Source of the DNA: Aurantiacibacter sp. D1-12 | Lineage (GTDB): Bacteria; Pseudomonadota; Alphaproteobacteria; Sphingomonadales; Sphingomonadaceae | NCBI RefSeq assembly: GCF_028858515.1 | Contig: NZ_JAPJZJ010000002.1 | Location: 516,514-580,513, forward strand | Length of the DNA stretch: 64,000 nucleotides | Direction of reading: 5' to 3' | Shown: one piece after another, positions 1 to 64,000 of the stretch | Layout of the letters: the number at the start of each line of letters is the position of its first letter | How positions within the stretch are numbered: position 1 is the first letter of the stretch | Program-made: the position numbers and the translations under genes | The notes under the pieces: model-generated | Databases searched by the model: none | What the model was told of the DNA's origin: nothing | What the model saw: only the letters and a program-made list of their open reading frames with translations

Positions 1-1
1 G

Positions 2-295
2 CTCGATCCCGACCGCGATATGACGCGCTATGGCACGGTGCAGCCGACCAATACGGACAATGTCATCAGTGTGGCCGTGCGCGATCCCAATCGCCCCGAA
101 TTCGGCATCATGACGCTGATTTTCGTGGAAGATGCGAGTGCGCCGGGCGGGCTGGAACTGGCCAGCTGGGTTGCGCTCGACTCGCAGAACAACCGCACCA
201 CGGTTCGCCTGCGGAATCACCGTTACGGCATGTCTGTGCCCGACAGCACGTTCCGCTACCGCGATCCGCGCCGCTCGACCCGTCGCCCGGGGTAA
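2..295 (+). CDS. lolA: LolA-family outer membrane lipoprotein carrier, C-terminal part
   Basis: The frame is already open at base 2 and ends at a TAA at 293-295, so the gene starts outside the window and only about 97 C-terminal residues are seen. LolA carries lipoproteins through the periplasm from the LolCDE complex to the outer membrane. The visible part is made of alternating short strands and contains the segment FVEDASAPGGL and a basic tail, RDPRRSTRR, which I recognise from alphaproteobacterial LolA proteins. The next gene on the same strand is xth, a neighbour commonly seen beside lolA in sphingomonads. The assignment rests on the C-terminus only, because the signal peptide and first half are missing. 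Confidence 0.8.
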   Translation, partial: LDPDRDMTRYGTVQPTNTDNVISVAVRDPNRPEFGIMTLIFVEDASAPGGLELASWVALDSQNNRTTVRLRNHRYGMSVPDSTFRYRDPRRSTRRPG

Positions 296-348
296 TCACC
301 TCGGGGGTCAGCGGTTGTAAAAATGCGACAGAATGCCGCTGAAATTCA

Positions 349-377
349 TTGGCGAGACAGATTCGACACACTAATTT
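349..377 (+). promoter_or_regulatory. Candidate sigma-70 promoter for the small RNA
   Basis: TTGGCG at 349-354 and TAATTT at 372-377 are separated by exactly 17 bases, close to the alphaproteobacterial housekeeping consensus. A start site about 7 bases downstream, near 384, would place the promoter directly ahead of the structured region that ends at the terminator at 490-509. The promoter is seen by pattern only. Confidence 0.45.
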
Positions 378-383
378 ACAAAA

Positions 384-510
384 ACAAAGCGCGGGCTGAG
401 GCGGGTTTCCCCCCTGTTGCCCCAACCTCTTAACAGGTTCGCGTTTTGCGAAGCGTGACGAACGCTCAATAGGAACCCTCACCGCAATGCCCCCGCGGTG
501 GGGGTTTTTA
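384..510 (+). ncRNA. Candidate structured small RNA between lolA and xth
   Basis: The 244-base gap between lolA and xth is not empty. Three consecutive hairpins can be drawn: CCTGTT (413-418) with AACAGG (432-437), TTCGC (438-442) with GCGAA (448-452), and GCGT (453-456) with ACGC (462-465). A strong Rho-independent terminator follows at 490-509, and a promoter-like pair lies at 349-377. A pyrimidine-rich CCCCCC run sits just before the first stem. The predicted transcript is about 125 nt. The layout recalls alphaproteobacterial trans-acting RNAs with C-rich unpaired motifs (for example the mmgR/suhB group), but I cannot run a covariance search and do not claim that family. The alternative is a 5' leader or attenuator of xth. 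Confidence 0.55.
490..509 (+). terminator. Rho-independent terminator
   Basis: A CCCCC/GGGGG stem (490-494 with 500-504) around the loop GCGGT is followed directly by TTTTTATTTATTT. It ends the candidate small RNA and insulates xth from upstream transcription. Confidence 0.8.
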
Positions 511-539
511 TTTATTTCAAGCGGGACTAGGGCTGCCTG

Positions 540-1328
540 ATGATCTCTATCGCCACCTGGAACATCAATTCCGTCCGCTTGCGCATGCCGATCGTCGAGC
601 GCGTCCTCCAAGAGGAAGCACCAGACATTTTGTGCCTGCAGGAAATCAAGTGCCAGGAGCACCAGTTCCCCTACAAGGCGTTCGAGGAGTTGGGTTACAG
701 CCACTTCGCAGTGCACGGGCAGAAGGGCTATCACGGTGTCGCTACGGTCAGCCGGGTGCCCATCAAGGAATTCTCCCGCCATGACTGGCAGGATAACGGC
801 GAAGCACGGCATGTTGGTGTGGAACTGCCCGATCATGACGGGCTGATCCTCGAAAACGTCTATATCCCGGCAGGCGGTGACAAACCGGACCGCGAGATCA
901 ATCCGAAGTTCGGGCAAAAGCTCGACTTCTTCGAGCGGATGACGCGCTGGTCGGAGGCGATTGATCGCCCCACGCTGCTGGTCGGCGATTTCAACGTCGC
1001 CCCGCTCGAATGCGATGTTTACGACCACAAGGCATTGCTGAAAGTCGTGAGCCACACACCGATCGAGGTCGAAACGCTGGGCAAGATGCAGGCAGCGCAC
1101 GACTGGGTGGATCTTGGCCGCAAGCACATCCCTGCGCCGCAGCGCAATTATTCATGGTGGTCCTACCGCACCTACTGGCAGGGCAAGGATCGTGGGCGCC
1201 GGCTCGATCATATGTGGGCGAGCCCCGATCTGGCCGCGCAAAGCCGCAGTCACCGCCTGGCGGAGCATACGCGCGACTGGGAAAAGCCGAGCGACCACAT
1301 CCCGCTGATCACCGAGTTCGATCTGTGA
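540..1328 (+). CDS. xth: Exodeoxyribonuclease III (AP endonuclease)
   Basis: This 262-residue protein has the length and motifs of the exonuclease III/APE1 family, which cuts DNA 5' to abasic sites and trims 3' blocking groups in base excision repair. Visible motifs are ATWNINSVR near the N-terminus (metal-ligand Asn), LQEIKCQ (catalytic Glu), GDFNVAP (Asp and Asn of the active site) and the C-terminal SDHIPL (catalytic His). The ATG at 540 follows the terminator region by about 30 bases. The stop overlaps the GTG start of ribA, so the two are probably cotranscribed. Confidence 0.95.
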   Translation: MISIATWNINSVRLRMPIVERVLQEEAPDILCLQEIKCQEHQFPYKAFEELGYSHFAVHGQKGYHGVATVSRVPIKEFSRHDWQDNGEARHVGVELPDHDGLILENVYIPAGGDKPDREINPKFGQKLDFFERMTRWSEAIDRPTLLVGDFNVAPLECDVYDHKALLKVVSHTPIEVETLGKMQAAHDWVDLGRKHIPAPQRNYSWWSYRTYWQGKDRGRRLDHMWASPDLAAQSRSHRLAEHTRDWEKPSDHIPLITEFDL

Positions 1329-2395
1329 GTTCGGCCGCTGCACCCTCTGCGGAGCGGCAAGTCGATGCGGCGCTCGCAGCGCTGCGCAAGGGACGCCAAA
1401 TTGTCCTCTCCAATGGCGAGCTGTCGGTAGCGTTCCTTTCCGCCGAGCTGGCCGATGACGCTGCCATCGCCAGCTTTCTGGGCGACACCGCACCGCGCGT
1501 GCTGCTGAGCACCGAACGCGCCGCAAGGCTGGGGCTGGTCGATCCGGCGGATACGGGCGCAAGCTTCGTCGTCGAGCTCGACAGCATCACGATTGATGAG
1601 GCGCTCGCGCTCGCCAACCCGCTGGTCGATCAATACACGCCGGTAAAGCCCGCCCGCCAGCGCACGCCCACGGTCCCCCAGATCGCCGATGCGGCCATTC
1701 GCCTGGCCAAGATGGCAGAAGTCTTGCCCGCGCTGATCTACCGCTATGCCCGCGAGGATGAAGCGGTCGACCTGCCGGTGGAATTGCTCGAAACCTACTC
1801 CCCCGAGCGCGGCCTTGCCCTGTCAGTCAGCACCAATCTGCCGGTGCACGAAGACGAGAAGGCCAAGGCCTTTATCTTCCGCGAGGCTTTGAGTGACCGC
1901 AACCATCTCGCGCTGTGGTTAGGCAAGGAGAAGGGTGACGCGACGCCGCTTGTCCGGCTGCATTCCGAATGCTTGACGGGTGATGCGCTGAGCTCGCTCA
2001 AATGCGATTGCGGCCCGCAGCTAACCGCTGCGAAGCAGGCAATTGCTGCTGATGGCGGTTATCTTGTCTACCTGCGGCAAGAGGGGCGCGGTATCGGCCT
2101 CGTCAACAAGATGCGCGCCTATTCGATGCAAGCCCGAGGGCTCGATACGGTCGATGCCAATCTGCATGTCGGTTTTGGCGATGATGAGCGCGATTACCGG
2201 ATCGCGGCTGAAATGCTGCGCCAGCTGGGCGTGAGCGAAGTTCGGCTGCTCACCAACAATCCTGAGAAGATCCGCGCACTGGAGGCCGAAGGTATTGCTG
2301 TGGTCGAGCGCATTCCGCTTGAGCTGCCGAGCAATCCGCACAATGCCAAGTATCTCGCCACCAAGCGCGACAAGGCAGGACACATGCTCAAATGA
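1325..2395 (+). CDS. ribA: GTP cyclohydrolase II (RibA) with degenerate RibB-like N-terminus
   Basis: RibA opens GTP to give the first intermediate of riboflavin synthesis. I place the start at the GTG that overlaps the xth stop (GTGA); this gives 356 residues, whereas the open frame upstream lies inside xth. The C-terminal ~200 residues carry the zinc-binding segment HSECLTGDALSSLKCDCG and the GTP-site motif QEGRGIGL, both intact. The N-terminal ~130 residues resemble the fold position of RibB (DHBP synthase) seen in bifunctional RibBA proteins but lack the acidic DHBP synthase motifs, so only the cyclohydrolase activity is supported. A GNAT gene follows with a 4-base overlap. Confidence 0.9.
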   Translation: MSSAAAPSAERQVDAALAALRKGRQIVLSNGELSVAFLSAELADDAAIASFLGDTAPRVLLSTERAARLGLVDPADTGASFVVELDSITIDEALALANPLVDQYTPVKPARQRTPTVPQIADAAIRLAKMAEVLPALIYRYAREDEAVDLPVELLETYSPERGLALSVSTNLPVHEDEKAKAFIFREALSDRNHLALWLGKEKGDATPLVRLHSECLTGDALSSLKCDCGPQLTAAKQAIAADGGYLVYLRQEGRGIGLVNKMRAYSMQARGLDTVDANLHVGFGDDERDYRIAAEMLRQLGVSEVRLLTNNPEKIRALEAEGIAVVERIPLELPSNPHNAKYLATKRDKAGHMLK

Positions 2396-2889
2396 GCTGG
2401 ATCATTCGCGAAGAGCGGGCGGGCGATGAAGCCGCGATTGACGCCCTTACCCGCCGTTCCTTCACCGGCCACCCCTATTCCGACGGTGACGAACAGGACG
2501 TTATCGCGCGACTGCGTGCAGATGGCGATCTGCTGTTGTCACTTGTGGCAGAGCGCAATGGCGAGCTGATCGGGCAGGCCACCTATTCGCGCGCGATATT
2601 GTCCAATGGAGAGCAGGACTGGATGGTCATCGGCCCGATTGCAGTCGATCCGTCGTGTCAGGGCGAAGGGATAGGGCGCGCGCTGATGGAGGCTGGCGAA
2701 ACGGCCCTGAAAGCACAGGGCGCCAAAGGTGTCACCGCGCTCGGTGATCCGCAGCTCTACAGCCGCTTCGGCTATCTGCAGCACACGGCGATGACTCTCG
2801 ACGGCGAGCTGGGTGAATACCTGCAAGTGAAGAGCTTCGGTGCACAGATTCCCGCAGCGACACTGACCTACGCGCCCGCTTTCGGTTAA
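2392..2889 (+). CDS. GNAT family N-acetyltransferase
   Basis: This 165-residue protein fits the single-domain GNAT fold, which moves an acetyl group from acetyl-CoA to an amine. The region IGPIAVDPSCQGEGIGRAL around residues 82-100 is motif A, with the Q-x-x-G-x-G/A pyrophosphate loop. The segment ending YSRFGY is the motif B part, typical of the YhbS-like subgroup. The ATG overlaps the ribA stop (ATGA), suggesting translational coupling, although the substrate cannot be read from the sequence. It converges with psd, the two stop codons overlapping by 4 bases. Confidence 0.85.
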   Translation: MSWIIREERAGDEAAIDALTRRSFTGHPYSDGDEQDVIARLRADGDLLLSLVAERNGELIGQATYSRAILSNGEQDWMVIGPIAVDPSCQGEGIGRALMEAGETALKAQGAKGVTALGDPQLYSRFGYLQHTAMTLDGELGEYLQVKSFGAQIPAATLTYAPAFG

Positions 2890-3728
2890 AGCCAGCGGCC
2901 CAGCGCTTGGCCCATGCGCACGGGGCTTCCGGCGGAGAGACCCGCGTCCCATTCAACCTTGCCCGGTTCGAACAGCAGGATTGCCGTCGAGCCCAGGAAG
3001 AAGCGGCCCATTTCGTCTCCTGCAGCGAAGCTGTGGTCGCCTGCATCGAAGGTGCGGTGACGAGCCCTGCGCTGGTGCGCCTTCTCTCGCCCACCCCAGA
3101 CCGTGGCGATCCCGGCCACGATCATCGCGCCGACCATGACGTTGGCGAAATTGCCGTGCGGCCCGTCGAAGAAGCAGGCGAGGCGTTCGTTGCGCGCAAA
3201 AAGGTCATCGACATTCTCCGCCGTCGTCTGATTCACCGAAAACAGGTCGCCCGGCACGTAGATCGTGCCCTGAAGCGTCCCTGCGGCGGGCATGTGGACG
3301 CGGTGATAATCTTTCGGGCTCAGATAGATTGTGGCGAAAGTGCCGCCCTCGAACCGCCCGGCAATCTGCGGGTCGCCGCCGAGCAATTGCGTGGCGGTAA
3401 ACTCGCGCCCCTTGGCCTGGAACACCTTACCATCGGTAATCTCACCGATCTGGCTCACCGCTCCGTCTGCCGGAGACAGCACATGCGTGTCCGCATCCGC
3501 TAACGGGCGTGCACCGTCCTTCAGCTCGCGGGTGAAGAAGTCATTGAAGTTCGCATAGGCCTCCACCGGCCGTGCAGCTTCGGCCATGTCGACATCGTAG
3601 GCGTCGATAAAGCGCCGGATCAGGCGGTCCTTGAGCCAAGGCTTCTGGGACGCGGCGAACTTTCCGGCGAGGCGAGAAATGGCGTGCTGGGGTGCAGCAT
3701 GCTGGAGAGCGATAAACGGTTTCGACAT
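2886..3728 (-). CDS. psd: Phosphatidylserine decarboxylase proenzyme
   Basis: Psd converts phosphatidylserine to phosphatidylethanolamine at the inner membrane. The protein is about 280 residues, similar to the E. coli-type enzyme. The self-cleavage motif LGST lies near the C-terminus (FFLGSTAIL); its Ser becomes the pyruvoyl group. An upstream FSPADG-like segment (LSPADGAVSQIG) and the segment KDYHRVHMP are also family hallmarks. I use the ATG at 3728; a TTG at 3740 is also in frame. It is preceded on the same strand, 33 bases away or a little more, by the beta-helix gene. Confidence 0.93.
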   Translation of the reverse strand: MSKPFIALQHAAPQHAISRLAGKFAASQKPWLKDRLIRRFIDAYDVDMAEAARPVEAYANFNDFFTRELKDGARPLADADTHVLSPADGAVSQIGEITDGKVFQAKGREFTATQLLGGDPQIAGRFEGGTFATIYLSPKDYHRVHMPAAGTLQGTIYVPGDLFSVNQTTAENVDDLFARNERLACFFDGPHGNFANVMVGAMIVAGIATVWGGREKAHQRRARHRTFDAGDHSFAAGDEMGRFFLGSTAILLFEPGKVEWDAGLSAGSPVRMGQALGRWL

Positions 3729-3773
3729 ATGCCCGTTCAATAGACCGGGGCGGGCATGGGTTCCAAGCGAAGC

Positions 3774-4760
3774 TTAGCGCACCTCGTAACGCGAGAGACC
3801 ACGGCCCAGCGCGTTGTCACCGATACCGCCCATGTCGCCCGACCAGTCGGCCACGAACACCGTGGTGCGGTTCACACCCGGAGCCAGCCGCGCATCGTTG
3901 CCGACCACAACCAGCCCTGCGCTGGAGCGTGAGCGACCCTCGGCCGCGACAGCGATAAAGGCGGAGTAGTTTTCCTTGTCGAGGCCCTGCACGAACCAGT
4001 TGTTGCTGATCTGGCCCGTGGCACCGCCCGGAAGATCGATCATGTAGTTGGTTCCGCGCCCTGCGGCATCGTCAAAGCTGCACGAAGCCACATCGACACG
4101 GCCTGCGCGCGATTTGACATAGTGGCCTCCGCGCCCCTCTTCGAAGCGCGAGTTGGTGATGCGAACATGGGCAAGATCGCCTGTGTAGATCGAGTGCGCA
4201 CAGCCGCCTGCGCCTTCGCAAGTGCCAAGGCGGGTAAAGGTGGAGCGATCGACAACCAGCTGCGACGAGCCATCGCTGGCGGTCAGAATGCCTTGCTGGC
4301 TATCGCGAAACCAGCTCTGAGCAACTGTCAGGTTGCCCGTTTCCAGCCGGATGCCCGAACCGTTGTAATCGGGCACGCGCATGTTCTGGAAAATGAGGCC
4401 GGAGACCTCTGCGCTCTGGCCACGCAGCACGAGAGCGGCTTTACCCTCGCACGTCACGCCGTCGAAAATGGCGCTGCCCGGCGTGCTGGCGAAGTATGAG
4501 ATATTGCCCGCGGTCTGCACCGCGCATTGTTCGTGTCGGCCCGGCGCAATCGCGATAGTGCCGGTCCCGCTGCCAATCGCGTTCACCGCATCCTGCAAGC
4601 GGGTAAAGCCCTGCCCCGTCTCGACCACGGTGTACGGCGAGGCACGGTCCTGTGCGAACAGCGTCGCGGTTGGAATAGCAGCGATGGCAAGCGCAGCGAC
4701 ACCCAATGCAAGCTTGGACGTGAGACGCGAAACGGGCGGACGGCTGGCGGCGTAAGTCAT
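3774..4760 (-). CDS. Secreted right-handed beta-helix repeat protein
   Basis: The 328-residue product starts with basic residues followed by a hydrophobic stretch and an AQ-D cleavage site near residue 37, a Sec signal peptide. The rest shows repeated short N/G/V-rich turns (for example LTVAQSWFRDS, VDRSTFTRL, VRITNSRFEE), the pattern of right-handed parallel beta-helix proteins related to pectate lyases and other polysaccharide-acting or -binding proteins. Four Cys residues lie in the first two thirds. No catalytic motif is clear enough to name an activity. It sits between a small membrane protein gene and psd on the same strand. Confidence 0.75.
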   Translation of the reverse strand: MTYAASRPPVSRLTSKLALGVAALAIAAIPTATLFAQDRASPYTVVETGQGFTRLQDAVNAIGSGTGTIAIAPGRHEQCAVQTAGNISYFASTPGSAIFDGVTCEGKAALVLRGQSAEVSGLIFQNMRVPDYNGSGIRLETGNLTVAQSWFRDSQQGILTASDGSSQLVVDRSTFTRLGTCEGAGGCAHSIYTGDLAHVRITNSRFEEGRGGHYVKSRAGRVDVASCSFDDAAGRGTNYMIDLPGGATGQISNNWFVQGLDKENYSAFIAVAAEGRSRSSAGLVVVGNDARLAPGVNRTTVFVADWSGDMGGIGDNALGRGLSRYEVR

Positions 4761-4813
4761 GCCCGCAGGCGTAGCGGAAAACGGTTAACGGGCAGCTAAG
4801 CACGGCTGCTGCA

Positions 4814-5068
4814 TCAGAGCCTTTGGCGCCAGCCGCCTTTGGTGTGCCGTTTGGCCAGCCAGAGAAATGGAATGGTGATTCCGGTGAGGGCAAGGGCGAA
4901 CACAATCCATCCCATTGCTTCGACATAGAGGCCAATCAATGTCGCGACAGCGATGTAGAGCAGGAGCAGAACCCACCCTTGCCACGCGCAGGGCAAGCCC
5001 GATCCGTAGCCGTACTTCTTCGGGTGAAACCACGGCTCGTCACTCAAAATGCGGTGCAGCATGGTCAC
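4814..5068 (-). CDS. Small two-helix membrane protein of the SPFH operon
   Basis: The 84-residue protein begins with a hydrophilic segment rich in aromatic residues and has two hydrophobic stretches (about residues 31-47 and 52-68), followed by a basic tail. I do not recognise a family. The GTG start at 5068 overlaps the stop of the ribbon-helix-helix gene (GTGA); an ATG lies two codons later. The overlap places it as the third gene of the operon SPFH, RHH, membrane protein, so a role at the membrane together with the SPFH protein is a reasonable inference. Confidence 0.7.
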   Translation of the reverse strand: MTMLHRILSDEPWFHPKKYGYGSGLPCAWQGWVLLLLYIAVATLIGLYVEAMGWIVFALALTGITIPFLWLAKRHTKGGWRQRL

Positions 5069-5265
5069 TCTCCTTTAGGCGGTCGCCCGCGTCTCGGCCT
5101 AGCGCTAATCGGGACATCGATCCCGCGCTTTTTCAGCGCTTCACGAATCAGCACCTCAAGCTCTGCATTAACCGAACGCAGTTCCTTCGCGGCAAGGCGC
5201 TCCACCGCATCGTGGAGCGCCGGATCGAGCCGCAGGGCAAATGCTTTCTTTGTCGCCTTGGTCAT
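5065..5265 (-). CDS. Arc-type ribbon-helix-helix DNA-binding protein
   Basis: This 66-residue protein has the start KKAFALRLDPALHDAVERLA (a beta strand followed by helix A), then a second helix with AELEVLIREAL, the order seen in Arc/MetJ-type ribbon-helix-helix repressors. The C-terminal tail is basic (RPRRGRPPKGE), like an AT-hook, and would add DNA affinity. I chose the second of two adjacent ATGs because GGAGG lies 6 bases upstream of it. It lies inside the SPFH operon, so it may autoregulate the operon through the AT-rich palindrome at 6229-6249; this is inference. No toxin-like partner is visible. Confidence 0.75.
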   Translation of the reverse strand: MTKATKKAFALRLDPALHDAVERLAAKELRSVNAELEVLIREALKKRGIDVPISARPRRGRPPKGE

Positions 5266-5295
5266 CATGAACCTCCGCGCGAAGCCATTCGCACT

Positions 5296-6207
5296 TTACT
5301 GGTAGAGCGAGCCGGTGTTGACGATGGGCTGCGTCTCGCGATCACCGCACAGGACGACCATCAGGTTGGAGACCATCGCTGCACGGCGCTCGTCATCGAG
5401 CTCGACAATTTGGTCCTTAGCCAGCTTTTCGAGCGCGTCTTCGACCATACCGACCGCGCCGAGCACCACCTTTTTGCGCGCCGCGATAACCGCATCAGCC
5501 TGCTGGCGACGGAGCATCGCACCGGCAATTTCGCTTGCATAGGCAAGGTGGGTGAGGCCCGCTTCGTCCACGACGATACCAGCCACCGCCAGCCGTTCGT
5601 TCAGCTCCTCGCGCAGTTCGGAGTTCACCACTTCAGGGCTGCCGCGCAGCGTCGTTTCGCCTTCCTCGAAATCGTCATAGGGGTGGCGTGCGCCAACCGT
5701 GCGAAGACCCGCTTCGATCTGGATGTTCACGAACTCCTTGAAGTCATCGACATCGAATACAGCCTGCGCGGTGTCTTTCACCCGCCAGACAACGTTACAG
5801 GCGACATCGATCGGATTACCGCGCTTGTCGTTGATCTTCACGCGTTCCGAATGAACGTTGTGCGCGCGCACCGAGATTTTCTTGCGGCCCATCCATGGCA
5901 ATACCCATCGAAGACCCTCGGTCCGATCGGTGCCGCGATACTCGCCGAACAGCGTGATTACCGCGCCCTGGTTGGGCTGGATCATGTAGAATCCGCACCA
6001 GGTGAAGAGCGCAAGTATGAAAGTGACCGCGCCGCTGAGCAACCAAGGCTCCCCCGAACCGCCTGTTTCCTCCGCCACAATCGCGGATGCCACGCACCAA
6101 ATGATAGCCGCCGTTAGCGCCAGGGCGAGTGCAAGCATGAGATAGCCATTGTGCCCGCTTGCGGGAGATTCCCGGCTGGCGGTCATGGCGGAACTATTGT
6201 CTGTCAT
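5296..6207 (-). CDS. SPFH/band-7 domain membrane protein
   Basis: The 303-residue protein has two N-terminal hydrophobic segments (about residues 22-43 and 57-75), followed by an SPFH domain beginning at FYMIQPNQGAVITLFGEYRGT and running through an alanine- and glutamate-rich helical part. SPFH proteins (flotillin, HflK/C, stomatin relatives) assemble on membranes and organise microdomains or protease complexes. A strong GGAGAAGG ribosome site lies just upstream of the ATG. It is the first gene of an operon with a ribbon-helix-helix regulator and a small membrane protein. It lacks a neighbouring NfeD protease, so it is not a typical stomatin operon. Confidence 0.88.
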   Translation of the reverse strand: MTDNSSAMTASRESPASGHNGYLMLALALALTAAIIWCVASAIVAEETGGSGEPWLLSGAVTFILALFTWCGFYMIQPNQGAVITLFGEYRGTDRTEGLRWVLPWMGRKKISVRAHNVHSERVKINDKRGNPIDVACNVVWRVKDTAQAVFDVDDFKEFVNIQIEAGLRTVGARHPYDDFEEGETTLRGSPEVVNSELREELNERLAVAGIVVDEAGLTHLAYASEIAGAMLRRQQADAVIAARKKVVLGAVGMVEDALEKLAKDQIVELDDERRAAMVSNLMVVLCGDRETQPIVNTGSLYQ

Positions 6208-6228
6208 ATCCTTCTCCGTAATATAATT

Positions 6229-6249
6229 ATGATATCATATTTATATCAT
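6229..6249 (-). promoter_or_regulatory. AT-rich palindromic operator upstream of the SPFH operon
   Basis: On the plus strand ATGATAT (6229-6235) and ATATCAT (6243-6249) form an inverted repeat with a 7-base gap. The perfect 10-base palindrome ATGATATCAT (6229-6238) and the 8-base palindrome ATAATTAT (6223-6230) lie in the same 27 bases. In an otherwise GC-rich genome this is a striking island. On the minus strand a TTGAAA (6260-6265) precedes it by a distance suited to a -35 element, so a bound repressor would cover the -10 region. The operon's own RHH protein is the obvious candidate; this is not shown. Confidence 0.6.
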
Positions 6250-6286
6250 CGGGCCGGATTTTCAAGGAGAATCGGTTCGGCAGAGG

Positions 6287-8089
6287 TCAGTTTTCGCGGA
6301 TCGCCCTCAGAAACGCCTCGCCATAGGCTGCTAGTTTCTTCTCGCCGACGCCCGAGATTGTGCCCATTTCGGCAAGCGAAGCGGGGCGGTCTGCAGCCAT
6401 GCTGCGCAGGACTGCATCGTGAAACACGACATAGGGCGGCACCTGCGCCTCTGCTGCCAGATCGCGGCGCAGTGCCCGTAGCGCATCGAACAGCGGATCG
6501 CCGACAGGATTGGGCGTCTGGTCCTTGCGCCGCTTGCGGCCCGATGGGCGTTCGGGAGGACGCGTCATCATCAGCTCAGCTTCACCGGTGAGGAGCGCGC
6601 GCGCATCGCCCGCAAGCTTCAACCCACCATGTTCGTTCTGCACCAGGCTGCCGCGCACCTGCAGGGCGCGGGCGACGGCCTGCAACAGCCGTGCATCCTC
6701 ACCTTCGACAATGCCGTAAACCGAAAGCTGATCATGACCGCGCTGGACCACGCGATCATCGGCAGCGCCCGTCAGCACCTTCTGCACATGGCCGAAGCCA
6801 TAACTTTGCCCGGTGCGATAGACAGCGGAGAGCAACTTGCGCCCCAGCTCTGTCACATCGATCTGCTGCGGCGGTTCGAGGCAATTGTCGCAATTCCCGC
6901 AGGTCTCTGGCGGGTCCTCGCCGAAGTGCCGCAATAGCACCGCCCGGCGGCATCCGGCGGTTTCCACGAGGCCAGCCAGCGCATCGAGCCGTGCACGTTC
7001 GCCGCGCTGACGCTCCTCGCCCACTTCGCCCAGCCGCGCCCGTGCCTGCGCAAAATCGCCCGGACCCCACAGGGTGATCGCCAGCGCCGGATCGCCATCG
7101 CGGCCCGCGCGCCCGGTTTCCTGATAATAGGCCTCTATCGATTTCGGAATTCCGGCATGCGCGACAAAGCGAACATCGGGTTTGTCGATCCCCATGCCGA
7201 AAGCGATGGTGGCGACCATCACCATATCCTCGCTGGCAACGAAGGCCGCCTGGTTGGCCGCGCGCTCCTCCGGCGGAAGGCCTGCGTGGTAGGGGAGCAC
7301 CGGACGGCCCGACGCTGCCGCCAGTTGCTCTGCCAGCGCCTCCACCTTGCGGCGTGTTGGCGCGTAAATGATGCCCGGCCCTGGCTCGTCTGCCAGCAGG
7401 CGCGCGAGCTGCTTGGGCAGCGAATCGCGGTGATTGAAGGCGTAACGGATATTGGGCCTGTCGAAGCCCGCAATGATCAGCCCGTCCTCCGCAATCCCAA
7501 GCTGGGTGAGGATATCGCTGCGCGTATGGGCGTCTGCAGTCGCGGTCAGCGCCAGCCGAGGAACCTGCGGGAATGTGTCCATCAGCGGGCGAAGCTGGCG
7601 ATAGTCAGGGCGGAAATCATGCCCCCATTCAGACACGCAATGCGCCTCGTCCACCGCGAACAGGCTAAGCTTCGCGCGCGAGAGCAGATCGCGAAAGCCC
7701 GGCTGGCTAGCACGCTCGGGCGCGACGTAGAGCAAATCGAGCTCCCCCGCCTCAAACGCGTCCAACGTCTCGCGCCAGTCAGCATCGACGCTGGTGAGCG
7801 TCGCCGCGCGGATGCCATTGGCGCGCGCACTGCGCAGCTGGTCATGCATCAGTGCGATCAGCGGAGAGATTACCACGCAGGTGCCGTCCAGCATGGTCGC
7901 AGGCAATTGATAGGTTAGCGACTTGCCCGCCCCCGTAGGCATCACCGCCAGCGTGGATTGCCCCGCAAGCACGCGCCCGATCACATCGCTCTGCACGCCG
8001 CGAAAGTCGGTAAAGCCGAACAGGCGGCGCAGTTCTTCGGCTGCATGGTCAAGTGTCATGGCGGGGGCGGGAGCGGTGTCCATTGCCAT
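6287..8089 (-). CDS. recQ: ATP-dependent DNA helicase RecQ
   Basis: RecQ unwinds DNA 3' to 5' during recombination repair and replication fork processing. The chosen ATG at 8089 gives 600 residues, the usual family length; further upstream codons are not needed. Visible in order are the Walker A segment [14 protein letters not shown], the DEAH box in [17 protein letters not shown] (which includes the RecQ aromatic-rich loop), the arginine-finger region ETGRAGRDG, the zinc cysteines of the RQC domain ([11 protein letters not shown] then CGNCDNC) and a C-terminal HRDC domain. It is transcribed away from the small lipoprotein gene at 8207. Confidence 0.95.
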
Positions 8090-8206
8090 TCGTCTCTGAC
8101 AGATCACGCCCTGTGCGACCACTGTCGCAAAACGGCTTTCCACGCGGGCGATCGCTGGGCTAAGCAGGTTGTTCTGTTTCAAACCACCACAAGAGGGGTT
8201 CTTGTT

Positions 8207-8506
8207 ATGAAGAAGCTTGCAATTATCGCCACCGGCGCGGCCTTCGCGCTCGCCGCCTGCGGTTCCTCCACCGATGCATCCGAAGATGCCGTGGCAGACA
8301 CCGTGGAAGTCCCCGCTGACGATGCAATGGAAGACGCGCCAGAGCCTGTCGCCGATGAAGCGATGGAAGACGAAATGAGCGAGGAAGATGCCGCTGCCGA
8401 AATGGAAGCGCGCGAAGCCGACGCCGAAGAAGCTGCCGACGATGCCATGAGCGTTGTCGAAGCAGCCGAGGCTGCTCAGGCCGAAATGGAAGAGGCCGCC
8501 GAGTAA
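8207..8506 (+). CDS. Small acidic lipoprotein
   Basis: The 99-residue product begins [19 protein letters not shown]: a signal peptide with lipobox LAAC, so the mature protein would start at Cys18 and be lipid-anchored. The mature part is almost only Asp, Glu, Ala and Met, with repeated AMED/AMEDE units, and is probably helical or disordered. AAGAGGGG lies ahead of the ATG as ribosome site. A second gene of the same design lies at 9808-10053 on the other strand, and a third small lipoprotein follows immediately. Function unknown; a negatively charged periplasmic lipoprotein could bind cations or act as a spacer, but this is a guess. Confidence 0.75.
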
Positions 8507-8512
8507 TTGGCC

Positions 8513-8716
8513 ATGATGCGCCGCGCCTTGCCGCTTTTCGCGCTGGGCGCGGTGCTTTCCTCCTGCTCCGACAGCAGGGGTGACCGCGGACCCGATCCTG
8601 CCACCGCCGATGAAGCGCGCGCGCTGTCACAGGCGGCAGAGATGCTCGAAGAGCGACCACGCGAGGATGCGCCGCAAGCGGCTCCGTCCGATGAAGGGAG
8701 CGACCCAGCGGATTAG
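8513..8716 (+). CDS. Small lipoprotein, hypothetical
   Basis: The 67-residue product starts [18 protein letters not shown], a short signal peptide ending in a lipobox-like LSSC, followed by a polar region rich in Asp, Glu, Pro and Ala. The ATG lies 6 bases after the stop of the preceding lipoprotein gene; a TTG directly after that stop is also in frame. The tight spacing and the shared lipoprotein design argue that it is real and cotranscribed. I do not recognise a family. Confidence 0.6.
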
Positions 8717-8776
8717 GGGTTATCTGGTATCACACGAAACTGGATTGCGCCGGACTTCTGTGGTAGATCGCGCGGT

Positions 8777-9724
8777 ATGAATTCTATGACAGATACGCCT
8801 GCAGCAACGCAGGATTTTTCCAAGCTACCGGAAATCTCGGCGGACGTGTTTACCGCGCCGCTCCAGCGCCCTGCCCACGTGGGTGAAGACTGGATCGAGC
8901 CGGAGCAAACACAATATACCTCTGAAGACGACCAGATCTGGAACGACCTGTTTTCGCGTCAGATGGAAGTGCTCCCCGGCCGCGCTTGCAGCGCCATGAT
9001 GCGGGGCATGGAAAAGCTCGACCTTGGCAAGGGCGGCGTTCCCGATTTTGACCGGCTGAGCGAGGAGCTGGGCGCGCTGACGGGCTGGAGCGTCATTCCT
9101 GTGCCGATGCTGATCCCCGATCACGTGTTCTTCTGGCACCTTGCCAATCGCCGCTTCCCGGCGGGCAATTTCATCCGCACCCGCGAAACGTTCGACTACA
9201 TCCAGGAACCCGACGTGTTCCACGATGTGTTCGGCCACGTACCCCTGCTGACCGACCCGGTGTTTGCCGATTACATGCAGGAATACGGCCGCGCCGGGTG
9301 GAAGGCGATGCGGTACAACAAGTTGAAGGCGCTGGGTTCACTCTATTGGTACACGGTCGAATTCGGCCTGATCATGGAGCAGGGCGAGCCACGCATTTAC
9401 GGCGCGGGTATCCTGTCCGGTCCGCAGGAAGCGGTATTTGCGCTGGAAGGCCAGTCCCCCAACCGTATCATGCTGAATGTCGATCGCGTGATGCGTACCG
9501 ACTACGTGATCAGCGACCTGCAGCCGACCTATTTCGTGATCGAGAGTTTTGACGATCTCTATCGCCAAACGGTGGAGCGCGATTTTGACCGGCTCTATCG
9601 CAATCTCGACCCGAGCTTCACCTATGCCAATTCGGCGGTGATCGACGTCGACAATGTCGTGCATCGCGGCACCCAAGAATACTTCCTGCGTGGTGGCCGT
9701 GGGAGCAGCGCCGCACCTGTGTAA
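8777..9724 (+). CDS. phhA: Phenylalanine 4-monooxygenase
   Basis: This iron and pterin-dependent enzyme hydroxylates phenylalanine to tyrosine. The 315-residue length fits bacterial monomeric forms. The iron ligands are visible as His149 and His154 in EPDVFHDVFGHVPLL, and Glu195 in YWYTVEFGL. The C-terminus lacks the regulatory ACT domain of animal enzymes, as expected in bacteria. Two ATGs three codons apart could start it, with no strong ribosome site ahead of either. The usual partner, a pterin carbinolamine dehydratase (phhB), is not next to it. A bidirectional terminator closes the gene. Confidence 0.95.
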   Translation: MNSMTDTPAATQDFSKLPEISADVFTAPLQRPAHVGEDWIEPEQTQYTSEDDQIWNDLFSRQMEVLPGRACSAMMRGMEKLDLGKGGVPDFDRLSEELGALTGWSVIPVPMLIPDHVFFWHLANRRFPAGNFIRTRETFDYIQEPDVFHDVFGHVPLLTDPVFADYMQEYGRAGWKAMRYNKLKALGSLYWYTVEFGLIMEQGEPRIYGAGILSGPQEAVFALEGQSPNRIMLNVDRVMRTDYVISDLQPTYFVIESFDDLYRQTVERDFDRLYRNLDPSFTYANSAVIDVDNVVHRGTQEYFLRGGRGSSAAPV

Positions 9725-9747
9725 AGCGCAACTGGAAGACCAACGAA

Positions 9748-9780
9748 AAAGGCCGGCACCCGCGAAGGTAACCGGCCTTT
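9748..9780. terminator. Bidirectional Rho-independent terminator
   Basis: GGCCGG (9751-9756) pairs with CCGGCC (9772-9777); AAA precedes and TTT follows, so the hairpin works from both sides. It separates phhA (plus strand) from the convergent acidic lipoprotein gene. Confidence 0.75.
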
Positions 9781-9807
9781 GCTTTGGCTTGCATGACAGG
9801 CCCGAGA

Positions 9808-10053
9808 CTACATCTCTTCACCGCCTTCGCTTTCGGTATCTCCGGACTCTTCGGCCATTGCTTCGCCATCATCGGCGGCTTCATCGACCATGGCTTCGGC
9901 TTCTTCGTCGCTCATGACGACGGCTTCTTCCGCAGCGCCGGCGGTATCCTCGACTTCCTCTGCCATGTCGTCGGCTTCTTCTGCGGCGTTACCACAGGCA
10001 GCCAGGCCGAGGCTGAGAGCGGCGGCCGATGCGAAAGCAACAATCTTCTTCAT
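9808..10053 (-). CDS. Small acidic lipoprotein, second copy
   Basis: The 81-residue product begins MKKIVAFASAAALSLGLAACG, a signal peptide with lipobox LAAC, followed by a mature part of Glu, Asp, Ala, Met and Ser with no aromatic residues. It has the same plan as the product of 8207-8506 (MKK start, LAACG, acidic low-complexity tail), so the two are probably paralogues or convergent members of one lipoprotein class. They lie on opposite strands around phhA. Function unknown. Confidence 0.72.
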   Translation of the reverse strand: MKKIVAFASAAALSLGLAACGNAAEEADDMAEEVEDTAGAAEEAVVMSDEEAEAMVDEAADDGEAMAEESGDTESEGGEEM

Positions 10054-10108
10054 AAGGGCATCCTCTGTCCGGTTTGCGCTGCCTTTCTGGCTCGCGCCCG
10101 GCGTGGGA

Positions 10109-10381
10109 CTAACCCGATTTGCGCACCTGTAAAAGGACCACGGCAGAGATAGCCACGAGTGCACCCAAAACAGAGACGAGCAGCGCGGAAACATCGTACG
10201 GCCCGCCCGCCATACTACCCGTGCCGAGCAGCGGGCTCACGACCAATCCTGCCAGAAGCGCACCGGCAACGCCGCTTGCGATAGGCATATGTACACTGCG
10301 CGATAATTCCTGCGCACGGGACGCGACGGCTGCCAGCCAGCCCAGGGCTGCTCCGGCAACAATCATGAATACGATACCCAC
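10109..10381 (-). CDS. GlsB/YeaQ/YmgE family membrane protein
   Basis: The 90-residue protein has three hydrophobic segments with Gly- and Ala-rich helices. The pattern MGIVFMIVAGAALGWLAAV, a central GVAGALLAG and a C-terminal helix ending in a basic tail is typical of the transglycosylase-associated, stress-induced GlsB/YeaQ family. The family's biochemical role is not settled. It stands alone, with short gaps on both sides. Confidence 0.75.
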   Translation of the reverse strand: MGIVFMIVAGAALGWLAAVASRAQELSRSVHMPIASGVAGALLAGLVVSPLLGTGSMAGGPYDVSALLVSVLGALVAISAVVLLQVRKSG

Positions 10382-10494
10382 GGTTAAACGCGCCTCTTGG
10401 TGCGTTGGAACTCACCCAAGAAACAGTGCGCTAAGCGCTTTGTTCCGACGCGGTGCGGAGTTTACGACGAGTTGTTTTTGCGGTCCGGCGTTGA

Positions 10495-11340
10495 TCAGAA
10501 CAGCATCAGTAGGGCGGCGCCCATCACCACGCGATAGATCACGAAGACAAGCATGCTCGCCTTCTTCAGGAAGTTCATCAGGAAGGCCATCGTCAGGAAG
10601 GCCGCGATGAAAGTCAGCACGCCGGCGATCAGGGCTTCGAACGCCAGATCTCCGCCTGCCTCGAAGATTTCCGGCACGATCAGGACGCCCGCCCCCGCCA
10701 CGGCAGGGATCGACAACAAAAAGGAGAAGCGCGCGGATTCAAAGCGGTTGTATCCGAGCGCTCGCGCAGCTGTCATCGTGACACCCGAACGGCTTGTGCC
10801 CGGAATAATCGCCAGCGCCTGCGCGATGCCGACAATCAGACCATCGCGCCAGGTCATGTCTTCAAACTTCTTCACTTCGCGCCCGAAATGGTCGGCAATG
10901 CCGAGAAGGATTCCGTAGAAGATCAGGTTGAAGGCGATAAGATCGGTAAAGCGGATCGAGCTCATCAGATCATCATCGACAATCTCGATGCCGAACAGGC
11001 TGGTGGCGATACCGTTGAACAGGCCCAGCTTGATCGACAGGCCGAACGCAACCGCAGGGATAGTGCCCAGCACGATCCACCAGAACAGCTTCTTCGCCTC
11101 GGGCGCTTCACCCAGCCCAACACTGGCAAAACCGCCACGCGCGAGCATGGCCACGTCCTTGAAGAAATAGACCATGATCGCAAGCAGCGATCCGACATGG
11201 ACGGCCACATCGATCAGCGGCCCCTGATCGGGAAAGTCGGTCAGGTAGGGAATCAGGATCAGGTGCCCTGACGATGAGATCGGCAGGAATTCCGTAATGC
11301 CCTGGACGATGGCGATCAGCAGCAGCTGGAGAAAAGTCAT
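10495..11340 (-). CDS. uppP: Undecaprenyl-diphosphate phosphatase
   Basis: UppP (BacA) recycles undecaprenyl pyrophosphate to the monophosphate carrier used for peptidoglycan and polysaccharide assembly in the inner membrane. At 281 residues it has the expected length. The two active-site segments are visible: ITEFLPISSSGHL near the N-terminus, with the catalytic Glu and Ser, and PGTSRSGVTM in the second half, with the phosphate-binding Arg. Several hydrophobic helices cover the rest. The carrier it regenerates is needed by the polysaccharide genes at the right of the window, although it is not linked to them. Confidence 0.95.
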   Translation of the reverse strand: MTFLQLLLIAIVQGITEFLPISSSGHLILIPYLTDFPDQGPLIDVAVHVGSLLAIMVYFFKDVAMLARGGFASVGLGEAPEAKKLFWWIVLGTIPAVAFGLSIKLGLFNGIATSLFGIEIVDDDLMSSIRFTDLIAFNLIFYGILLGIADHFGREVKKFEDMTWRDGLIVGIAQALAIIPGTSRSGVTMTAARALGYNRFESARFSFLLSIPAVAGAGVLIVPEIFEAGGDLAFEALIAGVLTFIAAFLTMAFLMNFLKKASMLVFVIYRVVMGAALLMLF

Positions 11341-11401
11341 ACGCCAAGCTCAATGGCGGCTCGCCGCGCCAAGTCAAGCGAATGGGGATGTCCGGATATG
11401 A

Positions 11402-11437
11402 AAAGCCCGCCCCTGGTATGTGCCAGGGACGGGCTTT
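11402..11437. terminator. Rho-independent terminator, symmetric
   Basis: AAAGCCCG-C-CCCTGG (11402-11416) pairs with CCAGGG-A-CGGGCTTT (11423-11437) around a 6-base loop, a 14-pair stem with one mismatch flanked by A and T runs. It lies between the M13 peptidase gene and uppP, both on the minus strand, and would end the peptidase transcript. Confidence 0.8.
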
Positions 11438-11458
11438 CAATTGCCAGGTAAGGCGCGC

Positions 11459-13627
11459 TTACCAGATGCGGATGCGCTCTTCGGGCGGCAGATAAAGATC
11501 ATCGTCTGCGGTGACGTTGAACGCATCATACCATGCATCAAGGTGACGCACGGCGTTGTTGAGGCGGAACTCACCCGGCGGGTGGTTGGCCGTCATCACG
11601 CGGTTGCGCAGGCTTTCTTCACGCTCCATACCGCGCCAGATTTGCGCGAAACCGAGGAAGAAGCGCTGGTCGCCGGTCAGACCGTCGATCACCGGTGCTT
11701 CTTCACCGTTCAGCGAGAGCTGGTAAGCACGATAGGCCATCTGCAGGCCGACGACGTCACCCAGCGTTTCACCCATCGACTGGCGCGCGCGCAGGCAAAC
11801 GGGGCCTTCCGCGCTTTCAACCGGGCAGAACGCCTCGATGAATTCGCCCATGCGAGTGGTGAACTGCTCGAAACCTTCGCGGTCGGCATCCTGCCACCAG
11901 TTGCGCAGCGTGCCGGTGGCATCGAACTGCGAGCCCTGGTCATCATAGCCGTGACCGATTTCGTGGCCGATCACCGCGCCGATACCGCCGTAGTTCACAG
12001 CCGGATCAGCCGAACCGTTGAAGAACGGCGGCTGCAGGATGGCTGCAGGGAAGACGATGCGATTGGTCAGCGGTGAATAGTAGGCATTCACCGTCTGCGG
12101 AAGCATGCCCCACTCGGTAGGATCAACCTGCGTGCCAAGACGCGAACGGTTGTCTTCAATGCCCCAGCGCGATGCCGCCATACGGTTGGCCAGCGGATCG
12201 TCACCGGTGATTTCCAGGCCGTCATAGGTCTCGAATTCGTCAGGGTAGCCGATCATCGGAACGAAGCCGTTGAGCTTGGTGCGTGCTTCTGCCAGCGTTT
12301 CCGGCGTCATCCACTCGTTCTCGTCCAGAGCGAGCGACATGGCGCGCGAAAGGTTGGCAACCAGCTCGTCCATCTGAGCCTTGTTTTCGGGCGGGAAATA
12401 CCGCTCGACATAGAGCGCGCCGAGCTGTTCGCCCAGCATGCCTTCAACGGTGCTGATGCCGCGCTTCCAGCGTTCCTGCTGCTGTTCGGCACCACCGATG
12501 GTGCGACCGAAGAAGTCGAAGTTGGCTTCATCGAGCTCGGTAGAAAGCACTGCGGCGTTACCGGCCAGGAAGTTCCCGGCCATGTGTGCCTTGATCACTT
12601 CGAGCGGCGTTTCGGTAAGCAGTTCCATCATTGCCGGAAGACCGCCACCGATCATCGCAAGCTGCTCTTCCGTCAGGCCGATCGATTCGATTTCTTCATC
12701 GGTCGGCGGCAGCTGGCTGGCCAGGAAACGGTCCTGATCGGCAAACTGGCCGGCTTCGAGCAGCGCACCAACCGGGAAATCACCCGCAAGCGCATCAAGC
12801 TCGTCACGGCTGAGAACGTTGTAGGTCAGCTGCGGAATGCGGAACATCTGCCGCGCCCACTCGAGCTCGGCAATCTTGTGTTCGAAGGCGTAGACCGCGC
12901 GGGCCGTTGCCGCCGGATCCTGGTAGCCGGCCGCACCGAAGATCGTTTCCATGTAGGAAAGGTACTGCTCGCGAATCTCGAGATTGCTCTCTGAATCGAC
13001 GAGGTAGTAGTCACGATCAGGCAGGCCGAGACCGCCGAAGCCGATGGAAACGGCATATTCGGTCGGGTTACGCGCATCAATGCCGACACCGGCGGAAACG
13101 AGGCTGGGCATGCCCGGCTCTTCCATCAGGCGTACAAGCGCTTCCAGGTCGGGAGCGTTGAAGATCTGCGCAAGGTAAGGATAGGCCGGTGCCAGACCGC
13201 TGGCATCGATCGCTTCCACGTCGACAAAGGCGTTGTAAGCATCAACGATGCGGCGCTCGGTGGTGCCCGGCGCAGGATTTGACGCTACAAGATCGGCCAT
13301 CAGCGTCTGCACATCGACAATCGATTTTTCACGCAGCATGTCGAATGCGCCGAAACGCTGGCGGTCTGCCGGAATTTCGTTCTGTTCGATCCACATGCCA
13401 TTGGCATAGGCGTTGAAATCATCGCCGGGATCGAGGTCGGTGTTTACGTAGTCGAGGCCAACGCCCCACTCACCGAAGTCCATGGTAGGCGTTTCACCGC
13501 CGCCATCCTGTGGGGCGCTGGCGAGTTCATCGTGAAGCCCGTGCTGGTGCTCGTCCTGAGCCAGCGCGGGCGATGCGGCAGCAAGGCCAATGACCGATGC
13601 CGATGTAATCAAGATCTTGCGGATCAT
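11459..13627 (-). CDS. M13 family zinc metallopeptidase (neprilysin/PepO type)
   Basis: The 722-residue protein starts with a signal peptide ending ASPALAQ-D and is probably periplasmic. It shows the M13 zinc site HEIGH inside VIGHEIGHGYDDQG, the NAYYSP substrate-binding segment (NAYYSPLTNRIVFPA) and the downstream GETLGDVVGLQMAY with the third zinc ligand Glu. It ends in IRIW; the family usually ends in a conserved -CxVW or -RIW tail. These enzymes cut short peptides. It is transcribed as a single gene before a strong terminator. Confidence 0.93.
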   Translation of the reverse strand: MIRKILITSASVIGLAAASPALAQDEHQHGLHDELASAPQDGGGETPTMDFGEWGVGLDYVNTDLDPGDDFNAYANGMWIEQNEIPADRQRFGAFDMLREKSIVDVQTLMADLVASNPAPGTTERRIVDAYNAFVDVEAIDASGLAPAYPYLAQIFNAPDLEALVRLMEEPGMPSLVSAGVGIDARNPTEYAVSIGFGGLGLPDRDYYLVDSESNLEIREQYLSYMETIFGAAGYQDPAATARAVYAFEHKIAELEWARQMFRIPQLTYNVLSRDELDALAGDFPVGALLEAGQFADQDRFLASQLPPTDEEIESIGLTEEQLAMIGGGLPAMMELLTETPLEVIKAHMAGNFLAGNAAVLSTELDEANFDFFGRTIGGAEQQQERWKRGISTVEGMLGEQLGALYVERYFPPENKAQMDELVANLSRAMSLALDENEWMTPETLAEARTKLNGFVPMIGYPDEFETYDGLEITGDDPLANRMAASRWGIEDNRSRLGTQVDPTEWGMLPQTVNAYYSPLTNRIVFPAAILQPPFFNGSADPAVNYGGIGAVIGHEIGHGYDDQGSQFDATGTLRNWWQDADREGFEQFTTRMGEFIEAFCPVESAEGPVCLRARQSMGETLGDVVGLQMAYRAYQLSLNGEEAPVIDGLTGDQRFFLGFAQIWRGMEREESLRNRVMTANHPPGEFRLNNAVRHLDAWYDAFNVTADDDLYLPPEERIRIW

Positions 13628-13757
13628 GTCCGTTTAGTCCTCTCGTCAAATGTAGATAGGGTATGACCAGTTTCGCACAGCATTGTGCAGCGGTTTCTGT
13701 CGTTACCAATTCGATTAAGCGTCGATTCGCTCCGACGCAAGTCATCGCGCGAATGAC

Positions 13758-15554
13758 TCACTTCATCGCAGGTTCGTCAAACTGGAGTGAGGCAAGACGT
13801 GCGTAAAGTCCGCCCTTGGCAGTCAGACTGGCGTGATCGCCCTGCTCCACGATCCGGCCATCCTCCATCACGATGATCCGATTGGCCGCGCGCACGGTGG
13901 CAAGGCGGTGGGCAATGACCAGCGTAGTGCGGTCCTGCATCAGGTTTTCAAGTGCGTCCTGCACCAGCTTCTCGCTTTCGGCGTCCAATGCGCTGGTGGC
14001 TTCGTCGAGCAAAAGGATCGGAGCATCGCGCAGCAGGGCACGGGCAATCGCCACGCGCTGGCGCTGGCCGCCCGAAAGCCGCGCACCGCCTTCACCCAGG
14101 AAAGTATCGAGGCCATCAGGCAGGTCGCGCAGGAACTGTTCGGCATTGGCCGCGCGCGCTGCGTCCCAGATCGCCTCTTCGCCCGCTCCCCATGCACCGT
14201 AACGCAGGTTGTCGCGCGCGCTGGCGGCGAACAGGATGCCTTCCTGCGGCACGAGCGCCATGCGGCGACGGATTTCTGCTGGGTCAGCCTGCGTCAACGG
14301 AACGCCATCGAGCTTGATCGTGCCCGATTGCGGATCGTAAAACCGCTCGACCAGCTGGAAAATTGTCGACTTGCCCGCGCCCGAGGGGCCGACGATGGCG
14401 ACGGTCTCGCCCGGCTCCACGGTCAGGTTAAACTCGGCAATCGCCTGCTCATCCGGCCGTGTGGGATAGCTGAAAGTGACGCTCTGGAAGGCAAGCCCTC
14501 CGCGCGGTGGCTGGGGCAAGGCCTGCGGACGCGCAGGCGCGGTGATCTCGGGCTCTTCCTCGAGCAATTCGGCAAGGCGGCTTGCCGCACCTGCGCCGCG
14601 CAAGAGATCACCGTAGACTTCGGTCAGGGCGCCAAACGAACCCGCAGCGATGATCCCGCCAACCACGAAGGAGGTAATCGTGCCGCCGGTAATCTCGCCC
14701 GAACTGACCAACATCGCACCGCGCCACAGCAACAGGACAATCGAACCGAAGATCAGCGTCATGATCGTTGCCGTCATGACCGATCGGATAAGGATGCGCT
14801 TTTTCGCCATTGCGAAGGTCGCGTCCACAGCCTTGCTGAAGCGCCCAGCCTCGCGCTCTTCCTGATTGAACCCCTGGACAATCTTCATCGAAGACAGGAC
14901 TTCTGTCGTGATCCCGCCAACATCCGCCACATGATCCTGACTGGATCTGCTGACATTGCGCAGTCGCCTCCCGAAAACAGCGATGGGCACGATCACCACC
15001 GGAATGCCGAGGAGCAACCAGACAGTGAGCTGCGGAGCAAGCCAGAACAGGTACCCGATGCTGAGCACCGCCATGATCGAATTGCGCAGCGCCACCGAAA
15101 CGGTGGTGCCCACCACTGTCTCGATAATTGCCGTGTCCGATGTCATACGGCTGCTGATTTCCTTGGGACTGTTCTCTTCGAAAAAGGCCGGGGATAGCCG
15201 CAACAGGTTGGTGTAGACCTTCTCGCGAACATCCGCGACCACACGCTCGCCAATCCAGCTGACGAAATAGAAACGCAGCGCTGTACCAAGTCCAAGTACG
15301 CCGACCAGCAGCATCAGGTAACGGAACCAGCGGTCGATATCCCCGGCGCCCTCACCCGCCGCGCCAAAACCGCGGTCCACCACCAGCTTCATGCCATAGG
15401 GAATGGCGAGCGACATGACCGAAGCTGTGACCAACAGGGCAATCAGCGCCAGCGTGATTTGCGTCGGATACTTGACTGCCTCTCGATAGATCATCCGCAA
15501 CGGACGCAGCGTCTTGGCCGGTTTGGGATCGTCTGCAGTTTCGGGAAGTGCCAT
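13758..15554 (-). CDS. ABC exporter, fused permease and ATPase (MsbA-like)
   Basis: I start it at the ATG at 15554, giving 598 residues; the open frame extends upstream without conserved sequence. The N-terminal ~310 residues hold a six-helix type I exporter membrane domain. The ATPase domain shows the Walker A segment GPSGAGKST, the signature LSGGQRQRVAIARALL, the Walker B segment ILLLDEATSALD and the H-loop IAHRLATV. Members of this group export lipids, drugs or peptides; the substrate is not readable here. It is divergent from phaZ across a 240-base gap. Confidence 0.9.
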   Translation of the reverse strand: MALPETADDPKPAKTLRPLRMIYREAVKYPTQITLALIALLVTASVMSLAIPYGMKLVVDRGFGAAGEGAGDIDRWFRYLMLLVGVLGLGTALRFYFVSWIGERVVADVREKVYTNLLRLSPAFFEENSPKEISSRMTSDTAIIETVVGTTVSVALRNSIMAVLSIGYLFWLAPQLTVWLLLGIPVVIVPIAVFGRRLRNVSRSSQDHVADVGGITTEVLSSMKIVQGFNQEEREAGRFSKAVDATFAMAKKRILIRSVMTATIMTLIFGSIVLLLWRGAMLVSSGEITGGTITSFVVGGIIAAGSFGALTEVYGDLLRGAGAASRLAELLEEEPEITAPARPQALPQPPRGGLAFQSVTFSYPTRPDEQAIAEFNLTVEPGETVAIVGPSGAGKSTIFQLVERFYDPQSGTIKLDGVPLTQADPAEIRRRMALVPQEGILFAASARDNLRYGAWGAGEEAIWDAARAANAEQFLRDLPDGLDTFLGEGGARLSGGQRQRVAIARALLRDAPILLLDEATSALDAESEKLVQDALENLMQDRTTLVIAHRLATVRAANRIIVMEDGRIVEQGDHASLTAKGGLYARLASLQFDEPAMK

Positions 15555-15658
15555 ATCGCGTTTCGACCTAACCCAATGTACCGCGCCGTCAAGCCAGCGC
15601 GGCGCTCGCAACAGAAGGAAGTGAGGCAAATTTTCCACCGCCGCAGTGCGGAATCGCT

Positions 15659-15672
15659 TTGCCGCATTGCAA
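15659..15672. repeat. Short inverted repeat upstream of phaZ
   Basis: TTGC (15659-15662) and GCAA (15669-15672) form an inverted repeat with a 6-base gap in the 240-base region between the divergent ABC exporter and phaZ genes. PHA regulators of the PhaR type bind TGC-rich inverted repeats, so this could be an operator, but a 4-base half site is weak evidence. I see nothing else definite in this gap. Confidence 0.25.
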
Positions 15673-15794
15673 CATCTGTCAAAAAGGGGCATGCCTCCCG
15701 CTCGCGCAAAACAGCCCACAGGCAGGCGCACCAACTTCCGGCCCTGGCGAGACGACTGTCCCGGTGGCCACAATTTTGCAGGGGACGCTCCACA

Positions 15795-17027
15795 TTGCTC
15801 TATTCCGCCTATGAATTGCAGAAAGCGTGGTTCAGTTCGGCCAGCAACTGGGCGACCGTGGGCGCGCGGCTGCTCGACAATCCATCATTGCCGATGGGCT
15901 ATTTCGGGATGGGCCCGGCGGCGGCGAGCGCGCTGAAAGTCTTCGCTCACCTCTATGAAGAGCGCGGCAAGCCCGATTTCGATATCCAGCCGGTGGAAGT
16001 GGAAGGCGTCGCAAGGCCTGTTTCGGAAACCGTGGTGCTGGAAAAGCCCTTCGGCTCACTGCGCCGTTTCAAGCGCGATAACCTGCCCAAGAATGCGCCC
16101 AAGCTGCTGATCGTCGCGCCAATGAGCGGCCACTACGCCACGCTGCTGCGCGGCACGGTGCAGCGCATGGTGCAGAACCAGGAAGTGTGGATCACCGATT
16201 GGGCCGATGCGCGCAACGTTCCCTTGTCAGAAGGGCATTTCGACCTCGACGATTATATCGATTACCTGATCGAATTCCTGCAATTTATTGGCCAAGAATC
16301 AAAGGGGGGCACGCATGTTCTGGCGGTGTGCCAGCCTTCGGTCCCTGCATTCGCGGCCACAGCTGTGATGGGCGCGGCGAAGGATCCGTGCCGTCCGAAA
16401 ACGCTCACCATGATGGGCGGCCCGATCGATACCCGCGCCAGCCCGACGAGCGTGAACGACCTGGCGATGGACAAACCGCTAAGCTGGTTTGAAAACAATG
16501 TGATCGCCACCGTGCCGTTCAACTATCCGGGCGCGGGACGGAAGGTCTATCCGGGCTTCCTCCAGCTCGCCGGGTTCATTTCCATGAACCTCTCCGATCA
16601 CATGATGAGCCATTACGAAATGTTCAAACACATGACGATTGGCGATCATGACAGTGCGGATCGGACCAAGCAGTTCTACGACGAATACCTATCGGTCTGC
16701 GATATGACCGAAGAGTTCTATCTCCAGACCATCGAGCACGTGTTCCAGGAGCATTCGCTGCCGAAAGGCGAGTTCGTTCATCGCGGGAAGGCGATTGACC
16801 CCGATGCCATCCGTGACACTGCGCTACTGGCAATCGAGGGGGAGCTCGATGACATCTCCGGCATCGGCCAGACCCGTGCAGCACTCGATCTCGCCGAGCA
16901 CCTGCCCAAGGCGAAGAAGAAGTACCACCTGGCCAAGGACTGCGGTCACTACGGCATTTTCAACGGCAGCAAGTGGCGCACGCGAATTGCCCCTGTGGTC
17001 GAGGAATGGATGCGGGAGAATGGGTGA
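15795..17027 (+). CDS. phaZ: Intracellular polyhydroxyalkanoate depolymerase
   Basis: The enzyme degrades stored polyhydroxyalkanoate granules. I start it at a TTG at 15795, which has AGGGGA nine bases upstream and gives the usual length of 410 residues. The lipase-box equivalent reads AVCQPS with Cys179, the nucleophile position known from the Ralstonia-type intracellular depolymerase. KDCGHYGIF near the C-terminus supplies the catalytic His. The N-terminus LYSAYELQKAW is a family hallmark. It converges with the DUF4126 gene, with only 3 bases between stops. No PHA synthase lies nearby. Confidence 0.9.
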   Translation: MLYSAYELQKAWFSSASNWATVGARLLDNPSLPMGYFGMGPAAASALKVFAHLYEERGKPDFDIQPVEVEGVARPVSETVVLEKPFGSLRRFKRDNLPKNAPKLLIVAPMSGHYATLLRGTVQRMVQNQEVWITDWADARNVPLSEGHFDLDDYIDYLIEFLQFIGQESKGGTHVLAVCQPSVPAFAATAVMGAAKDPCRPKTLTMMGGPIDTRASPTSVNDLAMDKPLSWFENNVIATVPFNYPGAGRKVYPGFLQLAGFISMNLSDHMMSHYEMFKHMTIGDHDSADRTKQFYDEYLSVCDMTEEFYLQTIEHVFQEHSLPKGEFVHRGKAIDPDAIRDTALLAIEGELDDISGIGQTRAALDLAEHLPKAKKKYHLAKDCGHYGIFNGSKWRTRIAPVVEEWMRENG

Positions 17028-17030
17028 GGT

Positions 17031-17654
17031 CTAGACCTCTTCCGGTTCCACCTCGCGCCGACCCAGCACCTTCTTGATCAGTCTCCGCAGCAACAGCACC
17101 ATTCCGATGGCAATCAGCAACAGCACCACAGCCACGCCTGCGGCTGCGACGGGATATTCGTAGACGAACCACAAGAGGCCGATGGTCGCGACGTCTTCTG
17201 CCGTCGACATGGCGATATTGCTGACGGGTTCGGGCGAGGTGTTGATCGCAGCGCGCGCGCCGGCCTTGCCACCGTGCGCCAGCAGAGCACCGCCGCCGCC
17301 CAGCAGGAAGGCGATTACCTGCATCGCAGGGTCACCCGGATCGACAATGGCCAACGAAAGCAGCGCGCCGCCGATGGGCCGGATCAGTGTGTGCAGCGTG
17401 TCCCACGCGCTATCGAGCCAGGGCACCTTGTCCGCAAAGAATTCTGCCAGTGCACCGAAACCAGCAATGCCCATCACCCATGGATTGGCGAGGACTTGCA
17501 GCGATTCGAGATGTTCGGGCAAAGGCACCACACCGCTTTGCATGGCAATGCCGGTGCCCAGCACAACGACATATAGCCGCCATCCCGCAAGCAGGCTCAC
17601 GCTGCCGGCAATGCCGATGATTTCCATGATGCCAAGCGCTGCAGGTGCGTCCAT
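17031..17654 (-). CDS. DUF4126 membrane protein
   Basis: The 207-residue protein has several Gly- and Ala-rich hydrophobic helices, including ISLLAGWR-like (VSLLAGWRLYVVVLG) at the N-terminus and FGALAEFFADKVPWLDSAWD in the middle. This matches DUF4126, a family of unknown function. The C-terminus is basic, then acidic (EVEPEEV), and cytoplasmic by the positive-inside rule. It stands between the convergent phaZ and a downstream-oriented ligase gene on the same strand. Confidence 0.8.
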   Translation of the reverse strand: MDAPAALGIMEIIGIAGSVSLLAGWRLYVVVLGTGIAMQSGVVPLPEHLESLQVLANPWVMGIAGFGALAEFFADKVPWLDSAWDTLHTLIRPIGGALLSLAIVDPGDPAMQVIAFLLGGGGALLAHGGKAGARAAINTSPEPVSNIAMSTAEDVATIGLLWFVYEYPVAAAGVAVVLLLIAIGMVLLLRRLIKKVLGRREVEPEEV

Positions 17655-17693
17655 ACAGATGAGTATTCCCGCAAGCCGCGCAAATGTCGAGCC

Positions 17694-19070
17694 TTAGGTG
17701 GGAAAAGGCGAGCCTTCTCCCCGCTCCGCCGCCAGTTTCTCTGCCACTGCAGAGCGCTGGAATCCCTTGCGGCGGATGCGCCAGAAACTCCACAGCGCGC
17801 ATTGGAAGCCGATCAGGATCAGCGCGAACGACTGGAACGCAATCCCGACGAACAACGCGCCAACGAGGAAGATGATCTGGGCATGCTGGAGCGCGGTAGC
17901 GAGATCGAACATCCAGACGTCGCGGTCTGCGCGTTTGGGGCCTTCCCTCCACCTGATCCGCTCCATGTGCCACACGCCGAGACCCTGCAGCAGCAGCCAC
18001 ATGAACAGTCCCAGCCATCCCTGTTCGCCGAGCATTTCGAAGTAGGAGGAGTGGTAGGCGCGCGATTCATCGGTCACAGTTTCATAGGTGATCTGTTGGT
18101 TGTTGCCTTCACCTTCGATCTTGGGAACTTCATAGGTGAAACTGTTGGAGCGATAGGCATCGAAGCCACCGCCGGTCGGGTTTGCCAGCGCATAGTGATA
18201 AGTCCATTTCCACACCTGCAGGCGAGTAGATGCACTTTCATCGGACTGGAATCCGGTGATCGTTGCCATGCGATCAGTGAAAGCCTGTGGCAGGAAGGGA
18301 ATAGACGCAACCAATGCCACGCTGGCGAGGCCGGCGAACAGGAAACGGTGTTTGACCGCGCGCATCATCAACACGCCCAAGACTCCAATGCACACAAGCC
18401 CCGTGCGTGCCTGCGTCCCGATCGGGATGAGCAAGCAGGAGAAGATCAGCGCGGCGGCGAAAGTCCACACCCGCCAGTCGGGTTTGAAAATGGTGCCGTG
18501 CCGCGCAAGAAAAAGGATCAGCGGGATCGAAGCGATGGCCGCGGTCGAGAAGATCGAACCTTCGTAAATCCCCGAATCGTTCTGCACCAGCAGCACCAAC
18601 AAGCCGTATCCGCCACCGCCCGCCACAGTCTTCACACCGCCGCTGATGGCAATCGCTGCAATGGAAAGGATGTACACGAGGACGGCAGCCTCGATCCGCA
18701 AGCGCGTGCGCAAAGTAAGTGGCAGGAAGGCGGCGAAGATCAGGCTCTTCCACACCCAGTCCCATTTGGCCCAGGCGGTATCCTGAAAGGCGGCACCCAG
18801 CGTTGTGTATCCGCACCAGGCGAGCAGAGCGACGATCAGGCCCTGGCGGAAGGTAAAGCGGCTGCCCTCTTTCGTATCGAGCAAGGCATATCCGGCAAAG
18901 GCGGCGATAAAGGCTACCACCGACAGGTGCAGACTACGAATGAACCCCCAGCCGACTTCGCCCGGGGACACGATATCGACATAGATATACAACAGCACCC
19001 ACAGGAACGGGCGCTTGAAGCCCATGGCGATGATCAGGCCGATAAAGATGATCAGGACGATGTCACGCAT
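17694..19070 (-). CDS. Putative O-glycosylation ligase, exosortase A-associated
   Basis: This polytopic membrane protein of about 458 residues starts MRDIVLIIFIGL and has around ten hydrophobic segments plus a large periplasmic loop near ARTGL and PTGGGFD, the features of the Wzy/WaaL-like ligases tied to exosortase A polysaccharide systems. It is predicted to polymerise or transfer glycan on the periplasmic side. In-frame ATGs at 19085 and 19076 are alternatives. The gene is divergent from an exosortase-A-type glycosyltransferase at 19322, which supports the assignment, but exosortase itself is not in the window. Confidence 0.85.
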   Translation of the reverse strand: MRDIVLIIFIGLIIAMGFKRPFLWVLLYIYVDIVSPGEVGWGFIRSLHLSVVAFIAAFAGYALLDTKEGSRFTFRQGLIVALLAWCGYTTLGAAFQDTAWAKWDWVWKSLIFAAFLPLTLRTRLRIEAAVLVYILSIAAIAISGGVKTVAGGGGYGLLVLLVQNDSGIYEGSIFSTAAIASIPLILFLARHGTIFKPDWRVWTFAAALIFSCLLIPIGTQARTGLVCIGVLGVLMMRAVKHRFLFAGLASVALVASIPFLPQAFTDRMATITGFQSDESASTRLQVWKWTYHYALANPTGGGFDAYRSNSFTYEVPKIEGEGNNQQITYETVTDESRAYHSSYFEMLGEQGWLGLFMWLLLQGLGVWHMERIRWREGPKRADRDVWMFDLATALQHAQIIFLVGALFVGIAFQSFALILIGFQCALWSFWRIRRKGFQRSAVAEKLAAERGEGSPFPT

Positions 19071-19269
19071 CGGCATCGCCCCCATGCGGCCCTTCGTGGT
19101 TCTTCAACCACGGCGGCGGTGGTGGCGCTTCATCGCCGGAATTCCTGTCCAGATCCTCACGCGCCAGCAACCGCCATGCGGCGACCAGAATCAGGCCGTG
19201 CGTCAGCAGGATGGAGAAGATATCGATCACGTTTCGTCGGTTCCAAACAGGTATTGCAATGTCGCCCAT
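19063..19269 (-). CDS. Small membrane protein upstream of the ligase
   Basis: The 68-residue protein has one hydrophobic segment (about residues 15-34) and a proline-rich, hydrophilic C-terminus. Its stop overlaps the start region of the ligase gene, and the ATG lies 52 bases from the divergent glycosyltransferase start. The overlap suggests translational coupling with the ligase. I do not recognise a family, and the call depends on context rather than on conserved motifs. Confidence 0.5.
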   Translation of the reverse strand: MGDIAIPVWNRRNVIDIFSILLTHGLILVAAWRLLAREDLDRNSGDEAPPPPPWLKNHEGPHGGDADA

Positions 19270-19321
19270 ACGCGCATGGTCTTGACGCTGCGTTAAGCAA
19301 GATGTGGCAGGGGAAGCGGCG

Positions 19322-20551
19322 ATGACACGGATATTGCACGTTCTTGACCACTCGCTGCCGCTCCACAGCGGCTACACCTTCCGCACGCGCGCCATTCTGA
19401 AGGCGCAGCAAGCGGCAGGGCTGGAAGTACGCGGCATTACCGGCCTGCGACACAGCGCCGATGGTCCATCCGAAGAGGAGGTAGACGGCCTCACCTTCCA
19501 TCGCACGCCGGGCAAGGCAGAGGGGCCAGCTGGCCTCAAGGAGTGGCGCGAAATCGGTGCGCTGACCGATGCCATCGTCGCGCTCACGCAGGAATGGCGG
19601 CCCGATGTGCTGCATGCTCACTCTCCCGCGCTCGACGGTCTCGCCGCCGTTCGTGCGGGCAAGAAGCTGGGCATTCCGGTCGTCTATGAAATTCGCGCAT
19701 TCTGGGAAGATGCTGCGGTCGGCAACCTGACGTCGCGCGAAGGGTCGCTCAAATACCGCCTCACCCGCCAGCTGGAAAACATAGCCGTCAGCGGCGCGGA
19801 CCATGTGATGACGATTTGCCAGGGCCTGAAAGACGATCTGGTTTCGCGCGGCGTTTCCCCGGACAAGATCGGCATCATGCCCAACGGCGTGGACCTGACC
19901 ATGTTTGGCGAGCCCGCTGTGCGCGACGATGCTCTTGCCGAAGAACTCGGCGTGGGTAGCGGGCCGGTTATCGGCTTTATCGGCAGTTTCTACGATTACG
20001 AGGGGCTGGATGACCTGATCGCCGCGATGCCGATGCTGATAGAGCGGCATCCCGGCGCGCGCCTGCTGATGGTGGGTGGCGGACCGATGGAGGAAGCGCT
20101 GAAAGCTCAAGCTGCCGCCTCATCCGCCCGCAATGCGATCATTTTTACCGGCCGCGTACCGCACAGCGAAGTGGAACGCTTTTACGCGCTCACCGATGTC
20201 ATGGCCTATCCGCGCAAGAAGAGCCGCCTGACCGATCTCGTGACCCCGCTCAAGCCGCTCGAGGCGATGGCGCAGATGAAGCTGGTCGCGGCAAGCGATG
20301 TCGGCGGACACCGCGAACTGGTGACGCATAACGATACCGGCATGCTGTTCACGCCAGACGATCCCGCGGCCTGCGCGGTTGCCCTGGCCGATCTGATCGA
20401 CCAGCGCAGCGATTGGCACGCCTTCCGCGCACGGGGCAAGGTACATGTCCGCGACAATCATGACTGGCACCGCAATGCACAGCGTTATCAGGTCGTTTAC
20501 CAAACCCTGTTAGAGCCCAAATCGAATAGCCCGATTTCCGCGGCGGCCTGA
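19322..20551 (+). CDS. Glycosyltransferase family 4, exosortase A-associated
   Basis: The 409-residue GT-B enzyme starts with the pattern RILHVLDHSLPLHSGYTFRT, which I associate with the glycosyltransferase of exosortase A/PEP-CTERM-linked polysaccharide loci. The C-terminal half carries the nucleotide-sugar site with KPLEAMAQMKLVAASDVGG and an EPAV/LTMFG region typical of GT4. The ATG at 19322 fits best; an upstream in-frame codon lacks conserved sequence. It is divergent from the ligase gene, and together they look like a fragment of an exosortase A EPS locus. The sugar transferred is unknown. Confidence 0.85.
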   Translation: MTRILHVLDHSLPLHSGYTFRTRAILKAQQAAGLEVRGITGLRHSADGPSEEEVDGLTFHRTPGKAEGPAGLKEWREIGALTDAIVALTQEWRPDVLHAHSPALDGLAAVRAGKKLGIPVVYEIRAFWEDAAVGNLTSREGSLKYRLTRQLENIAVSGADHVMTICQGLKDDLVSRGVSPDKIGIMPNGVDLTMFGEPAVRDDALAEELGVGSGPVIGFIGSFYDYEGLDDLIAAMPMLIERHPGARLLMVGGGPMEEALKAQAAASSARNAIIFTGRVPHSEVERFYALTDVMAYPRKKSRLTDLVTPLKPLEAMAQMKLVAASDVGGHRELVTHNDTGMLFTPDDPAACAVALADLIDQRSDWHAFRARGKVHVRDNHDWHRNAQRYQVVYQTLLEPKSNSPISAAA

Positions 20552-20595
20552 TTAATCAGCGCACCCGGGAAAAGGCGTAGAAACAGGATTTGCTC

Positions 20596-22524
20596 GTGGC
20601 ATCAATGCCAATGGATCAGGAACACGAAGCGCGGCGCGGAGGCGGAAAGCCGCCGGTAAGCGCGCATCCTGCGTTCCCCGCTATCGTAGCACTATGGTTT
20701 GCCGCGCTGCTGGGGCTGGGCAGCCTTATCCTTCCCGTGCAACTGATCGAGCGCGTTGTCAGCGCGACCGGCATTGCTTCGCTCATTCCCGCAGCCGCGC
20801 CACCACTCGGCTTTACCGCGCGCGCCGCGATCGCTCTCGTCGCGACCATTTTTGGAGCGCTGCTGGGGGTTGTCGCTGCAAAGCGTGTCGCCAATGCGAG
20901 CCGCAACCGCGATGACGATATCGGTGAAGCAACCGGTGCCCGTCGCGCTTTCAGCGCGCATGACGATCTCGAGGAAGACGGGATCGAAGCCGAAGAATTC
21001 TATCCGGACGCAGACTATGCCCCCGATGAAGAATCCGGCCAGCGCAAGCGCCGCCGCGCTTTGGCGATGGAAGAGGAAGAGGGACCAAGCGATTTCCTGT
21101 CCGTCGCCCCGCTCCCCGGCGTTGAAGAAGGCGATGCCGGCCTCGACCTGATGGAAGAGGCTCTCGAGCTGGAAGATGAAGTCGAGTTCACCGACGAATC
21201 TGAACCCGATGTACCCGCACCGGAACCCGTCGACGGGCCTGTGGAGGCTCCTCCAGCTGTTGCACACCAGGAATTCGTGGCACCGGAAGACAGTGAGGAG
21301 GCTGGTGAAGAGCCACAGCCTTTCGCATTCCGGGATCGTTCGAACACTGCCGAGCCATTGGCATTCTCCCCCCCGTCGATGGCACGCCAGACGCCCGCCC
21401 AGGCAGAAGCGGCGCCACGCCTCTTCGATACACCTTCCGCGAGTGACGAAGCCACAGAAGCGCAGGCAGAAATGCCGGAAGAACCCCAAGAGGACCTTGT
21501 GTCAGACAAACAGACCTTCCAGCCAGCCGTACCCCAGCCTTTCGAGGCACCACGCGAGGCGGCCAACGAAGCTGAGATCGCATCTGCCGAAACGCCGCAG
21601 GAAGATATGACACCTCCCGCTGCCCCGACAGAAGCGCAGGGAGATAGCGTCGGGCTGGTGCAACTGGTCCAGAAGCTGGGTGACGCGCTCGACAAGCACC
21701 GTGAATGGAGCGCGCAGCGCGCAGCAGAAGCCGCCGCCGCACCGCAACCTGCACCGGCCAACGAAGCCGAAGCCAGCGAAGCTGCGCCGAGCATCCCGCA
21801 AGATTTCGAAGCCGCGCGTCCGGATGATGCGGCCGAAGCCATGGCCGCCTATTTCAGTCGGCCCGCCGAAGCAGCGCCTACTCCGGTCGAGGACGAAATG
21901 CCTGACGCGGATCAGCCTGCTCCGCCCGCCCCAATCCCGGGTCAGCAGTTCGCTCCACTGGCCGAGAACATGCGTATTCGCGATGAAGACGATGAGGACG
22001 AGATGGATGACCTCGCCGCGTCGTTTGCATTGCCGCTGACACGCGCTGAGTCGCCGATCCCGCCATCGGTCACACCAACCCCGCGTCCGTCTTTCGATAT
22101 CCCTCCGCCCGACGCTGCAGCTGCAGCTGAAAGCGAAGAGATCGGAGAAGACGAAGAAGAAGAAGAGACATCTCCGCAAAGCGATGCTGCCTACAGCTCG
22201 CTTTCCAGCGTGAACAATCCGTTCAAGCAGGACGCGCAACAATTCGTGCGCATCGACGAGCCCGAGCCCGATGTCGAATCTGTACGGCCTGCCGTGGTCT
22301 TCCCGCATCAGGAAACACGCATGGCAACGCCCGCTCCAGCTCCGGTAGAGGAAGTCGATGCTCAGGAAGCACCCGCTTCCAATGTGGCACGCCCGTTTGA
22401 TCGCCCCGCTGATGCCCCTGCGCCAGTGCAGGCCCCGCAAACAGACCGCCAGCCGGCTAACAGTGACGACAACGAGCGCGCCCTGCGCGAGGCGCTGATG
22501 AACCTGCAGCGGATGGGCAAGTAA
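20596..22524 (+). CDS. Acidic, Pro/Ala-rich membrane-anchored protein
   Basis: The 642-residue protein has two N-terminal hydrophobic segments (about residues 24-46 and 66-93), then a basic stop-transfer region and some 500 residues of low-complexity sequence rich in Ala, Glu, Pro and Asp, with an acidic patch DEEEEE-like near residue 520. The end (DDNERALREALMNLQRMGK) looks helical and ordered. The GTG at 20596 has AGGA seven bases ahead; TTG 20590 and ATG 20605 are alternatives. I do not recognise a family. The long disordered cytoplasmic tail suggests a scaffold or adaptor role, which is only a guess. Confidence 0.7.
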   Translation: MASMPMDQEHEARRGGGKPPVSAHPAFPAIVALWFAALLGLGSLILPVQLIERVVSATGIASLIPAAAPPLGFTARAAIALVATIFGALLGVVAAKRVANASRNRDDDIGEATGARRAFSAHDDLEEDGIEAEEFYPDADYAPDEESGQRKRRRALAMEEEEGPSDFLSVAPLPGVEEGDAGLDLMEEALELEDEVEFTDESEPDVPAPEPVDGPVEAPPAVAHQEFVAPEDSEEAGEEPQPFAFRDRSNTAEPLAFSPPSMARQTPAQAEAAPRLFDTPSASDEATEAQAEMPEEPQEDLVSDKQTFQPAVPQPFEAPREAANEAEIASAETPQEDMTPPAAPTEAQGDSVGLVQLVQKLGDALDKHREWSAQRAAEAAAAPQPAPANEAEASEAAPSIPQDFEAARPDDAAEAMAAYFSRPAEAAPTPVEDEMPDADQPAPPAPIPGQQFAPLAENMRIRDEDDEDEMDDLAASFALPLTRAESPIPPSVTPTPRPSFDIPPPDAAAAAESEEIGEDEEEEETSPQSDAAYSSLSSVNNPFKQDAQQFVRIDEPEPDVESVRPAVVFPHQETRMATPAPAPVEEVDAQEAPASNVARPFDRPADAPAPVQAPQTDRQPANSDDNERALREALMNLQRMGK

Positions 22525-22704
22525 GCCCACGGCGCAGAACCCCGCGCACCTTCACAATCCGGCCACTTCTCCACGTGCAGTTGCGCGCATAGGATTGCAT
22601 GCCCTTGTGCGGTGCAGCAAATCCTGTAAGAGTAGTTTCATGTCGCCATAGGGGTGGCTCACGACATTTTCGTGCAGCCCCGTGCTGAAGATTCGCGTTT
22701 CGTT

Positions 22705-22719
22705 ACCGGTGAAACCGGT
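22705..22719. repeat. Tandem palindrome ACCGGT upstream of gltB
   Basis: ACCGGT (22705-22710) and ACCGGT (22714-22719) are two copies of a 6-base palindrome three bases apart, together a near-palindrome, lying 46 bases upstream of the gltB start. The position suits an operator or activator site. The rest of the 240-base gap between the acidic membrane protein gene and gltB shows nothing else definite. Confidence 0.35.
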
Positions 22720-22764
22720 TCCGAAGCGCGATTTCTTCGCACTGCAACATGGAAGTAGTAGCTT

Positions 22765-25700
22765 TTGACCGAGTATCGCGCCGATTTCCCTGATCCCCAG
22801 GGCCTGTATGATCCCCGCAACGAGCATGACAATTGCGGCATGGGTTTTGTCGCGCACATCAAGGGCGCGAAATCGCACGATATTATCCCACAGGCGCTGG
22901 AAATCCTCGCCAACCTCAATCACCGCGGTGCGGTGGGGGCGAACCCGTTGCTGGGCGATGGCGCAGGCATCCTGATCCAGATCCCGGACAGGCTCTATCG
23001 TCAATGGGCGACAAGCGAAGGCCTGACCCTGCCGCCTGAAGGCGACTACGCGGTTGCCATGTGCTTCATGCCGCAGGATGAAAAAGCGCGCGGCTTCATT
23101 ACCGAGCAATTCGAGAAGTTCATCGCCAAGGAAGGCCAGCGGCTGATCGGCTGGCGCGATGTTCCGGTAACAGTCGACGGGCTTGGCAAGGCGGTGCTCG
23201 ATTCGATGCCGGTAATCCGCCAGTGCTTCATTGCACGTGGCGAGAATTGCGCCGACCAGGACGCATTCGAGCGCAAGCTGATTGTCATTCGCAAGCAGAC
23301 GCAAAACCCGCTCAAGGAACTCGCCGAAAAGCACGACATGCCCGATCTGGTTAAGCTCTACATGCCGAGTTTTTCCAGCCGCACCGTCGTGTACAAAGGG
23401 TTGCTTCTCGCCGACCAGGTCGGCAGTTTTTACGACGACCTGCGCAACCCCGATTGCGAAAGCGCATTGGGCCTCGTCCACCAGCGCTTCTCCACCAACA
23501 CCTTTCCCAGCTGGCGGCTTGCCCAACCCTTCCGCCTGATCGCCCACAACGGCGAGATCAACACGGTTCGCGGCAACGTGAACTGGATGAACGCGCGCCG
23601 CCGCACGATGGAAAGCGAGCTGCTCGGTGCGGACCTCGACAAGCTGTGGCCGATTGTGCCGCACGGCCAGTCTGACACTGCCTGCCTCGACAATGCGCTC
23701 GAACTGCTGCTGCTCGGCGGATATTCGCTCGCGCATGCCATGATGGTGCTGATCCCCGAAGCCTGGGCGAAGAACGACCTGATGGATCCCAAGCGCCGCG
23801 CATTCTACGAATACCACGCCGCGCTGATGGAGCCATGGGACGGCCCCGCCTCGGTCGCCTTTACCGATGGCCGCCAGATCGCCGCGACGCTCGACCGCAA
23901 CGGCCTGCGCCCCGCGCGCTACTGCGTGACCAAGGATGATCTGTGCATCTGCGCGTCTGAAAGCGGCGTGCTGCCGGTGGCCGAAGAGAATATCGTTCGC
24001 AAGTGGCGCCTGCAGCCGGGTCGCATGCTGCTGATCGATCTGGAGCAAGGCCGCATCATCGAGGATGAAGAGCTCAAAGCCGAACTCGCCAATGCCCAGC
24101 CCTACGAGGAATGGCTCGAAGCCGCGCAGTACAAGCTGAAGGACCTCGAAGCGATCGAGACCGATGACGAGGCGGTGCTCGAACACGACGTCAGTCTGCT
24201 CGATCGCCAACAGGCCTTTGGCTACACGCAGGAAGACGTCTCGCGCTTCCTCGAGCCGATGGCCATGGCGGGTGAAGACCCCATCGGATCGATGGGCACC
24301 GACACGCCGATTGCCGTGCTCTCGAGCAAGAGCCGTCTTCTCTACGATTACTTCAAGCAGAACTTCGCGCAGGTCACCAATCCGCCGATCGACCCGATCC
24401 GTGAAGAGCTGGTGATGAGCCTGCTGACGATGGTTGGCCCGCGCCCCAACCTGCTCGGCATGGAAGCGGGTACGCACAAACGGCTCGAGATCAGCCAGCC
24501 GATCCTGACCAACCGCGGGATGGAGAAAATCCGCTCGGTCGAAGCGAGCCTCGACGGAGCCTTCCGCACCGCCACAATCGATATCACCTGGGACGCAGAG
24601 ACCGGAGCCGATGGCCTTGAGATGGCGATCAAGGAAATGTGCTGGGCAGCGACCGAAGCCGTGCTGCAGGACAAGAACATCCTGATCCTGTCTGACCGCG
24701 CGCAGGGGCCAGACCGGATTCCCATGCCCGCATTGCTCGCCACAGCAGCCGTGCACCACCAGCTCACCCGCCAAGGCCTGCGCATGCAAACGGGCATCGT
24801 GGTCGAGACCGGCGAAGCGCGCGAAGTGCACCACTTCTGCGTGCTCGCAGGCTACGGCGCAGAGGCGATCAACCCGTACCTCGCCTTCGAGACGCTCGAG
24901 GATATTCGCCAGCGCAAGGCGCCCGACTTGACGACAGAGCAGGTCGAACAGAACTATATCAAGGCTGTCGGCAAGGGCATTATGAAGGTCATGTCCAAGA
25001 TGGGCATTTCGACCTACCAGTCATATTGCGGCGCGCAGATTTTTGACGCGGTGGGGCTGAGCTCCGACTTCATCGACCGCTTCTTCACCCGCACCGCGAC
25101 CACTATCGAAGGCATAGGCCTCACCGAAGTCGCGCAGGAAACGGTGCGCCGCCATGCAGAGGCATTTGGCGACAATCCGATCTACAAGAACATGCTCGAT
25201 GTGGGTGGCATCTACCAATACCGCCTGCGCGGCGAGGAACATGCCTGGACGCCTGCGAATATCGCCGATCTGCAGCACGCCGTGCGCAGCGAGCAGGGTG
25301 GTAACGCGCAAGACAAGTACCGCGCCTTCGCCAGGTCCGTGAACGAACAGGCCGAGCGTCTGCTCACCATTCGCGGCCTGATGCAGCTGAAGCCCGCCAA
25401 CGATCCGGTGCCTCTGGACGAAGTCGAGAGCGCGGAAGAGATCGTCAAGCGGTTCAGCACTGGGGCGATGAGCTTCGGCTCGATCAGCCATGAAGCGCAT
25501 TCGACGCTCGCCGTGGCGATGAACCGGATCGGCGGTCGCTCGAACACCGGTGAGGGCGGCGAAGAACCGTTCCGTTTCCAGCCGCTGGGAAATGGCGATT
25601 CGATGCGCAGCCGGATCAAGCAGGTGGCGTCCGGACGCTTTGGTGTGACCACCGAGTATCTCGCCAATTCGGACGATATCCAGATCAAGATGGCGCAGGG

Positions 25701-27432
25701 TGCAAAGCCCGGTGAAGGCGGCCAGCTGCCCGGCCACAAGGTCGACAAGCGGATCGGCAAGGTACGCCATTCGACCCCCGGCGTAGGCCTGATTTCTCCC
25801 CCGCCACACCACGATATCTACTCGATCGAAGACCTCGCGCAGCTGATCCACGATCTGAAGAACGTAAACCCTGCCGCGCGTGTTTCGGTCAAGCTCGTGG
25901 CTGAAGTAGGCGTCGGCACAGTGGCGGCGGGCGTCTCCAAGGCGCGCGCGGACCACGTGACAATCTCGGGTTACGAAGGCGGCACGGGTGCATCGCCGCT
26001 CACCAGCCTCACCCACGCCGGTAGCCCGTGGGAAATCGGCTTGGCCGAAACGCAGCAGACGCTGCTTCTGAACGATCTGCGCAGCCGCATCGCGGTGCAG
26101 GTCGACGGCGGCCTGCGGACCGGGCGTGACGTTGCCATCGGCGCACTGCTGGGTGCGGACGAGTTCGGTTTCGCGACTGCTCCGCTGATTGCCGCTGGCT
26201 GCATCATGATGCGCAAGTGTCACTTGAACACCTGCCCCGTTGGCGTTGCCACGCAGAACCCCGAACTGCGCAAGCGCTTCGTCGGTCAGCCCGAGCACGT
26301 AATCAACTACTTCTTCTTCGTCGCCGAGGAACTGCGCGAGATCATGGCCGAAATGGGCTTCCGCACGGTCGAGGAAATGATCGGCCGCGTAGACCGCATC
26401 GATATGAACCGCACGATCCGCCACTGGAAGGCAGACGGCGTGGACCTGACCAAGCTGCTCCACACGGTGGAGCCGCCGCAGGGCAAAGCGCTCTTCCAGA
26501 CTGAATGCCAGGATCACGGGCTCGACAAAGCGCTCGACATGGAACTGCTTGCTGCGTGCCGTCCGGCGCTCGACGCGGGCGACACGGTGCAGCTCGATCG
26601 CGAGATCCGCAACGTGAACCGCACTGTCGGCACGATGCTGTCGGGCGAAATTGCCACATTGCATGGCCACAAGGGCCTGCCCGTCGATACTATTCGCGTG
26701 AACTTCACCGGCACTGCGGGCCAGAGTTTCGCCGCATGGCTCGCTCATGGCGTAACGCTCAATCTGGTCGGCGATGGCAATGACTATGTCGGCAAGGGTC
26801 TTTCGGGCGGCCGCGTGATCGTGCGCCAACCGGACAATGTGGACCGCGATCCGGGCGAGAACATCATCGTCGGCAACACCTGCCTTTATGGCGCGATCGC
26901 TGGCGAGGCCTATTTCGCGGGCGTGGCGGGTGAACGCTTTGCCGTGCGCAATTCGGGCGCGGTTGCAGTGGTCGAGGGCACCGGCGATCACGGCTGCGAA
27001 TACATGACCGGCGGCGTTGTCGCGGTGCTCGGCCGCACGGGCCGCAATTTCGCAGCCGGGATGAGCGGCGGCATTGCCTACGTCTACGATCCCAAGGGCA
27101 CGTTCGATCAGCGCTGCAACCTGGCGCAGGTCGATCTCTTGCCGCTTGATGCTAATGCTGATGACCCAGAAGGAATGGGCCTGCCGCAACAGCGCGCCAA
27201 TACTGTCGATGATCTGGGCATGGGCGATCCGCTATATCACGATGCGTCGCGGCTGAAGGTGCTGCTGGAGCGGCACAAGCTGCACACGGGCTCTGCCCGC
27301 GCAGCAGCGATGCTCGATGATTGGGACAACACGCTGACCAAGTTCGTGAAGGTTATGCCGAAGGATTACGCGCGCGCGCTGGGGCAGCTCGAAGCCGAGC
27401 GAGATGCCGCCGCAATGGAGGCCGCAGAGTGA
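22765..27432 (+). CDS. gltB: Glutamate synthase (NADPH), large subunit
   Basis: GltB makes glutamate from glutamine and 2-oxoglutarate together with GltD. The 1,555 residues match the family. A TTG start is forced, because a stop codon (TAG 22759-22761) lies just upstream in frame; GGAAG precedes it. The amidotransferase nucleophile is Cys24 in HDNCGMGF after a short propeptide that must be removed. The FMN-binding synthase domain and the 3Fe-4S cysteines [15 protein letters not shown] are intact, and the C-terminal GXGXG glutamate-synthase beta-helix follows. gltD lies 102 bases downstream. Confidence 0.97.
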
Positions 27433-27448
27433 TGCGCGCCTTCACACG

Positions 27449-27512
27449 TCATCCCAGCGAAAGCTGGGATCGCTCTCAGAACAACCCGACCCCAGCTTTC
27501 GCTGGGGCTTCG
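27449..27512. repeat. Inverted REP doublet between gltB and gltD
   Basis: Two hairpin units lie 19 bases apart: ATCCCAGC-GAAA-GCTGGGAT (27451-27470) and CCCCAGC-TTTC-GCTGGGG (27490-27507). The second is the reverse complement of the first (GAAA versus TTTC loop), with similar flanks (TCG after the stem). This is the design of a REP doublet or REPIN. Its copy number in the genome cannot be judged from one window, but the sequence is of a type I have seen often in intergenic regions of Sphingomonadales. It could also attenuate gltB-gltD readthrough or stabilise the gltB mRNA end. Confidence 0.75.
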
Positions 27513-27534
27513 GACAAATCGGAGATTTGACCTC

Positions 27535-28971
27535 GTGGGCAAGGAAACAGGCTTTCTCGAAGTCGACCGCCAGGATCGCACCTATGACGATCCCAAGGAA
27601 CGGCTGAAGCACTACAAGGAATTTGTCGTTCCGCATGACGAGCCGGCGCTGCAAAAGCAGGCTAGCCGCTGCATGAATTGCGGCATCCCGTACTGTCACA
27701 ACGGCTGCCCGGTGAACAACATCATCCCGGACTGGAACCATCTGGTTTACGAGGGCGACTGGCAGAACGCGCTCGAAGTGCTGCATTCGACCAACAACTT
27801 TCCCGAATTCACCGGCCGCGTGTGCCCCGCCCCTTGCGAGGCAAGCTGCACGCTCAACATCACCGACGGGCCGGTGACGATCAAAAGCATCGAATGCGCC
27901 ATCGTTGATCGCGGGTGGAAGGAAAGCTGGATCAAGCCGCAAGTGCCCGCCAAGCAGACGGGCAAGACGGTTGCCGTGGTCGGCTCCGGCCCCGCTGGCA
28001 TGGCCTGCGCCCAGCAATTGGCACGAGCGGGGCACTCGGTAACGGTGTTTGAGAAGAGCGACCGTGTCGGCGGCCTGCTGCGTTACGGCATTCCCGACTT
28101 CAAGATGGGAAAGACCCTCATCAACCGCCGCGCGGTACAGATGGAAGCCGAGGGCGTCATCTTCAAAACCTCCAACGAGATCGGCGTCGATACGTCGATC
28201 AAGTCGCTGAAAGGGAACTTTGACGCGATTGTGCTTTCAGGCGGTGCAGAAGACCCGCGCCAGCTCGAAATTCCGGGCGCGGAGCTGCCCGAGGTGCGGC
28301 TCGCGATGGAATTCCTCACCCAGCAGAACAAGCGCAATGCGGGCGATGATGAAGCGCGCGCAGCGCCGCGTGGCACGCTGACCGCAACTGGCAAGCACGT
28401 GATCGTGATCGGCGGTGGTGACACCGGCAGCGATTGCGTCGGCACCTCCAACCGGCAGGGCGCGGCATCGGTCACGCAGATCGAAATCATGCCGCAGCCG
28501 CCCGAAAAAGAGAACAAGCTGCTGACCTGGCCCGACTGGCCGATGAAGCTGCGCACCTCCTCCAGCCATGAAGAAGGCGTTGAGCGCGATTGGGCCGTGC
28601 TGACCAAGGAGGTGATCGGCGAACATGGCAAGGTCACCGGCCTGAAATGCGTGCGTGCCGACTGGTCGGACGGGAAGCTAGCCGAAGTTCCGGACAGCGA
28701 ATTCACGCTGAAGGCAGACCTCATCCTGCTCGCAATGGGCTTCCTCGGCCCGCGCAAGCGCGGGATGCTCGATCAGGCTGGTGTCGAATTGACACAGCGC
28801 GGCAATATCGAAGCGAACGAAATCAGCTACCGCACCAGCGACGAACAGATCTATGCCTGCGGAGACATGCGCCGGGGCCAGAGCCTTGTCGTCTGGGCCA
28901 TTCGCGAAGGCCGCCAGTGCGCTGCCAGCGTGGACGAGGCGCTAATGGGAGCGACCGAGCTGCCGCGTTGA
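27535..28971 (+). CDS. gltD: Glutamate synthase (NADPH), small subunit
   Basis: GltD passes electrons from NADPH through FAD to GltB. The 478-residue protein has two Cys clusters near the N-terminus ([14 protein letters not shown] and CPAPCEASC) for 4Fe-4S centres, the FAD dinucleotide fold [14 protein letters not shown] and a second fold IGGGDTGSD for NADPH. The start is a GTG at 27535 with GGAG ten bases upstream. The REP doublet separates it from gltB, so the two may be expressed from one transcript but at different levels. Confidence 0.96.
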
Positions 28972-29140
28972 CCTGATGGACGGGGCCCGGCGCCTGCGTT
29001 ACGCTGAAGGCATGCATCGCCTGTTTGCCACACCTGCCATCGCTGCACCCCGCGCCCGAATGACGCCAACCGAGACCGACATCCAGTTGTGGCCGTGCGA
29101 CAGCAAAGTCGAGATGGTGCGGGTTGAATCGGATTGACCC

Positions 29141-30118
29141 ATGCCTGACATGATCGGCGACACACTGCTGGCTTTGTGCGCGCTGGCACTCGCCTTTGTT
29201 ATGGGGTTCGCCATCCGCAAGGGAAGTATCTGCCTGGTCGATGCCGTCGCGCAGTGGACGGTGAAGCGGAATTCGGGCCGTATCCGCGCCTTCAATATCG
29301 CCGCCGCCGCTTCCGGCTGTGTGATTCTGCCGCTGGCATGGGCCTTTCCCTCAGCGATCACACTCGCGCCGAGCCTGCCGGTCACCCTCCTAACGCTCGT
29401 TTGCGGGATCGCCTTCGGGCTGGGCGCGCGGATTAATGGCGGGTGCGCATTCGGGACGATCTATCGCCTGGGATCGGGGCAGGTTTCCTTCGCGGCGACG
29501 CTGGTCGGCTCGGTTGCGGGATATGTGCTGGCATCGTCTCGCATCGCTCTGCCCAGCGAAGGGGCCGTCACGTTCGGTCAGCCCAACCTGATCGGCATAT
29601 TCGCCCTGATCGTCTGCATCAGCATCGCCGCACCCGCGCTGCAACGGCGCCATTTGCAGAACCTGCGCAGCCTGTTCCGCCGCAATGCCCGCACTCTGCG
29701 TCCGTTTACCGCGATGCTGGTGATCGGCGTGCTCGGTGGGCTGCTCTATGCGCTTGCCGGGAGCTGGACGCTTATCGCGGTCCTGCAATCGGAAGGCCGC
29801 GTGGCTGCGGGCCAGAGCAATCTCATGATCGATGCCAAGGCGATTGCGGGCGCCTCCGCATTGGTGCTGGGTGCAGTCTCGGCATCGCTGTTCAGCAGGC
29901 GGTTCAGCGTGAAGATAGGCAGCGGAATAGACTGGGCGCGCCATCTCACTGGCGGCGTGATCATGGGCGCAGCAGCCACCGGCATCCCAGGTGGCAACGG
30001 CACGATCCTGGTGTTCGGCATGCCCTCTGGCGCGATGAACATGTGGGCAAGCTATGCCGCAATGGTGCTCACGTTGATTGTGTCATTTTGGCCAATGCGC
30101 GGACGCAAAACGGCCTAG
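29141..30118 (+). CDS. YeeE/YedE (TsuA-type) sulfur-compound transporter
   Basis: The 325-residue protein has about nine hydrophobic segments with the two Cys-containing motifs of the thiosulfate transporter family: RKGSICLVDA near residue 27 and NGGCAFGT near residue 101. In TsuA these cysteines guide thiosulfate through the membrane. A third typical motif, PGGNGTIL-like (IPGGNGTILVFGMPSGA), lies near the C-terminus. No TusA-like sulfur carrier gene is adjacent. It converges with the next gene, the stops overlapping by 4 bases. Substrate specificity is inferred from the family. Confidence 0.85.
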   Translation: MPDMIGDTLLALCALALAFVMGFAIRKGSICLVDAVAQWTVKRNSGRIRAFNIAAAASGCVILPLAWAFPSAITLAPSLPVTLLTLVCGIAFGLGARINGGCAFGTIYRLGSGQVSFAATLVGSVAGYVLASSRIALPSEGAVTFGQPNLIGIFALIVCISIAAPALQRRHLQNLRSLFRRNARTLRPFTAMLVIGVLGGLLYALAGSWTLIAVLQSEGRVAAGQSNLMIDAKAIAGASALVLGAVSASLFSRRFSVKIGSGIDWARHLTGGVIMGAAATGIPGGNGTILVFGMPSGAMNMWASYAAMVLTLIVSFWPMRGRKTA

Positions 30119-31092
30119 TCAAACGCCGCGCGAAATGCCGCTGGATCGTCCAGCCTAAGGGCAATGCGATCCACCATGAGGGGTTTGCCGAACAGGCGCT
30201 TCATCGGCACCGGGCGGCTGAGCCGCAAAGTGGTATTGGGTGCGCTCAGGATCGTCGCATCGAGCGTGCGCTTGTCCTTCAGCGTGTCGGCATCGAAGGT
30301 CTCGCCAATCGCCGCGATGGCGTCGCGATCAATAGTCAGGTCGATAAGCGTGCCCATGCGCACGCGTAGCGTCGTTTCGGTGAGCAGGAGCGGCATCAGA
30401 CGCAAGCTCTTGGTCAGCGCGATGAACCACAACAGCCCGGCAAAAGTCAGCGCAAAAATCACCCACGCCACCGTCGGGTTCCACAGCACCAGCAGCAGGT
30501 GAACAACCCCGAGCTCGATCACTTGCAGCCCGATCAGAGTCGCGAGCATCGGCGTGAGGTAGCGGTGATAGGCGAAGCCCTGTGCGCCCTCGGGCACATC
30601 GGGCGGACGCCGCCAGACAAACAGCGCGAGGTGCATCATCCGCAGCTCGGTAAGATAGAATTGCACGAACGGACCCGGCGCCACTTCGGCCAATGCCGCG
30701 TCCCAGGTCGCGCCTGCGCGGCGGCTCTTTGCAACGCGCGTTGCGGCGAGAACAAGCCACAGAAGCACCGTCCCACCCAGCGCAGCGAGCAAGGCTGGCA
30801 TTGTAAAGATACGCTCGCGCACCGCCGACGAAGCACCGACCAGCACTATGAATGCCCCCAATGCCGCAGCGCCGAGCATGGCAAAAACGGGGGGCTTGCG
30901 GTCTTTCGCCTTGGCAATGGTGGAGAGGCACAGCGCGTCGATCACGATCCACGCAAACAGCAGTGCCGCCAGCGTGGCATTGGCCGCCGCCCAATCGGTG
31001 TAGGTCATGAGCCGCGCGAGGCCCAAGGCGGCAAGAGTGGCAAGGATCACCGCGACATTGCGCGGAATGCGAGCGATCAGAGCGCGTGTCAT
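30115..31092 (-). CDS. Hypothetical polytopic membrane protein
   Basis: The 325-residue protein has six or so hydrophobic segments in two groups (residues about 10-115 and 185-240), a central soluble loop with TELRMMHLALFVWRRPPDVP, and a C-terminal soluble domain of about 90 residues rich in strands, resembling a PH-like end domain (TTLRVRMGTLIDLTIDRDAI). I do not recognise a family. It overlaps the YeeE gene at its 3' end and is followed upstream by dksA-type and ung genes on the same strand. Confidence 0.75.
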   Translation of the reverse strand: MTRALIARIPRNVAVILATLAALGLARLMTYTDWAAANATLAALLFAWIVIDALCLSTIAKAKDRKPPVFAMLGAAALGAFIVLVGASSAVRERIFTMPALLAALGGTVLLWLVLAATRVAKSRRAGATWDAALAEVAPGPFVQFYLTELRMMHLALFVWRRPPDVPEGAQGFAYHRYLTPMLATLIGLQVIELGVVHLLLVLWNPTVAWVIFALTFAGLLWFIALTKSLRLMPLLLTETTLRVRMGTLIDLTIDRDAIAAIGETFDADTLKDKRTLDATILSAPNTTLRLSRPVPMKRLFGKPLMVDRIALRLDDPAAFRAAFD

Positions 31093-31165
31093 GGCTTTAC
31101 TTTAAGCGCTTCTGCGCGGCGCGAAAGTGACCATTTGCGAAGGGCTGTTGCAAGGGATGCAATGC

Positions 31166-31492
31166 TCACCCCGCACACCCCACGCAGCGTGCCACGCTGG
31201 GGTCGTTCTTCAGCCGCCCTTCGGCAATCTCCTCGCCGCATTTGGCGCAGTAACCCCATTCGCCTTCTGCGAGCCGCGCGAAGGCTGCCCTGATCCGCGC
31301 ACGTTCGGCCTGGCGACGGCGCTCTTCGGCTTGCGCCATCGCCTGCTGTTGCATGGCGTCCATACGGCTGAGACGACCAACACTGTCCTGCTGCAGGGTG
31401 ACGGGCTCACGGCCTTCGGCGCTTATCGCGTCGAGCCGATCCAGTTCTGCAAGGCGCGCTTCCAAGGCGTTGCGGGCATCGTCTTCGGTCAT
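31166..31492 (-). CDS. TraR/DksA-type zinc finger protein
   Basis: The 108-residue protein starts MTEDDARNAL at 31492 with GGAAAG 12 bases upstream; a longer frame from 31540 exists but adds unconserved residues. A coiled-coil region in the first two thirds is followed by the C4 zinc motif YCAKCGEEI ... RCVGC, the signature of DksA/TraR. DksA-like proteins insert a coiled coil into the RNA polymerase secondary channel. This protein lacks the long N-terminal domain of DksA itself, and the coiled-coil tip is not the classic DxxDxA motif, so it is a paralogue of unknown target. Confidence 0.85.
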   Translation of the reverse strand: MTEDDARNALEARLAELDRLDAISAEGREPVTLQQDSVGRLSRMDAMQQQAMAQAEERRRQAERARIRAAFARLAEGEWGYCAKCGEEIAEGRLKNDPSVARCVGCAG

Positions 31493-31678
31493 GGACGGAA
31501 ACAGCTTTCCTACAAAGTACCCGCTTGTCAAAGCGATCACATGTTTACCGAGGCCATCATGTCCGAAAATCCGCGCAAGGTGTCAACTGCGCACGCCGTC
31601 ACCAGGCTGTTGATAAACAACGATAAATCTTCACCAAAGCGCATCGTCACGATGTCAACTTCGTCAAGCGCTTCGCGG

Positions 31679-32362
31679 TCAGAGCGCCCAATCCACCGCG
31701 CCAAGCCCGTGCTGTTCCAGAAACGCATTGGTCTGGCTGAAAGGCTTGCTGCCAAAGAACCCGCGATGGGCCGAGAGCGGGCTGGGATGCGGGCTCTTGA
31801 TCACGAGGTGTTTGTCGCTCGCGCCCAGCGCCGGAATGCGCGAGGCCTTGCCCTGCGCATGGCTGCCCCAGAGGATGAAGACGCAAGGTGCATCGCGCTC
31901 CGCTACGGCGGCAACACAGGCATCGGTGATCGCGTCCCACCCGCGCCCAGCGTGACTGCCCGCTTTGCTATCCTCCACCGTCAGCGTGTTGTTCAGGAGC
32001 AGCACGCCCTGCCGTGCCCAGCTTTCAAGGTTGCCATGATCGGGCCGTGCAAGGCCGAGATCGCTCTCCATCTCCTTGAACATGTTGACCAACGACGGCG
32101 GTGGTCGAACGCCTTCGGGCACCGAAAAGCACAGGCCATGCGCTTGGCCTTCGCCATGATACGGGTCCTGCCCGAGGATCACGACCTTAACCGCTTCGAG
32201 CGGGGTCAGTTCAAGCGCTTTGAGCCGCATACCGCGCGGCGGATAGATACGCTTGCCCGCCTCTTCCTCAGCGCGCAGCCAGCCGCCCAGCCTGCGTGCT
32301 TCGGGCATGGCAAGCGCGGGGTCGAGCACGGGAGCCCAGCTGTCAGGAATGGCATCACTCAT
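31679..32362 (-). CDS. ung: Uracil-DNA glycosylase
   Basis: Ung removes uracil from DNA at the start of base excision repair. The active-site segment GQDPYHGEGQAHGLCFSV carries the catalytic Asp, and HPSPLSAHRGFFG carries the catalytic His and the DNA-intercalating loop. The length of 227 residues from the ATG at 32362 is normal for family 1 enzymes; a few upstream codons are open but not conserved. It is on the opposite strand to the RNase D gene, which begins 80 bases away. Confidence 0.95.
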   Translation of the reverse strand: MSDAIPDSWAPVLDPALAMPEARRLGGWLRAEEEAGKRIYPPRGMRLKALELTPLEAVKVVILGQDPYHGEGQAHGLCFSVPEGVRPPPSLVNMFKEMESDLGLARPDHGNLESWARQGVLLLNNTLTVEDSKAGSHAGRGWDAITDACVAAVAERDAPCVFILWGSHAQGKASRIPALGASDKHLVIKSPHPSPLSAHRGFFGSKPFSQTNAFLEQHGLGAVDWAL

Positions 32363-32442
32363 GGAACCCGGTGTACGGATGGTTCTCGCGCGAAGCAAAG
32401 CCACCCTTCCCTCCTATCCCCATTGCGACTAAGGGACGGGCA

Positions 32443-33060
32443 ATGACTGTACACTTTCACGAAGAAGACCTGCCCGCAGGCGTACTCGCGGATGGCCCGG
32501 TGGCCGTCGATACCGAAACCATGGGTCTGGTGACCTCGCGTGACCGGCTTTGCGTTGTTCAGATCAGCGACGGCAAGGGCGACGAGCACCTTGTACGCTT
32601 CGCCAACGGCAGCAGCTATGACGCACCGAACCTGAAAGCCGTGCTGGCCGATCCCAACCGCATCAAGATCTACCACTTCGCGCGCTTCGACCTTGCCGCT
32701 ATCGAGCACTACCTTGGCGTAGAAGCCGGGCCGGTGTTCTGCACCAAAATCGCTAGCAAGCTGACGCGGACGTACACCGATCGCCACGGGCTCAAGATCA
32801 TCGTCGAGGAGCTGCTGGGTGAAAGCATCTCCAAGCAGCAGCAAAGCTCTGACTGGGGTGCGGACAATCTGAACGATGCGCAGCGCGAATATGCGGCATC
32901 GGACGTGCGCTATCTCCACCGCCTGCGCGAAGTGTTCATCGAGCGGCTCGAGCGCGAAGGGCGCATGGAGCTGGCACAGGCCTGCTATGACTTCCTGCCG
33001 ACCCGCGCGCGGCTCGATATCGCCGGATGGGCAGAACAGGACATCTTCAGCCACATGTAA
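32443..33060 (+). CDS. Ribonuclease D-like 3'-5' exonuclease
   Basis: The 205-residue protein consists of the DEDD exonuclease domain alone. VDTETMGL gives the first Asp and Glu, FARFDLAAIEHYL the second Asp, and YAASDVRYLHRL the DxxxY end. Full RNase D has extra HRDC domains, which are missing here, so this is the short alphaproteobacterial form. It may mature RNA ends, but its substrate is not known from sequence. lptC begins 40 bases downstream, so it may head the operon with lptC and lptA. Confidence 0.9.
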   Translation: MTVHFHEEDLPAGVLADGPVAVDTETMGLVTSRDRLCVVQISDGKGDEHLVRFANGSSYDAPNLKAVLADPNRIKIYHFARFDLAAIEHYLGVEAGPVFCTKIASKLTRTYTDRHGLKIIVEELLGESISKQQQSSDWGADNLNDAQREYAASDVRYLHRLREVFIERLEREGRMELAQACYDFLPTRARLDIAGWAEQDIFSHM

Positions 33061-33099
33061 GGCACCATGTGCCATGCACGGGCGTTAGAGATACAAGGT

Positions 33100-33768
33100 A
33101 TGACACTCGCCGCCGACCAGATGCGCACCAGGCGCCAGGCCTTCGCCGCCCCGGGCAGCAAGCTCGACAAGGTTGTACGCGCGATGGCCGTCGGCTTGCC
33201 TGCACTGGTAGGCGTAGTGGCGGCAATGATGCTGATCACGCCGCTTTCCCCGCGCGGCGAAGTGAGCTTCCTGCTCGATCGCAACAAGGTCGCCCTGGCC
33301 GAGGATCGCTTGCGGGTGAACAATGCGATGTACCGCGGACAGGACACGCAGGGTCGCCCCTTCAGCCTGATGGCAGGCTCTGCCGTGCAGCAAAGCAATG
33401 CGGTACCCGTGGTTCAGCTGGAAGATCTGACCGCGCGTATCCTGCTGCCTGACGGGCCAGCCGTGCTGAGCGCGCCTGCGGGTACATACGACATCGACGA
33501 TGAAGAGGTGGGCGTTCCCGGCATCGTGCAGTTTACTGCTGCCGATGGCTATGCCTTCTCCGCACGCAATGTGACGATTGACCTGCCCGCCCGCGTAGTG
33601 CGCGGTGACGGGCGCGTGACCGGCGAGCTTCCGGCCGGCAGCTTCTCTGCCGACTCCATGCGTGTCGATCTGGAAACCCGCACCTACACGCTATCGGGCA
33701 ATGCCCGGATGACGATGGTTCCCGGCCAGGTCCGCGCCCCGCGCGGTATGGAAATGCCCGGACGATGA
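33100..33768 (+). CDS. lptC: LPS export periplasmic protein LptC
   Basis: LptC is the bitopic inner membrane protein that hands lipopolysaccharide from LptBFG to LptA. The 222-residue product has an N-terminal cytoplasmic stretch, one transmembrane helix (about residues 31-49) and a periplasmic beta-rich domain. Sequence similarity within LptC is weak, so the call rests on the membrane topology, on the beta-jellyroll pattern and on lptA following with a 4-base overlap. The ATG at 33100 follows AAGGT; earlier in-frame codons are unconserved. Confidence 0.88.
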   Translation: MTLAADQMRTRRQAFAAPGSKLDKVVRAMAVGLPALVGVVAAMMLITPLSPRGEVSFLLDRNKVALAEDRLRVNNAMYRGQDTQGRPFSLMAGSAVQQSNAVPVVQLEDLTARILLPDGPAVLSAPAGTYDIDDEEVGVPGIVQFTAADGYAFSARNVTIDLPARVVRGDGRVTGELPAGSFSADSMRVDLETRTYTLSGNARMTMVPGQVRAPRGMEMPGR

Positions 33769-34337
33769 AAGAGACCAGAATGATGAGCGACATGACAGGC
33801 AATCGCCCCACCCTTCGCAAGCTGGCCCTGCGCGGCCTCGCCGCGGGACTGCTGGCTGGCAGCATTGGCGCGGTGGGCTTCGGCTCGATTGCGGGCGCGC
33901 AGAACATCACCGGGCTCACTTCCAATGCACCGGTGACCTGGTCCGCCGATAGCGGGCAGTTGCAGGACCGGCAGAACCGCGTGGTGCTCTCGGGCAATGT
34001 GATCATCCAGCAGGGCGACCTGCGCATGACAGCGGAACGCACCACCATCGCCTATGACGATGCAGGCGCGCTGCGCATCCTGCGGATCAACGCCACCGGC
34101 GGCGTAGTGGTGACGCGTGGCAGCGAGCGCGCGCGCGGCGATGCGGCTGTTTACGACTTCAACCGCCGGGTGATCGTGCTGTCGGGCGGCGTCTCGGTCA
34201 ACCGCGGGCAGGACCGGCTTGATGGTGGACGTCTGGTGATCGACCTCAACTCCGGCGTATCCTCGGTCGATGGCGCCGGTTCGCGCGACGGTAATGGCCG
34301 CGTATCGGGCACCTTCGAGGTGCCGGAAGGTAACTAG
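33765..34337 (+). CDS. lptA: LPS transport periplasmic protein LptA
   Basis: LptA forms the periplasmic bridge that carries LPS to the outer membrane. The 190-residue protein has a signal peptide ending AGAQ-N, followed by the OstA-like jellyroll pattern: repeated strands such as RVVLSGNVIIQQGDLRMTAER and VIVLSGGVSVNRGQDRL. The start overlaps the lptC stop (ATGA), showing coupling. It converges with the next gene with a single base between stops, leaving no space for a terminator. Confidence 0.92.
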   Translation: MKETRMMSDMTGNRPTLRKLALRGLAAGLLAGSIGAVGFGSIAGAQNITGLTSNAPVTWSADSGQLQDRQNRVVLSGNVIIQQGDLRMTAERTTIAYDDAGALRILRINATGGVVVTRGSERARGDAAVYDFNRRVIVLSGGVSVNRGQDRLDGGRLVIDLNSGVSSVDGAGSRDGNGRVSGTFEVPEGN

Positions 34338-34338
34338 G

Positions 34339-35046
34339 TCAGTCCGTGCAATCGCGCGGCCAGAACAAGGCTGCAAGATCGGCCTGCTCGGGTGTGTAGC
34401 TCCCGGCGACCAGCGCCAGCCGCTCACAGGGAAGCGAGGCGCCCGCATCCAACGCCTCTGCCAGCAGCAGCGCGACATGCTGCGGATCAGCAGCAGGAAG
34501 CGCCGAAGTGAGCGAGTTCGCCTGCCAGTGGCCCCCGGCCGCATAGCGCCGCGCCATCGCGCCGCGACCTTCGGGTGAAGCAATCAGCTCGGCGAGCAGC
34601 GCGTGGGTCTCGTCAGCCAACGCGCTGGTCGCAAGCAGGGCACTGATGCGCTGGGCGGCAATGTCATGCTGACCGCTCGATAGGGCGGCCCGGGCAGAAG
34701 CGTACTGCGCCACCGGCACCCGCCAGCCGCGCGCTGCGCTGGCTTCGAGTGCGGAAAGGGCAAGCACGCGGTCCTCCTCCAGTACCGCGGCAGTGGAAAG
34801 CAGGGCGAGATGCTCGCCCGGCAGCGGACGTCGGGCGATCAGGTTGCGGGCTTCGGTCAGCGCAACATCGCCTTGTTGCGCCTCGATAGCGATGCGCGTG
34901 CGCTGCTCCGCCGCAAAGCCGGACAAAGCAGGAGGCACCCATGCCGCCAGCTGCGGCGCGAAACGCGAGGACCTGTCAAGCTGGGCGAAGCTTGTGAGAA
35001 CAGCCACTATGCCAAGCAGGAGATAGAATGGAACTCGTGCGATCAT
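34339..35046 (-). CDS. Hypothetical periplasmic repeat protein of the ligase operon
   Basis: The 235-residue protein has an N-terminal hydrophobic segment (signal anchor or signal peptide) and then Ala- and Leu-rich paired helices that resemble tetratricopeptide-like repeats. The ATG overlaps the stop of the O-antigen ligase gene (ATGA), so it is coupled to it. Small TPR proteins that serve as partners of Wzy/WaaL-type enzymes are known, and such a role is plausible here. No specific family is recognised. Confidence 0.65.
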   Translation of the reverse strand: MIARVPFYLLLGIVAVLTSFAQLDRSSRFAPQLAAWVPPALSGFAAEQRTRIAIEAQQGDVALTEARNLIARRPLPGEHLALLSTAAVLEEDRVLALSALEASAARGWRVPVAQYASARAALSSGQHDIAAQRISALLATSALADETHALLAELIASPEGRGAMARRYAAGGHWQANSLTSALPAADPQHVALLLAEALDAGASLPCERLALVAGSYTPEQADLAALFWPRDCTD

Positions 35047-36410
35047 GCCCGCTCCTCTCGCTGGCGAACGAGCATGACGGCACACACGGCAGCGAGGCAC
35101 AACAGCGTCTGGTTACGAAGCGGATAGTCGAGCAGCGATTGCGCGGCAATGGCTGCCAATGCCGCTGCTCCGCCCAGCCGCATCCACATGCCCTCCGCCG
35201 AACCGCGCGGTATCGCAGCGAGCAGGATCCAGATGAGCCACGCAGTGGCCATGGCGAGCGAGACAATGCCACCTTCGATGGCGATCTCCAGCCAGTCGCT
35301 ATGCGCCCGGCCCGCCTTGCGCGGGGACACATGCTCGAGCGACTCGTGAAGCTGGAACACCTCGTCGAAAGTGCCCATACCGCTGCCGACAGGCCAGTAT
35401 TGCCCGGCTGCATAGAGGCCATCCTCCCAGATCTCCGGACGGTCTGCCGCACCCGCCGAGGCAAAGCGCTCCACGCTCTCCGCCACGCGTCCGCCGCTGG
35501 CGTAGGAAGCGCCGAGCGCTCCAGTGGCAAGCAGAACTATGCCGACGCCCACGCCAAACAGCTTGCCCGGCCGCACCACGCCCACTCGCAGCAAGGCAAC
35601 TGCACGCAGCAGCAGGATCGCGAGCGGTACGCCAAGCAGCACCATTCCCGTGCGGGACTGGGTCAAAACGACTGCGAGCGCGAAGAACATGCCGGTAATC
35701 GCAGCAGCGAAGAGCCATTGCGCCTGCCTTGGCCGTGGAAGCGATGCCAGCAGTGTCAGTCCGACCACGAACATCAGCGCTGTCGAATTGCGGTTTGCAA
35801 AGGTGGCATAGAAAACGTCGGCCTCGGTGCGCTCCCCATAAAGCAGGCCCAGACTGTTCGCGGTCGAGAGCTGCACCGCGCCTAGGAAAAAAGCGGCCAG
35901 GATGACGAGCAGGCCCGCCGCAACAAGCCGCAGCTTCGCCGGCCTCTGGAGGGTGCTCCCGATGACAATGATCGTAGCCGACGCCAGTGTCCCGCTAAAA
36001 GCCACCAGCGTGCGCATCGGATCAACACTTATCGGGAACCACCGGTCGCTGGCCAGCCCGGCGAGCGCAAAGCTCTCCGCAACCGGTTCGCGCCCGGGCA
36101 GCCCTTGCCAAAGGGACGCGGGAAGCGGGATGAGCTGGATCAGCGGCAGGGCAACCGATATGCTGACAAGCGCCACCAAGGCACGTGGAGCACTGCGCCA
36201 GAAAGCCAGTACCGCGTCACGGTTCACCGCCAACACAGCAAGCGCGAAGAGCTGGATAGCAAGGTTCCGCAGCCCGTAGGCAAGGCCGCCCCCACCAAGC
36301 GCGACAGCTAGAACAATCAGGATCTGGAGATGCAGAAGCGGGCCACCCAACCGCTCTGGTGAGGAGACGGTGACTACCGGATCAGCCTGACCGCCGGAAG
36401 AATCAGCCAC
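35043..36410 (-). CDS. O-antigen ligase family membrane protein
   Basis: The 455-residue protein has about 12 hydrophobic segments and a large periplasmic loop containing the WaaL/Wzy-type pattern GSGMGTFDEVF and AHSDWLEIAIEGG, as well as the cytosolic-side motif FANRNSTALMF. Such enzymes join or polymerise lipid-linked glycans on the periplasmic face. It stands between a small exported acidic protein (8-base overlap at its 5' end) and a repeat protein (4-base overlap at its 3' end). Whether it is the ligase or polymerase of the polysaccharide made by the genes at 42-64 kb is unknown. Confidence 0.88.
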   Translation of the reverse strand: MADSSGGQADPVVTVSSPERLGGPLLHLQILIVLAVALGGGGLAYGLRNLAIQLFALAVLAVNRDAVLAFWRSAPRALVALVSISVALPLIQLIPLPASLWQGLPGREPVAESFALAGLASDRWFPISVDPMRTLVAFSGTLASATIIVIGSTLQRPAKLRLVAAGLLVILAAFFLGAVQLSTANSLGLLYGERTEADVFYATFANRNSTALMFVVGLTLLASLPRPRQAQWLFAAAITGMFFALAVVLTQSRTGMVLLGVPLAILLLRAVALLRVGVVRPGKLFGVGVGIVLLATGALGASYASGGRVAESVERFASAGAADRPEIWEDGLYAAGQYWPVGSGMGTFDEVFQLHESLEHVSPRKAGRAHSDWLEIAIEGGIVSLAMATAWLIWILLAAIPRGSAEGMWMRLGGAAALAAIAAQSLLDYPLRNQTLLCLAAVCAVMLVRQREERA

Positions 36411-36681
36411 CCGTGCCCGGCGAAGCGTTATTGCCGGGGAAACCCTCGTTATTCTCGCTCACATCACCGCCAATAGCAGCAGCAACACCGCCCAGGATCA
36501 GCACGCCGAGCAGGATCGCCCAGATGGGAAACTCATCGTCGTCATCATCGCCTTCAATGATCTGTGAAGGCGCCATATCGAGCGAGACGGATGCGGCTGC
36601 CGCACGGGTATTCGCCTCTGCAGCAATGGGGGATAGCACCAGCATGGTGGCTGCAGCGATCGCCAGGCTTTGCTTCAGCAT
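36403..36681 (-). CDS. Small exported acidic protein with C-terminal helix
   Basis: The 92-residue protein has a signal peptide (MLKQSLAIAAATML... to AEA-N), a short acidic region with five consecutive Asp (EGDDDDDEFP), a hydrophobic helix (about residues 53-71) and a Gly/Asn-rich tail. It looks like the small proteins that are exported and anchored with the tail outside. It overlaps the start of the O-antigen ligase gene by 8 bases and so leads its operon. It is not a PEP-CTERM substrate, because no PEP motif and no basic tail are present. Function unknown. Confidence 0.65.
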   Translation of the reverse strand: MLKQSLAIAAATMLVLSPIAAEANTRAAAASVSLDMAPSQIIEGDDDDDEFPIWAILLGVLILGGVAAAIGGDVSENNEGFPGNNASPGTGG

Positions 36682-36905
36682 GTCTCTTTCCCTTCAAATC
36701 AGACCCATATTCGTACTGCACCGCAGCAACGGATGCAAGCAAGGGTAGGCGAGAAGACCTAAGGCCGCGTTACACCGCAGCCGCAATCTCTGGTCGAGCC
36801 TCAATTCCCCCGACCGGCTATGGACACGATCTCCCCGGCCGCCCTAAGCCGTTTCGCAAGGTTATGCCCTCGCACTCGCGACGGCGCAGAGGACGAGAAC
36901 GCCGG

Positions 36906-38804
36906 ATGAGCGGAATTGCAGCGATACTGCACACAGATGGCCGCCCCGCCGGTGTGCCAATGATCGAGGCTATGACATCCGCCATGTCATACCGTGCACG
37001 CGACGGCACGGGTCGTCACCTTCGCGGCCCCGTGGCGCTGGGACACTGCGCCTTCCACACCAGCGCCGAAGACCGCGATGCAGCGCAGCCTCTTACCGGA
37101 GCGGACGGGCGCTTCGCGATTGTTCTTGATGGCTACATTGCCAATTATGCCGATCTGCGCACCGACTTGCTCGGGCGCGGAGTGGCACTCCACAACCGCA
37201 GCGATGCGGAGCTCTTCCTCCAAGCATACATACTGTGGGGTCCCGACTGCCTCGACAGGCTGGAGGGCGAATTTGCCTGCATTATCGCCGATCATGCCGA
37301 GCAAGCACTCTTCTGCGCCTGTGACCATGCAGGGCTTCGCCAGCTGCACTATCACTGGGACGGGAGGGCCCTTCTTGCAGCGACCGACATAGCGGGGGTG
37401 CTGGCGGCGCTTCCACAGCGCCCCGCCCCCAACCTCCCCTATCTCGCCGAGCATGTGGCGAACGAGTGGTATTCGCAAGACGAGACGCCGTGGCAAAGCA
37501 TCAAGCGGCTGCCAAAAGCCCATTCACTGACTGTTGGTGCTTCGGGACCACAGCGCCGCGAGTACTGGCAGCTGCCGACCGAAGTCACGATCCGGCACGC
37601 CAACGACGCGGAGTATGCAGAGCACTATCGCAGCGTTCTGGTCGATTGCATCCGCGGCGCTTCGCGCAGTGATGCGCCATTGGCTTGCGATGTCAGCGGC
37701 GGCCTCGATTCATCGGCGATATTCTGCATTGCGGACCGGCTGGAAAAGAGTGGCGAACTTCCCGCCCCCGCTCTGCACGGGTTCACTCTCAGGGCACCTG
37801 AAGGAACGGCAGCTGACGAGGCGATGTATGTTCGCGCCGTTGAACAGCAAACTTCGCGGGTCATTACTCCCGTCGATCTGTTCATGCCCGGCCTGGACTG
37901 GTTCGAGGGGCAGGGAGAGGCTGACCGCCGGCTCCCATTCCTTCCCAATACCGTGATGATGCGCAACATGGCAGAGACAGCTGCCAGCAAGGGGTGCCGC
38001 GTCAACCTTGTCGGGCAAGGCGGCGATCAATGGCTGGACGGGCTTCCGCACCATTTCCGCCAAGCGCTGCAAATGCGCGACTGGAATGCACTTTGGCGGA
38101 ACTGGCGCGCCGACTGGCGCGCCAAAGGTGCGATCTGGACGATCCGCGAATTTGCCAAGCAATCCGCGATGGCTCTGGCTCCCCCCGCTCTGCATGACCG
38201 GCTGAAGCGATTCCGCCAAACAATCGAGACAAGTGAGGACGATAGCGCTGCGCACATTCTCTCCGATGACATGCGCAGCGTTCTTGCTGAACGGCGCGCG
38301 GTGTTTGCAGCACGGTTCGCCGATATCCCGCCGGATGACCGGATCAAGCGCCTGAAACTGGAATCTCCGTTCCCCCTGCTCGTCTATGACATGATGAACT
38401 TGCAGGCATCACGTTCGGGCCTCGAATACCGCCACCCCATACTTTCGCGCCGTTTCCTCTCCTTTAGCACGGCCACTCCCGAACATATCAGGTGGCGCGG
38501 CGGGCAAACCAAATTCATCCATCGCGTGGCGATGTCAGGCGTGCTGCCGGACGAAATTGTCCGCCGTGACAGCAAGGCGCACTTCAATCAGACATTTTAC
38601 AAGCATCTGCCGAAGATGCGGCAACCCATCCTTCAAGATATTGATAAGCAACCGTTTTCCACTCTTGTTGATCCGCCAGCAGTGAAGCGGATGGTCGCTT
38701 CCCCTTGTGCCCAGCCGTTTGACCGCGCGCCCATATGGACGCTATGGGGATTGTACGCATCTGCCGCATTTCTCTCGGAGAATTCCGCGGCACAGCAAGA
38801 GTAA
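36906..38804 (+). CDS. Asparagine-synthetase-type lasso cyclase homologue
   Basis: The 632-residue protein has the two-domain layout of asparagine synthetase B: an N-terminal glutamine amidotransferase-like half and a C-terminal ATP-binding synthetase half with the PPi loop SGGLDSS (264-270). The start is MSGIAAILH: the Cys2 nucleophile of true asparagine synthetase is replaced by Ser, so glutamine hydrolysis should be lost. Lasso peptide cyclases are likewise homologues that activate an Asp/Glu side chain and need no ammonia. The ATG at 36906 has AGAGGA upstream. The next gene is the precursor, 5 bases after the stop. It could also act on another amine, so cyclase is a context call. Confidence 0.8.
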   Translation: MSGIAAILHTDGRPAGVPMIEAMTSAMSYRARDGTGRHLRGPVALGHCAFHTSAEDRDAAQPLTGADGRFAIVLDGYIANYADLRTDLLGRGVALHNRSDAELFLQAYILWGPDCLDRLEGEFACIIADHAEQALFCACDHAGLRQLHYHWDGRALLAATDIAGVLAALPQRPAPNLPYLAEHVANEWYSQDETPWQSIKRLPKAHSLTVGASGPQRREYWQLPTEVTIRHANDAEYAEHYRSVLVDCIRGASRSDAPLACDVSGGLDSSAIFCIADRLEKSGELPAPALHGFTLRAPEGTAADEAMYVRAVEQQTSRVITPVDLFMPGLDWFEGQGEADRRLPFLPNTVMMRNMAETAASKGCRVNLVGQGGDQWLDGLPHHFRQALQMRDWNALWRNWRADWRAKGAIWTIREFAKQSAMALAPPALHDRLKRFRQTIETSEDDSAAHILSDDMRSVLAERRAVFAARFADIPPDDRIKRLKLESPFPLLVYDMMNLQASRSGLEYRHPILSRRFLSFSTATPEHIRWRGGQTKFIHRVAMSGVLPDEIVRRDSKAHFNQTFYKHLPKMRQPILQDIDKQPFSTLVDPPAVKRMVASPCAQPFDRAPIWTLWGLYASAAFLSENSAAQQE

Positions 38805-38809
38805 GGCCG

Positions 38810-39169
38810 ATGGAAAACAAGCGCACCGAACACAAGAAGACATATTCCCGCCCTCAGTTGACTGTCTTCGGCTCCGTCCGGAACCTGACCGGCGGCAGCC
38901 TCGGGACCGCCGGTGATGGCGGCGTGATGAATATGCTGATGTCCGATCCGCGGGCCAAAGAAAACGTGCAGCGCGTTGGCACACACCCTGCCGGCTTCGG
39001 ACTTTACCTGTTCGACTACAAGCCGCAGTTCCGAGAGCAGCACGGTTCGGATCGCCAGTTCGGCGTTATGGCGGACGAGGTTGAGGCCATTGTTCCGGCC
39101 GCAGTTTCGCGTGATGCCAGCGGCTATGCGCGCGTCGACTACGCGCAGCTTGGCATCGTGCAAGCCTGA
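38810..39169 (+). CDS. RiPP precursor: lasso-type leader fused to S74 chaperone domain
   Basis: The 119-residue protein has three parts. Residues 1-28 are a leader with the lasso pattern Y12-x2-P15-x-L17-x3-G21-x5-T27 (in YSRPQLTVFGSVRNLTG). Residues 29-44 are a Gly-rich segment whose Gly29 would be core residue 1 and Asp36 core residue 8. Residues 45-119 resemble the S74 endosialidase chaperone family: SDPRAKENV at the start, GLYLFDYK, FGVMADEVEAIVPAAV and the end GYARVDYAQLG. S45 and K50 keep the five-residue spacing of the self-cleaving Ser/Lys dyad. The gene follows the cyclase by 5 bases. The leader, core and cleavage sites are inference. Confidence 0.8.
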   Translation: MENKRTEHKKTYSRPQLTVFGSVRNLTGGSLGTAGDGGVMNMLMSDPRAKENVQRVGTHPAGFGLYLFDYKPQFREQHGSDRQFGVMADEVEAIVPAAVSRDASGYARVDYAQLGIVQA

Positions 39170-39216
39170 TTTAGGGGTTTACGCCTTCACGCACATTGCC
39201 GAAGGGTGGCCAGATA

Positions 39217-40164
39217 ATGGTTGGCATCCTTGAAGAGCATCTGGAATATCTTTCCACCACAGGGCGGCATGCGCTGTTCGCGCGGGCGCTTGGCCAGGTT
39301 GTACAACCCGGAGATGTCGTGGCCGATCTCGGCTGCGGTTTTGGCGTCCTCGGTTTCCAAAGTTTGGCGGCAGGGGCTGATCGCGTTTTCGGAATTGACC
39401 AGACTGCGGCCATCGAAATTGCCCGGGAAACTGCACGACGAAGCGGACTGGAAGACCGTTACACCTGCCTGCATTCCAGCACGTTCAAAGCCGAATTGCC
39501 CGAGAAGGCCGACGTACTGGTCTGCGATCATGTGGGATACTTCGGCATCGATTACGGTATCATCGCGATGCTGCAGGATGCGCGCCAACGGATGCTCAAG
39601 CCGGACGGTGCAGTGGTTCCCCAGCACCTGGACCTGAACGTTGCGGCGGTTTCATCCGAAGCATGCCATGACCTCGCCACGGCATGGTCACGCGCGCCCG
39701 TGCCGGCTGAGTACGCCTGGCTCGACACCTATGCCGCGAACAGCCGCCACGAATTCGAATTTGCTCCCGACGACCTGTGCAGCGCGCCCGCTCGCATCGG
39801 CCGTGTGAGGCTGGACGAAGACAACCCCGATTTGCTCGAGTTCAATTCAGAACTGGTCATCACCCAGCCGGGCATGATGCATGGCATCGCCGGATGGTTC
39901 GACTGCGAATTGGCCGAAGGCGTGTGGATGACAAATTCGCCGTTGGAAAAAGACGCAATCAATCGCTCGCAGGCCTTCTTCCCGCTGGCAAAGCCACTCG
40001 ACTTAGAAGCCGGCAATCGCATTGGAGTCTCGATGCGTATCGATCACAAAGCGCAACTGTTCACCTGGACAATCCAGCCGGGCAACGGTGGCGAAGCGCA
40101 AACGATGAGCACGTGGAAGAGTACAATCCTTTCGGCCGCTGACCTGGCGAAGGGGGCAGAGTGA
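39217..40164 (+). CDS. PRMT-like SAM-dependent methyltransferase of the RiPP locus
   Basis: The 315-residue protein has SAM motif I, VVADLGCGFGVLGF (residues 34-47), and a second acidic motif DHVGYFGIDYG (104-114) at the place where protein arginine methyltransferases have their double-Glu loop. The C-terminal half is strand-rich like the PRMT barrel. The start ATG at 39217 has GAAGGG about 12 bases upstream. Position between precursor and kinase genes suggests it methylates the precursor, perhaps on a side chain or carboxylate; the acceptor is unknown. It overlaps the kinase gene by 4 bases, so the two are coupled. Confidence 0.8.
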   Translation: MVGILEEHLEYLSTTGRHALFARALGQVVQPGDVVADLGCGFGVLGFQSLAAGADRVFGIDQTAAIEIARETARRSGLEDRYTCLHSSTFKAELPEKADVLVCDHVGYFGIDYGIIAMLQDARQRMLKPDGAVVPQHLDLNVAAVSSEACHDLATAWSRAPVPAEYAWLDTYAANSRHEFEFAPDDLCSAPARIGRVRLDEDNPDLLEFNSELVITQPGMMHGIAGWFDCELAEGVWMTNSPLEKDAINRSQAFFPLAKPLDLEAGNRIGVSMRIDHKAQLFTWTIQPGNGGEAQTMSTWKSTILSAADLAKGAE

Positions 40165-41030
40165 AACCGGCCTCTTCCTTCGTCCTTCTTGCGCCCGGCC
40201 CACAACGAGATCTGGCTACCGATCCTTACGACAGATGGCTTTCTCCCGACGACACGGTCATCGCGGAATTCTACCGCCACGCCGGAGACTTTCTTTTGCG
40301 CTTTCCCGAGCAAGCCGACTTCTTCATCACCCGCGATTTGCGAGATATCCGATGCTCGCCCGCACCGGACATGGATGAGGCTTCCTTGCAGTCGCTGTTC
40401 GAGAACTCCGTCCGCCCCGTGCTCTCGAATCACGCAGGCTCGCTGAATCTGCATGGCAGCGCGGTTAATATAGAGGGTCGTGCACTGGCGGTGATGGGCT
40501 ATTCACGCCGTGGCAAGAGCACGCTTGCAGGCGCGTTGGCCATGCGCGGTTTGCCCTTACTGACCGAAGACGTACTGGCGATTTCCCGGACTGAAGACCG
40601 GCACATGGTCACTCCGCAGCGCGCTTCGCTCAGGGTTTTTGAAGATAGCGCTGCATTCCTTCTCGGAAGGCCGGAAAGGCCACAGAGCGAAAGCGAAAAA
40701 CGGGATATCGCAAGCGGTGCCATCCCGGTGGCGAGCGCGCCTGTGCCGCTGGGTGCAATGTGCATCCTTGGACCGGGAGAGACGGAAGAACTCTCCATCT
40801 CTCCTATGCGCCAGTCCGACATCTTGGCGGAGATCATGCAACACAGCTTTATTCTCGATGTTGAGGACAAGGCGGCGCTTCGGTCGCATTTCGAACGGCT
40901 GGCAAGGCTGGCCGAAGCCGTCCCTTGCTACGCGCTTGACTACCCTCGCGATTTTGCCCAATTTTCCGAAACCGTCGACACAATTGCCGCGTACTTCCAG
41001 ACCGAATGGGCCGCCGATGCAGGACAGTGA
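40161..41030 (+). CDS. HPr-kinase-like protein of the RiPP locus
   Basis: The 289-residue protein has the HprK/P C-terminal kinase signature: LHGSAVNI (98-104), a Walker A loop GYSRRGKST (113-121) and LLTEDVLAI (133-141), where an acidic pair binds metal. The loop deviates from the classic GxSGxGKS: Arg-Arg stands where Gly and a small residue are usual. HprK homologues in lasso gene clusters phosphorylate the peptide (C-terminal Ser in known cases). Related proteins next to PqqD-type and nucleotidyltransferase genes are a recurring cassette of unclear function. The start overlaps the methyltransferase stop (ATGA). Confidence 0.82.
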   Translation: MKPASSFVLLAPGPQRDLATDPYDRWLSPDDTVIAEFYRHAGDFLLRFPEQADFFITRDLRDIRCSPAPDMDEASLQSLFENSVRPVLSNHAGSLNLHGSAVNIEGRALAVMGYSRRGKSTLAGALAMRGLPLLTEDVLAISRTEDRHMVTPQRASLRVFEDSAAFLLGRPERPQSESEKRDIASGAIPVASAPVPLGAMCILGPGETEELSISPMRQSDILAEIMQHSFILDVEDKAALRSHFERLARLAEAVPCYALDYPRDFAQFSETVDTIAAYFQTEWAADAGQ

Positions 41031-41295
41031 CACGATCTCCCGCTCTGATGACGTAGTCTCCCGCGAGGTTGGTGGCGAAACGGTGCTGCTCGATCTTGGT
41101 CAGGGCACCTATTACGGGTTGAACGCTGTTGGCGGGCGTATCTGGGAGTTCCTTGAAGGCGGCGACCGCACGATTGGCGAGATTATCGCTCTGCTCACGG
41201 ACGAGTTTGACGTTACTGTCGCGGATGCCGAAGCAGATCTGCGTGCTTTGCTGACCGAGCTTGAAGCGAACGCGCTAGTGAAACGCGCAGTTTAA
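41017..41295 (+). CDS. PqqD-family leader-binding protein
   Basis: The 92-residue protein matches the PqqD/RRE fold: three strands (VVSREVGGETVLLDL), a turn GTYYGLNAVGGRIWEFL and a helical end with EIIALLTDEF and LRALLTELEANALV. RRE domains bind leader peptides, in lasso systems through the YxxPxL motif, which the precursor has. It begins 14 bases inside the kinase gene, so it is translationally coupled to it. It is a stand-alone B1-type protein; no B2 transglutaminase-like protease is fused or adjacent. It converges with the nucleotidyltransferase gene, the stops overlapping by 4 bases. Confidence 0.88.
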   Translation: MQDSDTISRSDDVVSREVGGETVLLDLGQGTYYGLNAVGGRIWEFLEGGDRTIGEIIALLTDEFDVTVADAEADLRALLTELEANALVKRAV

Positions 41296-42578
41296 CGCCT
41301 CCTAGTCAGGCGCTTCGACAGCGCGCCAAGCATCCGTTTTGCGTAGAGCATGATGAGAGGCCAATGCGCATTTTCAGGATACCGGTTGCGGAGCGATTGC
41401 GCGTCCGGAAACGCATGCCTCCGGATCAGCTGCAGGCGATCACTCCACCGATCAAGGCTGACAAAGTCCTTGCGAACCCGTTCTCCAAGGGTTGCATCGG
41501 TAAGATAATGCTCTGTTGCATGTGGCCCTGACGCGGCGGCCAGCTGCGCAGCGATCGACTGCGGCAATGGTGCGTCCAGCAGAGCCGCTGCTCTTTGCAT
41601 TCCGGCAAGACAACGCGCGACCAACCCGCTCTTGGTAGCGGCGGCAACCAGCCTTTCCCAGTCTGCCGGAGCGAACCGCCGCATCAGCAAAGCAAGGTCC
41701 ATCAGCCAGATAAGCCTCTCCCCCTCGTGCACGCGCTCTCCATCGTGATAATAGCCATGCGTTGCATGCAGTGCCTGGTTGATCAGTCCGCGCAGCATCA
41801 ACAGCTCCTGCGGCACCGTCTGCGCGGTGACACAGAGGCGCGGCAGGGCGACCGGCTCGCCCCAGAAAGCAACCTCGTCGAGAACAGAGCAAAGGTACGG
41901 GCTGCCGACCAGCCGCCAGTGCAGGTCGATGGCGTGGCGGAACCCCATTCCGGTGTCGAACACCCAGTTCTGCTGTCCGAAAGATGGCGGGCCCTCCGGC
42001 TTCAACCCAAGGCCGCGTAATACCCGTTCGGCGTCTTGTTCCCGACCTGGACGAACCAGAAGGTCGCTATCCCCGCGCCGCCGCACGGCGGGCGTTTCGT
42101 ATGCTAGGTAAGCGACTGCGGCCCCCTTGAGCAGTCGCGTCTCGATCCCTTCTTTCGCAAGGGCATCGAGTACACGGACCAGCATCTCCCGATGTGATGC
42201 TTCCCACAGAGCCTGCAGGCGCGCCTCTTCCCGAACAGGCTTCAACGCCGACGCAGGCCATGCCGAGAGGTCGGAGTCGCCCTCGACGAGTGCCAGCGCG
42301 ATACCGTGATATCGGATCATATCGGTAATACGCTCCGGCTCCCACGTGTCTTGCCAAGCAACGGTCTCACCACGCAGCAGCGCACTCAAGACAGCGACCC
42401 AGTCCTCCGTTTGTTGCGGACCAACCTGAGGGGGTTTTGATGTGATTTCGTTCTCCTGCACAACGCACGTCTGCACTGCCGCCCGCGCAATTGCCAGTTC
42501 CACTCCGCAACCTACTCGATTGGCAGGGGGAATAGGTTGACGCAGTATGAGCATGCCGCGATGTTGCGCCGCAGACAC
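41292..42578 (-). CDS. Nucleotidyltransferase family protein (NTP_transf_5-like)
   Basis: The 428-residue frame encodes a protein with a nucleotidyltransferase core: LLKGAAVAYLAYETP, then RRGDSDLLVRPGREQDAERVLRGLG with the paired Asp residues, and a helical C-terminal half. This is typical of the PF14907-type proteins found in lasso peptide and HprK-like/PqqD cassettes. The first ~40 residues are unconserved; a GTG at 42461 may be the real start. It is convergent with pqqD and divergent from rmlA. A nucleotidyl transfer to a modified precursor is possible but unproved. Confidence 0.8.
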   Translation of the reverse strand: MSAAQHRGMLILRQPIPPANRVGCGVELAIARAAVQTCVVQENEITSKPPQVGPQQTEDWVAVLSALLRGETVAWQDTWEPERITDMIRYHGIALALVEGDSDLSAWPASALKPVREEARLQALWEASHREMLVRVLDALAKEGIETRLLKGAAVAYLAYETPAVRRRGDSDLLVRPGREQDAERVLRGLGLKPEGPPSFGQQNWVFDTGMGFRHAIDLHWRLVGSPYLCSVLDEVAFWGEPVALPRLCVTAQTVPQELLMLRGLINQALHATHGYYHDGERVHEGERLIWLMDLALLMRRFAPADWERLVAAATKSGLVARCLAGMQRAAALLDAPLPQSIAAQLAAASGPHATEHYLTDATLGERVRKDFVSLDRWSDRLQLIRRHAFPDAQSLRNRYPENAHWPLIMLYAKRMLGALSKRLTRRR

Positions 42579-42616
42579 CGCAGTTTCAGCAATAATACCG
42601 GGAAAGGTCGGAGATT

Positions 42617-43498
42617 TTGCAGCGCAAGGGAATTATCTTGGCCGGCGGATCGGGAACGCGCCTCTATCCGCTGACACGCGGCGTCTCCAAGCAATTGATG
42701 CCCGTCTATGACAAGCCGATGATCTACTATCCGCTCAGCACACTGATGCTGGCGGGTATTCGCGACATATTGATCATCACTACGCCGCAGGATCAGGAGC
42801 AATTCCATCGCACGCTTGGCGATGGCTCCGGTTTTGGCATCGCGCTGTCCTATGCTGTCCAGCCGAGCCCCGATGGATTGGCGCAGGCTTTTCACATCGG
42901 TGCCGATTTCATCGGCGGTGACCGCAGCGCTCTCGTTCTGGGGGACAACATATTCTACGGGCACGGACTCCCCGAGTTGCTTGGCAATGCGGCCGCGCAG
43001 GGAAGCGGTGCGACTGTATTCGCTTACCGCGTCAACAATCCGGAGAGCTATGGCGTGGTTGAATTCTCCCCTGATGGCACCGCCCTTTCAATCGAAGAAA
43101 AACCGGCCGAGCCCAAATCCCGCTTTGCTGTAACCGGTCTCTATTTCTACGACGAGACCGTGGTGGACCGCGCGAAGAGCTTGCAGCCATCTGCGCGCGG
43201 AGAGCTGGAAATCACCGATCTCAACCGGAGCTATCTCGATGATGATTTGCTGCAGGTTGAGATCATGGGCCGCGGTTTCGCATGGCTCGACACCGGTACG
43301 CATAGCTCTTTGCTCGATGCCGCCAGTTATGTGCGTATCACCGAAGAGCGGCAGGGCCTGAAGATCTGCTGCCCGGAAGAGATTGCCTGGAGACAAGGGT
43401 TTATCGACGATGCCCGACTGGAGGAGATTGCCGCGCCGCTCGTGCAATCGGGGTATGGCGAGTATCTGATGGCGCTGCTGCGCGAAGGCAAGCGCTGA
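42617..43498 (+). CDS. rmlA: Glucose-1-phosphate thymidylyltransferase
   Basis: RmlA makes dTDP-glucose from glucose-1-phosphate and dTTP, the first step to dTDP-L-rhamnose. The 293-residue protein starts with the signature [16 protein letters not shown] and contains [12 protein letters not shown] and [15 protein letters not shown], which are family hallmarks. The start is a TTG at 42617 with GGTCGGAG 4 bases or more upstream. It is the first gene of rmlACDB; rmlC follows with a 1-base overlap (TGATG). Confidence 0.96.
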
Positions 43499-44043
43499 TG
43501 AAGGTCATCGCCTGCGACATCGACGGGCCGCTGATCATCGAACCCGAGGTGTTCGGCGATGATCGCGGCTTCTTCATGGAAAGCTGGAATGCAGGCGCGT
43601 TTGCCGAGGCCGGATTGGACATTGCTTTCGTACAGGACAACCATTCGCGTTCCGACAAGGGGGTGCTGCGCGGCCTGCATTTCCAGAATCCGTGTGCCCA
43701 AGGCAAACTGGTGCGCGTGGTGAGGGGCGCCGTGTTCGATGTGGCCGTAGACCTGCGCCGGAGCTCTCCCACTTTCGGCAAATGGGTGGGGGTCGAGCTG
43801 TCCGGGCGCAATCACAGGATGCTCTGGATACCACGCGGATTCGCGCACGGTTTCCTGACGCTCGAGGACGGAACCGATTTCCTCTACAAATGCGATGCGC
43901 CCTACGCGCCCGAGCATGAAGTAACGCTGGCGTGGGACGATCCCGATGTCGCGATTGAATGGCCAACCGCCGGGCTGGACATCCGGCTATCGGCGAAGGA
44001 TCGCGACGGGCGATCGCTCACCGAGATAGAGGCCTTGGTATGA
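43498..44043 (+). CDS. rmlC: dTDP-4-dehydrorhamnose 3,5-epimerase
   Basis: RmlC epimerises the keto sugar at C3 and C5. The 181 residues match the family; visible motifs are the N-terminal PLIIEPEVFGDDRGFFME, the catalytic base segment QDNHSRSDKGVLRGLHF, and GFAHGFLTL. It overlaps rmlA and rmlD by a base or four (TGATG and ATGA), so the pathway is translated from one mRNA. Confidence 0.96.
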   Translation: MKVIACDIDGPLIIEPEVFGDDRGFFMESWNAGAFAEAGLDIAFVQDNHSRSDKGVLRGLHFQNPCAQGKLVRVVRGAVFDVAVDLRRSSPTFGKWVGVELSGRNHRMLWIPRGFAHGFLTLEDGTDFLYKCDAPYAPEHEVTLAWDDPDVAIEWPTAGLDIRLSAKDRDGRSLTEIEALV

Positions 44044-44888
44044 AGGTCCTGATCACCGGGGCGACCGGCCAGCTTGGCCGCGCATTGATCACAACCGCAC
44101 CGCCCGAGGCCGAACTGGTGCCCGTTTCCGCCGAGCAATGCGACCTTACCGATAGCGACGCTATCTCCCGCATGGTTGGTGACGTTGAACCCGGCCTGAT
44201 CATCAACGCGGCTGCCTATACCGCGGTTGACCAGGCGGAGAGTGACGAAGAGACCGCACGCCGCGTGAATGCAGATGCCGTGGCAGCGCTCGTCGCCGCG
44301 CATTCGGGAAAGCTGGTGCACGTTTCGACCGATTTCGTGTTCGGCGGCGATTCCAGCCGCGCCTATCGCCCCGATGATACGCGGAGTCCTCTGTCCGTCT
44401 ATGGACGTACCAAGGCGGCAGGCGAGGATCACTTGCGCGATACCGATCTGCTGGTGCGGACATCATGGCTCTATGCCGCGGGGGGCATGAACTTCGTGCG
44501 CACGATGCTGCGGCTTATGACGGAAAAAGACGAGGTGCGCGTGGTAGCCGACCAGATCGGCGCACCGACATGGGCAGCGGGGCTGGCAAAGACGATCTGG
44601 GGCCTCGTCAATGCAGAGGCTACAGGGACATTCCATCATAGCGATACGGGCGTTGCGAGCTGGTACGATTTCGCCGTTGCGATCCAGGAAGAGGCACGCG
44701 CCATCGGCCTGCTGGGCAAGAGTGTGCCGATCATTCCCGTTAGCACGCAAGACTACCCGACGGCGGCAAGACGCCCGGCCTTTTCGCTGCTGGACAGTAG
44801 CAAGACACGAACCCTGCTAGATGATGGCCACACTCACTGGCGCATGAACCTGTGGCACATGCTGCGCGCGGAGAAGGAGCTTGGCTAA
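44040..44888 (+). CDS. rmlD: dTDP-4-dehydrorhamnose reductase
   Basis: RmlD reduces the epimerised sugar to dTDP-L-rhamnose with NAD(P)H. The 282-residue short-chain dehydrogenase has GATGQLGRAL for the cofactor, VSTDFVFGG near the active site and YGRTKAAGE, with the catalytic Tyr and Lys. The ATG at 44040 overlaps the rmlC stop; the reading frame continues upstream inside rmlC without conserved sequence. It overlaps rmlB by 8 bases. Confidence 0.95.
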   Translation: MKVLITGATGQLGRALITTAPPEAELVPVSAEQCDLTDSDAISRMVGDVEPGLIINAAAYTAVDQAESDEETARRVNADAVAALVAAHSGKLVHVSTDFVFGGDSSRAYRPDDTRSPLSVYGRTKAAGEDHLRDTDLLVRTSWLYAAGGMNFVRTMLRLMTEKDEVRVVADQIGAPTWAAGLAKTIWGLVNAEATGTFHHSDTGVASWYDFAVAIQEEARAIGLLGKSVPIIPVSTQDYPTAARRPAFSLLDSSKTRTLLDDGHTHWRMNLWHMLRAEKELG

Positions 44889-45939
44889 CCTCCTCATCAC
44901 CGGCGGCGCCGGCTTTATCGGCGGCAATTTTGTGCATTTCTGGGCGGCACGGCATCCGGAAGACAAGCTCATCGTGCTCGACAGCCTGACCTATGCCGGC
45001 AATCGCGCGACAATTGCCGGTGTCGAACAGGCCGAACTGGTTGTAGGCGACATTCGCGACACGGCACTGGTCGAGAAGCTGCTGCGTAACCACGATGTGG
45101 ATACGCTCGTCCACTTTGCGGCAGAAAGCCATGTCGACCGATCGATCAGCGGGCCTGACACCTTTGTCGAGACCAATGTAGTCGGCACACATTCGTTGCT
45201 CAAAGCTGCGCGCACCGCGTGGCTGGACGAAGGATCGGGCAAGCCGCACCGCTTCCACCATATTTCAACCGACGAAGTTTACGGATCGCTCGAACCGGAC
45301 GATCCGGCCTTCAGCGAAACGACGCAATACCGGCCCAATTCGCCCTATGCAGCGTCAAAAGCAGCGTCCGATCATCTTGTCCGTTCCTATCACCAAACCT
45401 TCGGCCTCGAGGTGACGAGCAGCAATTGCTCGAACAATTACGGACCTTACCAACACCCGGAGAAACTGATCCCGCTGTTCCTGCTGAACGCGCTGCACGA
45501 CAAGCCACTGCCGATCTATGGCGACGGGATGAATGTGCGCGACTGGCTGCATGTGGAAGATCATTGCCGAGGGATCGAGGCTTGCCTCGATAACGGTACC
45601 GTCGGGGAGAACTACAATATCGGGGGCGGCGCAGAACTTGCGAACATGGCGGTGATCGATAAGATCTGCGCGCTGGTAGACGAGGCATTTGCCGGGAACG
45701 AGGCACTGTCCTCCCGCTTCCCCAACGCGCCCGCCGCCAAGGGTAGCCCGACGGCCACGCTCAAGACCTTCGTCACCGACCGAATGGGCCATGATCGCCG
45801 CTACGCAATCGACGAAACGAAAGCACGGGCCGAGCTAGGTTACGCGCCCAGTTGGACCTTCGAGGAAGGCATGGTGCAAACGGTCGAGTGGTACCTGCAA
45901 AACGAAGCATGGTGGCGCCCGCTGGCACAACGACCTTAG
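44881..45939 (+). CDS. rmlB: dTDP-glucose 4,6-dehydratase
   Basis: RmlB dehydrates dTDP-glucose to the 4-keto-6-deoxy sugar. The 352-residue protein starts at a TTG and shows GGAGFIGGNFVHF for NAD, HFAAESHVDRSI, the STDEVYGSL segment, the YxxxK motif in YAASKAASDHLVRSY and NCSNNYGPYQHPEKL. It is the last of the four rhamnose genes. Downstream, the acyltransferase gene starts 9 bases after the stop. Confidence 0.97.
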   Translation: MANLLITGGAGFIGGNFVHFWAARHPEDKLIVLDSLTYAGNRATIAGVEQAELVVGDIRDTALVEKLLRNHDVDTLVHFAAESHVDRSISGPDTFVETNVVGTHSLLKAARTAWLDEGSGKPHRFHHISTDEVYGSLEPDDPAFSETTQYRPNSPYAASKAASDHLVRSYHQTFGLEVTSSNCSNNYGPYQHPEKLIPLFLLNALHDKPLPIYGDGMNVRDWLHVEDHCRGIEACLDNGTVGENYNIGGGAELANMAVIDKICALVDEAFAGNEALSSRFPNAPAAKGSPTATLKTFVTDRMGHDRRYAIDETKARAELGYAPSWTFEEGMVQTVEWYLQNEAWWRPLAQRP

Positions 45940-45948
45940 CGGCACGAG

Positions 45949-47046
45949 ATGGAGTACGAGGGAGAACACCGCTTCGGACCGCTTCTGGCAAGCCGCCTGA
46001 CCGGACGAAATAACAATCTCAATCTGGTGCGTATTCTGGCCGCAATGGCCGTGATCGTGTCGCACGCCTTCGTTTTGACGAGCGGCGATCCGTTTGCCGA
46101 CCCACTGCACGCCCCGCTTGGCACATCCATCGGCTTCCTGGCCGTGGCGGTGTTCTTCGCAATTTCGGGGCTGCTGATTGCGCGAAGCTTCGATCGCCGC
46201 GCGAGTATTTGGCACTTCGGCCTTGCGCGCGTCTTGCGACTGTGGCCCGCGCTAATCGTCGCCGTCATGCTGACTGCATTTGTCCTTGGCCCCGCGCTCT
46301 CGCAGCTATCGCCGGATCGATACTTCTCCGCTCGCGAAACCTGGGCCTACGTTCCGACAAATCTTGCACTTGTTGCACGACAGGATGCCCTTCCCGGACT
46401 GTTTGCAGACAATCCCTATCCCCACGCTGTCAACGGCTCGCTGTGGAGCCTCTTCTACGAGGTGGCATGCTATCTTGGACTAACTCTGATCGGTCTGCTT
46501 GGCTTGTTGCGCAAGCAATGGAGCGTGATTGCTCTCGTGATCGGAGGAGCTGCCGCACATGTCATTGCTACCACCTCGGTGGGCAGCGGCCCCATCGGAT
46601 ATCGGCTGGACCTGCTAGCAGAGATCGGCTTTGCTTTCGCGCTCGGCATGGCGGCCTTCATCGCGCGTGACCGCTTGCGGCTCAGTTGGAAGGCAGCCGC
46701 CCTTGCCTGGCTGGCTGTAGCACTGCTGTGGCTAACGCCGCTTGTGCAAACCGCTCTGATAACGGCCTTGAGCTACAGCGTTCTGGTTTTCGGCTTTGCC
46801 ACGCGCAATCGCCTGCTCCGCTACAACGCACTGGGCGATTATTCCTACGGCACCTACATCTATGCCTTCCCGATTCAGCAAGCGCTGATCCAGCTGTTTC
46901 CCGGTCAGACTGCCTTGCAGAACATGGCGTTGGCCATACCGGTCACGCTGCTGTTTGCGATCACTTCATGGCATGTGATCGAGAGGCCGGCACTCGCCTC
47001 GTCACGCCCGCTGGCAGATCGTCTTGCCAGCTCCAAAAAAAGCTAG
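45949..47046 (+). CDS. Acyltransferase 3 family membrane protein
   Basis: The 365-residue protein has about ten hydrophobic segments with the AT3 pattern: an N-terminal LNLVRILAAMAVIVSHAFVL (with the conserved His), GTSIGFLAVAVFFAISGLLI and SLWSLFYEVACY. AT3 proteins (OafA, NodX, ExoZ relatives) O-acetylate or otherwise acylate polysaccharide sugars at the membrane. Position right after rmlB suggests acetylation of the rhamnose-containing glycan. It converges with the WsaF-type gene, the stops overlapping by 4 bases. Confidence 0.88.
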   Translation: MEYEGEHRFGPLLASRLTGRNNNLNLVRILAAMAVIVSHAFVLTSGDPFADPLHAPLGTSIGFLAVAVFFAISGLLIARSFDRRASIWHFGLARVLRLWPALIVAVMLTAFVLGPALSQLSPDRYFSARETWAYVPTNLALVARQDALPGLFADNPYPHAVNGSLWSLFYEVACYLGLTLIGLLGLLRKQWSVIALVIGGAAAHVIATTSVGSGPIGYRLDLLAEIGFAFALGMAAFIARDRLRLSWKAAALAWLAVALLWLTPLVQTALITALSYSVLVFGFATRNRLLRYNALGDYSYGTYIYAFPIQQALIQLFPGQTALQNMALAIPVTLLFAITSWHVIERPALASSRPLADRLASSKKS

Positions 47047-48302
47047 TTCCATTCTTGCGCTATCCCGTGCGCCAGATCGGCGAGGAAGGGGTAGGCCTCT
47101 TCGCGCACATAGTCAGCATTGGGCGATCGCTCGCGCGGTTCGCCATGGCGTTCGCAAGCCTGCGCAATCGCGGCAGAAAGCGCGTGCTCCTGAATGGAGG
47201 AAAGCGCGACAAGATCGGGGTGGTACCCCTCCAGAGCCTTGCACATGAAGCTGTTGGTGATCGTACGCAGGCCGAAATGCGCCATTTCCAGCGGCGGATA
47301 ACTTGGGTGGGGCGAGGACATCAGGCTGACACCTACTGAGCTACCCAAAAGCATCCCGGCATAGTCATCGAGCGACAGCTTGCCGACAGATCGCAAGGAG
47401 CGGCCATTGCCGAGCGGATAGTCCTTATGCGCGGTGCCAGCCGACACCACATCCCATTGCGCGCTTTCGGGATAGTCGACAGCCCAGCGTCGCAAGCCTC
47501 TCAACAAGGCAGGGAAACAGTTGCGCGGAATCCCGGGCCGGCCATAGACCAGGATGCGCCGTTCGCGCGCGCTTTCGGCTACATTGCGCAGATAGGGGCG
47601 CAACCGTGCATTCACCACCGGTTCGAAAGTGAACTCACGCTCGGCCTGATGCCCCTGCAGCCGGAAATAGTCATACAGGTTGCTAGAGTTGAAGACGCCC
47701 CACAGCCGCTGCGGCGTGTCATAGGCCTCGCGTGCAAGATTGAGTCCGGACGAAAACGGCATCATGTGCGGCTCGTATTCCTGAATCAGGTAGATGAGCG
47801 GTTTGATCGCTTGTCCGAAATGGTCTGCCTGTGTCTGCAACAGCGGCGCAATGTTGAGCGTTGTCCACCAATTGTAGGTTATGAACAGATCACGGGCGCG
47901 GACCGCAATTGCCTGATCGCGGGACGTGACTTTCACCACCGTAATAGTCGCCGGATCGATCCCGATCCGCGCTGCCTGCTGCAAAAACAGCTCCGCGTCG
48001 CTCGCGCTGTTGGGGTTGGTCAGGATCAGCCGCAATTCAGGAGCGTGGCGATCCAGTTTCCACGCAAGGTTCACCACGATGTCGATGCCGGTCTTCACCC
48101 CGCCAAACATGGATGCTGCGGTCAGATTGTCGATAACGAAGTTCAGGCGCGGTCGGGCGTCTGCGCACGGCTCAAAGCGGTACTGCGCAAGTACGACGTC
48201 GTCGATCGGCGGTTGCCCGACGACTGACCGGGCCGCATGAACTGCTGCCCGCATAGAACCGGGCATTTTGCGCTTTATCATTTCGCGAAAGCGACCGCTC
48301 AT
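47043..48302 (-). CDS. WsaF-type rhamnosyltransferase
   Basis: The 419-residue protein resembles WsaF, the rhamnosyltransferase of S-layer glycan synthesis: an N-terminal Rossmann domain (LNFVIDNLTAASMFGGVKTG), the segment YLIQEYEPHMMPFSS, and a C-terminal GT-B domain with ILVYGRPGIPRN and a catalytic-site region GVSLMSSPHPSYPPLEMA. It would use the dTDP-L-rhamnose made by rmlACDB. The ATG overlaps the stop of the methyltransferase gene (ATGA). The linkage is not readable from sequence. Confidence 0.85.
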   Translation of the reverse strand: MSGRFREMIKRKMPGSMRAAVHAARSVVGQPPIDDVVLAQYRFEPCADARPRLNFVIDNLTAASMFGGVKTGIDIVVNLAWKLDRHAPELRLILTNPNSASDAELFLQQAARIGIDPATITVVKVTSRDQAIAVRARDLFITYNWWTTLNIAPLLQTQADHFGQAIKPLIYLIQEYEPHMMPFSSGLNLAREAYDTPQRLWGVFNSSNLYDYFRLQGHQAEREFTFEPVVNARLRPYLRNVAESARERRILVYGRPGIPRNCFPALLRGLRRWAVDYPESAQWDVVSAGTAHKDYPLGNGRSLRSVGKLSLDDYAGMLLGSSVGVSLMSSPHPSYPPLEMAHFGLRTITNSFMCKALEGYHPDLVALSSIQEHALSAAIAQACERHGEPRERSPNADYVREEAYPFLADLAHGIAQEWN

Positions 48303-49312
48303 GACGGTACCGGCCTTGCCACTACGGTGAGAAACTCGGCATTCTCCGCCGCCAGCTTGGGCGCATTCCTGGCTGCCAAGAGGGTTTTCTGCCGGACAGA
48401 CTCTGGCATCGCCTGCAGGGATTCGTCCCACATCCAGGGCCTGACCGAACGGCGCACCGCGCGATGGGTGATTTGCAATCCCGCCCTGGCCAAGATGGCT
48501 TCGAGGCCCGCAATGGTGGGGATCGCCAGATGCCGCGGCGCCTCCAGCCCGCGCCAGTACTTGCCAAACAGGTCAAGCCCGGTTGCCTGCGCGTTGGGAG
48601 CCTCGATGAACACCATGCCACCTTCTGCCAGCCAGCCGCGCAGATCGGCAAGCAAGCTTGCTGGATCGTGCACATGCTCGATCACATGGCCGAGCGTAAT
48701 TGCGTCGAAACGTCCATGCCATTCCTCTCTCGGCAACTCGTCAAGAGCGAAAGCGCGAAGCCCGGATGCACGGGAAAGCGCAATGGAGTGGGCATCGAAA
48801 TCGACACCGGTCACATCGTAGCCAAGCTGCTTCAACGACTTGAGGTAGGCTCCGCTGCCGCAACCATAGTCCAGAACGCGCGCGGGCGCAGGAGGCACGA
48901 AACGATAGGCCGCGTCAGTTTCCTGCCAGTTCCCTCCAGCAAGCCGGTAGGCGACCGCACCGAAGCGCGCCAAGGCCGAGCTGTCCTGCCTGAAGCGTGA
49001 GGCGACGTACTGGTGGCGGAGCCAACCCTTCAAACCTCGACCGATCTCGCCGTGGTGCTCCTGTTTGTGGGTGTAATAGCTGGCATAGGCGCGGGGTAGC
49101 GCTTCAGACGTGAGCGGACGCATCTGTACCAGACTCCCGCAGTCTGCACACCGGGCAAAGTCACTCTCGAAAGGTACGCAGCCGAAGAAGTGGTCGGCCA
49201 CTCCGCTGATCTCTTCAGTCAAGGCTCTCGACCTGCAGTATAGGCAGGCGTCCGCTTTGGCCAACATGTGGTCCGGCCATTCTGCCTCTGGCGATGGGAT
49301 AGCTTCGTCCAC
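48299..49312 (-). CDS. SAM-dependent methyltransferase with zinc-ribbon N-terminus
   Basis: The chosen GTG at 49312 gives 337 residues. The N-terminus carries a Cys4 pattern, CLYCRSR ... CADCGSL, a small zinc ribbon often found ahead of methyltransferase domains in sugar clusters. The methyltransferase core shows VLDYGCGSGAYL (SAM loop), GVDFDAHS and the VIEHVHDPASLLADLRG segment. It probably methylates a sugar hydroxyl in the polysaccharide. It leads the two-gene minus-strand unit with the WsaF-type gene and is divergent from the flippase gene across 137 bases. Confidence 0.85.
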   Translation of the reverse strand: MDEAIPSPEAEWPDHMLAKADACLYCRSRALTEEISGVADHFFGCVPFESDFARCADCGSLVQMRPLTSEALPRAYASYYTHKQEHHGEIGRGLKGWLRHQYVASRFRQDSSALARFGAVAYRLAGGNWQETDAAYRFVPPAPARVLDYGCGSGAYLKSLKQLGYDVTGVDFDAHSIALSRASGLRAFALDELPREEWHGRFDAITLGHVIEHVHDPASLLADLRGWLAEGGMVFIEAPNAQATGLDLFGKYWRGLEAPRHLAIPTIAGLEAILARAGLQITHRAVRRSVRPWMWDESLQAMPESVRQKTLLAARNAPKLAAENAEFLTVVARPVPS

Positions 49313-49449
49313 GTCTGGCTTTCTTCGGTGTGGTTTCGCGCAGCCTAGTCCACGGGCATGGCAAGTCCAGCCCACTATAGCATGGCCAAAAAGCTCCGGG
49401 CGCGGCATGAACGCTGTCGACCCTCGTCGGAAAGGCACTACCGGGCCAT

Positions 49450-50913
49450 ATGCGCCTTGCAAGAAACTCGCTGTACTCACTGTTGAGCGCCGCCTTGCCG
49501 GTGCTAGTCAGCCTTGTGACGATCCCGCTCTACATCGCCCAGATCGGAGCAGAGCGGTATGGCGCCCTTGCCATCTGCTGGCTGTTGCTGGGGTATTTCG
49601 GGCAGGCCGATTTTGGCCTTGGGCGTGCGATTACACAGCGCATCGGAACAATGCAGGGTGCAGCCGGCGTGCAGCAGGCCACGGCCGTCGCCTCTGCGAT
49701 TACCGCGATCCTGGGCGTCGGATTGCTCGGCGCGCTCCTTGTCTACTTGGGCGCGCAGTATTTCTTCGGCTCAATCTTCCAGATCGACGATGACCTTCGC
49801 GGGCAGTTGCTGCGGGCATCGTGGGCGCTTGCCTTGTGCACCCCGGTTGTGGCTGTATCCGGCATCTTGAGCGGTTCTCTGATGGGGCTGGAGCGGTTCA
49901 AGCTGCCAGCTATCGGCAATCTCGCGGGCACCATCGGCATGCAGATATTGCCCCTTCTCGCTGCCTATTTCTGGACTCTGGATCTTGCCGTCCTTGTCGG
50001 CTGTGCGCTGGTCGGCAGAGCCACCAGCCTTGTGATCCTGGGCCTCGGCGTTTGGGCGACGTTTTTCCGCAATGCCCTGTTCAAGCCTGCCATTTCCGAA
50101 ATCAGGAGCCTGCTGGGCTACGGCTCATGGATCATGGTATCCGCCCTGATCGGCCCACTCATGATCGTGACAGATCGCTTCATTATCGGGTCAATCATGG
50201 GGGCAGCAGCCGTGGCTGCCTATACAATCCCGTTCCAGATCGCGAGCCGCGCGCAAATCCTGCCGATAGCCGTAGTCAATGCGCTTTTCCCGCGTTTTGC
50301 GGCTGAAAAGGGAGAGGCCGCGCATGAGCGATGTCGCACTTTCGCGGTATTCATCGCCCAGCTCTTCACGCCGCTGGTTATCGGATTGATCTGTCTGGCA
50401 GAGCCTCTCCTCACCCTGTGGTTGGGAGACGGTCTCGACACACGTTCGATCGCGGTGGCGCAGGTACTTCTGGCGGGGTTCTGGTGCAATGCGCTCGCGA
50501 ATGTGCCCTATGCCTATATCCAGGCGCGTGGAAACTCGCGTTTCACAGCATTGCTGCACATGGCCGAATTGCCCATCTATCTGGTATTGCTTTTCGCGCT
50601 GGGCGCGGCCTTCGGGCTGGCCGGAATCGCCACAGCATTCGCCCTCCGCTGCCTTATCGACATGTTGGCCTTGCTCATGAAATCAGGCGCATTGAGCGGG
50701 GCAATTCTGAGGAGGGCAGGCACGCAGGTCGTGCTCGTGGCGGTCGCCTGGGTGATCGGGCACTTCAACCCGTCATGGGCAATTCTGGCGGTATCTGCAT
50801 CGGTTCTGGTCGGCATTTCGCTGGCTCTAACCGCTTGGCAGATACCGCTGGAGATCAGGGGCAAGGTGGCGCAGCTTCTTGCGACCTTCAACACAAATCG
50901 AAGCGCGCGCTAG
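49450..50913 (+). CDS. wzx: Polysaccharide flippase (Wzx/MATE-type)
   Basis: The 487-residue protein has 12 to 14 hydrophobic segments with the features of the MOP/Wzx superfamily: the N-terminal RNSLYSLLSAALPVLVSLVTIPLYIAQIG and central LIGPLMIVTDRFIIG. It would flip the undecaprenyl-linked repeat unit to the periplasm, where the Wzy protein polymerises it. It is convergent with the spike fibre gene, 4 bases between stops. The gene order wzx, spikes, GT, wzy is unusual; see findings. Confidence 0.88.
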   Translation: MRLARNSLYSLLSAALPVLVSLVTIPLYIAQIGAERYGALAICWLLLGYFGQADFGLGRAITQRIGTMQGAAGVQQATAVASAITAILGVGLLGALLVYLGAQYFFGSIFQIDDDLRGQLLRASWALALCTPVVAVSGILSGSLMGLERFKLPAIGNLAGTIGMQILPLLAAYFWTLDLAVLVGCALVGRATSLVILGLGVWATFFRNALFKPAISEIRSLLGYGSWIMVSALIGPLMIVTDRFIIGSIMGAAAVAAYTIPFQIASRAQILPIAVVNALFPRFAAEKGEAAHERCRTFAVFIAQLFTPLVIGLICLAEPLLTLWLGDGLDTRSIAVAQVLLAGFWCNALANVPYAYIQARGNSRFTALLHMAELPIYLVLLFALGAAFGLAGIATAFALRCLIDMLALLMKSGALSGAILRRAGTQVVLVAVAWVIGHFNPSWAILAVSASVLVGISLALTAWQIPLEIRGKVAQLLATFNTNRSAR

Positions 50914-50917
50914 GCTG

Positions 50918-52912
50918 TTATCTCACGGCTCCCTTGGTGGAATTCGCGCTCCGCTTTGCGCCGTTCAAATCGTGCAGAACGAAAGGCTCCGCACGGCTGC
51001 TGCGCAAAGCGCCTTGCGGTGTGAAATCACCCTCGCCGGGATCCGCGAACAGGTCGCTTGCATCGCCGCCGAGAGTAGTTGTCACTGCTCCAGCGGGATC
51101 GCTCGATCCGGCATGCAGATGGTTGCTGCTCAACAGCAGATCTGCATCCGCTTCATCACCCCATGCCATGGCCTGAAAGACATTGGCAGCCATCAGGCAA
51201 TAGGTATCAGGATCATACTCCTGCACACCGGTCATGTCGGTACGCAGCTTTACAGCTTGATTAGGGAAGCTGTTGTGAGCCGCCACCACGTGGCTCTGCA
51301 CGCCACCGAGCTGGTTGATCAGCAAGCCGAAGTCATAGTCGGTTTCGGAGGAGTGAAGCGCATTGTTGATGAAGAAAAAGTCGCGATAGGGATGCGCTCC
51401 GATGGCGAGGTTCTGCAAACCGAGCCGGAAGCCGGCATTGCCCCAGATGATCACGTTCTCGGTGGGGTTGGAAATGCTCTGCCACAGGTCGGCATGATGA
51501 TCGAACCAGGCTGTGATCGTCAGCGGACCAGATTTGACATCGCTCGGTGCCAGGGCATTGCCATTGAGAACAGCGGCGCGGCGGCTGTCGTCCAGCAATG
51601 TGGCCTGCCATTCTGACAGAGTGTTGATGTAGGCAACAAGATCGCTGACCCAGTAGAAGCCGCTGGAGGGATCGTTTCGATCAATCGTGAATGTGCCCAC
51701 GACTGCGCCATCTGTCTTCATGGTGACGATCCGGTCCGCAGTGTTGTTCAGGCCGGATATTTCAAGAGTAGCTGTCGCGGCACTGCCTGAATAGCTGACG
51801 CTTAGCGCATCGACCGACGTGCGGAACTCTCCGCTGGTCCAGTCCTCGATCGTGTTGCCGATTGCCAGCCGGGCACCGGTAAAGACATCGCGGAATCCGC
51901 GCTTGAAGGTGCAACCCCGCACGAGCGAGGCCCCGTTGGCGGCATCGTTGATCCCTTCCACGTACACCTCGGTGAAGTATGCGCTGTCGCGCGACATCGA
52001 GAGGAAGTACTTCACATTACCGTTCTCAAGAGTAACCCTTGGCCTGGCATCGACAAAACGGCATCCGTCAAACCAGTGCTGCCTCTGGTTCGGGTTCTCG
52101 TGATAGACTTGCGACAACTGGCTGGCATCGAACGTTATGTTCTCGCCCTGGAAGCGAACACCGTCATACTGGATGCGCAGATAGCCTAGCTGGGTCGCAA
52201 TAATGAAAACGGGCTGCGTCGCGGCTACGGTCAGATAGCCATCGCCCTCGTACCCGCCGCCTATCGCGCGCCAATCATAGGTTCCGCCTTCGGTGATGGT
52301 GATCAGAGGGTTGCGCGGTGACTGGTTCCGCACCCACGATACGGCATCCTGAATCGTCTGGTATCTCTGGCCTGTCAGCACCGGCTGCGATGCGGCGACT
52401 TCAATCTCGTAGTCATGCAGCTGGCTCTCGGGGAAGAAGCTGTAGGGCCCGATGACACGAGCCTGCATGGCAGGATCGCGCGGCACGGCTTCGAAGTAGA
52501 CCTGGGCCTCACCGTTCTGGCCCGGATGGGTCAGTGTGATCCACCAGCCCAGATAGGTCACCGGCCGGCCATTGGCATCGTTGAAAGTGCGGAGTACAGG
52601 CTGGGTAATATCGTGGCTGGCGCCTTCACAATACACGATGACTTTCTCGAGGCCCAAAGCGTTCATCAGCGAACCGGCATCGTTCGCCATAGCCATAACA
52701 CCCACAGTCAATTGATCGGTGAAGAACTGATTCGGCGGGACCATCAGTTGCATGGCCGGCTTTGCTGTTGTCCGCTGCGGATCGCTGGGCGCGCTGGCAA
52801 AGCCGCTACCCGCAGTACCCGTCCAAGTGGCCGAAGGCGCGATTGTCGCGATTGCAGGACTACCTACCCCTCCCTTCTTGCTGCGGCGGGTGCCAAAGCC
52901 GAACCCGATCAT
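50918..52912 (-). CDS. Beta-helix head-spike-fibre-like protein (GhsB-like)
   Basis: The 664-residue protein starts MIGFGFGTRRSKKGG without a signal peptide, then has a mixed N-terminal region and a long right-handed beta-helix with repeats such as VTLENGNVKYFL, GASLVRGCTFKRGF and LAIGAHPYRDFFF. Such helices form phage tailspikes and the head spike fibre of gene transfer agents. Its start shares one base with the stop of a spike-base gene (TGATG), as in the Rhodobacter GhsA/GhsB pair. It carries no recognisable lyase motif. The name is based on the partner gene and the fold, not on strong sequence identity. Confidence 0.65.
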   Translation of the reverse strand: MIGFGFGTRRSKKGGVGSPAIATIAPSATWTGTAGSGFASAPSDPQRTTAKPAMQLMVPPNQFFTDQLTVGVMAMANDAGSLMNALGLEKVIVYCEGASHDITQPVLRTFNDANGRPVTYLGWWITLTHPGQNGEAQVYFEAVPRDPAMQARVIGPYSFFPESQLHDYEIEVAASQPVLTGQRYQTIQDAVSWVRNQSPRNPLITITEGGTYDWRAIGGGYEGDGYLTVAATQPVFIIATQLGYLRIQYDGVRFQGENITFDASQLSQVYHENPNQRQHWFDGCRFVDARPRVTLENGNVKYFLSMSRDSAYFTEVYVEGINDAANGASLVRGCTFKRGFRDVFTGARLAIGNTIEDWTSGEFRTSVDALSVSYSGSAATATLEISGLNNTADRIVTMKTDGAVVGTFTIDRNDPSSGFYWVSDLVAYINTLSEWQATLLDDSRRAAVLNGNALAPSDVKSGPLTITAWFDHHADLWQSISNPTENVIIWGNAGFRLGLQNLAIGAHPYRDFFFINNALHSSETDYDFGLLINQLGGVQSHVVAAHNSFPNQAVKLRTDMTGVQEYDPDTYCLMAANVFQAMAWGDEADADLLLSSNHLHAGSSDPAGAVTTTLGGDASDLFADPGEGDFTPQGALRSSRAEPFVLHDLNGAKRSANSTKGAVR

Positions 52913-53181
52913 CAGGAAAGGCCCACGATATCGCCGGCGGTTGTGCCGGTGGCGGAAACTGATCGCGTGCGAACGTCGAGAATGCTGCCCGTGGGCACAT
53001 TGCGAAACAGAATGGGCGCATCGTTGTCGACGGGTACAAGCATTACATCACCGCCTTCACCGACATAAAGCGCCTTGGTGACACGCGGCAGGTCAACTGC
53101 GTCAGCTGGAGTGATGGCAAAGCAGTATTCGGCCGGCGCAACCGGGCTTTGGGCGAACTGTGCGAAGGGATCGTTGGTCAT
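52912..53181 (-). CDS. Spike base protein, GTA RCAP_Rcc01079-like
   Basis: The 89-residue protein reads as a small all-beta protein with the pattern FAITPADAVDLPRVTKALYVG, GDVMLVPV and the end VSATGTTAGDIVGLS. I recognise this as the spike base protein family of Rhodobacter capsulatus gene transfer agent (Rcc01079, GhsA), which forms the base of the head spike that recognises the capsule. GAGGCT lies upstream of the ATG. No capsid, tail or packaging gene is within the window, so it is separated from any GTA gene cluster. Confidence 0.82.
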   Translation of the reverse strand: MTNDPFAQFAQSPVAPAEYCFAITPADAVDLPRVTKALYVGEGGDVMLVPVDNDAPILFRNVPTGSILDVRTRSVSATGTTAGDIVGLS

Positions 53182-53242
53182 TGGGAGCCTCGTTGTTGCG
53201 AATCGAGCGCCCAGAGATCATGATTGGTTTGTGTAGGAAAGT

Positions 53243-54172
53243 TTAAATAACCGCTTTGGCACTTTTTGGAGAATAACCGCTCATCCAAAGCCATGGGCAT
53301 AGTGCCGGACGCCAGAACGCTCGCAAAAGTCGATGGCGCTTCCAGCCGAGGGCGGAGGCCACGCCCCCTGCCAGAAGTCTGGTCGCGCAAGAAAGCCAGT
53401 GCAATGCAATCAGACCCCACGCGTATGGAACGGAGTGATGCTTCCTGTAGAAGTGCGCGATTCCGCGCAGCGAATACAGTGTCCGCTGCGGCGAGTGCGG
53501 GTCTCCACTGCCCACATCATGACGGAACCGGCTCGCCGGGACGAGCTCGACCCTGCCTCCCGCAGCCCTGTGCCGCCAGCACAGGTCCAATTCCTCCGCG
53601 TAGAGAAAGAAGCTTGCATCCATCCCGCCAAGGCGATCCCACGCTTCGCGCGCGATCATCAGAAAGCCTCCGCTGACAGCATCCACCTGGATCGCAGCCT
53701 GCTGCTGCAAATCCAATGCAGGGGGCGACCACCCGAAAGCCCCGGCCGCGACGGTCGCCAGAGACGGGAACCGGATCTGAGCTTGGCGAAGCGCTTCCCC
53801 ATTGGCATCAACAGCAACTCCGCCGAGTATTGTGTTGGAGGATATCGATCTAGCGCTCTGCATGAGTGCATCGAGCGCACCCCGCTCCAGCTCCGTATCC
53901 GGGTTGACCAGCACCAGCCATTGCCCACGCGCCGAACCGGCAAGATAGTTGTTGGCAGCGGCAAACCCTACGTTCCCTTTTGAGGGAAGGATGTGAATTG
54001 AAGGGTCGAGCTCTTCTACAATTCGCTCCGAACCATCGCACCCATTGTTTACAAACAGCACCTCATGCGGCGTGTGAGGCGCGGCAGGACTGATCGATGC
54101 AATCAATGCTTCAAGGTAGCGTTTGGAATTGAAGCCAACGATCAGGATGCTGATGTCTGGCCGATCAGTCAT
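53243..54172 (-). CDS. Glycosyltransferase family 2
   Basis: The 309-residue GT-A enzyme begins ISILIVGFNSKRYLEALIASI, with the metal-binding LVNPDTELE (DxD type) and the acceptor-site segment SGGFLMIAREAWDRLGGMDASFFLYAEELDLC, typical of rhamnosyltransferase-like GT2 proteins. The start ATG at 54172 overlaps the stop of the DUF6492 gene by 8 bases. A short hydrophobic region near residues 265-290 may anchor it at the membrane. It belongs to the minus-strand operon running from the dehydrogenase/wza side. Confidence 0.88.
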   Translation of the reverse strand: MTDRPDISILIVGFNSKRYLEALIASISPAAPHTPHEVLFVNNGCDGSERIVEELDPSIHILPSKGNVGFAAANNYLAGSARGQWLVLVNPDTELERGALDALMQSARSISSNTILGGVAVDANGEALRQAQIRFPSLATVAAGAFGWSPPALDLQQQAAIQVDAVSGGFLMIAREAWDRLGGMDASFFLYAEELDLCWRHRAAGGRVELVPASRFRHDVGSGDPHSPQRTLYSLRGIAHFYRKHHSVPYAWGLIALHWLSCATRLLAGGVASALGWKRHRLLRAFWRPALCPWLWMSGYSPKSAKAVI

Positions 54173-55046
54173 CCGCAGCCACCTTGGCTCTGACCTGCGC
54201 AATAATGCCCTTTCGAATGGCGTCGGGAAGGCCAAGATTGGACTGGATCAGCGCAGCGACCTTATCCGAACCAAAGTCTTCGACATAGCGCGCCCTGCCG
54301 GCAGGTTGCGACAGATCATAACTCCAAGACCAATGGCAAAGCGCACCCTGCGTATGCGCAACCTTCTCCTGATGAGCTCCGCTCACATGGTCGCAAAAGA
54401 TCCCGTAAAGGACACATTCCGAGAAGCGGAAATGCCGGAGCAGCACATTGTACCATGGGCGGTGATGGACGCGCTCTATCTCTTGCAGCATCGCCCGAAC
54501 GACTTCCGGCGACCAGGCTATAACGGTCGAGATATAGTCACTGCCTGTGTATCCGCGCTTGGGCAGCCCCAGCGCTTCGCTGGCAATGTCATGCCATTTG
54601 GGTGACTGATCTTCTGGTCCTGAAGGCGCTCCGGGCTGATGGTACAGCGCGACCTTCCCCTCCCGTATGACCCCCCCTGCATCAAGCTGGCGTATGAATT
54701 CGACATCGGAATCGACGAGGACAACCGCCTGCTCGTTTAGCCCGGCGACGGCCTGAACTTTGGCTAGTTGCTGATAGATCCAGCCACGGACAACGTGGAA
54801 GGGCGCGTGCCACCACACGCGTCGACCAAACAAGTTGAGCTCACGAAAGGCCGGCAGCAACTCCGCGCAATCGAGGATGATGCGCCGATCGCTGGCAAAC
54901 CGCGCAAAGATCACCCGGTCACCGGAATCGACCAGAACATAATGGGTCACGTCAGGCATGAGCCGGTCGATCGAGCTGCACAGATCGGTGAAGGCCGCCA
55001 GGTCACGCCGGTATGTCTTGGTCAGCAGGGCAATATCATTGCTCAT
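54165..55046 (-). CDS. DUF6492-family glycosyltransferase-like protein
   Basis: The 293-residue protein starts MSNDIALLTKTYRRDLAAF with a GT-A-like fold start and contains VVLVDSDVEFI, a DxD-like nucleotide/metal site, and KRGYTGSDYIST. I connect it with DUF6492, a family found in polysaccharide loci and thought to be glycosyltransferases. The ATG at 55046 overlaps the wzy stop by 4 bases (ATGA). The sugar and linkage are unknown. Confidence 0.75.
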   Translation of the reverse strand: MSNDIALLTKTYRRDLAAFTDLCSSIDRLMPDVTHYVLVDSGDRVIFARFASDRRIILDCAELLPAFRELNLFGRRVWWHAPFHVVRGWIYQQLAKVQAVAGLNEQAVVLVDSDVEFIRQLDAGGVIREGKVALYHQPGAPSGPEDQSPKWHDIASEALGLPKRGYTGSDYISTVIAWSPEVVRAMLQEIERVHHRPWYNVLLRHFRFSECVLYGIFCDHVSGAHQEKVAHTQGALCHWSWSYDLSQPAGRARYVEDFGSDKVAALIQSNLGLPDAIRKGIIAQVRAKVAADD

Positions 55047-56326
55047 GCGCGGTCTCCTGCGACAGCAGACCGATATTCCTTGGCGAAGGTGACACTCGCG
55101 CCGCAGAGCATGATCACCCATATGTGCAGGCCTTCCCAGATGTGCACGGATAGGCCGGAAAACATGACCGTGAACAACAGGATCGCCAGCGCCACGGCGA
55201 CATGCTGGTCGCGGCTTGAACGATGCTTCCCGGTGCTGGCCAGAAGGCCGATGGTGCCGGCCATCACTACTGCGCTCGCCAGCGCAGACGGGATGCCGTA
55301 GCGCATAGAGAGGACGAGCCAGTAGGAATCGACCGAGTCACCCATCCAGCCCGGCCGGGCCCAGTCACGAAGACCGATCCCGAAGAACGGATTGGCCGCC
55401 GCTTCGGCCCCGGCAAACTGCCAGATGAGCGTGCGATAGTACCCGCTTCCTTCATCGAGGGTGAAATAGCGGATAAAAAAGCTCAACGGCCCGCTTTCGG
55501 ATAGTGCTCCAATCGCCACGTAGAGCAGGCTCAGGTAGAACGCTATCACCAGGAAAACGGGCACACGGGTCAGGCGCTGAACGGCATAGGCTCCGGTCAG
55601 GGCTGCAGCCAGTATCAGTGCAAGCAATGCTGTAGAGCTAACCACAAAGAGTGATGAAAGAGTCACCAGCACTGCGATGGCGCATTGCCGCCAGTTGTTC
55701 GTCAGGAAGATGGCCAACGGCAGCATCGTTGCAAGAAAGACTCCACCCAGGATCGGATGCGGAAACGGTCCTACCGCACGCACCAGCCCCCAACGGATAC
55801 GGGAATAGATTACGGGTTCGGGCTTGCCCAAGACATCTGCCAGGAACGGCCTTAGGAATATGTTGTGCGAGATGCTTTCGAAGGCCAGCACAAGGGCCAC
55901 AATGGCAAGGCCCGGCAATGCGTATAGGAAGAGCAGGCGCAGATCATTGGCCGAGCGAATGAAGGCGCGTCCAACGAGATATGCGAAACCAAAATCAAGG
56001 GCGAGCGATGATCCCGTCACAAACGCAGTCACAAACGACGACGTGACGAATAGCGAAAGAATGAACCAGACGGACGCCAACCCCGCAGCATAGTCGACAA
56101 ACGAGGGTTGAACCGGGCGCGCCGCCAGTCGCGCCACAGCAATTGGCGCGAGAATGAAAAGGGTAAGTCGGTAGGGAAATAATGCCGCACCAGCGAACTC
56201 GATCGACAGCTCCCGCGGCAAGAGGCAAGCGTACACAAGAATAAGTGCCGGTACGAGACGGCGAGGCAACCTTGCTTTGAAGCTGCTGTGCCATGACGGC
56301 TTTGAAAGGGACAAGACGCCGGTCAC
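55043..56326 (-). CDS. wzy: Polysaccharide polymerase (Wzy-like)
   Basis: The 427-residue protein has about 12 hydrophobic segments, with the large periplasmic loop around DEGSGYYRTLIWQFAGAEA and GIGLRDWARPGWMGDSVDSYW, the O-antigen ligase/polymerase-type pattern. The start is a GTG at 56326 that overlaps the stop of the upstream glycosyltransferase (GTGA). Together with Wzx, Wzc and Wza in the window it completes a Wzy-dependent pathway. As for all Wzy proteins, the call rests on topology and place rather than on sequence identity. Confidence 0.78.
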   Translation of the reverse strand: MTGVLSLSKPSWHSSFKARLPRRLVPALILVYACLLPRELSIEFAGAALFPYRLTLFILAPIAVARLAARPVQPSFVDYAAGLASVWFILSLFVTSSFVTAFVTGSSLALDFGFAYLVGRAFIRSANDLRLLFLYALPGLAIVALVLAFESISHNIFLRPFLADVLGKPEPVIYSRIRWGLVRAVGPFPHPILGGVFLATMLPLAIFLTNNWRQCAIAVLVTLSSLFVVSSTALLALILAAALTGAYAVQRLTRVPVFLVIAFYLSLLYVAIGALSESGPLSFFIRYFTLDEGSGYYRTLIWQFAGAEAAANPFFGIGLRDWARPGWMGDSVDSYWLVLSMRYGIPSALASAVVMAGTIGLLASTGKHRSSRDQHVAVALAILLFTVMFSGLSVHIWEGLHIWVIMLCGASVTFAKEYRSAVAGDRA

Positions 56327-57546
56327 GATGCTACCGTCCGGCTTTCGTACAGCCCTCGAAGCAGGCCGGAGGCGAAGTCTTGCGCGATTCGATGGCGCTG
56401 AAACCTCTTGGCTGCATCCGACTTCTGCCACACCGCGATTTCGGCCTTGAGCGTTTCTTCCTCTTGCAACAGCCGGCGGATTGCCGCGGCAATTGCGGCA
56501 GTATCCCGGGCATCAACACGAATGGCGAACGGGCAGTCATCGAAATAGCCATCAATTGCCGCGCCTGCCGGATAGATCACCGGAAGTCCGGCAAAAAGCG
56601 CCTCGGTAAACACGACACCAAAGCTCTCGCGTAACGACGGCAAGACAAAACCAGAGGCCTGGTTGAGGAATTTCGGCATTTCCTCTCTCGATTTGCTTCC
56701 GGCCAGCGAAATCCGGGTGCCCCGCACAATATGCTGGCATTCTACAAGCTCGCTCTCAGCCCCGCCACCGGCGATCGCGATGGCCACATCCTCTCCCTGT
56801 TCGCGCAGTACTTTCGCAGCCGCAGCCAGTCCTGAAAGGTTCTTGATTTTGTGGTTGCGCAGATGAAAGGCGCTGACGATTGTCCCATTGCCCTTCGCGG
56901 GCTCCAACGCGCTGTCCAGATCAGTCGGCGCGGGAAGCAACTGGACGGCTCCCCGCCTCCTTCCCAGTTTCGCTTCGACTGCTGACATTGCCCATGGCGT
57001 GAACGGAAAGACAATCGCCGCCTCGTGAAAGATTCGCGCAAACCGGCGGCGCAAGTCCGGTCGTGCAGCCAGAATTTTTTCGTCGGTATTACCCTGGATG
57101 GAAACCGCAAAGGGCAAGCCAAGAATGCGCGCAGCTCTCTGGACCGCAATGCCCTCGATGGTCAGCTTGTGCGCAACAAGCAGGTCCGGCCGGGGAAGCT
57201 TCCCGATTTCACTGGCGAGCCAGTCGCCCAGACTATTCAGGCAAGTGGCATGGAAAATACCCTTGGCCGGCGCCGGGTATCGCACTGCCTGACCATGTTC
57301 GAATGGCTCGCTCGAAATGATCGCTGCCCCAGCGGCGACGCTCCGCAGACAAGTGCGGATGGAAGCGGCAGGGCCAGACCAGGTGCGATTGAGCGAAAAG
57401 ACCATGTGGTCAAATTGCTCTCTGGTTGCAGTGATATGAGACCGGATTACGGGTGTCTTCGCGTCATCTACGGGATCCGGAAAATCGCCGGATACATGGA
57501 TGATCCGAGGCCTTGTTCCTGCGCAAGAAGTTGGCAGCGCGTTCAT
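56323..57546 (-). CDS. Glycosyltransferase family 4
   Basis: The 407-residue GT-B protein has a first half with IIHVSGDFPDPVDDAKTPVI and VAHKLTIEGIAVQRAA and a C-terminal half with the GT4 site: GFVLPSLRESFGVVFTEALF (Glu-x7-Glu) and the acceptor region SKSREEMPK. It belongs to the same minus-strand operon as wzy, the GTG of which overlaps its stop. The ATG at 57546 is 21 bases from the end of the wzc gene. Confidence 0.88.
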   Translation of the reverse strand: MNALPTSCAGTRPRIIHVSGDFPDPVDDAKTPVIRSHITATREQFDHMVFSLNRTWSGPAASIRTCLRSVAAGAAIISSEPFEHGQAVRYPAPAKGIFHATCLNSLGDWLASEIGKLPRPDLLVAHKLTIEGIAVQRAARILGLPFAVSIQGNTDEKILAARPDLRRRFARIFHEAAIVFPFTPWAMSAVEAKLGRRRGAVQLLPAPTDLDSALEPAKGNGTIVSAFHLRNHKIKNLSGLAAAAKVLREQGEDVAIAIAGGGAESELVECQHIVRGTRISLAGSKSREEMPKFLNQASGFVLPSLRESFGVVFTEALFAGLPVIYPAGAAIDGYFDDCPFAIRVDARDTAAIAAAIRRLLQEEETLKAEIAVWQKSDAAKRFQRHRIAQDFASGLLRGLYESRTVAS

Positions 57547-57567
57547 TCAATCCCGCTCAAGCCGCGT

Positions 57568-59796
57568 TCACGACGGCCTCTGGTCATAGGTATAATACTG
57601 GTAGGCGTAGCTGTAATCACCTGCCGCCTCCAGCGCCCGGAACTTGGTAAGAACCGCGCCGACCACGTTGCCGCCTACCTCGCGCAATCGCTGGACCGCT
57701 GCCTTCGCCTGACCGTTGTGCGCGCGATTGGCTTCGACCACAAAGACAGTGGCATCCACTGCGCGAGCCAGAAGCGGCGCATCGGCAATGCCCATTACAG
57801 GCGAACTGTCGAGGAGGATCACGTCATATATAGCTCGCTGCTCTTCGAGGAAATCGGGCAGCACACCCGAAGACAGCAGCTCGACCGGCTCATTGGGCAA
57901 ACGCGCCAGCCCGACCACATCGAGACCTTCAACGCCCGTCTGCAGAAGCACGTCTGCCAGACTTGCCTCGCCCATCAGCACCTCGATGAGACCCTTGGCG
58001 GGGCGATCGCCTGTCAGATTTCGGGAAACGCTCGGGCGCCGCATGTCGGCATCGATCAGCAAGACCTTCCGATCCAGCATTGCATAGCGGCGGGCAAGCG
58101 CGATAGCCGTGGTTGTCTTGCCTTCGCCGGCCTGACTACTGGTGAACTGGATAATCTTGAGATTGTCCTTGGCGAGCCTGAAATCGAGCGTTGCCCGGAT
58201 GGAGGCATAGGACTCGCTCAAGTGGCTGAAAGTATCGACAATATCATCCTTGATTTCCGCCTCCTGCACGCTCGGCGTCAGACCAAGGGCGCGGAGGCCA
58301 AGAACACGCTCGACATCATCGGTAGAGCGCATGCGATCATCCAGAACCTCGCGCAGGATCGCGAGTGCAATCGCAAGTCCGGTGGCGAGAACCAGTGCAA
58401 TGATCAGGTTCTGGAACAGGTTGGGCGACACCGGCCCACCGGGCACCACCGCACGATCGAGCAGGGTTGCATTGCTGGACTGCAGGTTCGCGGCAGAGGC
58501 GATCTGGTTATAGCGAGATAACAGTGACTCAAGCTGACTGCGCAGTGCGACAACTTCACGATCGAGCAGGTTGAACTGAACCCTGCGATCCTGCTCATCC
58601 AGTGTCACATCGGACAAGCGCGCCAGCTCTGCAGCCAGCGCCTGCTCCTGACCACGAGCGACGTCATACTCGTCACGGATCGCGGATTTGATCTCGGCCC
58701 CGGCGAGGGCAACATTGCGCTGCATCGTTTCGATTTGCACCAGCAATTGCTGCACTTCGGGATAGTCATCCCGATAGCGATTGCGCAGTTGGCGGAGCTG
58801 CGCCTCTGCCTGTGCCAGCTGTGTGCGCAACTCTTGCACGTGTGCGCTCGCCTGGACCTCCGGAAGCTCTGCCGGAGGCGTGTTCGAAACATTGCGCCAG
58901 CGTTGCTCTGCAGCGATGCGAGCCGCACGGGCAGCGATGAAGCGCTGGTTTACTTCGCGCAGGTTGGCAGCGGCCAGAGTGTTGGGCGTACCGGACCCAG
59001 CCTCGCTGCCCTGCGCGCCGCTCTCCGCCTGCAATGGCTCGCCAACCAGGCGATTGGCACGCGCATAGTCAATTGCTTGCCGCTCTGCGGCTTGCAGTTC
59101 GTCGCGCAATTCGGCGATCTGATTGTCGAGAAACTCCAACGCATAAGAGTTCGCCTCAAGCGCTCGCTCTACATCGCTGGAAAGAAAATTCTCAGCATAA
59201 GCATTGGCGATGGCTGCAGCGAGTTCCGGGTCTGTCGACTTCACGGTGATATTGATCACGCTGGTCAACAGCGGGACTTCGACTTCCAGGCTCCCCTGGA
59301 GCTTATCGGCCGCCATACCTTCGCGAACGGCCTCATTCGCCGAGAATCCACTCGTAAGCGCGGCCTCGTCTTCGAAGCCCAGGAATGCCGCATTGTTAGC
59401 AAGGTCGAGGGACTCCTCCACCTTCTCCGCCATTGCCCGGCTGGTTAGCTCGTGCGTCAATGTCTGAAGATAACGGTCAATCTCGTTCGCGCCGATATAC
59501 GGATCGACGATTTCCTGCCCTTCAATCAGCTGGGTCGCTTGCGGGTCCACGCGAACGGCAGATGTCGCGGCGTAGATCGGTGTCATCAACAAAGTAAAGA
59601 TCACCGCGAATACCAGCGCGAGCACGATAGTCCCCGCCAGAATCCATCGTTGGCGCCACAGCATCGCCCGGATTGCACCAAAGTTGATCAGTCCACCGCG
59701 ACCATAGGGATTGCCTCTCGGCGCAGCTTTCGGAGCATCCCAGTAGGGATCGAAATCGGGGTCCGTGTCGGCGGGATGCTCGGTCAAACTGTTCAC
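57568..59796 (-). CDS. wzc: Polysaccharide co-polymerase and tyrosine autokinase (Wzc-type)
   Basis: The 742-residue protein has an N-terminal Wzz-type membrane domain with two hydrophobic segments (about residues 51-74 and 447-468) around long periplasmic coiled coils, and a cytoplasmic BY-kinase domain with Walker A SSQAGEGKTTT (around residue 555), Walker A' VLLIDADMRRP and Walker B VILLDSSP. A Tyr-rich tail (YSYAYQYYTYDQ) is the autophosphorylation cluster. The start is GTG with GAGGG upstream. Wzc controls chain length and export in the Wzy pathway. Its phosphatase is not in the window. Confidence 0.94.
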   Translation of the reverse strand: MNSLTEHPADTDPDFDPYWDAPKAAPRGNPYGRGGLINFGAIRAMLWRQRWILAGTIVLALVFAVIFTLLMTPIYAATSAVRVDPQATQLIEGQEIVDPYIGANEIDRYLQTLTHELTSRAMAEKVEESLDLANNAAFLGFEDEAALTSGFSANEAVREGMAADKLQGSLEVEVPLLTSVINITVKSTDPELAAAIANAYAENFLSSDVERALEANSYALEFLDNQIAELRDELQAAERQAIDYARANRLVGEPLQAESGAQGSEAGSGTPNTLAAANLREVNQRFIAARAARIAAEQRWRNVSNTPPAELPEVQASAHVQELRTQLAQAEAQLRQLRNRYRDDYPEVQQLLVQIETMQRNVALAGAEIKSAIRDEYDVARGQEQALAAELARLSDVTLDEQDRRVQFNLLDREVVALRSQLESLLSRYNQIASAANLQSSNATLLDRAVVPGGPVSPNLFQNLIIALVLATGLAIALAILREVLDDRMRSTDDVERVLGLRALGLTPSVQEAEIKDDIVDTFSHLSESYASIRATLDFRLAKDNLKIIQFTSSQAGEGKTTTAIALARRYAMLDRKVLLIDADMRRPSVSRNLTGDRPAKGLIEVLMGEASLADVLLQTGVEGLDVVGLARLPNEPVELLSSGVLPDFLEEQRAIYDVILLDSSPVMGIADAPLLARAVDATVFVVEANRAHNGQAKAAVQRLREVGGNVVGAVLTKFRALEAAGDYSYAYQYYTYDQRPS

Positions 59797-59814
59797 GAGT
59801 CAGACCCTCTTTGC

Positions 59815-60531
59815 TCAGATGCCGGCATTGGTGAATATCCCCAGTACAGGGACAGCGCGCAGCGCATCCTGATAGAACTGCGCCAATCCGTCAGTACCAA
59901 CCACGATCCGGTCACCCGGCTGGAGGACGGGGTCAATCATGCGTCCAGCGCTGACCGCAGCGTAATCGAAACGTGCCACCTGCAAGCCCTCTGCGGTCTG
60001 CCGGAACACAGCCACATCGCGGCGATCAGCCACACGGGTCAGACCGTTGGCCAGCGAAATGCCGCCAGAAAGCCTTGTGCCGGGCGCGAACTGGAAAACC
60101 CCCGGTTCTGTCACCTGTCCTTCCACAGTGACCAGATGTGAGCCATAATCGAGGATATTCACGGCTACATCAGGACGAAGCAAATATCGCTCGCCCAGTA
60201 TCGCCTCAATCTCGGTCTCGATTTGCGCCATTGTCTTGCCGGCCGCCTGATACGGCCCGACTAGCGGCAAGGATATGGTCCCGTCTGCTGAAACGATCAC
60301 AGACTCGAGTGATAGCGCCTCTTCCCGAAAGACGGTAACACGCAGCTCATCACCGGCGCGAACGGCATGGTCGACAGCGGGCGTCTGCGAATAGCCTTCC
60401 TGGCCCATACCGGGTGATATTGCAGGCGACACCGGCCCGACAGCAACCTGTTGTCCACTGGCGCATGCTGCTAGAATCGCGGTCAAAGACAGAGCGCCTG
60501 TTTTCATGCAACGAAAGGCTGCAATGTCCAT
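59815..60531 (-). CDS. wza: Polysaccharide export outer membrane lipoprotein (Wza-type)
   Basis: The ATG at 60531 has GGAAGG 10 bases upstream and gives 238 residues. The lipobox LAAC lies at the end of a signal peptide with a second in-frame Met at 60507. The mature protein shows the polysaccharide export pattern AGDELRVTVFREEALSLE, VTVEGQVTEPGVF and PGDRIVVG. Wza-type proteins form the outer membrane channel for capsule or EPS and pair with Wzc, whose gene follows 18 bases downstream. The protein is shorter than E. coli Wza, as in many alphaproteobacteria. Confidence 0.9.
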   Translation of the reverse strand: MDIAAFRCMKTGALSLTAILAACASGQQVAVGPVSPAISPGMGQEGYSQTPAVDHAVRAGDELRVTVFREEALSLESVIVSADGTISLPLVGPYQAAGKTMAQIETEIEAILGERYLLRPDVAVNILDYGSHLVTVEGQVTEPGVFQFAPGTRLSGGISLANGLTRVADRRDVAVFRQTAEGLQVARFDYAAVSAGRMIDPVLQPGDRIVVGTDGLAQFYQDALRAVPVLGIFTNAGI

Positions 60532-60551
60532 TTTGACCAGGCCTTCCATTG

Positions 60552-60600
60552 TTGCAATTTGCCAAATGCCGACGCTGACAAATTGATAGCCTTTGCAATT
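60552..60600. repeat. Repeated TTGCAATT elements upstream of wza
   Basis: TTGCAATT occurs at 60552-60559 and again at 60593-60600, with CAAATTG at 60579-60585 between them, in the 156-base gap between the divergent wza and membrane protein genes. The same 8-base motif twice in an AT-rich gap suggests a regulator-binding region for the polysaccharide operon. No clear -35/-10 pair is certain. Confidence 0.35.
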
Positions 60601-60687
60601 CTACGTAACAACCCTGCCCATGGTAAAATCCATTCACCACGGCCGTCACAAGATTGAGCACGGATCAACCCATTGGGAGCCGCGACA

Positions 60688-61218
60688 ATGTCTATGCTAA
60701 GCTTTGGAGCTGCACTGCTTTACATGGTGGCTACAGTGGCATGCGTTGGTGCACTTGGTGCGGCGCGCAACTCCAGGACGCATCGGCGTGACACAAAGAA
60801 GTGGCTGGCCTGCGCGGCAGTCTTTGTTGTGTTGGCAATCGCGCGACTGACGGATTTCGAGGAGCTCAGCCGCAACGCCTTGCGAACCTGGGCCAGAGAA
60901 GGCGGCGCCTATGCACAACGCGAACAATTGCAATTGCCTGCAACTATCCTCGTTGCCATTGCCGGAGTGGTCACAGCGTTCTGGCTGCTGCGCATCTGGC
61001 AACGTGGCAATATGACTGTACGAAGCAGACTGGCCTTTCTGTCTATCTGCGCATCGTGCGCCTTTGCCCCGCTTTATGGCCTGCGCATCACTTCGCTGCA
61101 TGTAACCGACCGATTGCTCTATTCAGGCCCGATCCGGCTGAACTGGGTTATCGACATTGGTCTCACGTTGACAGTGTTGATCTGCGCCGCGCTCTACGTG
61201 CGGCGCAGCAGGCGTTGA
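60688..61218 (+). CDS. Hypothetical four-helix membrane protein in the EPS locus
   Basis: The 176-residue protein (ATG at 60688, with GGGAG 8 bases ahead) has four hydrophobic segments (about residues 5-22, 42-58, 88-105 and 120-137, with a fifth near the end) and Arg-rich loops. I do not recognise a family. It lies alone on the plus strand between the divergent wza operon and the convergent glycosyltransferase gene. A role in polysaccharide export or regulation is likely only by position. Confidence 0.65.
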   Translation: MSMLSFGAALLYMVATVACVGALGAARNSRTHRRDTKKWLACAAVFVVLAIARLTDFEELSRNALRTWAREGGAYAQREQLQLPATILVAIAGVVTAFWLLRIWQRGNMTVRSRLAFLSICASCAFAPLYGLRITSLHVTDRLLYSGPIRLNWVIDIGLTLTVLICAALYVRRSRR

Positions 61219-61233
61219 GCTGGTGTCCGCAGG

Positions 61234-62487
61234 CTACAACCTACGAATCTGGAGCGCATTGCAATAAGCATCGAGCAGTGGCTCAATTTGCTTGGTCCAG
61301 TTCAGTTCCCGCTCGACCCGTTGCCGGCCGTAGGCGCCCATGCGCGACCTGAGTTCAGGATCGTCGAGCAGGATGGCGATCTTTTCTGCCATGTCCGCCG
61401 GATCATTCGGCTTCGCATAGAGAGAAGCCTCTTGCGCGGAGAAGCGCCCTTCGATCACATCGAATTGTACCATTGCCTTGCCGAGTGACATGTACTCCAT
61501 GATCTTGTTCATGGTGGACTTGTCATTCATCACATTGACGCGGTCGGGGTTGACGCCAATGTCCATCGTGGAAAGCACTTCGAACAGGTCCTGATCGGGT
61601 GCACGGCCGGTGAAGTGGATCCACTCTTCCAGTCCCAGCTCGGCCGTCATTGCCTTGAGCTTTGCAAGGCTTGGTCCGCCTCCCACAAGCACGAAACGCA
61701 CATCGCGACGGTTCATCCGGTTCACCAGATGATCGACAGCTTCGATTAGCAGATCGATCCCCTCCTGCTCTCCCATCACGCCGACATAACCGACCATGAA
61801 GCGTTTGCCGTCTTTAAGCGCCGGCACAGGAGTGACCCGTTCGAGACGCGACAGATCGGGTCCTGAACGCACAACGAAGACCTTACCCTCCGGCATTCCC
61901 CCGCGCTCCACAGCAATCGCCTTGTAACTCTGGTTGGTGGCGATGGAGATGTCGGCTGCCTTGAAAGTCAGCTTCTCGAACAGCAGCATCAACCTCCAGA
62001 AGAAACCGCGCTTGTGAAACTTCGCTTCGTAGAGCTCGGGATTGATATCGTGATGATCGAAAATGTATTTCACACCGAGCAGCTTGAACGGCAAAGCCAC
62101 CAGGAAGATGAGGTCGGGCGGATTGCAGCCCTGGATGACATCGATCCCCCGCCTGAAATAGATGCGCCAGGTTAGCAGGGTTTCCCAGAACAACGCAGCG
62201 CCATATTCGAGCAGAAAGCCGAGCGCGCCATCGGCCTCTATGGGCAAGGGGTGGCGATGGATATGCACGCCTTCGATTTCCTCGTAGCGTTTTTCATACC
62301 CCTTCCCCGTGGGGCAAATGACCGACACCGTCGCCCCTGCCGCTTTGAGTGTGCGCGCTTCCTGCCAAACGCGCCGGTCAAACGGCAGCGGCAGATTTTC
62401 GACCACGATGACCACCGATTTGCCCGCAAGCGGCCGCCCTTCGATCTCGGTGGGAAAAGCGAATACGGGATCGCTTGTGCCGGTCAA
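61234..62487 (-). CDS. Glycosyltransferase family 4 (WbuB-like)
   Basis: The 417-residue GT-B enzyme starts with SVVIVVENLPLPFDRRVWQEA, a pattern typical of WbuB/GT4 enzymes, and has IFDHHDINPELYEAKF and the C-terminal NKIMEYMSLGKAMVQFDV region. The start is a TTG that overlaps the stop of the dehydrogenase gene. Its partner gene supplies GDP-mannuronate, so it may transfer that sugar, but specificity cannot be read here. Confidence 0.85.
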   Translation of the reverse strand: MTGTSDPVFAFPTEIEGRPLAGKSVVIVVENLPLPFDRRVWQEARTLKAAGATVSVICPTGKGYEKRYEEIEGVHIHRHPLPIEADGALGFLLEYGAALFWETLLTWRIYFRRGIDVIQGCNPPDLIFLVALPFKLLGVKYIFDHHDINPELYEAKFHKRGFFWRLMLLFEKLTFKAADISIATNQSYKAIAVERGGMPEGKVFVVRSGPDLSRLERVTPVPALKDGKRFMVGYVGVMGEQEGIDLLIEAVDHLVNRMNRRDVRFVLVGGGPSLAKLKAMTAELGLEEWIHFTGRAPDQDLFEVLSTMDIGVNPDRVNVMNDKSTMNKIMEYMSLGKAMVQFDVIEGRFSAQEASLYAKPNDPADMAEKIAILLDDPELRSRMGAYGRQRVERELNWTKQIEPLLDAYCNALQIRRL

Positions 62488-63749
62488 CGGATGCGGCTCA
62501 CATCAACAACATCGCAGTGCGACAGATCGAGCGTGTCAATCAGCCGATTGGTGACAATAGCGCGGGCATAGAGACGACTCTCGGCCGCCTGCCTATCGAC
62601 CAGCAAGCCCGCCATGTCCGGCAGAAGCGAGCGCGCATAACCAAGGTTTTGCCCCACGAGCTGCTCCGGCCGGATCGCTGGATCAAAGACGTCCAGATCG
62701 TAGCCTGCGTCGAGCAATTTGCGCGCCATATCGACCGCCGGGCTTTCACGCAGGTCATCGGTGCCTTGCTTGAAAGACAGGCCGACAAGCAGCACTTTAG
62801 CGCCTGCCGCCAGACCTTCTGTTGCCACCATGAACTGGTGGTGTTTGTGCGCTTCGTTTGATCGCAGCAAAGCGTCAACAAGGTGTGCGTTCACCCCCCT
62901 GTCGGATGCCAAATGCTGGAGAGCGCGAACGTCCTTGGGAAGGCACGACCCGCCGAACGCGCCGCCGGGGCGGAGGTAATTCGGGGAAATGTTGAGCTTG
63001 GTGTCGCTCACGAAAACCTCGTGAACCTGGCTGGCCGAGATGCCAAGGGACTGACACACTCGACCGATCTCGTTGGCAAAAGCGACCTTGGTTGCATGCC
63101 AACTGTTGTCGACGAATTTGGTCAGCTCCGCCTCGCGCAGGCCGACACGAAAAATCGGAGCGTCAAAACCTTTGTAAAGTGCTTCCAGCGCACCGTTCGG
63201 TTCCCCGTCCGGCGTCCCGATAACAATTTTCGGCGGATGGAAATAGTCGGCGATGGCAGTTGCTTCGCGCAGGAATTCCGGGTTGTAGGCAAGTGCAACG
63301 AGCGATTTCCAATGCTCGCCAAGAACCGCCTCGAAGATCGGCGCGATCATCTCCTCGGTTGCTCCCGGACGCATCGTCGAGCGATAGGCAACCGTGAGCG
63401 GTAACGGGCGCGAAGGGTTCACCGCTTCGGCAATATGGCGCGTCACATCAGCGATATGGCGCATGTCATGCGCACCATCCGGCCCGCTCGGCGTGCCGAC
63501 GCAGACGATGGCGAGATCGCAATCCTCCAGCGTGCCTCCGATTTCGGTCGAGGCAGATAGCAGGCCCTCGGCCTGCGCCTGGGCGATCAGCGCGTCGAGC
63601 CCCGGCTCCTGCACCGGACTTCGCCCTGCGTTTATGGCATCGACTTTGTCTTGCTGGATATCGACACCCACGACCTTGTGCCCTTGCGACGCGATGCACC
63701 CCGCCGCTGTGCAGCCGACATATCCCAGTCCGAATATCGCAATGTTCAC
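62484..63749 (-). CDS. GDP-mannose 6-dehydrogenase (AlgD-like)
   Basis: The 421-residue protein matches the UDP-glucose/GDP-mannose dehydrogenase family: NAD motif IFGLGYVGCTAAG, YNPEFLREATAI, the catalytic Cys in FGGSCLPKDV and GLSFKQGTDDLRESP. The middle segment NSWHATKVAFANEIGRVCQS resembles AlgD closely, so GDP-mannuronic acid is the favoured product. UDP-glucose dehydrogenase is a less likely alternative. The start is a GTG at 63749. The adjacent gmd points to a GDP-mannose pool in use. Confidence 0.85.
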   Translation of the reverse strand: MNIAIFGLGYVGCTAAGCIASQGHKVVGVDIQQDKVDAINAGRSPVQEPGLDALIAQAQAEGLLSASTEIGGTLEDCDLAIVCVGTPSGPDGAHDMRHIADVTRHIAEAVNPSRPLPLTVAYRSTMRPGATEEMIAPIFEAVLGEHWKSLVALAYNPEFLREATAIADYFHPPKIVIGTPDGEPNGALEALYKGFDAPIFRVGLREAELTKFVDNSWHATKVAFANEIGRVCQSLGISASQVHEVFVSDTKLNISPNYLRPGGAFGGSCLPKDVRALQHLASDRGVNAHLVDALLRSNEAHKHHQFMVATEGLAAGAKVLLVGLSFKQGTDDLRESPAVDMARKLLDAGYDLDVFDPAIRPEQLVGQNLGYARSLLPDMAGLLVDRQAAESRLYARAIVTNRLIDTLDLSHCDVVDVSRIR

Positions 63750-63906
63750 GTCAAAGCCTCGGCGTTCCCGGTTCTCGTCTGCCGGTCCTAGAGTCTGGCC
63801 TAGCCAATTGCCAATCATCAGTCGCAAATATTGCACTGCACAACATCGCGACTTGCATCTCGCTCGCCAATAGGCTTGAGCGCCACAGCAAATATTCGGC
63901 AGCTAG

Positions 63907-64000
<94 letters not shown>

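Follow-up and report, generated by a model that had tools for sequence, protein, structure and literature searches.

Why would a gene cluster built like those of lasso peptides make a precursor that ends in a folded domain? In the window (the whole stretch of DNA analysed here, 64,000 nucleotides), six such genes had been pointed out from the letters alone, the first five on one strand. All six were found at their positions, with gaps of 5 and 26 bases and overlaps of 4 to 14 bases:

36403..36681, minus strand: small secreted-looking protein, recurring near the cluster in related genomes
36906..38804, plus strand: AsnB-like macrolactam synthetase (the cyclase, lasso-type C protein), 632 aa, assigned by Pfam PF00733 and NF033535
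38810..39169, plus strand: precursor (leader, core and S74 domain), 119 aa, 5 bases after the cyclase
38810..38893, plus strand: leader, residues 1-28, YxxPxLxxxGSVRNLTG with Thr27 at position -2, up to a presumed boundary
38894..38941, plus strand: predicted core, residues 29-44, GSLGTAGDGGVMNMLM, with the ring acid Asp36 at core position 8
38942..39166, plus strand: compact Peptidase_S74/ICA-like domain, residues 45-119, assigned by PF13884, the 7dc3 alignment, AF2 and Foldseek; predicted catalytic dyad Ser45 and Lys50 (Ser-x4-Lys), predicted self-cleavage between Met44 and Ser45
39196..40164, plus strand: PrmA/PRMT-like methyltransferase, 322 aa, 26 bases after the precursor
40161..41030, plus strand: HprK-like kinase, overlapping the methyltransferase gene by 4 bases
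41017..41295, plus strand: PqqD-type RRE protein (B1), 92 aa, overlapping the kinase gene by 14 bases
41292..42578, minus strand: PF14907 nucleotidyltransferase-like protein, convergent, overlapping the PqqD gene by 4 bases
42617-45939, strand not given: dTDP-rhamnose-like genes, named from resemblance, downstream of the cluster
13758-15773, strand not given: generic-looking ABC exporter, 34% identical to a lasso-type exporter

Enzymes, leader and core

In Pfam, the cyclase matched Asn_synthase PF00733 (E 7e-37) and GATase_7 (E 1.7e-24). Its best NCBIfam model was the lasso cyclase NF033535 (9.2e-87; 292 bits, under the 525-bit cut-off of that model), and a motif search placed the PP-loop SGGLDS at residue 264. 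Since the N-terminus reads MSG, the cyclase has no Cys behind the start Met. The PqqD-type protein matched PF05402 above the cut-off (4.1e-20) and, under the cut-off, NF033536 lasso_PqqD_Bac as its best NCBIfam model (6.1e-16), while the nucleotidyltransferase-like protein matched NTP_transf_5 (PF14907) in Pfam above the cut-off (1e-30). The HprK-like kinase has the Walker A motif GYSRRGKS at residue 113 (motif search) and matched Hpr_kinase_C PF07475 (2.5e-5) and TIGR04352 (1.2e-11), each below the cut-off. In the methyltransferase, Pfam found PrmA (1.3e-10) and PRMT5_C (1.2e-6, slightly short of its cut-off). This protein lacks about 55 C-terminal residues that its full-length relatives of 373-386 aa have; thus, some decay of the cluster is possible.

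Residues 9-29 of the precursor matched the NCBIfam lasso models NF033528 (1.7e-5) and NF033521 (1.7e-3), both under cut-off, and the lasso leader of 5v1v aligned weakly (E 0.47) at profile positions 12-31. In an alignment of the window precursor with 47 of the 120 listed homologues, Thr27 is invariant (48/48), and Y12, P15 and L17 are each conserved in at least 90%. The first core acid lies at positions 7-9 in 120 of 120 listed homologues; 117 passed the pattern (position 8, n=95; position 9, n=21; position 7, n=1), and the three pattern failures were read by eye as Asp8.

Neither the leader peptidase B2 (PF13471) nor a close lasso-type exporter was found within the 64-kb window. The B2 of this genome lies on another contig (C4:88971). 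This genome (G000) and that of one congener (G103) retain the B2 and the exporter of a second lasso cluster, whose cyclase, kinase and PqqD genes are gone. Among the S74-type loci, B2 is local to the cluster at 12 of 19, and all 19 genomes with an S74-type precursor have a B2, compared with 134 of the 298 genomes of the family sample.

The S74 domain and its predicted dyad

Peptidase_S74 is a self-cleaving chaperone fold known from phage tail spikes and from MYRF. PF13884 was found by Pfam on precursor residues 45-99 (E 1.3e-6, 29.1 bits against a cut-off of 22), and the domain aligned with the MYRF ICA, 7dc3, at E 2e-6. By sequence, Foldseek and VIA alike, the MYRF ICA was the best PDB match, with a Foldseek probability of 0.82 (E 0.027, no PDB match reaching E <0.001) and a VIA Z of just 4.3. 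The top viral matches in Foldseek were phage auto-processing domains (E 5e-9). In the AF2 model, pLDDT is 76-94 per 10-residue block across residues 41-119, indicating a folded domain, and 42-62 before residue 41; the leader and the core are likely disordered, judging from the model. The earlier proposal of a RiPP system whose precursor includes a folded domain is borne out. Such an ordered domain behind a disordered stretch would suit a mere carrier, which gives the leader and core solubility and protease protection and is taken off by a protease of the host or by an unlinked enzyme. I regard this as improbable; a Ser-Lys pair conserved where the core ends is more than a plain carrier needs.

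The dyad Ser is present in 120 of 120 listed homologues and the Lys in 119, the homologue P0118 having an Ile instead. In the alignment, the aromatics Y615 and Y617 of MYRF match the invariant Phe68 and Tyr70 of the precursor. According to the available text of PMC8326128, S587A or K592A abolishes the cut of MYRF between P586 and S587, and cleavage takes place only in trimers, which a C-terminal coiled coil holds together. A C-terminal trimerizing coiled coil is absent from the precursor, which stops 75 residues into the domain, and the AF2 model has no long terminal helix. The working proposed here is therefore described as ICA-like and not as that of a trimeric ICA. Going by the sequence, self-cleavage between Met44 and Ser45 would free a core of 16 residues. 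All 81 compact phage S74 domains compared have an intact dyad as well; it is therefore a family-wide trait, not one specific to cleavage in this cluster.

Does the domain leave the peptide at all? Within the precursor, the S74 domain is under the strongest constraint, its dN (0.11-0.18) being lower than that of leader and core in all 12 comparisons (six pairs, dS at least 1.0). This constraint would agree with a product in which a small folded protein displays the lasso peptide, the domain staying attached as a permanent plug or binding module, and so would the lack of the coiled coil that drives trimerization, and hence cleavage, of MYRF. Lasso enzymes also tolerate C-terminal protein fusions, as described for astexin-1 and pandonodin joined to GFP or a leucine zipper in the available text of PMC8498205. 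However, the Ser and Lys for the cut are retained together in 119 of 120 homologues, and sister clusters manage with a core that stops near the same residue. A lasting attachment is considered unlikely.

Relatives with and without the domain

Is this architecture peculiar to one genome? The precursor gave 500 matches, of which 120 were inspected, and in Alpha-, Beta- and Gammaproteobacteria alike homologues have these enzymes as neighbours. Since the gene set recurs next to precursor homologues in unrelated genomes, it is not a product of chance. The cyclase adjoins the precursor at 17 of 19 S74-type loci (one cyclase is split in two frames and one is partial at a contig end). Of the other two loci, one ends at the contig edge before the cyclase position, and L048 (genome G041) stands alone with no enzymes nearby. 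The sequence-only reading had named homologues mostly without cyclase or RRE genes as a finding that would speak against it; the opposite was found. PF14907 relatives were found with a strong match at 8 and a weak match (45-75 bits) at 6 of the 19 loci. Relatives of the small secreted-looking protein lie beside the cluster at L006, L007, L046, L047 and L114 (38-50 bits), and at L054 by eye.

The NCBI name of all seven named homologues among the 120 listed is 'tail fiber domain-containing protein', and phage contigs are rich in S74 relatives. Is the precursor gene then a stray phage tail-fibre fragment next to an unrelated cluster? This reading, which I find barely credible, is contradicted by the co-occurrence with the lasso cyclase. 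Moreover, the 80 phage loci examined, from 176 phage relatives, have neither the leader pattern on their S74 proteins nor a match to any lasso enzyme profile.

The kinase gene is present at 17 of 19 S74 loci and the methyltransferase gene at 14, which would also agree with a modified S74 protein as the real product, in which the enzymes act on the folded domain while the lasso-like core is a leftover tether. However, the same enzymes flank short precursors without S74: the methyltransferase, kinase, PqqD and nucleotidyltransferase genes are all found at L049, L053, L054, L114 and L115, and L052 and L116 have the same set minus the methyltransferase alone. A modified S74 product is thus very improbable.

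In the family sample of 298 genomes, 10 have this cyclase type, each with a leader-bearing precursor adjacent. Three of these precursors carry S74, and seven are short and end where S74 begins. The core is 16-24 residues long in the short precursors (median 17, n=7) and 14-22 up to the Ser in the S74-type precursors (median 17, for the 117 passing the pattern). Both kinds are flanked by an O-antigen-ligase-like gene and rhamnose-type genes (10/10). The cyclase tree, from which L013 (broken frame) and L015, L017 and L048 (cyclase absent or partial) were left out, mixes both kinds with three state changes on the best tree, two of which are forced by well-supported branches. The short-precursor genome G285 is the sister of the window's clade (support 95/99).

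The suggestion of an undescribed class is not supported. The leader, the cyclase, the RRE protein, the acid at core position 8 and the B2 elsewhere in the genome match what lasso peptides have, and sister clusters with the same chromosomal surroundings have ordinary short lasso precursors. The locus is a lasso-peptide kind of cluster, a known kind in a variant whose precursor architecture is new.

Proposed working and known systems

It is probable that this is a lasso pathway whose precursor has a C-terminal S74 domain of the phage-tail-spike type, and that this domain sheds itself by a cut between Met44 and Ser45; the core would then end where short precursors end. The PqqD protein would bind the leader, and the HprK-like kinase and the methyltransferase would likely modify the core, Ser2 being a candidate kinase site for this putative tailoring. 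The B2 from the other contig, used in trans, would likely cut the leader off after Gly28, and a bond made by the AsnB-like synthetase between Gly29 and Asp36 would close an 8-residue ring around a presumably threaded tail. The S74 domain would hold or shield this tail until the Ser45-Lys50 dyad sheds the domain, a step that could come before or after ring closure. A further, more tentative idea is that the phage-derived intramolecular chaperone serves as a self-removing RiPP follower, which anchors the tail during ring closure and, by cutting itself off, sets the C-terminus.

To my knowledge, it has long been an open question of lasso biosynthesis how the tail is held during ring closure. With a chaperone-like domain built into the precursor, one protein and a single point mutant are enough to test it. 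Among the matches listed in a search of open-licence PMC papers, no relevant paper joined lasso peptides and S74 domains. If true, this lasso precursor would be the first with a built-in autoproteolytic domain at its C-terminus, which would be a new way of finishing a lasso peptide, and the domain would be a ready-made tag for lasso peptide production. Proteins filed as tail-fibre pieces, up to the 500 matches with 120 inspected, would turn into RiPP precursors, and clusters overlooked by precursor searches confined to short peptides would come to light.

Kinase-bearing lasso clusters with a split B1/B2 are described for paeninodin, pseudomycoidin, BsfA and SyanA (PMC9266682, PMC10368454, as far as their available text goes). 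The window cluster shares with them the AsnB-like synthetase, the PqqD-type B1, the HprK-like kinase and the YxxPxL leader, as well as the nucleotidyltransferase found in some of them. In contrast, the precursors described in that text end at the core, while the window precursor continues into the folded S74 domain. Its core has no C-terminal Ser as a kinase site, and the locus has a PRMT-like methyltransferase in addition but neither B2 nor a close lasso-type exporter.

With the endosialidase tail spike and the MYRF ICA, the precursor shares the PF13884 domain and the Ser-x4-Lys dyad. Unlike theirs, its domain is compact and without the C-terminal coiled coil, and the upstream cargo is a 44-residue leader-core peptide instead of a trimeric beta-helix. 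Compact C-terminal S74 domains also occur in phages, ending at most 6 residues from the C-terminus in 80 of 81 cases, and are at most 51% identical to the window precursor over residues 43-114. The fusions of astexin-1 to GFP and of pandonodin likewise place a folded protein behind a lasso core (PMC8498205). However, these are man-made and not described as self-cleaving in the available text, whereas the window precursor is natural and conserved, with a domain right behind the core that is predicted to cleave itself.

Gene set and precursor

All six genes named in the sequence-only reading were found in the window at the coordinates it gave, 36906–42578, and the compact layout it described was confirmed: the first five share a strand, separated by no more than 26 bases or overlapping slightly, and the nucleotidyltransferase gene converges on them. 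This is a lasso cluster, and the architecture of its precursor is new. In the 119-residue precursor, the core GSLGTAGDGGVMNMLM (the residue after Thr taken as −1) is followed by SDPRAK and a C-terminal S74 domain (PF13884). Among the 120 homologues listed, the first acidic residue from position 7 on occupies core position 8 in 95, 9 in 21, and 7 in one; three failed the core pattern, and Asp8 was read in these by eye. In the 117 homologues passing the pattern, 14–22 residues (median 17) separate the start of the core from the S74 Ser.

As for co-occurrence, at most of the 19 S74-type loci counted (the window, L006–L020, and L046–L048) the precursor adjoins the cyclase (17) and the RRE protein PqqD (16), together with the kinase (17), a methyltransferase (14, including complete, partial, and broken genes), and the leader peptidase B2 (12). 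A strong exporter match (>480 bits) was present at eight of the 19, four of which supplied the queries, chosen by eye. Contig ends cut L015, L016, and L017; in the genomes of L015 and L017, another contig carries a B2 next to a cyclase at its end (L122 and L121, respectively). L019 has no local B2, and the B2 of that genome is near another cyclase (L120). This architecture spans several proteobacterial classes and is not annotated as such.

The window methyltransferase (39196–40164) is about 55 residues shorter at the C-terminus than its relatives (L046 7831–8961; L006 8404–9528); what is absent looks like a small domain of its own, with a motif similar to LLDGTRNAAEIEAHL. A small, acid-rich, secreted-looking protein is encoded at 36403–36681; it recurs in related genomes, with the cluster on one side and the O-antigen-ligase-like gene on the other.

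Sister clusters with short precursors

Is the S74 domain always present? This cyclase type (E-value 1e-60 or better) was found in 10 of the 298 same-family genomes sampled, and a leader-bearing precursor adjoins it in all ten: S74-type in three (the window's genome, G103, and G251) and short in seven, whose cores run 16–24 residues to the end (median 17; e.g., GSAGRMNGDGGFMTMV in G285). Each of the ten clusters has an O-antigen-ligase-like gene on one side and two or more rhamnose-type genes on the other, all named by resemblance. Thus, the same machinery occurs with and without S74 at the same chromosomal place, and the domain starts about where the peptide otherwise stops. Removal of the domain is proposed chiefly on these grounds. 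The cluster belongs with lasso clusters, and the undescribed class suggested earlier as a possibility is not supported. In the cyclase tree (15 S74, 7 short), three changes between the kinds are needed, two of them forced by well-supported branches. Four of the seven short precursors (L053, L114, L052, and L115) have a TCN Ser codon immediately after the stop codon, as though the domain had been lost through a nonsense change at its first residue. In G041, a cluster with a short precursor and its enzymes coexists with a solitary S74-type precursor at another site (L048, 8282–8674). None of the enzyme genes was found in 19 kb at L048, whose precursor is perhaps served in trans.

Leader peptidase and exporter, proposed to act in trans

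Neither B2 nor a lasso-like exporter was found in the window (64 kb), L006 of Aurantiacibacter sediminis (16 kb), or L046 of G103 (18 kb). The window encodes an ABC exporter at 13758–15773 whose identity to a lasso-type exporter is 34%; it may work for the cluster, or its role may be general lipid export. B2 was searched for in 20 genomes, two of them lacking an S74-type precursor; it occurs in all the remaining 18 and in the window's genome, an excess that is only modest because the family rate is already 134 of 298.

In A. sediminis (L117, where a sulfotransferase-like gene was also recognised by eye), G213 (L118), the L007 genome (L119), and G251 (L204), there is another lasso cluster, distinct from the first and comprising exporter, B2, cyclase, kinase, and PqqD. 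At the place of this second cluster in the window's genome and G103, B2 and the ABC exporter alone are left:

L050 7888–10102, another contig (C4) of the window's genome: leftover B2 and exporter
L051 5943–8283, G103: leftover B2 and exporter

Identity to the A. sediminis copies is 57% and 51% for B2, and 66% and 65% for the exporter, respectively. By tblastn over 16–17 kb at these pairs, no trace of cyclase, kinase, or PqqD was detected. The retained pair is exactly what the window's cluster is missing, and I infer that the cluster uses it in trans. The cluster of G041 has its own B2 and exporter; at the second B2 site of that genome, nothing was found but a B2 interrupted by an internal stop.

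Origin of the S74 domain and known systems

Among the window, L006, L007, and L046, the S74 part shows a dN of 0.11–0.18 and a dS of at least 1.0 (saturated in one of six pairs); in all 12 comparisons with leader or core, its dN is the lower one (narrowest margin, 0.16 vs. 0.17). Of 222 candidate stretches in IMG/VR, 176 code for a relative. In the 80 examined of these 176, the top relative is 51% identical over residues 43–114, 80 of 81 S74 domains end within six residues of the C-terminus, the Ser-Lys pair is intact in 81 of 81, and neither leader pattern nor lasso enzymes were found. The simplest reading is that the domain would have come from phage. Small secreted-looking proteins of other bacteria (L081 1432–1914, L092 1483–1914) have a similar compact S74 C-terminus without a lasso leader.

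Ser45 and Lys50 of the precursor align with Ser587 and Lys592 of MYRF, the residues that cut it at P586|S587, only in the trimer, the cut strand threading through a neighbour's ring of beta-strands (PMC8326128). However, the coiled coil of MYRF is missing in the window precursor, which counts against a simple transfer of its mechanism. The architecture lends itself to a sharp one-mutant test. In other lasso systems, kinases of this type modify a core Ser, the C-terminal one in paeninodin and Ser3 in BsfA (PMC9266682, PMC10368454); in the window core, Ser2 is a candidate kinase site.
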